Source: Verrucomicrobiales bacterium
GTDB taxonomy: Bacteria > Verrucomicrobiota > Verrucomicrobiia > Methylacidiphilales > JAAUTS01
DNA length: 34,093 nucleotides
Direction of reading: 5' to 3'
Assembly: GCA_031266335.1 (NCBI GenBank)
Contig: JAISBF010000219.1
Location: forward strand, 1-34,093
Every line of letters begins with the position of its first letter. Position 1 is the first letter of the stretch. Below the pieces are notes generated by a model. It had not been told where the DNA came from and made no database searches. It was given only the letters and a program-made list of their open reading frames with translations. The position numbers and the translations under genes are program-made. Of this stretch, positions 1 to 34,093 are shown one piece after another.

Positions 1-118
1 GCGAAGGAGCGAAGGAGCGAAGGAGCGAAGGAGCGAAGGAGCGAAGGAGCGAAGGAGCGAAGGAGCGAAGGAGCGAAGGAGCGAAGGAGCGAAGGAGCGA
101 AGGAGCGAAGGAGCGAAG
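1..118. repeat. Octamer tandem array (GCGAAGGA)n, about 14.75 copies, truncated by the window start
   Basis: Direct reading: gcgaagga repeated without interruption from position 1 to 112, then gcgaag. On the other strand the unit is GCTCCTTC, i.e. GCTCNNNC. Confidence 0.97.
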
Positions 119-586
119 ATTTTACTCGCCCCTCTTTCGCGTTGTCAATTAAAAAGTGCATGGGATGGAAAGTAGCGAGGTTTGAGTTGTTGTCAAACTT
201 TTTTTATATTTTTTTTACAAGGAGTTCATGGAGGACGTGGAGAAAATAATTCCCCTTCACGGCAGGGGAATTGGCGGGCGCGGGAAACGAGGATGGTGAG
301 AGGTATTCCGACGTCAGCGCTTCCACTGCTAACGATGAGGAACCCGTTTTGAAAAAGCCGTCGAGCGCCTGGAACATCTCACCGTCAGCGGCAGGGAAAA
401 GTAATCGCGCACCGTCAGCGTTTTTCCAAGATGCCGTTTTGCGCAATGTTTTCGACAACATACAGCACTTTACTTAAAGATAGTGAGACGACCCGATTAA
501 GTGTGCGGCAAATCGAGTTGAATTCATATAGGGACGAGTTTGTAGATTCTGCTTTTCTTTAAATGCTAATGATGTATATTCAGTGA

Positions 587-994
587 ATGGCTATTACCGT
601 AATTGAAAAAATACAAGAACTGGAAAAGTTAAAATCAACCGCCGCCAAGCTGTCCGCCGCCATTGAGACGGAGCGCACGAGGGAACTCGCCACGCTGCCC
701 GCCAAGTATGGTTACACGGACCTCAACGACTTTATCAAAGCGTTGAAAGACGCGGCCAATACTCGCGCCGCGCGCAAGCCGCGCGCGGTCAAACCGAATA
801 AAAAAGCGAAAGGCAAGTATGTTCGCGTCACGCCCGAACTCAAGGAGCAAGTTGCCGCCGCGGTGCGGGCCGGACAGTCTGCCGCTGCCATCAAGGCCAG
901 CTTGGGATTGTCGGTGGCCAGCATTCACAAAATCAAAACCGCGCTCGGTTTGGTGAAGCCGCGCGGCGCCCAATTCGGCGCGGCGGTGGTTTGA
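587..994 (+). CDS. Small basic protein with coiled-coil N-terminus and C-terminal HTH-like region; putative DNA-binding protein
   Basis: 135-aa ORF; Lys/Ala/Arg-rich centre (RKPRAVKPNKKAKGKYVRVTPELKEQV) and an HTH-like AGQSAAAIKASLGLSVASIHKIKTALG. Confidence 0.7.
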   Translation: MAITVIEKIQELEKLKSTAAKLSAAIETERTRELATLPAKYGYTDLNDFIKALKDAANTRAARKPRAVKPNKKAKGKYVRVTPELKEQVAAAVRAGQSAAAIKASLGLSVASIHKIKTALGLVKPRGAQFGAAVV

Positions 995-1048
995 GCTAAC
1001 ACGATAATACAACCGCAAGCCCCGCGCGCTGGTCGCCGGGGAAAAAAT

Positions 1049-1088
1049 CAATCGCCGCTGACGGTGACAACACGGTCAGCGGCGATTG
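1049..1088. terminator. Inverted repeat built from the CGCTGAC/GTCAGCG motif; candidate hairpin/terminator
   Basis: Left arm CAATCGCCGCTGAC (1049-1062) and right arm GTCAGCGGCGATTG (1075-1088) are perfect 14-bp reverse complements with a 12-nt loop. An A-run lies to the left (T-run on the minus strand). Confidence 0.6.
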
Positions 1089-1166
1089 TGTGTCGCGGCG
1101 GCGCGGCGCGGCGCGATTTTTTTTGCGTTCGCCGCGGGAATGTTGCTAGTCTTTGCGCTTACTTTT

Positions 1167-3092
1167 ATGAGCAATCTGGACGACACCATCAGCGCGGCCG
1201 TGGCGGCGGGGAAATTGTTGCAATCCAGCGCGGCGCACCTCGCGGCGTATTGGCCGGCGGCGGCGGACTGGGAGCGGGCCAGCGTCAGCGAGCTGGTCGC
1301 TGACGGTGAGTGGACGGAGCTTAACGACCGTTTTTACCAGACGCTGAAATTCGGCACCGGCGGCTTGCGCGGGCGCACCATCGGCCGGGTGGTCACCGCC
1401 AGCGAATGGGGCGCGAACACGGCGCGCCAGGGGGCGCCGGAGCATCCCGCCGCCGGCACCAACGCGATGAATTTTTTCAATGTCAGCCGCGCCACGCAGG
1501 GCTTGCTCGCGTATGTGCGGGCGGCGTTTCCCGGCGAACAGGCGCGCCTTGTGGTGTCGCACGACACACGTTATTTTTCCCGCCAATTCGCGGAACTGAT
1601 CGTCGAGGTCGCGGCGCGGCTGGGGGTGGACGCCTTTCTGTTTCCCGCCGACCGCTCGACGCCGGAGTTGTCGTTCGCGGTGCGGTATCTCGACGCGCAC
1701 GCCGGCGTCATGGTCACGGCCAGTCACAACCCGCCGCACGACAACGGCTACAAGGTTTATTTCCGCGACGGCGGCCAGGTGGTCGAGCCGCACGCGTCGA
1801 ACATTATCAAACAGGTGCGGGCCATCAGCAGCGGCCAGGTTGCGCCGCCGGTGGACGACGGCCGGCGCGGCACGGTCAGCGTGGTGTATGAAAAACTCGA
1901 CAAGGCGTACCTCGACGCCGTCAGCGGGCTGGTGCTCGACCCGGCGGTGATTCAGCGTCAGCGGGCCAAGCTGAAAATCGTCTTCACGCCCATCCACGGC
2001 ACCGGCATCCGCATCACGCCGGGGTTGCTGGGCAAATTCGGTTTCAACTATGTCATCGTGCCGGAGCAGGCGAAGGGCGACGGCGGGTTCCCGACGGTGC
2101 AATCGCCGAACCCGGAAAACGCCGAGGCGCTGACGCTGGGCCTCGCGCTGGCGCGCCGCGAGGGCGCGGACCTGGTGCTCGCCACCGACCCCGATGCCGA
2201 CCGCATGGGCGCGGTCATCCGCGACCGCGCGGGCGAATACCAGGTCATCACCGGCAACATGATCGGCTCGCTGCTGGCGGCGTACCGGCTGGAGCAATTG
2301 TTCGCGCAAAAAATCCTGACCGCTGACAATGCGCGGCACGCCGTGCTGATCAAGACCTTCGTCACCACCGACCTGCAACGCGCCATCGCCGAGTCCTACG
2401 GCGTCCGCTGCGTGGACACGCTGACCGGCTTCAAATACATTTGCGAAAAGATGCGAATTTACGAGGAACAGGCCGGCGGCCGCGGGGCACAGTCAGCGGC
2501 GGAATGGCGCGCGCGCCTGCTCGCCACCAGCTCGTTCTGCGTGTTCAGCGGCGAGGAAAGCTACGGTTATTCCGGCGGTGATTATGTCCGCGACAAGGAT
2601 GCCAACGCCGCCGTGCTGATGTTCGCCGAAATGGCCGCCGCGGCCGCCGACCGCGGCCTCAACGTGTTGGAATATCTCGACCGCCTGTATTTGCGATACG
2701 GCTACTACGCGGAACAACTCGGCACGCTGACGTTCGAGGGCGCGGCGGGCGCGGCGAAAATCGGGAAATTGCTCGACAGTTACCAAACCGACCCACCGTC
2801 AGCGTGGGGCGGGAAGCCGGTCGAGAGCGCGCGGAATTTCGCCCGGGAAGATATTTACGACGCGGACGGCAAACTGTTGCCGAAAGAATTGATGCTGCTG
2901 TTTCACCTGGCCGGCGGCTATCGTATCGCCGTGCGCGGCAGCGGCACCGAGCCGAAAATCAAATATTATTTCTTCGGCCGGGCCACGGTCAGCGGCGCGG
3001 CGGAGTTGCCGGCCGTCAAGGCGGCGGTTCGGCGGGAATTGGAAGACTTGTGGGACGCGACGCGGGCGGACGCGGCGCGGCGGGCGGCGTGA
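1167..3092 (+). CDS. Phosphoglucomutase/phosphomannomutase family alpha-D-phosphohexomutase
   Basis: Catalytic Ser loop TASHNPPHDNGYKVYF, metal loop ATDPDADRMG, sugar loop SGEESYGYSGGDYVRDKD, phosphate loop RGSGTEPKIKYY. The start is probably the ATG at 1167 inside ORF 1086..3092. Confidence 0.93.
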   Translation: MSNLDDTISAAVAAGKLLQSSAAHLAAYWPAAADWERASVSELVADGEWTELNDRFYQTLKFGTGGLRGRTIGRVVTASEWGANTARQGAPEHPAAGTNAMNFFNVSRATQGLLAYVRAAFPGEQARLVVSHDTRYFSRQFAELIVEVAARLGVDAFLFPADRSTPELSFAVRYLDAHAGVMVTASHNPPHDNGYKVYFRDGGQVVEPHASNIIKQVRAISSGQVAPPVDDGRRGTVSVVYEKLDKAYLDAVSGLVLDPAVIQRQRAKLKIVFTPIHGTGIRITPGLLGKFGFNYVIVPEQAKGDGGFPTVQSPNPENAEALTLGLALARREGADLVLATDPDADRMGAVIRDRAGEYQVITGNMIGSLLAAYRLEQLFAQKILTADNARHAVLIKTFVTTDLQRAIAESYGVRCVDTLTGFKYICEKMRIYEEQAGGRGAQSAAEWRARLLATSSFCVFSGEESYGYSGGDYVRDKDANAAVLMFAEMAAAAADRGLNVLEYLDRLYLRYGYYAEQLGTLTFEGAAGAAKIGKLLDSYQTDPPSAWGGKPVESARNFAREDIYDADGKLLPKELMLLFHLAGGYRIAVRGSGTEPKIKYYFFGRATVSGAAELPAVKAAVRRELEDLWDATRADAARRAA

Positions 3093-3110
3093 ATTGGAAC
3101 GGAAACGATT

Positions 3111-3275
3111 ATGAATGAAGTATGGTGGCTGCTGGCCGGCGTCGGCGCGGTGCTGGCGCTTTATTTTGCCTGGGGCGGGGCGCGGTGGATTTATGAGCGG
3201 TTGCGGTTCAATCCGGAAGAACGCTGGCGCCGCCGCTATGACCGCAAGTTAAAGCGGCATTTCAAGTCCATGTGA
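3111..3275 (+). CDS. Small (54-aa) putative single-TM membrane protein
   Basis: ATG at 3111, TGA at 3273-3275: MNEVWWLLAGVGAVLALYFAWGGARWIYERLRFNPEERWRRRYDRKLKRHFKSM. Below the ORF-track cutoff. One hydrophobic segment then a basic tail. Confidence 0.55.
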   Translation: MNEVWWLLAGVGAVLALYFAWGGARWIYERLRFNPEERWRRRYDRKLKRHFKSM

Positions 3276-3454
3276 ACGCCGCGCCGCGTGATTACTGTTG
3301 AAGAGGTTAACGCCAAGGGGCCAAGGCGCGAAGTTTTTTGGGGTAATAATGAAGGCGGCGACTGACGCTGAATTACTATAGTTTCACCTTCTCCGCGTCT
3401 CGGCGTCTCCGCGGTGAATTTTCCAGCGGCGAAAATCCTCGCCGCTGCCCTTGA

Positions 3455-4234
3455 TCAAGCCGACAACAACTGGCGCAACGTCAGCGCGTCCGCCTGCAAT
3501 TGTTCCGGCGCGTTGTGTTTGACCAATTTCAGCAAGGCGTAGCGCGGTTGGCCGTCCTGCCGCAACAAATTGAAATATTCCCGCCAATCGGCCGCCTCGG
3601 CGGCCAACGCCTGGCGCGCGGCAACATCCGGCCCGCGATGAAACACGCGCACGTTCGTCAGGCGCGGGAGCACCGCCCGCAACAACTGCAAATTGTACGC
3701 GACCGTTTTGCCGGCGGTTGGCTGCCAGAGAAAATACAAATTCGGATGCCTGGCCTGGTCCAGCAGGCTGACAATGGAACCCACGCTGTCGGTCAGCGTG
3801 CCGGCCTGGCACTCATACGCCACTTTGATGCCGGCGGCGGCGGCCAGCCCGGCGATATGCGCCGATTGCTCGACAATCCAATTGACATAGGCTTCGTCAG
3901 CGTCAGCGGAGGATTTGATGCCCGCCCGGACGCGAATCAGCGGCGCCTGCAAATGCGCCGCCGTTTCCAGCACCCTGGCGAAATCCGGACCGTGGCGCTC
4001 GCTGGCGCCGATGCGATAATAGGAACTATACGCGACAATGGCGATGCCGTGCTCGCGGGTCAGCGCTCCCACCCGGCGCGCCGTGGCGTAATCGCCGTGC
4101 GGCACATGCGTTTCCCCGTCCCACTCGATGCCGGCCAGCGCCGCGGTGCCGCACCAGTTGACCAGTTGCGCGGGATTCAACTGCCGCAGGGAAACGGAAG
4201 CCAGGCCGGGCTTGATGGTTTCATGACCAGCCAT
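3455..4234 (-). CDS. Sugar phosphate isomerase/epimerase (xylose isomerase-like TIM barrel)
   Basis: 259 aa; GIEWDGETHVPHGD, IRVRAGIKSSADADE, KVAYECQAGTLTDSVGSIVSLL and LYFLWQPTAGKT match the family pattern. Confidence 0.8.
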   Translation of the reverse strand: MAGHETIKPGLASVSLRQLNPAQLVNWCGTAALAGIEWDGETHVPHGDYATARRVGALTREHGIAIVAYSSYYRIGASERHGPDFARVLETAAHLQAPLIRVRAGIKSSADADEAYVNWIVEQSAHIAGLAAAAGIKVAYECQAGTLTDSVGSIVSLLDQARHPNLYFLWQPTAGKTVAYNLQLLRAVLPRLTNVRVFHRGPDVAARQALAAEAADWREYFNLLRQDGQPRYALLKLVKHNAPEQLQADALTLRQLLSA

Positions 4235-4249
4235 GCGCGGGGCGGCGGC

Positions 4250-5197
4250 TTATTGCGCGCCGCGAATCATGTGTTCCAGTTGCACCGTGTCCGCGACAAA
4301 CAGGCGAATGCCTTCCGCCAATTTTTCCGTCGCCATCGCGTCCTCGTTCATCAGGAAGCGGAAGGTTTTCTCGTCGCTGGCAATCCGCTCAAGGTCAGCG
4401 GCCCGGGCTTGCGCCACGCTGAGCTTTTGCGTCACCACTCCGTCGGCGTCCCGCAACTGCTGCAATAAATTGGGGCTGATGGTGAGCAAGTCGCAACCGG
4501 CCAGTTCCAAAATCTCGCCGACATTGCGGAAACTGGCGCCCATGACTTCCGTGGCGTAGCCGAATTTCTTGTAGTAGCGGTAAATTTTGCCGACCGATTG
4601 CACGCCGGGATCCTCGGCGCCCTGGTAGTCGCGCTGGTTGGTTTTCTTGTACCAATCGTAAATGCGGCCGACGAACGGTGAAATCAACTGCGCCCGCGCC
4701 TCGGCGCAAGCCACCGCCTGCGGCAGGGCGAACAGCAGGGTCAGGTTGCAACGGATGCCTTCCCGTTGCAAGACCTCGCTGGCGCGGATGCCCTCCCAAG
4801 TGGCGGCGATTTTGATTAAAATCCGCTCGCGGGCGATGCCGTTTTGCTCGTACAAACCGATTAATTTGCGGGCCTTGGCGATGGTGGCCTCGGTGTCGAA
4901 GGACAACCGGGCGTCCACCTCGGTGGAAACCCGGCCGGGAATCAGTTGCAGGATTTCCAGGCCGAACAGGATGAGCAGCGCGTCAATCACCTCGGCCGGC
5001 CGCGCTCCGGGCTGGTCCTTGATGGCCCTGAGCAGCAGCGGCCGGTATTCGTCTTTTTGCACCGCCTTGAAAATCAGCGAGGGGTTGGTGGTCGCGTCCA
5101 GCGGCGCGTATTGCTTGATGGACTGAAAGTCACCGGTGTCGGCGACGACTTTGGTGAATTTCCTGAATTGGTCGAGTTGGGATAAAGCGGTGTTCAT
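4250..5197 (-). CDS. tal: Transaldolase (TalB type)
   Basis: [105 protein letters not shown]. Start reassigned to the ATG at 5197; the upstream ORF extension is repeat DNA. Confidence 0.96.
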
Positions 5198-5263
5198 AAA
5201 TAATCCGCTGATGGTGCCAGCTTGCGTCTGTTGTGCAAGCGGATTGTGAGGGGTAAGGAGAGC

Positions 5264-5415
5264 TTCATTAACGCAAAGGGACAAAGGAGCAAAGAATTTT
5301 TTTTTACAGGGAGATCATGGAGTTCATGAAGGTTTTAAAAAAACAAACTCCATGTTCTCCATGATCTCCCGGTAAAAAAATTCTCCGCGTCTCCGCGCCT
5401 CTGCGTTGAATGTGC
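5264..5415. repeat. Nested intergenic inverted repeat (GCAAAGG-type outer, GGGAGATCATGGAG-type inner)
   Basis: acagggagatcatggagttcatgaagg...ctccatgttctccatgatctcccggt form imperfect complementary arms. Confidence 0.85.
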
Positions 5416-5418
5416 TTT

Positions 5419-8400
5419 TCAGCGCCGGCGGCGCAGGAAGGCCAGCAACGCGACGCCGGTGCCCAGCAGCAGCCAGGTCGAGGGTTCGGGGATGGTGTTT
5501 AAGACAAGGTCGGTGCCGTCGAGGAACAGTTCATAACCGCCGGTGACGCTCCAGTTGTCCGCGTCGAAGCCGCTGGTCAGGCCGCTGAGGATGACGAAAT
5601 TCTCGACCGCGACCGTATTCGGGTTGTTCACGGTCAGCGTGTAATTGTTGCCATTCAAGCTCAGGCCGTAGGTGTGGTCGGTGAAGGTCAGCTTATCGTA
5701 GGTCATCGTGTCGAGAATGTCCCACACATACGTGAAATCGCCCCACAGTTGCCAATCATTGAAGGTCAATTCGCCGACGGTGCCGAGGCCGCCGCCGGTT
5801 ATCGTGGAGTTGGCATCGTTTAAGTAAACTACGCTGTCGATGATGCCGCTGCCGCCGAGCGCGCCGCCCGCCTCGACGTAAGTTGCCGCAGTTAGCGCGG
5901 TGGAACTGTTGTAACGAAATTCGCCGCTGTTGACGGTAACGCGGTCGGTGCTGTTGATGCTGCCTGCGTCGTCAACCAGCAACACGCCGCCGCTGATGGT
6001 GGTGCTGCCGCTGTAGCTGTTGCTGCCGGTCAGCGCCCAGGTGCCGGAGCCGACTTTGTTGATCGCGACCTGGCCGCTGCCGTCGGCGAGTTGTCCGCCG
6101 AAGGTGCCGCCGCCCACTTCAAAGGTGACAAGGCCGGCGGCGGCGGCGCTGACGGTGGCGCTGCTGTTGGCGGCGAATTGGGCGCTGCTGTTGGCTGCCG
6201 ACCAGGTGGACAACTCGGCAAGTTTAATCGTGCCGGCGGCGCTGGCTTGCACGGTCAGCGTGCTGAATTTGCCCTCATTGGTGGCGGAGTCGAACAGCAC
6301 CAGGCTGCCGCCGAGGTCGGTGTTGGCCGCCAGTTTCAACGTGGCCACGCCACCGTCGCCGCCGCGACCGGTGAGGCCGACGGAAAAATTCAGTACGCCG
6401 GTGAATGCCGAGAGGTCGCCGGTGAGCGATTGCACGGCATTGACGTTTTCGGCTTGCAGGTGGACCACGCCGTCGCCGCTCCACGCGCCGCTACTGGTGA
6501 AGGTGCGCCACTGGCCGACCATGATGGCGTTGTTAGTCGAGGTGAAAGACAGGTCGTTGGCGAACTTGCTCCAGTCGCCATCATATACGTACAGCGAGGC
6601 GTTGCCCTCCATTGAGACTTGTCCGGGACCGAGGAACAGCGGGTTGGCGATTTGCAATTCGCCTCTGCCGAGTCTGCTGTCCAAGTCGCGCAGCACGGTG
6701 CCGCCGGTGTGCGTGTTGGCGTTGTAAAGTCGGGCATAGGTGTCGGTGCCTTTGCTCAGCACGAGTTGCAAGCTGCCGGTGAACAGCGTGCTTTCCAACA
6801 TGCGTCCGAAGCCGCCGGTGGTGATGGCAAAAACGGACTGGGTGGCGGCGTTGTTGGTGATAGTGCCGCCGGCGGACAAACCGATAACACCGGTGCCGTT
6901 GGCCGGATTCAGGAAGCCCCCGGTGTTGGTAACATCGTAACCGTTCAAGTCCAGCACGCCGCCGCTGAGGTTCAGCACGGCTTTGCCGAAGGTGGACGCC
7001 GCTGCCTCGCCGCCGATGACGACTTGGCCTTGGTTGATGCTGAAATGGCTGTTGATGTTAATGAACGAGCCGCTGAGGATGAGCGTGCCCGCGCCGGATT
7101 TGGTGATGATGTTGCCGTTGATGTTGGCGGCGATGTTCAACGCGCCCGCGCCGCCGGTCCAGAGCAGGAACTCGGTCTGCCAGCCGGTAACCAACACACC
7201 GCCGCTGATGGTGTAATCGTGGTCGCCGGCGAAGATCATGCCGCTGCCGTTGTAGGCGCCGTAGATGCCGGCGGCACCGCCATTGCTGGCGCCGCTGACG
7301 CTGGTGGCGGTGAAGGACAGTTGCCGCCCGTCCAGGTTCAGCGACTGGCTGGCGGCGTCGGTGGTGATTTTCAGCGTGCCAACGGTTTTGTTGCCGGTGA
7401 GAGTGGCGTTGCCGTCGATGACGGCGTGGTCGGTCGTGCTGGTGCTGTCGAAGAAGTTGACGTAATCGTCGAACGCGACCAACGCGCCAGTGTCAGCGTC
7501 CACCCGCGCCCAATCTTTTCCGTTGATGGTGATATAGTGGAGCAGGATGCCGCCGTTAATGGTGGTGACGCTGGGCGCGTACACCAGGTTGCTGCCGCTG
7601 ATGCTGAGGGTGGCGCGATTTTCCCAAACATTGGTGCCGGCGGCGCGGCGGAGGTCGCCGCTGATGCTGATGGTCGCGGAACCGCTGTCGCGCAAAATAT
7701 CAGTGTGGCCGGATTGATCCTTGCCCCAGCCGAGGGTCAGCGAGGAAAAGTTTTCAATCGTCGCCGTGCCACCGCCGTGCAACGTCAGCGCGGCATTGCT
7801 GCGGACATTCAACGCGCCGCCGAAGCCCAGCCGGGCGCCGTCGTCGGCGGTGTAATCCAAAATGGTGTTGCTGGCCTGGCCGAGCGTGACGTCGCCGGTG
7901 TAACTGCCGCTGCCGGTGACGGTCAGCGTGCTGGCGAGCCGGTTGTAAAAGCCGCCGAAGCCGTTGCCGTTGAGCGCCGCGCCGGCGCCGGTGACGCTGC
8001 CGATGACAACCTGGTCGGTGCCGCTGAGGGTGAACATGCGCGCGGTGGCGCCTTCGCTGACTGCCAGCGCGCCGATGTGCAGCGTGTGGCCTTTCAAATT
8101 GGTGGTGAGGGTGCGGTCGCCGCCGTAGTTGACCACAGTGCCGGTAAGCCAGATGTCGCCGCCGGCTGAGGTGTCATTGTTGATGCCAACATTGTTTTGC
8201 AACCACAGCGTGCTGCCGATGGTTTGCGAGACGGTCATCTGGTTGCGAATCTGCGAGGTGAGCGCGAGGGTACCGCCGCTGATGCTGTAGGCAAGGTTGG
8301 CTTCGCGGTAATTGATTTCCTGAATCACCGGGGCGGAAGCGAGGTCGTTGAGCAAATCTGTGATGGAAGAATCTCTAAAATACCAAATGGGGCCGTCGAG

Positions 8401-8541
8401 GTCGCTCCAGTTGGCGTTGTTACTGAATTTGTTATCCGCCGGCGTCGCGCTCCAGACCCGCGCCTGCGCCTGCCACGTCGCTGACAATGACAGGGCGACG
8501 GTCAGCGCCAATTTCCACAAGGTATATTGGTTAGTTTTCAT
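5419..8541 (-). CDS. Autotransporter-associated beta-strand repeat protein with PEP-CTERM sorting signal
   Basis: 1040 aa; signal peptide; repeats such as VNKVGSGTWALTGSNSYSGSTTISGGVLLV; C-terminus IPEPSTWLLLGTGVALLAFLRRRR. Confidence 0.93.
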   Translation of the reverse strand: MKTNQYTLWKLALTVALSLSATWQAQARVWSATPADNKFSNNANWSDLDGPIWYFRDSSITDLLNDLASAPVIQEINYREANLAYSISGGTLALTSQIRNQMTVSQTIGSTLWLQNNVGINNDTSAGGDIWLTGTVVNYGGDRTLTTNLKGHTLHIGALAVSEGATARMFTLSGTDQVVIGSVTGAGAALNGNGFGGFYNRLASTLTVTGSGSYTGDVTLGQASNTILDYTADDGARLGFGGALNVRSNAALTLHGGGTATIENFSSLTLGWGKDQSGHTDILRDSGSATISISGDLRRAAGTNVWENRATLSISGSNLVYAPSVTTINGGILLHYITINGKDWARVDADTGALVAFDDYVNFFDSTSTTDHAVIDGNATLTGNKTVGTLKITTDAASQSLNLDGRQLSFTATSVSGASNGGAAGIYGAYNGSGMIFAGDHDYTISGGVLVTGWQTEFLLWTGGAGALNIAANINGNIITKSGAGTLILSGSFININSHFSINQGQVVIGGEAAASTFGKAVLNLSGGVLDLNGYDVTNTGGFLNPANGTGVIGLSAGGTITNNAATQSVFAITTGGFGRMLESTLFTGSLQLVLSKGTDTYARLYNANTHTGGTVLRDLDSRLGRGELQIANPLFLGPGQVSMEGNASLYVYDGDWSKFANDLSFTSTNNAIMVGQWRTFTSSGAWSGDGVVHLQAENVNAVQSLTGDLSAFTGVLNFSVGLTGRGGDGGVATLKLAANTDLGGSLVLFDSATNEGKFSTLTVQASAAGTIKLAELSTWSAANSSAQFAANSSATVSAAAAGLVTFEVGGGTFGGQLADGSGQVAINKVGSGTWALTGSNSYSGSTTISGGVLLVDDAGSINSTDRVTVNSGEFRYNSSTALTAATYVEAGGALGGSGIIDSVVYLNDANSTITGGGLGTVGELTFNDWQLWGDFTYVWDILDTMTYDKLTFTDHTYGLSLNGNNYTLTVNNPNTVAVENFVILSGLTSGFDADNWSVTGGYELFLDGTDLVLNTIPEPSTWLLLGTGVALLAFLRRRR

Positions 8542-8569
8542 GATGTTTGCTCCGAGTTTAGTTCCAGTT

Positions 8570-8700
8570 TATTGCCACAAAAAAGCACAGAAAACACAAA
8601 GGGGTTACCAAGAGGACACGGAGGAATTGGAGGGGGGTTTTGAGTTGCCGCAAACCTGCCTCCAATAACTCCATGTTCTCTTTGTAAAAAAATTATCCCT
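8570..8700. repeat. Inverted repeat, ACAAAGAG class
   Basis: ccaagaggacacggaggaattggagg...cctccaataactccatgttctctttgtaaaa; similar to the copy at 23630-23755. Confidence 0.75.
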
Positions 8701-9003
8701 GCCCCGTGCCACTGACGGGCGGACTGTGCCGCAAGGGGAATGAAGAGAGTAAAGCCTTGCCGAGAAATTAACGACTTGGCGTGAGCGCGTGAGCGCGTGA
8801 GCGCGTGAGCGCGTGAGCGCGTGAGCGCGTGAGCGCGTGAGCGCGTTGCTTCGATTCTATGACCTATGTCTATCATCTTCAGCGGGTTACCGGTTTTTCA
8901 CTTCCGCTTAACCACCCATGTTTTCCCGGTGGTCACCGTCAGCTTGCGCCGATAACAATTGCGACGTTACATTAATCGCCGCGTTAAAGCAATGGTTTTC
9001 ATT
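8700..9003 (-). repeat. Conserved ~300-bp element with internal octamer array, copy 1
   Basis: Reverse complement matches the copies at 20430-20725 and 23310-23615: TTGCTTTA..GCGATTAA.GTAACGTCGCA.TTGTT.TCGGCG.AAGCTGACGGTGACCACCG..AAAACATGGGTGGTT...GTGAAAAACCG.TAAC.CGCTGAAGATGA. Confidence 0.93.
8781..8844. repeat. Octamer array (GTGAGCGC)8, i.e. (GCGCTCAC)8 on the minus strand
   Basis: Eight uninterrupted units read directly. Confidence 0.97.
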
Positions 9004-9011
9004 AACTTTTT

Positions 9012-9106
9012 TTGAAGAATTTTTTTACCGGGAGATCATGGAGTTCGTGGAGGTTTTTAAAAAAAGAATCTCCATGTCCTCCATGTTCTCCCTGTAAAAA
9101 ATTCTT
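9012..9106. repeat. Intergenic inverted repeat (GGGAGATCATGGAG class)
   Basis: ttttttaccgggagatcatggagttcgtggagg...ctccatgtcctccatgttctccctgtaaaaaa. Confidence 0.85.
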
Positions 9107-10425
9107 CAGGACGACGGCGAATCTGCCGCCTTGCCATAGAGCTTGTCAGCGAGATTGCAAGCCGGGGCCTCCGGGGTGCCGCTGACCTTGCAGGCGATGG
9201 ATTTGGACCCGTCAGGCTGGGTGCTGAATTGTTCCGTGACCTCGGCGGGCAATTGCTGGAGCAGCGTCGGGTTGACGGTCAGCAGGACATCGAAGTCAAT
9301 GGTCTGGTCATACTTGACCGTGCCCGAGGCGCTGATTTTCAGGTCGGGAGAGATGATTTCCAGAAAATAGAACGTCAGTTGGTCGTCGGCGATTTTGAAG
9401 GAGCCGTGGACGGTGTCAAACTGGGTGTCGCGTAGTCCGGGCTGCTTGAGCAGGTTGCCGATGAGGTCGAGCACCTTGACGCCGGTGAGCCGCGTCGCCT
9501 TGGACTCAAACCAGCCCTTGCCCTGAATCAGGCTGGGGTGGTTGAGGTCGCCCCACAGGTCGCAAGAAAAATTCAGCCTGGTCTGCAACAGCGTCGGGTC
9601 GGCGTTGAAAGCCTTGAGCAGCGCGGGAAAATCAATGTCGCTGAAATGCAGCGAGACGCCGTAATACTGTTTGGTCGCGCCCGGGGCCGGGGCGAGCGGG
9701 ATGGTGATGGCGCCGGTAGCCTGGCCGCCGTAGGCGCTGCCGCTCAGCTGGGTGCAGCGGAGTTCATCGTTGGCGTAGCTGACCTGGGCCTGGATGTCGT
9801 GGAGCGTCAGGGTCGCGCCGAATTGCATGTCGCGGGCGGTCAGCCGGCCCTGCGCGGTGCCCTGGCGGTTTTGGATGGCCAGGCGCCCGGTCAGGTTGAT
9901 GCCGTCGGCGTGGAACAGTTCGTTACCGTCAGCGCCGGCGCGGAGGCTGACGGTGGTGTCGCTGAGGTTGATGTTGTCCAGCCGGATGACGAAGGTGTTG
10001 TGCCCGGTGCTGAGCGTCAGCGCTTGCTTGATGAAATTATGTCGCGGCCGGGGCAGCAGCCAGGCGTCGTTCTGGTGGGTGAAATTGAGGCGGGCCTGCT
10101 CAAGGTCGAGGCGCGGCACCTTGATTTGCTTGCGGCACAACGCCAGCGGGGAATACTCCACCGACACGCGCCGGATTTCCAGGAAGACGGCGGCGGCGGC
10201 CTCCAGTCGCAATTCTTGCACCGTCAGGCCGCGAAGCAGGTTGATGCGGAGGTTTTTGGAAGTCAGCCGGCCGCCGAATTTTTGGGAGAACACGGCGTGA
10301 ATTTTCTCTGTCATCGCGGGGCGGTTAAGGTATAACTGGGCGGCCAATAAACCCAAGCCGCCGATAATCAGCAAGCTTGACCCCGTGACCAGTAATATTT
10401 TTTTAATCCGATGAACCGCGCGCAA
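9106..10425 (-). CDS. AsmA-like / membrane-anchored assembly-type protein
   Basis: N-terminal TM segment IKKILLVTGSSLLIIGGLGLLAAQLYLNRP, then an AsmA-like beta-rich region and C-terminal FDVLLTVNPTLLQQLPAEVTEQ. ORF 9106..11256 has no plausible ATG in front of the TM; a TTG at 10425 is the proposed start. Confidence 0.65.
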   Translation of the reverse strand: MRAVHRIKKILLVTGSSLLIIGGLGLLAAQLYLNRPAMTEKIHAVFSQKFGGRLTSKNLRINLLRGLTVQELRLEAAAAVFLEIRRVSVEYSPLALCRKQIKVPRLDLEQARLNFTHQNDAWLLPRPRHNFIKQALTLSTGHNTFVIRLDNINLSDTTVSLRAGADGNELFHADGINLTGRLAIQNRQGTAQGRLTARDMQFGATLTLHDIQAQVSYANDELRCTQLSGSAYGGQATGAITIPLAPAPGATKQYYGVSLHFSDIDFPALLKAFNADPTLLQTRLNFSCDLWGDLNHPSLIQGKGWFESKATRLTGVKVLDLIGNLLKQPGLRDTQFDTVHGSFKIADDQLTFYFLEIISPDLKISASGTVKYDQTIDFDVLLTVNPTLLQQLPAEVTEQFSTQPDGSKSIACKVSGTPEAPACNLADKLYGKAADSPSS

Positions 10426-11283
10426 GCCAATATTTGTATCATATTCAATCCAACTGCCAAGGGAGAACGCGCCAAAAAATGGGCGGGCGAAATCAAGCGC
10501 TGTTTTCCCGGCGCGGAGTTTCATGTCACCCGCGACGGCGGCCACGCGCGGGAACTGGCGCGCGCGGCGGCCCTGCGCGGTTGCGGCAAGGTGGTCGCGG
10601 TCGGCGGGGACGGCACGATTAACGAGGTGGTCAACGGCATCGCGGGCACCGCGGCGGCCCTGGGCATCGTGCCGCTGGGCACGGCCAATGTGTTTGCCCT
10701 GGAGCTGGGCATTCCCGCCGCGCTGGAGGCCGCCGCGGCCATTGTCCGGGCGGGCCGACTCAGAACCGTTGACCTGGCGCGGGCGGGCCGACGGCATTTC
10801 ATCCAGCTGGCGGGCGTCGGGTTTGACGCGGAAACGGTGCAGGCCGCGGACCTGGCCATCAAACGACGCCTCGGGCCGCTGAGTTATGTGTTGGCGGCGG
10901 CGCGGGTGGCGGCGCAGGAGCCGCCGGTGTTGACGGTGGAGGCGGACGACCGGCGGCGGGAGGAGGGCTGTTTCATGCTGGTCGGCAACGGGCGTTATTA
11001 CGGCGGCCCGTTTGAGTTTTTCCCCGGCGCGCGGCTGGACGACGGCTGGCTGGAGGTGTGCCTGTTCAAACGCCGCTCCCACATGGATTTGTTGCATTAT
11101 TTCCAAGGGGTGTTGTGCGGCACGCACACTCATTTTGAGGATGTGGAATATTTTCGCGCCCGGCGCATCCGGGTGTCGGCGGCGCACGCGGTCCCGGTGG
11201 AGGTGGACGGTGAACTGGCCGGGGTGACGCCGGTGGAGTTTGCCGTTGGCGAGCAACCGTTGCAGGTGTGCGTGGCGGCTTGA
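10411..11283 (+). CDS. Diacylglycerol kinase / lipid kinase family (YegS/DagK-like)
   Basis: IFNPTAKGERAKKW, VVAVGGDGTINEVVNGIAG, LGIVPLGTANVFALELGIP, FIQLAGVGFDAETV. Confidence 0.93.
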   Translation: MNRAQANICIIFNPTAKGERAKKWAGEIKRCFPGAEFHVTRDGGHARELARAAALRGCGKVVAVGGDGTINEVVNGIAGTAAALGIVPLGTANVFALELGIPAALEAAAAIVRAGRLRTVDLARAGRRHFIQLAGVGFDAETVQAADLAIKRRLGPLSYVLAAARVAAQEPPVLTVEADDRRREEGCFMLVGNGRYYGGPFEFFPGARLDDGWLEVCLFKRRSHMDLLHYFQGVLCGTHTHFEDVEYFRARRIRVSAAHAVPVEVDGELAGVTPVEFAVGEQPLQVCVAA

Positions 11284-11292
11284 GGCGGCCGG

Positions 11293-11895
11293 TTACCTGG
11301 TGGGCAGGGGATCTTCGGCGGCGGCGTCTTCGGCGCGCAACTGGATTTCGTCCGCCGGCGGTTGGGCCGCACTGTCAGCGGCGGTGGTCGCGCCGTTCCC
11401 CGCGGCTTTTTGGCGCGAGTGCAAGAGTTCTATGTGCGGCGCGGCGGGCGGGGCGAAGCTGTATTGTCGCGCGGCGGGGGCGAAGATGGTTTCGTCCGGT
11501 TGTTTCCGCAGGAAGGCGGCGGTGACGTCGCCCTCGGCGGGCACGGTCGGCTGGATATCGCCGCAGCCGATGGAATTTTTGCGCGCGTAGTGAATCAGGA
11601 TGGTTTGTCCCGGTTGCAACCCCGCGCCGCTGCGGTACACCTGGGTGACGGTCGCCTGGATTTTGATCAGGCTTTGGCCCTGGTGGAACAGGCCGCTGCG
11701 CGCGGCGATTTGTACCTTGAGCACTTTGATTTCCAGATGCTCCGGCGCGTGCTCCCGAAAGGCGCGGCCGTGGTCCGGCGCGGTCTGGGTTGGGGGTTGA
11801 TGGTTGGCGTCAGGGTCAGCGGGCTTGGCGGCGAGCCGTCCGGCGCTGACGATGAACACCGCTAACAACCCGCAGGCGCGTAAATTCGGTTTCAT
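11293..11895 (-). CDS. Hypothetical exported protein
   Basis: Signal-peptide-like MKPNLRACGLLAVFIVSAGRLAAKPADPDA from the ATG at 11895; immediately downstream of apt on the same strand. Confidence 0.65.
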   Translation of the reverse strand: MKPNLRACGLLAVFIVSAGRLAAKPADPDANHQPPTQTAPDHGRAFREHAPEHLEIKVLKVQIAARSGLFHQGQSLIKIQATVTQVYRSGAGLQPGQTILIHYARKNSIGCGDIQPTVPAEGDVTAAFLRKQPDETIFAPAARQYSFAPPAAPHIELLHSRQKAAGNGATTAADSAAQPPADEIQLRAEDAAAEDPLPTR

Positions 11896-11900
11896 GCTGT

Positions 11901-12437
11901 TTAATACTTGAGGATTGAAAAACACGAGGTCGGCGCGAGCTTGTCCCGGCCGTGCAGAAATTCAAGTTCCATCAGGAAGGCCGCCTCGACCACCTGGCCG
12001 CCGAGTTGTTGCACCAAATCAATGGACGCCCTGGCGGTGCCGCCGGTGGCGAGGACGTCGTCAATGACCAGTACCCGCTGACCGGCCTTGATGGAATCCG
12101 TGTGCATTTCGACGGTGTTCGTGCCGTATTCCAGCTCGTAGGAGACGGCGATGGTACGGTAGGGCAGCTTGCCCTGTTTGCGCACCACGGAAATGCCGGT
12201 GCCGAGCACGTAGGCGAGCGCGCTGCCGAACAGGAAGCCGCGGGCGTCAATGGCGACGATTTGGTCAATACTCCGGCGCTGATAATGATCGGCAAACGCG
12301 GTGACCGTCAGCCGGAACAATTGCCCGTTTTCAATGATGGGCGTGATGTCCTTGAAAACCACTCCCGTCCTGGGAAAATCCTGGATGTCGCGAATCGCGG
12401 CCTGCAACCGTTCCCTGACGCTGTGCATGATTTGCAT
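11901..12437 (-). CDS. apt: Adenine phosphoribosyltransferase
   Basis: IQDFPRTGVVFKDITPII, DQIVAIDARGFLFGSALAYVLGTGISVVRKQGKLP, YELEYGTNTVEMHTDSIKAGQRVLVIDDVLATGGTARA (PRPP-binding loop). Confidence 0.97.
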   Translation of the reverse strand: MQIMHSVRERLQAAIRDIQDFPRTGVVFKDITPIIENGQLFRLTVTAFADHYQRRSIDQIVAIDARGFLFGSALAYVLGTGISVVRKQGKLPYRTIAVSYELEYGTNTVEMHTDSIKAGQRVLVIDDVLATGGTARASIDLVQQLGGQVVEAAFLMELEFLHGRDKLAPTSCFSILKY

Positions 12438-12634
12438 ATTCGATTAATTAGAATTGTCGGTTGCCGCGATTTGTCAAAATAAATTTTAGCATTTCGTTAT
12501 CATCTCAAATCTCATAACTCAAAACCATAACTGATTAATTTAGAGTCTTGCTTAGCGCAGCATAGTAAAAACCGTTAACAGTAAGGCAAACAAATGAAGA
12601 ACTGATATCTGAAAGTTGTAAATTTTTTTCCGCG

Positions 12635-13037
12635 GTGAAGTTTTGGTTGTTGGCAAAGTGTTATGCGTTGGACTTGCCGGCAACCACGGTGGTGCATTTC
12701 TGCGTGCTTAACTGTAATACCACCCAGCGAGTGTACACCTTGTTGCGCGAACGAGTCATCGTGCTGGCTCTGGTGGAACTGCGACCGTTCGCCGGGGAGA
12801 TTGAAGTGGACGAGGGTTACTTCGGGCCACAATGGGTATGCGGTAAACGTGGATACAGCACGACAGGTATCTTGCCGCCGATGGTAACATGCTGTTTTTG
12901 GCCTCGGCAGTTGGTTATGTGAAACGATTGTTGCACAATGACAGGGTAAACCTGTTTTTGTGCAAGCATTACCGCCAAATTCAAGAAGACTTTGTACTAC
13001 CGGTCAAACAGGTCAAAAGTGTTAATTTGACCATGTG
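12635..13037 (+). pseudogene. Degraded IS1595 (IS1016/ISXO2-like) transposase fragment
   Basis: KFWLLAKCYALDLPATTVVHFCVLN..TTQRVYTLLRERV...PFAGEIEVDEGYFGPQWVCGKRG; the reading frame is then lost. Confidence 0.75.
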
Positions 13038-13066
13038 AGACTACTAGGTTGGCTTATAGACGATCT

Positions 13067-13669
13067 TTACCCGTAAATTTCGGGAAGTTTGTTTTGTTTC
13101 CGTTGTTGGTAGCAGCAATTGTTTGCGCCTTCCGGCTTGGTATTGTTGGGCGGTATTTTTTGGGTGAGATCTGGAAGGTTGTCTGGAAAACTCATGCATT
13201 GGCGATAACGTTCAGGTTCATGTTTTTTCCATGATTGCAAAATATGAAGCCACATTTCCCGATAGTTTGTCAGATCATCTTCATCCAATGCCAAGGTTCG
13301 GATAAATTTACGCCCGTCAGCATTTTTAGCATGAATTTTCCCATCATTGGTGACATAAACCAGTTGACCGTAAGCATGCTGGCATGGGTCGGGAACCCAT
13401 TTTGCGGATTTGGCACTGTTACACGAACTGCAAGCATAAACCAAATTCGAGTATTCCAGAGCCAAATGCTGGGCTTTTTCCCGCGGCACCAAATGTTCAA
13501 CTACCCACGAACTGCGCCGTCGCCCCCATTTCTCACGGCACAAACAATAAACACAACGAAAATCAAATTCATCGCGTAACCAAGGTCGGTAATTTTCCCA
13601 CTCCCGATAACCCGCCGGTCCATGTTTTCGTACATGCGGCGTGGTTGGGTAGCTAAAAGGGTTACTCAT
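13067..13669 (-). CDS. HNH endonuclease family protein
   Basis: FRCVYCLCREKWGRRRSSWVVEHLVPREKAQHLALEYSNLVYACSSCNSAKSAKWVPDP: CxxC...H...CxxCN HNH signature. ATG at 13669 overlaps the methyltransferase 3' end. Confidence 0.88.
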   Translation of the reverse strand: MSNPFSYPTTPHVRKHGPAGYREWENYRPWLRDEFDFRCVYCLCREKWGRRRSSWVVEHLVPREKAQHLALEYSNLVYACSSCNSAKSAKWVPDPCQHAYGQLVYVTNDGKIHAKNADGRKFIRTLALDEDDLTNYREMWLHILQSWKKHEPERYRQCMSFPDNLPDLTQKIPPNNTKPEGANNCCYQQRKQNKLPEIYG

Positions 13670-16409
13670 CCCATTTTCCTTCCCACTTGAGGCGTTCCAC
13701 CTCTTCTTCAAGCTCACGCATGGGATAGGGGGCGAGCAACTGCCGCCGCAGTGAGGTTTGTTTTTGCAACCGTTTTAATTCCCGTAGTTCATCTATTGTG
13801 ATTTTGTCCTCATATTCCTTGTCAATCAGGTCGGAACGGCGTTCATTGTGTTCAGGCCAATCGACAGTGATGGCAAGCAATTCATCCAGAGTGTTGATGG
13901 CGGTAAAATCCCTTGGCAAATACTCTTCTTGCTCGAACGGAACCCGTTCGCGTGTATGGCCTGAAAAATAATCAAGCACACGGCGCTCCAGCTTGGGGGA
14001 CAAATTGTAAAGCCGAAATACGGCGGCATCCATGCGCCAGTGCAAATCACGGAGGAGCGGCGGGCTGACGTCATCCGGTAACAAACCGGGAAGGGTAGGA
14101 GCATCCGTTTCGGCATTGGTTTTGTGCCGACGTGATTTGGCGGATGGTCGGGACAAACAGGCTTGCCGATAAGCCTGTGCCGCGTTTTCAATTTCTTTGA
14201 TTTGAGTATTGGTAGGTTGAGGCAATGGTAGTTTTCGTATGGTGCCGGCAAGATTTTGGCGTTTGCTTGTATGTGCTTTGCTAAAGGCGTTGGTAATGGG
14301 AGAATTCAAGATTGCCCAGAGAAAAGACAAGCTGTAAATGTTTTTCTTGGGACGAACTACCAAATAGTTTGATGTTACAGGACGCCCCTTTTCATCAATA
14401 TAAGCGGCGATGCGCCAAGCCCCAATGCTGATGCGGACATAATTTAGTACCACTTGTGGAATGTCTATTGTATAGCCAGAATGAGGGCGGCGAATAGCTT
14501 GGCGATTACGGTTAAGCCAAGTCAATGGCGGCAGTTGGTGTGTTTCCGTCGTTTTGGGGAAATCGTAAAATCCAAGGGCATAGCCCGATTTTTTAGTTGT
14601 GGAAATTTGAGTTTCGTTTTTAGGAAATGACGAATCCGTTTCCGACTTGAATGAAAAACCCTGCCCCACCTCGGCAACCTCTTCCAGCGTGCCCCTTCCG
14701 CTTAAATAATCCCATACCTCTGCCAAATCCGGCAACAACATCGTGTAATTGGGAGGCTTGCTGGCGTCGGCAGGTTGGCGCGTTTGCTCTATTGCCGCTA
14801 TGCCTGTTTCCCTGAAGTCCGTGAGATTGCCCGGCTCCACATTTTTGAAAACCGTGCCTTGGACTTGCGTTTTGCCCGCCAATTGGCGGCGGCCGATCAA
14901 CACCGCCGACTCGACATTGGCCACCTTGAATACTCCTTGTCCTGGTAAACGCAAAATTTCCAGCCATTCAAAATCACGCCACAATGCGGCGCGCAACGAC
15001 TGCGCCTTGTGCGAGTCAAGTACCGTCTGCGGCATGACCAATCCGACCAAGGTGCCGGGGTTGGCGGCAATGGCAATCTGGCGCAGCATTTCCGCCGCTT
15101 TGCTGAAAGGTGATAAGCTTTTTACCTGCTCCGGTGATGATCCGCCGCGTTCAAAAGGCGGATTGGCAACCACAATATCAGCCCTGCGGAGGTGTGTTTC
15201 TATCTGCGTGCCCTGAAACAAATCACCTTCGTCCAAACACCAGCCGTTGCAATTGGGAATATCCGCCAGCGTGAGAGACAAGCGTGCCACCTCACGGGCA
15301 AAGTCGTCAATCTCCGCGCCGCGCAGCCGCCTTTTTAACCATGCGTGGCGTTCACTGTCGCTTTGCGTGACGCAGGGTTCCATCGCGGTAAGTACGCGCA
15401 ACGCGCCGAGCAGAAACGGTGCGTGACCGCAGGTTGGCTCATAAACATACCGCCGGTCGGCAGGCATTTCCTCAATCCACGGCGCTAGCCGGCTGAAAAT
15501 ATAATCCACCAGCCACGTTGGCGTGCTGTGCGTGCCGAGCATGCGGCGGGTCTGCTTGGTGATGAGCGCATTTTCGTAAACATAGGCCAACGTCTCGGTA
15601 CTGGTCAGCGCCAGCGAATTGTACCGCGCGAGTTCTGCGGCGGCTTTGACGAGAGCTTGACGGCGGTTATTGGGTAAATTTTGGTCAATGGACGCGCCAT
15701 AATGTTTGGTCACGCGGTCAAAAGTTGTTTCAATGTCAGCAAGGTTGAGTTGTTTGAAATTGGACACCTCCTTGTCGCGTAACAAACGGGCGGCGAGCAG
15801 CCAGAAATTGGCTTTCACCAGCCATTGTGCCTGTTTCTCGCTGAGCTGTTCGTTGTTATTTTCCCAGCGCAAATGCTCGCTGGTAACGCGCATCATGCGC
15901 TCAACCAATTCACATAATTGTCGGCCTGCCTGGGCTTCCACCATGTTGAAAGTGCCGGCATCCACAAAAGTTAATTGCTGTTCGGTTTGGAGTCGTCCAA
16001 GTGTCTTGGCGCGAAAAATTGCCCCCGGCGTAATTTGTTTGGGGTACACCTTAAAAAAATCGTCAAGCGGGCCGCGCGTATGGTGCCAAAGCATTTGCGC
16101 GTCATCACCTTTGTGGAACCAGATATCCCAACGGGATTTGCCCGGTGCATTGACGAATACCAGCGGTGCTCCTGTTTGCTGTGTTCGGCGCAGATCAGCG
16201 TCAAGATTGCCACCGGTTGGCAGCGCGCAGACACAAGCGGTGCGGGTGTCACAAGGACGGTGAGAAAAGGCCACCAGCGGTACCGTTAGCCCGTTGTTCA
16301 GAGTGGTAGTCCGCATATTGATATCTTCAAAACCGTTTTGCCGTAAGCGACGGCGAAGCGGTTCGGAGTCAAAAGGAAATTGTGCGGTATCACTCACGGG
16401 GCAACACAC
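13662..16409 (-). CDS. N6-adenine-specific DNA methyltransferase (large, class I)
   Basis: 915 aa; SAM-binding motif region YEPTCGHAPFLLGALRVL and catalytic motif IV DIVVANPPFERGG; C-terminal region resembles a target-recognition domain. Alternative ATG start at 16316. Confidence 0.88.
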   Translation of the reverse strand: MCCPVSDTAQFPFDSEPLRRRLRQNGFEDINMRTTTLNNGLTVPLVAFSHRPCDTRTACVCALPTGGNLDADLRRTQQTGAPLVFVNAPGKSRWDIWFHKGDDAQMLWHHTRGPLDDFFKVYPKQITPGAIFRAKTLGRLQTEQQLTFVDAGTFNMVEAQAGRQLCELVERMMRVTSEHLRWENNNEQLSEKQAQWLVKANFWLLAARLLRDKEVSNFKQLNLADIETTFDRVTKHYGASIDQNLPNNRRQALVKAAAELARYNSLALTSTETLAYVYENALITKQTRRMLGTHSTPTWLVDYIFSRLAPWIEEMPADRRYVYEPTCGHAPFLLGALRVLTAMEPCVTQSDSERHAWLKRRLRGAEIDDFAREVARLSLTLADIPNCNGWCLDEGDLFQGTQIETHLRRADIVVANPPFERGGSSPEQVKSLSPFSKAAEMLRQIAIAANPGTLVGLVMPQTVLDSHKAQSLRAALWRDFEWLEILRLPGQGVFKVANVESAVLIGRRQLAGKTQVQGTVFKNVEPGNLTDFRETGIAAIEQTRQPADASKPPNYTMLLPDLAEVWDYLSGRGTLEEVAEVGQGFSFKSETDSSFPKNETQISTTKKSGYALGFYDFPKTTETHQLPPLTWLNRNRQAIRRPHSGYTIDIPQVVLNYVRISIGAWRIAAYIDEKGRPVTSNYLVVRPKKNIYSLSFLWAILNSPITNAFSKAHTSKRQNLAGTIRKLPLPQPTNTQIKEIENAAQAYRQACLSRPSAKSRRHKTNAETDAPTLPGLLPDDVSPPLLRDLHWRMDAAVFRLYNLSPKLERRVLDYFSGHTRERVPFEQEEYLPRDFTAINTLDELLAITVDWPEHNERRSDLIDKEYEDKITIDELRELKRLQKQTSLRRQLLAPYPMRELEEEVERLKWEGKWDE

Positions 16410-16734
16410 TAATGTTCCAAGGGAAATATTGCGATGTTTTTTTAATCATATCCATAGCACTATCGGATGAGAGATATTGGTTAAAATCACTTTAGCATCA
16501 GTTAACTTACTCTCAAATCCGGGTGAATTTTCTATATTAGAGGTTGCAAGAAAACCTCTTCCTTGACCTCTGATGGTAAGTATCTATGTTGACCGGTGTG
16601 CGTTAAGATTACGGCTGTCTGGCGGGCAGGCGGGGGATGGATCGGAGGGACGGGTCTTGTTCTAGGGGCTGACCAGCCCCGGACGCCACTGTGCCATAGT
16701 GATGGATTGTGCTTATGCAGGGAATGCCCCCCGC

Positions 16735-16965
16735 GCGCTGGTGCGCGCAACTGGGCTTTAAACTGGTCGTGCTGCCACCCAACCCGCGACGGCGCTGACC
16801 GTGGCGGCTCAACCAACGGTATTACCGGCGGCGCAATACAGTCGAACGTCTGTTCCGCAGGCTGAAAGATTTCCGGCGTTTATTTACACGTTACGACAAG
16901 CTTGACCGCATGTTTGCCGCCTATGTCTCGCTCGCTTTAATAGTAATAATTCCAGTGATAGATAT
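16735..16965 (+). pseudogene. IS5-type transposase C-terminal remnant
   Basis: LGFKLVVLPPNPRRR*PWRLNQRYYRRRNTVERLFRRLKDFRRLFTRYDKLDRMFAAYVSLALIVI, with an in-frame TGA. Confidence 0.75.
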
Positions 16966-17124
16966 AGGAATAGTCAGGGTTTGTTACAAAATATCTTGAG
17001 AAAGTCTATAAGAGCCTGTTCATAATCTTTTGAGGAACAAGGCAAGTAGGGCGAGGACGGCGAATTGGAGTGAGGAGTTGAGGAGCCGCTCACAGTTTTT
17101 CCAGCGGCGGCGATGTTTTTCCAG

Positions 17125-17472
17125 TCAGGCAAAGGTGCGTTCAACGATCCAGCGTTTGGGCAGCACCACAAAGGCGGCTAGTTCCGCACGCTTGATAATT
17201 TGCACCTTGGCGCGCGGCAAGCAGTGGTTGACCTCCTGGGCAAAGGTGGCGCCACTGTAGCCGTGGTCGGCCAGGATGGTTTGGATGGACTGTAACTCGG
17301 CGTGGTGCTGGCGCAGCAGTTCGATGGCGCCGCGACGGTCGGTGACATTGGCGGTGGTGACCATGAGGCCATGCGGCAAGCCCTGCGTATCCACCGCCAG
17401 ATGGCGTTTGATGCCGGAGACCTTTTTACCAGCGTCATACCCCTTGTGTCTGGCACTGTCGGTGTTCTTCAC
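17125..17472 (-). CDS. IS5-family transposase orfB (DDE catalytic part), apparently interrupted by TGA
   Basis: HKGYDAGKKVSGIKRHLAVDTQGLPHGLMVTTANVTDR...ILADHGYSGATF...PKRWIVERTFA*LEKHRRRWKNCERLLNS. Confidence 0.85.
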   Translation of the reverse strand: MKNTDSARHKGYDAGKKVSGIKRHLAVDTQGLPHGLMVTTANVTDRRGAIELLRQHHAELQSIQTILADHGYSGATFAQEVNHCLPRAKVQIIKRAELAAFVVLPKRWIVERTFA

Positions 17473-17489
17473 ACTCTGGGCGTCAATGA

Positions 17490-17834
17490 TTAGCAGACTG
17501 GGCTGGGCCTTGCGTCCAAGGCTGACGCGGGCCGCGCCAACCGATTTTTTTTTAGGGCCTGTTGCAGCAGGCTCTCGGTGTCATTGGCGGCATTCCAGAT
17601 TTGCCAGTAGGCATAGACCGTGCGCCACTTGGGGAACCCAGCGGGAATCATCCGCCATTGGCACCCACTGCGCAGCACATCCAGCACCGCGCAAAATACT
17701 TCGTATAAATCCACCTCGCGCGGGCGGGTCTTTTTCCGCGCACTTTCCAATAGCGGCTTGATCTTCGCAAATTGCTCTGGGCTGATATCACTGGGGTACT
17801 GGCGGCGTTGGTTCATCCCGCTTACTCTACACAA
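17490..17834 (-). CDS. IS5-family transposase orfA
   Basis: YPSDISPEQFAKIKPLLESARKKTRPREVDLYEVFCAVLDVLRSGCQWRMIPAGFPKWRTVYAYWQIW. Confidence 0.9.
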   Translation of the reverse strand: MCRVSGMNQRRQYPSDISPEQFAKIKPLLESARKKTRPREVDLYEVFCAVLDVLRSGCQWRMIPAGFPKWRTVYAYWQIWNAANDTESLLQQALKKNRLARPASALDARPSPVC

Positions 17835-17867
17835 ATAGTAGATTATGTACAGGCTCTAAGAAAAAAT

Positions 17868-17951
17868 TACCGGCGGAGGGTCTCGAACCCACACACACTT
17901 GCGTGTACCAGATTTTGAGTCTGGCGCGTCTGCCAATTCCGCCACGCCGGC
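17868..17951 (-). tRNA. tRNA-Leu (anticodon CAA)
   Basis: Reverse complement GCCGGCGTGGCGGAATTGGCAGACGCGCCAGACTCAAAATCTGGTACACGCAAGTGTGTGTGGGTTCGAGACCCTCCGCCGGT: acceptor stem, CAA anticodon, long variable arm, GGTTCGAGACC T-loop. Confidence 0.95.
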
Positions 17952-18067
17952 TTGTGCAAAGACGGGCAACTTAGAGGAAAATCGGCGGCTTGGCAAGCGA
18001 TGAAATTGGTTTTGTGCAATCGCCCGCGTTCGCTAGGCTGGCAGCGCTGACCGTGGCATGGATATAT

Positions 18068-18817
18068 ATGGATACCGCCTGGCAATTTTTACTGGTCATC
18101 CCCGCTTACCGCGAGACGCGGCGGCTGCCGCCGTATTTGCGGGCGCTGACGGCGGCGCTGGCGGACGCGGAGTTCACCACGGCGCTGCTGGTGGTGGACG
18201 ACGGGTCGCCGTCAGCGGAGCAGGCCGAGTTGCGCGGGTTCGCCGCGCCGCGCCGCGCGGGCAATTGTCAAATTTTGCCGCCGCTGCTGTTGCCGCGCAA
18301 CACGGGGAAGGGCGGGGCAATCCTGGCCGGCTGGCGGCACGGCGTCGCCGCGGCGCGCTGGCTGGCGTTCGTTGACGCTGACGGCGCGGTGCCGGCGGGC
18401 GAGGTGCGGCGGGTGTTCGCGCTGGCGCACCGTCAGCGGGCGGCCAACTGTTGGTTCGGCGCGCGCGACCGGACGGCGGGGCGTCATGTTCAGCGGCGCT
18501 GGCTGCGCGGGTTGCTGGGCAAAATCTTCGCGTGGCTGGCGCGAACCTGGTTGGGCGCTGAGGTTCACGACAGTCAGTGCGGTTTCAAACTGATCCCGGC
18601 GGCGTTGTTCCAAACCAACGGCGTTGCTATTCAGGAAACAGGATTTTGCTTCGACCTGGATTTGTGGCTGACGGCGCGCCGCGCGGGCGCGGTCATCGTC
18701 AGCTTGCCGGTGGATTGGCGCGACCAGCCCGGCGGACAGCTGCGGGTGTGGCGCGACGGCTGGGCGATGTTGCGGCAATTGCGGCGGCTGCGAAAACGGG
18801 TTGCCAGCGGCGGGTGA
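18068..18817 (+). CDS. Family 2 glycosyltransferase (dolichyl-phosphate glucosyltransferase-like)
   Basis: FLLVIPAYRETRRLPPYLRAL, LLVVDDGSPSAEQ, RNTGKGGAILAGWRHGVAAARWLAFVDADGAVP, DSQCGFKLIPAALF. Confidence 0.92.
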   Translation: MDTAWQFLLVIPAYRETRRLPPYLRALTAALADAEFTTALLVVDDGSPSAEQAELRGFAAPRRAGNCQILPPLLLPRNTGKGGAILAGWRHGVAAARWLAFVDADGAVPAGEVRRVFALAHRQRAANCWFGARDRTAGRHVQRRWLRGLLGKIFAWLARTWLGAEVHDSQCGFKLIPAALFQTNGVAIQETGFCFDLDLWLTARRAGAVIVSLPVDWRDQPGGQLRVWRDGWAMLRQLRRLRKRVASGG

Positions 18818-18835
18818 ACGGTGCATGATGCGCCG

Positions 18836-19657
18836 ATGTTCAAACCAATTCTACTGCTTGGCTGGCTCGCGGTGCCGGCGCTGACGGTGACCGCGCAGGA
18901 ATACAGTGTGTTCAACCCCTGTCCCGACAATACGTACACGGCGGACGGCAAATGGAAGCTGCACGACCGCGCCCGCCCGCAACCGCCGCGCGTCGCGCCG
19001 GACACGGCGCAGGAAAAGGAATTTGCCGTCGCGCCCGCTGACGCTGTAAAGCTATCCTTCGCGCACTGGAAAGACACGCGCATCTGGCACGCCGAGGGTG
19101 ACGCGATTGTCAGCCACCCGGCGCCGCGCGATTTGGAAAGCCTCGAGTCGTTCGGCTCCTGCCGCATCCACCTGGAATGGCAAGCGCCCGCCGAATCCAA
19201 CAAGACCGACCAAAACCGCGCCAACAGCGGCGTGTTTTTGATGAACACCTACGAATTGCAGATTCTCGACTCCTATGAGAACGTCACCTACGCCGACGGC
19301 ATGGCCGGCGCGCTGTACGCCGTCAAACCGCCGGACGCCAACCCGCTGCGGCCCTCCGGCGAGTGGCAGAGTTACGACATTTGGTTCCAGCGCCCCACGT
19401 TCAGCGACAAAGGCGCGATGGTCACGCCGGCCTGCGTCACCGTGTATATCAACGGCGTGCTCGTGCAGAACAACGCGCCGTTCGACGGCGTGGGAGTGTA
19501 TCAACCGCGCGCGCCGTACCGCAAACATGCCGACAAGCTGCCGCTGCGGTTGCAATACCACAACGAGATCATCAGCTTCCGCAACATCTGGGTGCAACCG
19601 CTCGCTGACGATGCGGTCGTCGCGCCGGCGGGCAAGGTCGGCCTCGTCGCGCCGTGA
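18836..19657 (+). CDS. DUF1080 (3-keto-disaccharide hydrolase-type) exported protein
   Basis: Signal peptide; CRIHLEWQAPAESNKTDQNRANSGVFLMNTYELQILDSYENVTYADGMAGALYAVKPPDANPLRPSGEWQSYDIWFQRP. Confidence 0.9.
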   Translation: MFKPILLLGWLAVPALTVTAQEYSVFNPCPDNTYTADGKWKLHDRARPQPPRVAPDTAQEKEFAVAPADAVKLSFAHWKDTRIWHAEGDAIVSHPAPRDLESLESFGSCRIHLEWQAPAESNKTDQNRANSGVFLMNTYELQILDSYENVTYADGMAGALYAVKPPDANPLRPSGEWQSYDIWFQRPTFSDKGAMVTPACVTVYINGVLVQNNAPFDGVGVYQPRAPYRKHADKLPLRLQYHNEIISFRNIWVQPLADDAVVAPAGKVGLVAP

Positions 19658-19703
19658 ACGATTTCCGCGGCGGACTGATGTGGCGAGAATAATAAAACGC
19701 GTG

Positions 19704-19997
19704 TCAGTCGGCGACTAAGGCAAATTGCCAGCGCCGGCCAACCGCGCGAGCGGCGCGTTCCATGGTTTGCAAGGTGATGGAGGTATTATTTCGGTCAAGC
19801 AACCGCTGTACCACCGCGCGACTTGTTTGCATTTTGCGCGCCAATGATGACAGGCTCAAATTTTCCTGTTGCAGCACGTCTTGCAATTCCTCCACGATGA
19901 TTCGCTTGGCGGCGGCGGCGCATACTTCTTCATAAAGACCGTCCGCTTTCAGCAAATCGTCCAGGCTCGAGCCGCGATGTTTATTGGTTGGTTTCAT
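19704..19997 (-). CDS. XRE/HigA-type antitoxin
   Basis: 97 aa; HTH QENLSLSSLARKMQTSRAVVQRLLDRNNTSITLQTMERAARAVG; overlaps the upstream toxin gene. Confidence 0.85.
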   Translation of the reverse strand: MKPTNKHRGSSLDDLLKADGLYEEVCAAAAKRIIVEELQDVLQQENLSLSSLARKMQTSRAVVQRLLDRNNTSITLQTMERAARAVGRRWQFALVAD

Positions 19998-20328
19998 AGT
20001 TTTTCTTTCTGCGTTTCGCCAAGGTCAACTCATCCAGCGGCGTTTTTTGCGTTTTCTTTTTGAACCCGTGCAGCAAAATCATTTCTCCGCCAAGTTCCGC
20101 GAACAACACTCGCGCGATAGTATTGGGCAAGGTCGCGCGCACTTCCCAAACGCCGTCGCCCAGGTATTCCACCAGCGGCTTGCGCCATTGGCGCAAGCCT
20201 TGCACCGTCTTAATATCTTCGCCGATAATGCGTCGCTCCACACGCGGCAGTTCTTTTAGCCAGTCTCGCACCGGTTCACGACCTTCGCTGTTCATATAAA
20301 AGCGGACATCACGGGGAAGTTTTCGCAC
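19981..20328 (-). CDS. HigB/RelE-like (Gp49-like family) toxin
   Basis: 115 aa; VRDWLKELPRVERRIIGEDIKTVQGLRQWRKPLVEYLGDGVWEVRATLPNTIARVLFAELGGEMILLHGFKKKTQKTP. Confidence 0.88.
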   Translation of the reverse strand: MRKLPRDVRFYMNSEGREPVRDWLKELPRVERRIIGEDIKTVQGLRQWRKPLVEYLGDGVWEVRATLPNTIARVLFAELGGEMILLHGFKKKTQKTPLDELTLAKRRKKNYETNQ

Positions 20329-20429
20329 AACGCAAGATACTATGCCTCAAAATTGATACAGGGCAAATCCAAAAAATTCTTTGTGCCTTTGTCTCCGTTG
20401 TTCCTTTGCGTTAAAATTCTAAAAAAAAT

Positions 20430-20725
20430 CGTGAAAACCCTTGCTTTAGTGTGGCGATTAAGGTAACGTCGCATTTGTTGTCGGCGTAAGCTGATGGTGA
20501 CCACTGAAAAAACATGGGTGGTTTAGCCAAAGTGAAAAACCGATAACTCGCTGAAGATGACCGAGATAGCCCATAGAATCGAAGCATCGCGCTCCAGCGC
20601 TCCAGCGCTCCAGCGCTCCAGCGCTCCAGCGGCATGAGACTTGCCCCGACTTCTTGATTTCCCAGCAGCGTCTCGCTCGCTTCATTCCCCTTACGGCACA
20701 ATCCGCCCGCCAGCGTCAGCGACGG
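20430..20725 (+). repeat. Conserved ~300-bp element with internal octamer array, copy 2
   Basis: gtgaaaacccttgctttagtgtggcgattaaggtaacgtcgcatttgttgtcggcgtaagctgatggtgacc..., nearly identical to 23310-23466. Confidence 0.95.
20591..20630. repeat. Octamer array (GCTCCAGC)5
   Basis: Five uninterrupted units read directly. Confidence 0.97.
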
Positions 20726-20818
20726 CTGGGACCAAATTTTTCAACGCAGAACCGCGAAGGATGCTCCGCGCCCTCCGCGTCTCCGCGTTGAATCAAAACA
20801 ACAAACAAGGATAAAAAT

Positions 20819-23062
20819 ATGCAACAGCTAAAATCAACGAACATGCGAATCTGGGGCAAATGGACGGCGGTCGTTTTATTGACGGCCAATCTCACGTTGG
20901 CGCAAACTTGGACCGGCAACGGCGCTGACGGTGACTGGAGTGACACGGCCAACTGGGAGGGCGGCGCGCTGCCGGTGCTGCCGGCGACGCTGACGTTCGA
21001 CGGCAACCGGCAACTGAACACTAACAATAATTGGGCCGCCAGTGCCACCGTCAGCGGCCTGACCTTCGCGGCCACGGCGGGCGACTTCACCCTCAGCGGC
21101 AACGCGCTGACGTTGGCCACCAGCGGCACCGTCGCCGTGCTGGGCGCGACCAGCCAGACCATCGGCCTCGACTTCAACCTCCTTAACTACGGCGTGGAAT
21201 TTAACGTCGCCGCCGGCGGCACCCTGACGGTGAGCGGCAATATTTCCGGCGGCAATGACAACTCGCCATATAACAATGCCCTCAACAGCCGCGCGCTGAC
21301 CGTCAGCGGCGGCGGCGACGTGTTGCTCTCCGGCAGCAACAGCTACCACGGCTCGGTCAACGTCAGCGGCGGGCGGTTGATACTCGGCGGCGATCACGTG
21401 CTCGGCGCGTTTTCCGCTAACAATCAAAACGTCGGTAATGGCTATTCGCTGGTGTTGGACTCCGGCACGGTGGAAATGAACGGTCACCACGCCATGCTGT
21501 ACGGTTACACCGGCAGCGTCGGCACGCTGATTGTCAACTCAGCCGGTGGCGACGCCGTGACGCTGACTTTTGCCGGCGGCAACTCGCTCTACGGCCTGGC
21601 TAACACCAATTTTAGCGGTAATTTGCGGCTGGTGTTCAGCGCTACTTTCCTCGGCACCAGCGTCATGTCCATTGCCAACGATTACACCGGCGGCACGGTG
21701 TTCCAGGACAACGCGGGCGCCGATGTCGCGTTGATCAGCGTCAGCGGCAGCTATGTCGCCCCCAACAACGCCCTTCGGGTGATCAATGCGCTGGCGTTGG
21801 GCAGCGGCACGGTGGAGTTCGCCGGCAACGGCTATATGGGCAGCAACAACAGCGGCGCCAGCGGCTGGGATAACTGGCTCAACGACATCAAGGTGACCGG
21901 CACTAACAACTGGCTGGCCTTTTTCAATAACACGAATTCCAAGGGCAGTTGGCATGGCGACGGCACCATCAATATTCACAACGGTTTTTCGCCGACCTTC
22001 ACCTTCAGCGGCAACCTGCACGACTTCACCGGCCGGCTTAACTTGATTTCCGCCGGCAATGACGCATTCGCGGTTGTCGGCGCGGCCGCCGGCAGCCTGG
22101 TCAACGCCAGCGTCTCCCTGGTGCTTGCCGACAACACCGGCACCAGCAACCGGTATGTCTATTTGCAGGCCACCGACGCCAATCCCACCGTGCAAATCGG
22201 CGACCTCTCCACGCTCTCCGCGCCGGGCGGCGGCGCCGAGTTGGGCGCTTACGGAGCTGCCGTGGTGCGACACACGACGGCCGGTCTCGCCACGTTCCAA
22301 GTCGGGGCGCTGGGGCTGAGCAGCACCTTCGCCGGCATTGTCAGCGACAACGGCGCCATCACCGTCGTTGACGGCACGCTGACCTTCGCCGACAGTCATG
22401 GCAACAATAAATCCGCCCTGGCCAAGGTCGGCGCCGGCACCTGGACGCTAACCAACCAAAACACCTACACCGGCACCACCACCGTCAGCGGCGGGGTGCT
22501 GTTGCTCAGCGGCACCGGCAGCATCAACGGCAGCGCCAGGGTGGCTGTCAGCGGCGGCGAACTGGCGGTCAACAGCAGCGTGGTCTTGACGCCGATGGTG
22601 TCGGTGGGCGCCGGCGGCGCGCTCACCGGCAGCGGCACGCTGGGCGGCACGGTTGAATTTGACGACGCCACGGGCACCGTCAGCGGCGGCGGCCTGGGCA
22701 CCGTGGGCACGCTGACGTTCACGGACGCCCAATATTGGGACGATTTCACTTACCTCTGGGATATCATCGGCACGGGCCAGTACGACACGCTGGACATCAC
22801 CCACACTAACGGCCTGCAATTGATCGGCGACCATTACACGCTGACGGTGAACAATCCGAACGCGGTTGCGATTGATAATTTGGTCATCATCAGTGGCGTG
22901 ATTAAGGATTTCGACGCGGACAATTGGCAACTGGGCGAAGGCTTTTCCCTGAGCTACAAGAATAATGAATTACTCCTGAGCTACGCGATCCCCGAACCCT
23001 CGACCTGGCTGCTGCTGGGCACCGGGGTTGCGTTGCTGGCCGTGCTGCGCCGTCGTCGCTGA
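20819..23062 (+). CDS. Autotransporter-associated beta-strand repeat protein with PEP-CTERM sorting signal
   Basis: 747 aa; signal peptide; ALAKVGAGTWTLTNQNTYTGTTTVSGGVLLLSGTGSIN; IPEPSTWLLLGTGVALLAVLRRRR. Confidence 0.93.
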   Translation: MQQLKSTNMRIWGKWTAVVLLTANLTLAQTWTGNGADGDWSDTANWEGGALPVLPATLTFDGNRQLNTNNNWAASATVSGLTFAATAGDFTLSGNALTLATSGTVAVLGATSQTIGLDFNLLNYGVEFNVAAGGTLTVSGNISGGNDNSPYNNALNSRALTVSGGGDVLLSGSNSYHGSVNVSGGRLILGGDHVLGAFSANNQNVGNGYSLVLDSGTVEMNGHHAMLYGYTGSVGTLIVNSAGGDAVTLTFAGGNSLYGLANTNFSGNLRLVFSATFLGTSVMSIANDYTGGTVFQDNAGADVALISVSGSYVAPNNALRVINALALGSGTVEFAGNGYMGSNNSGASGWDNWLNDIKVTGTNNWLAFFNNTNSKGSWHGDGTINIHNGFSPTFTFSGNLHDFTGRLNLISAGNDAFAVVGAAAGSLVNASVSLVLADNTGTSNRYVYLQATDANPTVQIGDLSTLSAPGGGAELGAYGAAVVRHTTAGLATFQVGALGLSSTFAGIVSDNGAITVVDGTLTFADSHGNNKSALAKVGAGTWTLTNQNTYTGTTTVSGGVLLLSGTGSINGSARVAVSGGELAVNSSVVLTPMVSVGAGGALTGSGTLGGTVEFDDATGTVSGGGLGTVGTLTFTDAQYWDDFTYLWDIIGTGQYDTLDITHTNGLQLIGDHYTLTVNNPNAVAIDNLVIISGVIKDFDADNWQLGEGFSLSYKNNELLLSYAIPEPSTWLLLGTGVALLAVLRRRR

Positions 23063-23063
23063 C

Positions 23064-23133
23064 CACTGGGAGCGCCGGCTTCCAGCCGGCAGATGGTCTC
23101 AACACAGCCGGCAAGATGCCGGCGCTCCCAGTG
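23064..23133. repeat. REP/BIME-like palindromic element
   Basis: CACTGGGAGCGCCGGC (23064-23079) and GCCGGCGCTCCCAGTG (23118-23133) are perfect 16-bp complements with internal ccagccggc/gccggcaagatgccggc. Confidence 0.85.
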
Positions 23134-23186
23134 TAGTCAGCGCTGGCAGGCACGCTCAGCAGCCAGTTCCTGCGCCGACGGCGGTA

Positions 23187-23306
23187 AAAGCACATTCAAC
23201 GCGGAGGCGCGGAGACGCGGAGAAATTTTTTACAGGGAGAACATGGAGGACATGGAGATTCTTTTTTTAACCTTCATGAACTCCATGATCTCCCTGTAAA
23301 AAATTT
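23187..23306. repeat. Intergenic inverted repeat (GGGAGAACATGGAG class)
   Basis: ttttttacagggagaacatggaggacatggag...cttcatgaactccatgatctccctgtaaaaaa. Confidence 0.85.
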
Positions 23307-23309
23307 TCA

Positions 23310-23615
23310 TGAAAACCATTGCTTTAGTGTGGCGATTAAGGTAACGTCGCATTTGTTGTCGGCGTAAGCTGACGGTGACCACCGAGAAAACATGGGTGGT
23401 TTAGCTGAGGTGAAAAACCGATAACTCGCTGAAGATGATTGACATAAGTCATAAAATTACAGCACCGCGCTCACGCGCTCACGCGCTCACGCGCTCACGC
23501 GCTCACGCGCTCACGCGCTCACGCGCTCACGCGCTCACGCCGACTTCCTGATTTCCCGGCGAAATTTCGCCCATTTCGTTCCCCTTACGGCACAGTCCGC
23601 CCGCCAGCGTCAGCG
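23310..23615 (+). repeat. Conserved ~300-bp element with internal octamer array, copy 3
   Basis: Aligns to copy 2 over its left flank and to copy 1 in reverse complement; right flank ttccccttacggcacagtccgcccgccagcgtcagcg is shared with copy 2. Confidence 0.95.
23467..23540. repeat. Octamer array (GCGCTCAC)9
   Basis: Nine uninterrupted units read directly, then gc. Confidence 0.97.
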
Positions 23616-23629
23616 GCGCGGGGCGGGGA

Positions 23630-23755
23630 TGATTTTTTACAAAGAGGACATGGAGTTATTGGAGGCAGGTTTGCTGCAATTAAAAGCCCCCTCCAATTCC
23701 TCCAGGTCCTCTTGGTAACCCCTTTGTGTTTTCTGTGCTTTTTTGTGGCAATTAA
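23630..23755. repeat. Inverted repeat, ACAAAGAG class
   Basis: ttttttacaaagaggacatggagttattggaggcagg...ccctccaattcctccaggtcctcttggtaacccctttg. Confidence 0.8.
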
Positions 23756-23782
23756 ACTGGAACTAAACTCGGAGCAAACATC

Positions 23783-26011
23783 ATGAAAACATGCAAACAA
23801 ATCGGTAAATGGCGGATAATGGGCGCGGTACTGCTGACGTCGGGCGTTGGCGCGCTGGCGCAGACTTGGACTGGCGAAGGCGCTGACGGTAACTGGAGTA
23901 CCGTGGACAACTGGGACGCCGAGCCGACGTTCCCGGCGACGCTGACCTTCGACGGTAACAAGTATTTGACCAATAATAACAACGACTGGACGGCGGGTTC
24001 CATCGTCAGCGCCCTGACCTTCGCATCGACGGCGGGCGACTTCACCCTCAGCGGCAACGGCTGGAATCTCGCGGTCGGCGGCACCATCACCAACCTGGGC
24101 GATGGCACGCGGACGATTGGCACGGATATTTATCTGACCAGCAATCAGGCGGCCTACACTAATAAGGACAATAACTACATCACCAACACCGGCAACGGTT
24201 CTTACCTGGACGTGACTTCCGGGACGCTGGTGCTCGCGGGGAACCTCAGCGGCCCGGTGGGGGCCGGCTGGGGCTTCAACGGCAACGGCCAGGGCGGCTG
24301 GGTGAAGACCGGCGCCGGCACGCTGGTGTTGTCCGGCTCGAACACGTATCAGGGCGCCAGCATCATCGACGGCGGCCTGGTCATCGTCGGCAGCACCAAC
24401 GCGTTCGGCACCGGCGCGGCCATCGCCGACGGCAACGCCTATCAGTTGATGATTACCTCCGGCACGGTGGAGTTGAACGGTTTTGACACCACGCTCAAGG
24501 GCCTCCATCAGTTCACCTCGGACATGACCGGGCTTGGTCAGGCTGGCACCGCGTTGATTACCAACAGCGCGGAGCAGACGGTTAGTCTGACCTTCGCCGA
24601 CGGCAGCAATGTGTACGGTCTGGCTAGCGTTAAACTAAGCGGTAATCTTCATCTGAATATCAATAACAAGGGCATGGGCTCCGTCAATCTCAACGCCGCC
24701 AACGACTTCACCGGCGGTGTTACCCTTGCCAGCTATGCCGCCCCCACCTACAGCCTTTATACCGACACGGGACTCTGGTTGCAAAGCGTGGTCGTCGGTC
24801 TGGGCACCGGCGCCATTGAGTTTAACAACGGCGGGTTGCAGACGAATGGTGCTACCTCAAACAACCTGTCCCAAAACGTCACCGTCAGCGGCACCAATAA
24901 AATCAAAATCCAAAACATGAACCTCACCGTCAGCGGCACATGGACGGGTGACGGGTTGATGGCGTTTACCAACGGCTACTCGCCGGTGAATGAGTTTCAG
25001 GCCGACATGACCGGCTTCACCGGCACGCTGATTTTCGGTGCGCAAGGTAGTCACACGGTCAAGCTCAGCGGCACCAACGCCGACCTTTCCAACGCCACTT
25101 TCCAAGCCGCCAACAACCGTACCAATTGGGACGGCATCACCACCGTCAGCGCCAACGCCGCGCTGGTCAAGTTTGGCGATTTGAATTCATGGTTCGGCAA
25201 CGAGACCAACGGCTCTGCTTCCGCTGCCGTGTATTCCAACCCGTCGGGAGAACAAATCGTGTTGAATACCACCCTCAGCGGCGGCGCGACCTTTGAAGTC
25301 GGGCACCTTGGCAAAAACAGCACCTTCGGCGGCACCATCGTTGACGGCAGCGGCCCGGTCGCGCTGACCAAAGTCGGCGCCGGCACGTGGACGCTGACCG
25401 GCGGCAACACCTACAGTGGCACCACCACCGTCAGCGGCGGGGTGCTGTTGCTCAGCGGCACCGGCAGCATCAACGGCAGCAGCCGCATCGCCGTCAGCGG
25501 CGGCGAACTGGCGGTCAACTCGTCCGTGGCGCTGACCCCGATGATTGATGTCAACGCGGGCGGCGCGCTCAGCGGCAGCGGCGTCATCGACAGCGTGGTT
25601 TACTTCAACGCCGCCGACGCCACGGTGACAGGCGGCGGCTTTGGCACCGTCGGTGAGTTGACCTTCAGTGGGGAGCAAGTGTGGGACAGTTTCACTTACG
25701 TGTGGGATATTCTCGATACCTTGACATACGATAAACTAAGCTTCACCGACAACATCTATGGCTTGGAACTCATGAACGGATCCTATTACACGCTGACGGT
25801 GAACAATCCGAATGCGGTCGCGGTCGATCATTTGACCATCCTCAGCGGCTTGACTAGCGGCTTCGACGCGGACAATTGGAGCATCACCAGCGGCTATGAA
25901 CTGTCCCTCAACGGCACCAACCTCGTCTTAAACACCATCCCCGAACCCTCGACCTGGCTGTTGCTGGGCACCGGCGTCGCGCTGTTGGCGTGCCTGCGCC
26001 GGCGGCGGTAA
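23783..26011 (+). CDS. Autotransporter-associated beta-strand repeat protein with PEP-CTERM sorting signal
   Basis: 742 aa; paralogue of 20819..23062 and 5419..8541; IPEPSTWLLLGTGVALLACLRRRR. Confidence 0.93.
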   Translation: MKTCKQIGKWRIMGAVLLTSGVGALAQTWTGEGADGNWSTVDNWDAEPTFPATLTFDGNKYLTNNNNDWTAGSIVSALTFASTAGDFTLSGNGWNLAVGGTITNLGDGTRTIGTDIYLTSNQAAYTNKDNNYITNTGNGSYLDVTSGTLVLAGNLSGPVGAGWGFNGNGQGGWVKTGAGTLVLSGSNTYQGASIIDGGLVIVGSTNAFGTGAAIADGNAYQLMITSGTVELNGFDTTLKGLHQFTSDMTGLGQAGTALITNSAEQTVSLTFADGSNVYGLASVKLSGNLHLNINNKGMGSVNLNAANDFTGGVTLASYAAPTYSLYTDTGLWLQSVVVGLGTGAIEFNNGGLQTNGATSNNLSQNVTVSGTNKIKIQNMNLTVSGTWTGDGLMAFTNGYSPVNEFQADMTGFTGTLIFGAQGSHTVKLSGTNADLSNATFQAANNRTNWDGITTVSANAALVKFGDLNSWFGNETNGSASAAVYSNPSGEQIVLNTTLSGGATFEVGHLGKNSTFGGTIVDGSGPVALTKVGAGTWTLTGGNTYSGTTTVSGGVLLLSGTGSINGSSRIAVSGGELAVNSSVALTPMIDVNAGGALSGSGVIDSVVYFNAADATVTGGGFGTVGELTFSGEQVWDSFTYVWDILDTLTYDKLSFTDNIYGLELMNGSYYTLTVNNPNAVAVDHLTILSGLTSGFDADNWSITSGYELSLNGTNLVLNTIPEPSTWLLLGTGVALLACLRRRR

Positions 26012-26014
26012 AAG

Positions 26015-26171
26015 AGCACATTCAACGCAGAGGCGCGGAGACGCGGAGATTTTTTTTTACAGGGAGAACATGGAGTTCATGGAGGTTTTTAAAAAATAAT
26101 CTCAATGTTCTCCATGATCTCCCTGTAAAAAATTCTTTGTTCCTTTGCTCCTTTGTCCCTTTGCGTTAATG
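26015..26171. repeat. Nested intergenic inverted repeat
   Basis: cagggagaacatggagttcatggagg...ctcaatgttctccatgatctccctg, with outer GCAGAGGCGCGGAGACGCGG and CCTTTGCTCCTTTGTCCCTTTGCG blocks. Confidence 0.85.
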
Positions 26172-26201
26172 AAGCCATTTCCCGTTTACTTGCCGGTGGC
26201 A

Positions 26202-27974
26202 TCAGCACCGCTGAAATGGCAGTAGCCGCCGCAACGCCGCGTAATAATCCGCCGACGGCACCTCCGGCGCGGTGAACTGATTGCGCGCGGTCCGCAGCAC
26301 ATTGCCAACCTGGTACGACGCACCGCACTCGTGCGCGGAGAGCAGCGTGCGTTCGAGGTTCTCGACGAAATTCGGCAGATCGTACGCCACGGGACAGCCC
26401 GGCGTGGTATGCCGCAGCATCCGCGCCCGCTCCTCGTGCTGCAGGTAGTTTGTCCCGGCCACGTCGAATGTGCGATTGATGTCGATGTACTCCGCCAGCC
26501 AAAAATGGCCCGCGCAGCCGACGTGGATGCCGTCCGGCTTATGGCGCTTCAGCTCCGTGTAGAAAAGCCGCGACAACTGCACGAAATAATTTTCTTCGCC
26601 GCGCCACGCTGGGTCGGCCGGCGGGCTTTCCGGATGCACCTTGTCCGCGAGAAAATCAGTCTTCACGCCATCGAGGTCACAGCAGCCCGGGTCGGACGAA
26701 AAAAGGAAATGGAACAACTTGCGCAGGTACTCCTGCGTCGCGGGCAGCGAGTAATCCCGCGTACGCGCGCCATGGCGGTTCAGCTTGCCGCCACCGGCCA
26801 GCTCGGTGGGGGTCACCTCCACATCCTTCCAGATCTCGGCCCAGCTCCACCACACGACGACCTTGAAACCTTGGGCATGCAGCTCATCCACCAGCCCGCG
26901 CATGTTGGGAAAACGCTCCGGATGCGGCTCATACTGCCCCGTGCCCACGGCCCATCCCGCATCAATCAGGATCGTGCGGAACGGCAGCTTCTCCCGCTGG
27001 ATCACCTTCACCGCGTCGCGCACGAATTGCTCCGTCAGAATCGTCACCGACTTCGGTGCCGCCGCATCGACGTTCGCCTGGTCCTTCAATTCCACCGGCA
27101 CCACCGTGCGGCTCAGGTAAACCTGGTCGATCCACGTGCAGTAAACCGGCTCGCGCCACCACGCCTCGCGCGCCTTGTGCGTGGGATTCTGAATCTGCCC
27201 GCCCTCGATCAGCATGCGCGCGAAGACGTCGAGCATCCTTTCGACCGTCGTGTCATGACGGCTGAAGAAGCGGAAGCGCGGCGACACAAACTCCTCGCCC
27301 GCCGCCAGCGGCTGCCCGTGCGGCTGGTCGCCGTAGTCGAGGTGCCACCGCTGCACTTTCTTCTCGGCGACCTCGAGGTACATGCCGTAAGCCCGCGGCA
27401 GCTCAAATGCCGTCAGGCAAAAGAGAAACCGGATCTTGCGAAACAGCAGCAGCGTCGGGTGCGGCGCGAACTGCCAGTCGGTCGAATACGTGTCGGTCTT
27501 GAAGCCCGGCCCCGATTCCGCCAGCAATTCCGGCCACGTCGCCGGCGTGTGATGGCGGTTGCGGTAATTGATCACGTCATAACAATCCAGCGCCGTCCCG
27601 CGCGGGAAAAACTCGATCGCGTTGAGTTGTGTCGCCGCGCGGGTGCGGAAGCGGCACGAGAACTCGAAAGCGTCCTCGCCGGGCCGCGCCTCGATTAACA
27701 CCGAAAAAGATTCGAGTCCCGCGCGCTGAAAGTGGAGTTCGAGCCGCTCCGGCCCGGCTTGTGCCGCGCGCGTGAAACAAAGCTCGCCCCGCGCGCCGTC
27801 AAGCTCCGGAGCGAACAGTCCGGGCGCAGGGGTTTGGATGACACGCTGCCCGGTCTGATTGTCGATCAGCGCGAGGACCCCGTCGGGGCTGGTTTGCAGT
27901 GTTAGGGATGGAGTGTGGAGAGCGCAGGCCGATAAGGTATTCATGGATGCGGTCGGCAACTTAAGCTGACTCAT
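26202..27974 (-). CDS. Alpha-galactosidase / GH36-like glycoside hydrolase
   Basis: FRTILIDAGWAVGTGQYEPHPERFPNMRGLVDELHAQGFKVVVWWSWAEIWKD, CCDLDGVKTDFLADKV, GIHVGCAGHFWLAEYIDINRTFD. Start moved to the ATG at 27974. Confidence 0.82.
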   Translation of the reverse strand: MSQLKLPTASMNTLSACALHTPSLTLQTSPDGVLALIDNQTGQRVIQTPAPGLFAPELDGARGELCFTRAAQAGPERLELHFQRAGLESFSVLIEARPGEDAFEFSCRFRTRAATQLNAIEFFPRGTALDCYDVINYRNRHHTPATWPELLAESGPGFKTDTYSTDWQFAPHPTLLLFRKIRFLFCLTAFELPRAYGMYLEVAEKKVQRWHLDYGDQPHGQPLAAGEEFVSPRFRFFSRHDTTVERMLDVFARMLIEGGQIQNPTHKAREAWWREPVYCTWIDQVYLSRTVVPVELKDQANVDAAAPKSVTILTEQFVRDAVKVIQREKLPFRTILIDAGWAVGTGQYEPHPERFPNMRGLVDELHAQGFKVVVWWSWAEIWKDVEVTPTELAGGGKLNRHGARTRDYSLPATQEYLRKLFHFLFSSDPGCCDLDGVKTDFLADKVHPESPPADPAWRGEENYFVQLSRLFYTELKRHKPDGIHVGCAGHFWLAEYIDINRTFDVAGTNYLQHEERARMLRHTTPGCPVAYDLPNFVENLERTLLSAHECGASYQVGNVLRTARNQFTAPEVPSADYYAALRRLLPFQRC

Positions 27975-28040
27975 TGTCCAATCACAAGAAGTATTTTTTA
28001 AATAGCGCTCATTTTTCCGTTTGCAATTTGCGGATTTGAG

Positions 28041-28217
28041 AGCTTCATTAACGCAAAGGCGCAAAGGGACAAAGGCGCGAAGGATTTTTTACAAAGAGCT
28101 CATAGAGTTATTGGAGAAAGGTTAGCGGCAAGCAACAGTCCCCTCAAATTCCTCCATGTTCTCTTTGTAAAAAATCTTCGCGCCTTTGTCCCTTTGTTCC
28201 TTTGCGTTAATGTAGCT
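28041..28217. repeat. Long near-perfect nested inverted repeat in a divergent intergenic region
   Basis: Left ttaacgcaaaggcgcaaagggacaaaggcgcgaaggattttttacaaagag against the reverse complement of right ttaacgcaaaggaacaaagggacaaaggcgcgaagattttttacaaagag. Confidence 0.93.
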
Positions 28218-28274
28218 GAAGCTAATTTTTCCATTTGCAATTTGCCGGTTTGGGTTTTAACTCCTGTCTCAACT

Positions 28275-29384
28275 ATGACTTCAATGACTTCACGCGAGCG
28301 TGTGTTAACCGCCTTGTCCCATCGTCAGCCTGACCGGGTGCCATTCGCGCTCGGGTTCGGGCCGACGGGTGAGTTGGCGGTGACGTTGGAACAATATTGC
28401 GCCGCGCAAGGCGTCCACTGGCAGCGGCTCGCCGCCGCCGTGGTTGACAAAATCATCGTGCATACGCCGTATTGCGGCCCGCTGACGGTGACGGATCCGA
28501 ACTTGAGCACGGAGCTGTTCGGCATCAAGACCAAGACCGCCGATTATGGCGGCGGGCGCTACGAGGAGTTTACCGATTTCCCGCTGGCCGGCGTGCAGGA
28601 CGCGGCGGAGTTGGAACAATATCCGTGGCCCGACCCGACGCAGTTTGACTATCCGGGGCTGCGCGAGGTTATTTTGCGCGACAATCCCCGGCGCGAGAAG
28701 GCCGTGCAGATTTGGGGCGGCGACCCGTTTGAGTTGTACACGTGGATGACCGGCATCGAGGAAACGATGATGAACCTCGCCGCCGAGCCGGACCTGGCGC
28801 GGACGGCGCTGACGTTCATCACGGATTTTCTCGTGGCGAAACTGGAGCGCGTGCTGGCCGCTGCCGGTGACCTGCTCGATATTATCTTCATCGGCGACGA
28901 CCTCGGCGGGCAGACCGGCTTGCTGTTTTCGCGCGAAACTTACCGCGATGTTATTCAGCCGTCGCACCGCCGGCTGGCGCTGACGGTAAAAAAACTGGCG
29001 CCGCACGCGAAGGTCATGTTTCACACTGACGGCGCGGTGTTCGATGTCGTGCCGGACTTGCTCGACGCGGGCGTGGACATTCTGGAAGCCGTGCAAACCG
29101 ACGCGGCGGGCATGGAGCCGGAGCGGTTGAAAGCCGCTTACGGTGACCGCCTGAGTTTTCACGGCGGCATCAGCGTCCAGCACTTGCTGCCGCACGGCGA
29201 CCCGCTGACCGTCAGCCGTGAATGTCAGCGACTGGTGGAAATTTTCGGCGCTGACGGTGGCTACATCGCCGCGCCGGCGCACGCCATCCAAGTCGGCACG
29301 CCGCCGGAAAATGTGTTCGCCATGCTGCGCGCCGTGCTGGGCGAGGGGGTGTTTGAGCGCTGCCTGGCTGTGGCGCGGGGTTAG
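28275..29384 (+). CDS. Uroporphyrinogen decarboxylase (URO-D) family protein
   Basis: SRERVLTALSHRQPDRVPFALG, IIFIGDDLGGQTGLLFSRETYRDVIQPSHRRL, VMFHTDGAVFDVVPDLLDAGVDILEAVQTDAAGMEPERLKAAYGDRLSFHGGIS. Confidence 0.9.
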   Translation: MTSMTSRERVLTALSHRQPDRVPFALGFGPTGELAVTLEQYCAAQGVHWQRLAAAVVDKIIVHTPYCGPLTVTDPNLSTELFGIKTKTADYGGGRYEEFTDFPLAGVQDAAELEQYPWPDPTQFDYPGLREVILRDNPRREKAVQIWGGDPFELYTWMTGIEETMMNLAAEPDLARTALTFITDFLVAKLERVLAAAGDLLDIIFIGDDLGGQTGLLFSRETYRDVIQPSHRRLALTVKKLAPHAKVMFHTDGAVFDVVPDLLDAGVDILEAVQTDAAGMEPERLKAAYGDRLSFHGGISVQHLLPHGDPLTVSRECQRLVEIFGADGGYIAAPAHAIQVGTPPENVFAMLRAVLGEGVFERCLAVARG

Positions 29385-29395
29385 GGAAGAAGTTT

Positions 29396-29487
29396 TTTGA
29401 GTTTATTAAGTTTTTTAGGTTTTTGAGTTACGCGGTACCGCGCCAACTTAAAAAACTCAATCAACCAAAAAAACTTAAAAAACTAAT
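29396..29487. terminator. AT-rich long inverted repeat between convergent genes; possible bidirectional terminator
   Basis: agttttttgagtttattaagttttttaggtttttgagtt-acgcggtaccgcgcc-aacttaaaaaactcaatcaaccaaaaaaacttaaaaaact. Confidence 0.7.
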
Positions 29488-30961
29488 CTTCCGCCCGCCG
29501 GATTTTCTCCAGCTCGGCCTTCAACTCCCTGGCGCGGTCCGGGTATTGCTCGACGACATTGTTTTTCTGTCCGGGGTCGGTGGATAAATCGTAAAGCTGG
29601 GTGGGCAATGTCTTGATATTGGTCATCGTGGCGCCGCCGCTGCCGGCGTGGTCGAGGTAAACCCACTGGCCCTTGCGCAGGCCCAGCACTTGGTTCCACG
29701 GGTTGAGCACGACGGTGTCGCGTCCGGCGGCGTCCGCGCGGCCCAGCAGCAGCGGCGCCAGGTTTTCGCTGTCGCGCGCTGACGGTGGTGTTGGTTGGGC
29801 CAGCAGCCCGGCGAGACTGGCGTGGAGGTCCACGATGCAGAACAACTGGTCGGTTTGCGCGCCGGGCGGGATGTGGCCGGGCCAGTTGACCATCAGCGGC
29901 ACCCGGTGGCCGCCTTCCCAGTTGGTGGTTTTTTCGCCGAAAAATTCCCCCGCGCTCGTGTGGCCGCTCTGGCGCGTGCCGCCTTGGCGCGGGCCGTTGT
30001 CGCTGACGAAGATGATCATGGTGTGCTCGCGCAATTGCAACTCGTCCAGCGCGCGCACCACTTGGCCGACGGAGTCGTCCAGTTGCGCGATGTAGTCCTC
30101 GTAAGCGCCCAGGCCGGTCCGGCCGGCAAATTCCTGCGCCGGCGTAATCGGCTCATGGACAGCGGTGGACGCCCAGTACAGGAAGAACGGTTTGGCGGCC
30201 GGTTGCGCCGCGTAAGTTTTGAGATAGTCAATCACCTTGTCGCGCTGCGTCGTCTCCACTTTGCGGTCATCCCAATCCGCGGCCGCCATGCCGGGGATAT
30301 GACCGTAGGGCGACGGGGAAAAGACCGTGCGCATCCCTGTCGGTTGTGCGGCCACGCGGTCGTTTTCAAGGTACGTGTAGGGCGGATAATTGACGACATC
30401 CTCGCCGTAATAATAATCAAAGCCGTACTCCAGCGGGCCGCCGGTGATTTTGCCGGCGTAATCGATGCGTTGCGCGATGCTGGCGTAATTGTCACCGTCA
30501 GCGCGCACCGGGCGACCGTCAGTGGTCGGCCAATTCCAGCCCAGGTGCCACTTGCCGATGCAGGCGGTCTGGTAGCCGGCCGCGCGCATGGTCAGCGCCA
30601 GCGTCGGGGTGCCCGGCGCCATGACCGGCGGGTCGTAAGGCCGCAGCACGCCGTGCTTCAGCGGGCCGCGCCACGCATAGCGGCCGGTGAGCATGGCGTA
30701 GCGCGTCGGCGTGCTGATGGAGGCGGGGGCGTAGGCCGCGCGCAATTGGTTGCCGCCGGCGGCCAGCCGGTCGAGATTGGGCGTGGGCACCTTGGACTGC
30801 GGATTATAACAGGCGATATCGCCGTAACCCAAATCGTCCACCAGAATCAGCAGGATGTTAGGCCGCGGCGCCGGCTCGGCGGCGCGCGCCGCCGGCAGCA
30901 GCAAATGCCACAGGTTCAACAGCAGCGCGCCCAGGAGATTTTTTTGCGAAATTGCTTTCAT
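29483..30961 (-). CDS. Sulfatase (arylsulfatase family), Ser-type active-site motif
   Basis: NILLILVDDLGYGDIACYNPQSKVPTPNLDRLAAGG; STPTRYAMLTGR (S-x-P-x-R); GKWHLGWN; signal peptide. Confidence 0.95.
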   Translation of the reverse strand: MKAISQKNLLGALLLNLWHLLLPAARAAEPAPRPNILLILVDDLGYGDIACYNPQSKVPTPNLDRLAAGGNQLRAAYAPASISTPTRYAMLTGRYAWRGPLKHGVLRPYDPPVMAPGTPTLALTMRAAGYQTACIGKWHLGWNWPTTDGRPVRADGDNYASIAQRIDYAGKITGGPLEYGFDYYYGEDVVNYPPYTYLENDRVAAQPTGMRTVFSPSPYGHIPGMAAADWDDRKVETTQRDKVIDYLKTYAAQPAAKPFFLYWASTAVHEPITPAQEFAGRTGLGAYEDYIAQLDDSVGQVVRALDELQLREHTMIIFVSDNGPRQGGTRQSGHTSAGEFFGEKTTNWEGGHRVPLMVNWPGHIPPGAQTDQLFCIVDLHASLAGLLAQPTPPSARDSENLAPLLLGRADAAGRDTVVLNPWNQVLGLRKGQWVYLDHAGSGGATMTNIKTLPTQLYDLSTDPGQKNNVVEQYPDRARELKAELEKIRRAED

Positions 30962-31022
30962 CGGTTGCGCGGCATGTTATCACGTTGCGGATAAAAGCCA
31001 TGACTTTTTGACGGAAATAATT

Positions 31023-32198
31023 ATGGGTGGAGTTGCGGCATTCAATGTGGTGGCCAAGCCGATTGGCGCGGCGTGCAATGTGCATTGCGCGTATTGTTTT
31101 TATGCCGAGAAGGCGCGGCTGTTCCCCGCCGGCGAGAACTGCAAGATGCCGGACGAAATTCTGGAACTTTACATCCGCCGGTTTATCACGGAACAGGACG
31201 CGCCGGAAGTGGATTTCGTCTGGCAGGGCGGCGAGCCGACCTTGCGCGGGCTTGATTTTTTCCGGCGCGCGGTGGCCTTGCAGCGCCGCCACGCCGGCGG
31301 CAAGGTGATCCGCAACGCGCTGCAAACCAACGGCACGCTGCTGGACGACGCCTGGGGCGATTTTTTGGCCGAGCACCGCTTCCTGGTCGGCGTCAGCATT
31401 GACGGCCCGGAGCCGTTGCACGACCGGCACCGTCAGCGGCGCGACGGCGGCGGCACCTGGGCGTCGGCGTTGCGCGGCCTGCGCGTGCTGCGTCGGCACG
31501 GGGTCGAGTTTAACACGCTGACGGTGGTACACCGCGACAACGCCCGGCGCCCGCTGGAGGTGTACCGGTTCCTGCGCGACCTTGGCTCGACCTTCATGCA
31601 ATTCTTGCCGCTGGTCGAGCGGTCGCCCGGCGCGCCGTCACGGTCAGCGGGCTGGCGGCTGGCGATGCCGCCCGCTGACGATGCCGGCGGCGATGTCACC
31701 GAGTGGAGTGTCGCGCCGGCCGACTACGGCGCGTTTTTATGCGCGATTTTTGACGAGTGGCTGCGACACGACCTGGGGCGGGTGTTCGTGCAAATTTTCG
31801 AGAGCGCGCTGGCGAATTACCTGCGCCTGGCCCCCGGCCTGTGCGTCTTCGCGCCGACCTGCGGCGCGGCGCTGGCGCTGGAGCATAACGGCGACGTGTA
31901 CTCGTGCGACCATTACGTTTATCCGCGTTACCGGCTCGGCAACATCCGCGAAACCGCGCTGCGGGAAATGGCCGGCAGTCATCGGCAGCGCCAGTTCGGG
32001 CAGGCCAAGGCGGCCGAATTGCCGGCGTACTGCCGGCGTTGCGACGTGGCGTTTCTCTGCCACGGCGAGTGCCCGAAACATCGCTTCCGGCTGACCCCGG
32101 ACGGCGAGCCGGGCTTGAATTATCTGTGCCCGGCCTACCAGACCTTCTTCCGTCACAGCCTGCCGGTCTTGCGCCGCATGGCGGAGGATTGGGGTTAA
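31023..32198 (+). CDS. Anaerobic sulfatase-maturating radical SAM enzyme (anSME-type)
   Basis: AKPIGAACNVHCAYCFYAEK (CxxxCxxC), FVWQGGEPTLRGLDFFRRAV, NALQTNGTLLDD, VGVSIDGP; C-terminal Cys-rich CRRCDVAFLCHGECPKHRF (SPASM). Start is the ATG at 31023. Confidence 0.95.
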   Translation: MGGVAAFNVVAKPIGAACNVHCAYCFYAEKARLFPAGENCKMPDEILELYIRRFITEQDAPEVDFVWQGGEPTLRGLDFFRRAVALQRRHAGGKVIRNALQTNGTLLDDAWGDFLAEHRFLVGVSIDGPEPLHDRHRQRRDGGGTWASALRGLRVLRRHGVEFNTLTVVHRDNARRPLEVYRFLRDLGSTFMQFLPLVERSPGAPSRSAGWRLAMPPADDAGGDVTEWSVAPADYGAFLCAIFDEWLRHDLGRVFVQIFESALANYLRLAPGLCVFAPTCGAALALEHNGDVYSCDHYVYPRYRLGNIRETALREMAGSHRQRQFGQAKAAELPAYCRRCDVAFLCHGECPKHRFRLTPDGEPGLNYLCPAYQTFFRHSLPVLRRMAEDWG

Positions 32199-32485
32199 CC
32201 GCGGAGGCGCGGAGACGCGGAGGTTTTTTACAGGGAGTTCATGGAGAACATGAAGGGTTAGCTGCATTAACGCAAAGACGCAAAGGAACAAAGGCGCGAA
32301 GGTTTTTTGAATTTTTTACAAAGAGGACATGGAGTTATTGGAGAAAGGTTAGCTGCAATTAACAGCCTCCTCCAATTCCTCCATGTGCTCTTTGTAAAAA
32401 AATTCTTCGCGCCTTTGTGTCTTTGCGTCTTTGCGTTAATGAAGCTGCGTCTTTGTGTTAATGAAGCTGCGTCTTTGCGTTCATC
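32199..32485. repeat. Nested intergenic inverted repeat region with repeated GTTAATGAAGCTGCGTCTTTG
   Basis: attaacgcaaagacgcaaaggaacaaaggcgcgaagg...cttcgcgcctttgtgtctttgcgtctttgcgttaatgaagctgcg. Confidence 0.88.
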
Positions 32486-33197
32486 ACGCCTCTTTCCGCA
32501 CCGGCACGGTGACGAAGGCGGTTTTGCCCAGCACGTTGTTGTCGCTGTCGAGGAGGTTGATATGATAATCCCAGTTCGTCCGCTCGGCGGGCAACTCGTG
32601 GTGGTCGGTGAAGCGCGCCTGGGCGATGACGGCCACGGTCTGCAAGCCTGTTCCGTCGTGGCGGTCGCAGTTGACGCGGATGAGTTTGGCCGGCGCGGGG
32701 CGGGTGAGGTGGAACAGCACCTCGCCGCCGGTGAATTTGGCGTTGACCTCGCTGACCAGGTCGGCCAGCACCGGGGCGGGCTTCGGCAGCGGGTTCAGGC
32801 GCAGGGTGTTTTTGATGTCCGGCGTGCATTTGGGGGTGTTGATGAAGCCGTCCACGCAGTTGAAAATCATGGCGTACAGCCCGCCGCCGGGGCCGGTGGC
32901 GGTGGAGGCCGGGCCGGTGGGGGTGGTGTTGGGCTGGACGGTGACGTTCTGGCCGACCGGGGACCATTCGGCGGAGTGTTTGTTCGCCGTGCGTTCGCGG
33001 GCGATGGCGACGGCGGCGGCGTGGTAGCCGTAGATTTTTTGCAGGAAGGGCAGGGCGGCGTTGAGGAGGACGATGATTTCCTCTTCCAGTCCTAGCGCGG
33101 CCCTGAATTGCGGCAGTTCGGCGACGAAGTTGGTCGCCCAGATGAATTGTTCCTTCTCCGTGGTGGGGAAGTAGTTGCGGGTGGTATGGGTGCTCAT
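32484..33197 (-). CDS. Hypothetical protein
   Basis: 237-aa ORF with balanced composition (MSTHTTRNYFPTTEKEQFIWATNFVAEL...). No family recognised with confidence. Confidence 0.7.
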   Translation of the reverse strand: MSTHTTRNYFPTTEKEQFIWATNFVAELPQFRAALGLEEEIIVLLNAALPFLQKIYGYHAAAVAIARERTANKHSAEWSPVGQNVTVQPNTTPTGPASTATGPGGGLYAMIFNCVDGFINTPKCTPDIKNTLRLNPLPKPAPVLADLVSEVNAKFTGGEVLFHLTRPAPAKLIRVNCDRHDGTGLQTVAVIAQARFTDHHELPAERTNWDYHINLLDSDNNVLGKTAFVTVPVRKEA

Positions 33198-33317
33198 GGG
33201 TTGGGTTCTTTCTTTCTTGGTTGGGTTGGGTTAATTCAAATTTCAAATCTCAAATCTCAAAGCCATAATTGCTAAATTCAAAGTTGCCGGGGCAGCCGAG
33301 CGTTTGGGGTTTCCCCC

Positions 33318-33569
33318 GTCGCGGGGGAGACTTCCCTTGTCGTGGATAAGGTCTTATCCGTCGCAGATAAGGTCTTATCCGTCGTGGATAAAGTCTTATC
33401 TGTCGCAGATAAGGTCTTATCCGTCGTGGATAAAGCCTTATCCGTCGTGGATAAGGTCTTATCTGTCGCGGGGAAAACCTTCCTTGTCACGAGTGAGCCA
33501 TTCCTTATCGCAAGGAAGAGCTTCCTTGTCGCGGGGAAGGCTTTACCTGTCACGGGGGAGGTGATGATG
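33318..33569. repeat. 21-bp tandem array (about 12 units), consensus GTCGYRGATAAGGTCTTATCC, most units internally palindromic
   Basis: Unit starts at 33318, 33339, 33360, 33381, 33402, 33423, 33444, 33465, 33486, 33507, 33528, 33549: exact 21-bp spacing. Confidence 0.95.
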
Positions 33570-33644
33570 TTGGTCTTCATGTTATGGTTAGCTGGCGCAA
33601 AACGAGGAAAACAACGACCTGCGTCCGGCGTTGTGAATAATGAG

Positions 33645-33820
33645 GGAATTTTTTTAACAGGGAGTTCATGGAGATTATTTTTTTAAACTTTTTTTAACCA
33701 CGGATGGACACCGATGAACACCGATAAAATAAACCAAAAAAATAATCCGTGTTCATCCGTGTCCATCCGTGGTTAAAAAAATAATCTCCACATTCTCCAT
33801 GTTCTCCCTGTAAAAAGATT
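33645..33820. repeat. Hairpin-within-hairpin: ACCACGGATGGACACCGATGAACACCG inner repeat inside a CAGGGAGTTCATGGAG outer repeat
   Basis: Inner arms aaccacggatggacaccgatgaacaccgat / atccgtgttcatccgtgtccatccgtggtt (33696-33775); outer arms cagggagttcatggagattattttttt / ataatctcc...ctccatgttctccctg. Confidence 0.9.
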
Positions 33821-33923
33821 TTCTTCGCTCCTTTTTTGACACTCCACCGGCAGCGCCGCCGTCCCTCGGTGAGAGGGGCGGGCGGCGGCTGATGGTAGGG
33901 GGTGGCACGCATATCGGGTTAAC

Positions 33924-34093
33924 TCATAGCTGCAAGTTGTCCTCGCGCCGGCGGCGGATGACGAACAGCGCCAGGCCGCCCAGGCCCGCGCCGAGCAGGA
34001 ACCAGGTGGAGGGTTCGGGGATGGGTTGGGTTTCCCAGATGCTCAGTGTGCCGTTGGTGAGGGAACTGGTGAAGGTTTCCACGCCATCGGTGG
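33924..34093 (-). CDS. PEP-CTERM protein, C-terminal part (truncated by the window end)
   Basis: ETFTSSLTNGTLSIWETQPIPEPSTWFLLGAGLGGLALFVIRRRREDNLQL*. Confidence 0.85.
   Translation of the reverse strand, partial: TDGVETFTSSLTNGTLSIWETQPIPEPSTWFLLGAGLGGLALFVIRRRREDNLQL

Follow-up and report, generated by a model that had tools for sequence, protein, structure and literature searches.

A candidate leader-peptide switch: an octamer array within a short ORF of a dispersed promoter-leader cassette in the Verrucomicrobiota

Three large PEP-CTERM autotransporter genes on one contig of a verrucomicrobial genome are each preceded by nearly the same block of DNA, and each block holds a perfect tandem array of 8-nt units. 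What is such an array doing there? The contig (JAISBF010000219.1 of assembly GCA_031266335.1; the whole stretch of 34,093 nucleotides is called the window here) carries the blocks at 8700-9003 on the minus strand and at 20430-20725 and 23310-23615 on the plus strand, just where a preliminary description of this DNA placed them. That description was also right about the strong conservation of the left flank (87-88% identity over ~165 bp between copies, E 1.8e-53 and 1.4e-55), about the perfection of the arrays (Table 1), and about their lying some 190-245 bp upstream of the start codon; from array end to gene start we count 237, 187 and 242 nt in copies 1, 2 and 3. What it overlooked is a short ORF of conserved frame around the octamer array. 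We will argue, giving it a probability of about one half, that the cassette may be a leader-peptide switch of the kind known from pil1 in Streptococcus gallolyticus.

Read from 5' to 3', the cassette opens with a sigma70-like promoter and a leader containing a covarying stem; then come CCGCTGAAG-ATG, a short ORF that holds the octamer array, a stop, and a C/T-rich, G-poor stretch. The promoter is predicted from its hexamers, laid out as TTGCnn-N17-TAnnnT, and the 17-nt spacer is kept in 94 of 101 copies. The leader then runs for 12-152 nt from the -10 box to the ATG. The leader type of the three window copies has an outer stem, GUUAUCGG/CCGAUAAC, and an inner hairpin, with 93.6% of cells paired against at most 43% in slid controls; 7 pairs are altered on both sides, and RNAalifold recovers the outer stem independently. 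The preliminary description had offered a promoter VNTR and a structured 5' leader as possible readings, and both fit, the first through this promoter and the second through this stem. Rfam models at their gathering thresholds yield only a tRNA in the window and no leader family, and there is no clear Shine-Dalgarno sequence ahead of the leader ATG. Between promoter and ATG, the loci L010, L019, L021, L066, L071 and L100 (L numbers are fetched loci) carry a second stretch of low complexity, TACCTACTACATGCTATCTACTAACTACC, whose length varies. Hairpins of the octamer RNA were considered as a conserved feature and rejected: the array of copy 2 folds with a z of -4.0, that of copy 3 with a z of -1.25, which is not clearly beyond shuffles.

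The preliminary description took the unit to differ by locus. The unit of copy 2 does differ from that of copies 1 and 3, but 88 of 103 arrays are built from GCGCTCAC and 8 from GCGCTCTC, with single variants elsewhere; units may change when a variant unit at the right-hand junction spreads by slippage (L089, L090, L101). The window also holds a fourth array, absent from the preliminary description, (GCGAAGGA)14.8 at 1-118, cut by the contig end. It lies in a leader of a second type, type B, which has a different 5' part (TTGACA..TTGACAACGCG..) and the octamers CTTCGCAC, CTTCGCAT or CTTCGCTC. The type-B right flank is of the same kind as that of the first type, type A, so that one 3' module serves two different 5' modules.

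Table 1. Coordinates of the leader cassettes, their downstream genes and neighbouring elements (window positions unless a fetched locus is named)
Feature	Position	Strand	Basis or remark
Copy 1, promoter-like -35 TTGCTT, 17 nt, -10 TAACGT	8964-8992	-	sequence; layout common to 94/101 copies
Copy 1, leader ORF, 112 aa, from conserved ATG	8538-8876	-	outside short-leader frame; reaches PEP-CTERM start codon
Copy 1, octamer array (GCGCTCAC)8.5	8779-8846	-	Tandem Repeats Finder, 100% perfect
Downstream gene 1, PATR repeat + PEP-CTERM, 1040 aa	5419-8541	-	
Copy 2, promoter-like -35 TTGCTT / -10 TAACGT	20441-20469	+	
Copy 2, leader ORF, 26 aa (MTEIAHRIEASRSSAPALQRSSAP...), stop 6 nt past array	20557-20637	+	
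Copy 2, octamer array (GCGCTCCA)5.4	20589-20631	+	Tandem Repeats Finder, 100% perfect
Downstream gene 2, PATR repeats + PEP-CTERM, 747 aa	20819-23062	+	
Copy 3, promoter-like -35 TTGCTT / -10 TAACGT	23319-23347	+	
Copy 3, leader stem GTTGTCGG (23355-23362) with CCGATAAC (23418-23425), inner hairpin ACCAC/GTGGT	23355-23425	+	covariation; single-sequence fold z -2.8
Copy 3, leader ORF, 38 aa (MIDISHKITAPRSRAHALTRSRAH...), stop 11 nt past array	23435-23551	+	
Copy 3, octamer array (GCGCTCAC)9.4	23466-23540	+	Tandem Repeats Finder, 100% perfect
Copy 3, right flank, C/T-rich, G-poor, possible Rho-loading tract	23541-23600	+	composition and fold, all copies
Downstream gene 3, PATR repeats + PEP-CTERM, 742 aa	23783-26011	+	
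Type-B leader, ATG at 161-159, array (CTTCGCTC)14.75 off contig end	1-230	-	
Type-B loci	L134, L161, L162, L166, L169, L170, L172, L174; window 1-230		
220-250 aa paralogous families (YIHxTW.., NYLPANE.., SRLIETT../..NPRLQ.GPWSD), repeatedly behind cassette	L195:268-1005, L206:1871-2533, L104:2787-3518, L223:939-1607, L029:1937-2581	-, -, -, +, +	
21-bp repeats	window 33338-33540; L020, L027, L031, L062, L091, L104, L190, L195, L219, L220		
Intergenic palindromes	5296-5379, 9018-9101, 23220-23309, 26049-26132, 32207-32459, 33640-33823		

The argument turns on the reading frame. The unit is 8 nt long, so every unit gained or lost shifts the frame, and because 8 and 3 have no common factor the array encodes the octapeptide RSRAHALT in all three frames. 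The ORF has 11 variable codons, then the array, then the stop, and its peptides of 14-50 aa follow the consensus M-x-D/E-L/I-S/G-H-K/R/N-x-x-x-x-(RSRAHALT)n-R-S-x-stop. Our null is that in an untranslated array the unit number n, taken modulo 3, would be random. The ATG lies in whichever frame has the nearest stop past the array in 69 of 91 copies (frames 69:16:6, p 2e-16), and in 46 of 57 when the source genome is taken alone (p 3e-13). The alternative frames reach a stop at about +26 or run on for 130-580 nt; copy 1 of the window is in a long-leader frame, copies 2 and 3 in the short-leader frame. Steps of three are plainest in an exact class of copies (CGCGCTCA with the junction [TG][TG]ATGA), where n is 1 once, 4 in 17 copies, 7 in 7 and 10 in 2, with 3, 6, 8 and 9 found once each; n mod 3 is 1 in 27 of these 31 copies (~1e-9, binomial). 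Further copies of G003 are in the expected frame in 9 of 10 cases (p 4e-4). Copies with a long right flank share an identical frame offset in 53 of 64, despite n ranging from 3 to 15 and a junction of 18-25 nt, and copies with a short right flank fall 7:5:4 with no significant bias.

With one copy per 85%-identity cluster the bias is still significant (p 1e-6), so relatedness does not account for the frame lock at moderate clustering; with one copy per 80%-identity cluster (30 clusters) it weakens to p 0.08, which is not significant. Among 54 pairs of nearest relatives with unequal length, the difference is a multiple of 3 in 35 (p 3e-6). The arrays are hypervariable. The differences in repeat number were observed between orthologues of different species, and n varies while the frame is kept: one orthologous locus has 6.25 units against 9.25, and at another, with 5.25 against 12.25, a compensating 1-nt change keeps the frame. 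From the frame lock we infer that the leader ORF is translated, and on the same counts we conclude that the position of its stop has been under selection.

What follows the stop is unusual in composition. The right flank has an excess of C over G of +0.25 in its first 40 nt, is 42% C, 42% T and 5% G at positions 20-40, and folds no better than shuffled sequence (z ~0), that is, it is unstructured. Intrinsic terminators between array and gene were rejected, since the 7 found in 81 copies are at chance level (4.8 expected). In place of an intrinsic terminator, Rho is the likeliest candidate, given the unstructured, C-rich and G-poor tract that follows the stop and the presence of a rho gene; termination within the leader would then be Rho-dependent. 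A precedent for this part exists in mdtU-mdtJI of Escherichia coli, where premature termination by Rho ahead of the main gene depends on whether a 5' uORF is translated, in response to spermidine (PMC7815308). The cassette has the C-rich, G-poor, unstructured tract after the uORF that is expected of a Rho-dependent uORF attenuator; mdtU-mdtJI differs in having neither a repeat array nor phase variation. Three other ideas about this region were rejected. That the right flank is coding in the frame ..YDSCPDSLISPPSFTRFIPHPA.. seemed persuasive on inspection, but codon-position entropy and BLOSUM scores against column shuffles give no signal in any frame. Translational coupling to the downstream start through an ATGA overlap occurs in 23 of 79 copies, about the third expected once the frame is open, which is near chance because downstream genes often begin with ATGA. 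A programmed +1 frameshift at the leader stop fails because the stop is not always UGA (L124 has TAA) and the copies have no slippery codon in common.

We believe these parts are best compared with pil1 and pil3 of S. gallolyticus, the closest worked-out system in the open-access literature that we searched, with an earlier description elsewhere being possible. In that system experiments tie repeat number to expression (PMC3894217): most cells carry an in-frame number (22+3n), which encodes a short leader and keeps expression low, and an out-of-frame number lengthens the leader and raises expression via antitermination. The systems have in common a promoter, a short leader ORF with a perfect SSR of a unit length not divisible by 3, and surface-structure genes downstream. 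They also share a short in-frame leader as the majority state and longer leaders in the other frames as minorities; the pil1 model predicts one dominant frame with both others as minorities, as observed here. The streptococcal loci are two in number and have a 5-nt unit, GCAGA, and an intrinsic hairpin terminator. The cassette, with 8-nt units, occupies at least 60 loci per genome; it lacks an intrinsic terminator, has a C-rich tract in its place, and carries a covarying stem in the 5' leader. By analogy, ribosomes in the default frame would leave directly past the array, the C-rich, G-poor leader would lie untranslated and exposed, and transcription would end early, probably via Rho, with low downstream expression. 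If slippage added or removed units in any number not divisible by three, the leader peptide would be longer, ribosomes would cover the leader, and the downstream gene would be turned up. That leader length sets expression, that the switch runs this way and that Rho takes part are our inferences, the last drawn from composition.

The most serious rival, though an unlikely one in our opinion, accepts the leader peptide and denies the switching. The cassette would be a signal-responsive attenuator in which the stop after the array is needed for sensing, the array is a permissive insert, and out-of-frame copies are simply broken. The strong preference for one frame, seen even in n = 1 copies that are unable to slip (L228, L242), would be expected of such a device, and so would the conserved leader stem. 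A pure sensor, however, needs neither arrays held at 4-15 units nor their variation between orthologues, and the n = 1 copies have no identifiable surface gene after them. Frame does not matter in the alternative modelled on hmw1A, which we consider quite improbable: a graded rheostat in the promoter or 5'UTR, where array length would tune mRNA through leader length or RNA structure. In hmw1A and hmw2A of Haemophilus influenzae a heptamer or octamer SSR upstream has a graded, inverse copy-number effect (PMC2651432, PMC8262952). As here, it is placed in the 5' part of the transcript, ~100-210 nt ahead of the genes for large secreted adhesins, but its mechanism is not established, no leader ORF has been described for it, and it occupies one or two loci. 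The likeness of position (187-242 nt upstream of large surface genes), the perfect SSR and the strong fold of the copy 2 array (z -4.0) all speak for a rheostat. Tuning that ignores the frame nevertheless predicts no steps of three in n.

How widely is the cassette distributed? A genome search with the left flank, as the preliminary description had proposed, gives 41 matches in the 2.77-Mb MAG, and a 15-base core, ACCCGCTGAAGATGA, occurs there ~60 times exactly. From loci fetched around left-flank and core matches we catalogued 107 distinct type-A heads. Of these, 63 belong to the source genome, itself that of a termite-gut bacterium, a further 33 come mostly from a related termite-gut MAG, 'Verrucomicrobiales bacterium isolate Gx485_bin111', and other members of the genus supply the rest; these counts, drawn from searches and fetched stretches, are lower bounds. 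The sample Gx485 is named in one termite-gut paper (PMC11707648). A first screen found octamer arrays in 4 of 5 genomes of the genus and in 0 of 36 others. The genus member G001, which lacks GCGCTCAC, carries arrays of (CGCGCTCG) that follow a head of similar kind (L111, L121). Wider taxonomic spread was rejected, since the head pattern is present in 3 of 291 genomes of the class and all 3 belong to this genus, and exact core matches in other taxa have neither the array nor the surrounding element. Among the genomes examined, the cassette is a dispersed promoter-leader element found only in one genus. Many contigs of the source MAG begin or end in an octamer array (C12:1-71, C20:1-116, C39:1-53 and window 1-118), so the assembly falls apart at the arrays. 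An array exceeding the k-mer causes a MAG assembly to break or collapse, and long arrays are under-represented as a result, but this should leave n mod 3 unbiased.

A same-strand gene lies downstream, at a distance of 130-600 nt, in most copies with enough sequence, and the orientation of the cassette follows that gene where it can be judged. Of ~77 such copies, ~21 precede PEP-CTERM proteins, ~22 precede proteins related to beta-barrel autotransporters (L184: PF03797, E 6e-42) and ~18 precede three families of 220-250 aa, the rest being truncated or ambiguous. The proposed association with PEP-CTERM autotransporter genes is therefore real but not exclusive. Tested members of the 220-250 aa families have no Pfam match, and three also have no NCBIfam match. 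A shared DNA element ahead of PEP-CTERM genes also occurs elsewhere: a sigma-54/PrsR cis-regulatory site precedes such genes in long intergenic regions (PMC1569441). That site is a proteobacterial sigma-54 motif pair with no array or ORF, in contrast to the sigma70-like promoter of the cassette. The fetched loci also have 21-bp repeats, many of them containing palindromes, in the interval that separates the octamer leader from the 220-250 aa genes, and one frame of these repeats reads as heptapeptide repeats (VADKVLS, SPREIRF, KTFRAVS and others). Dispersed intergenic palindromes (TTTTTTACAGGGAGAACATGGAG ... CTCCATGTTCTCCCTGTAAAAAA), several of them long hairpins, are possibly bidirectional terminators or a REP-like family.

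Two loci of the source genome (L182, L204) and two of Gx485_bin111 (L071, L105) pair their upstream flanks and downstream genes oppositely, so the genes behind two cassettes appear exchanged, as if by recombination at the cassette. Could the cassette then have spread for its own sake, mobile or recombining, with no regulatory role? These exchanges and at least 63 dispersed copies before unrelated genes would agree with that. The promoter spacing, the stem covariation and the frame lock look selected, however, and orientation tracks the downstream gene where judgeable, so we regard this as very improbable. The preliminary description's repeat-generating mobile cassette is likewise not demonstrated; dispersal and swapped genes amount to shuffling.

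Codon-level tests find no protein-coding signal in the start of the ORF or in the right flank, and unit variants alter the peptide freely (RSSAPALQ, RSRALALS, RLRAYALT). These two observations suggest that the peptide sequence itself is probably not the target of selection. We can hardly credit a family of small-protein genes whose product is the basic repeat peptide and whose downstream gene is merely adjacent, despite its own promoter, ATG and conserved stop and 14-50 aa peptides with the octapeptide RSRAHALT, because there is no codon-level conservation, the peptide changes with the unit, and a same-strand gene mostly lies downstream.

Returning to the leader-peptide switch, a broader claim can be put forward tentatively, and we hold it with less than even confidence. 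This genus of termite-gut Verrucomicrobiota may carry a bank of 60-100 independent phase-variable leader-ORF switches per genome, one for each surface or effector-like gene, all from one spread promoter-uORF-octamer cassette, with Rho in place of the hairpin and mostly in the short-leader state. Two pilus loci of one Streptococcus are where leader-peptide phase variation has been dissected (PMC3894217); the cassette would apply that logic in dozens of copies per genome and in another phylum. The signature n = 1, 4, 7, 10 serves as evidence for ORF translation from sequence alone, and the many copies would be natural replicates in which to study the link between repeat number, leader length and expression. 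The arrays also suggest a reason why these MAGs break, and genes behind them would be under-assembled as a result. If the claim is true, cells would differ from one another combinatorially in the proteins they display, and the cassette would show how a gut symbiont diversifies its surface.
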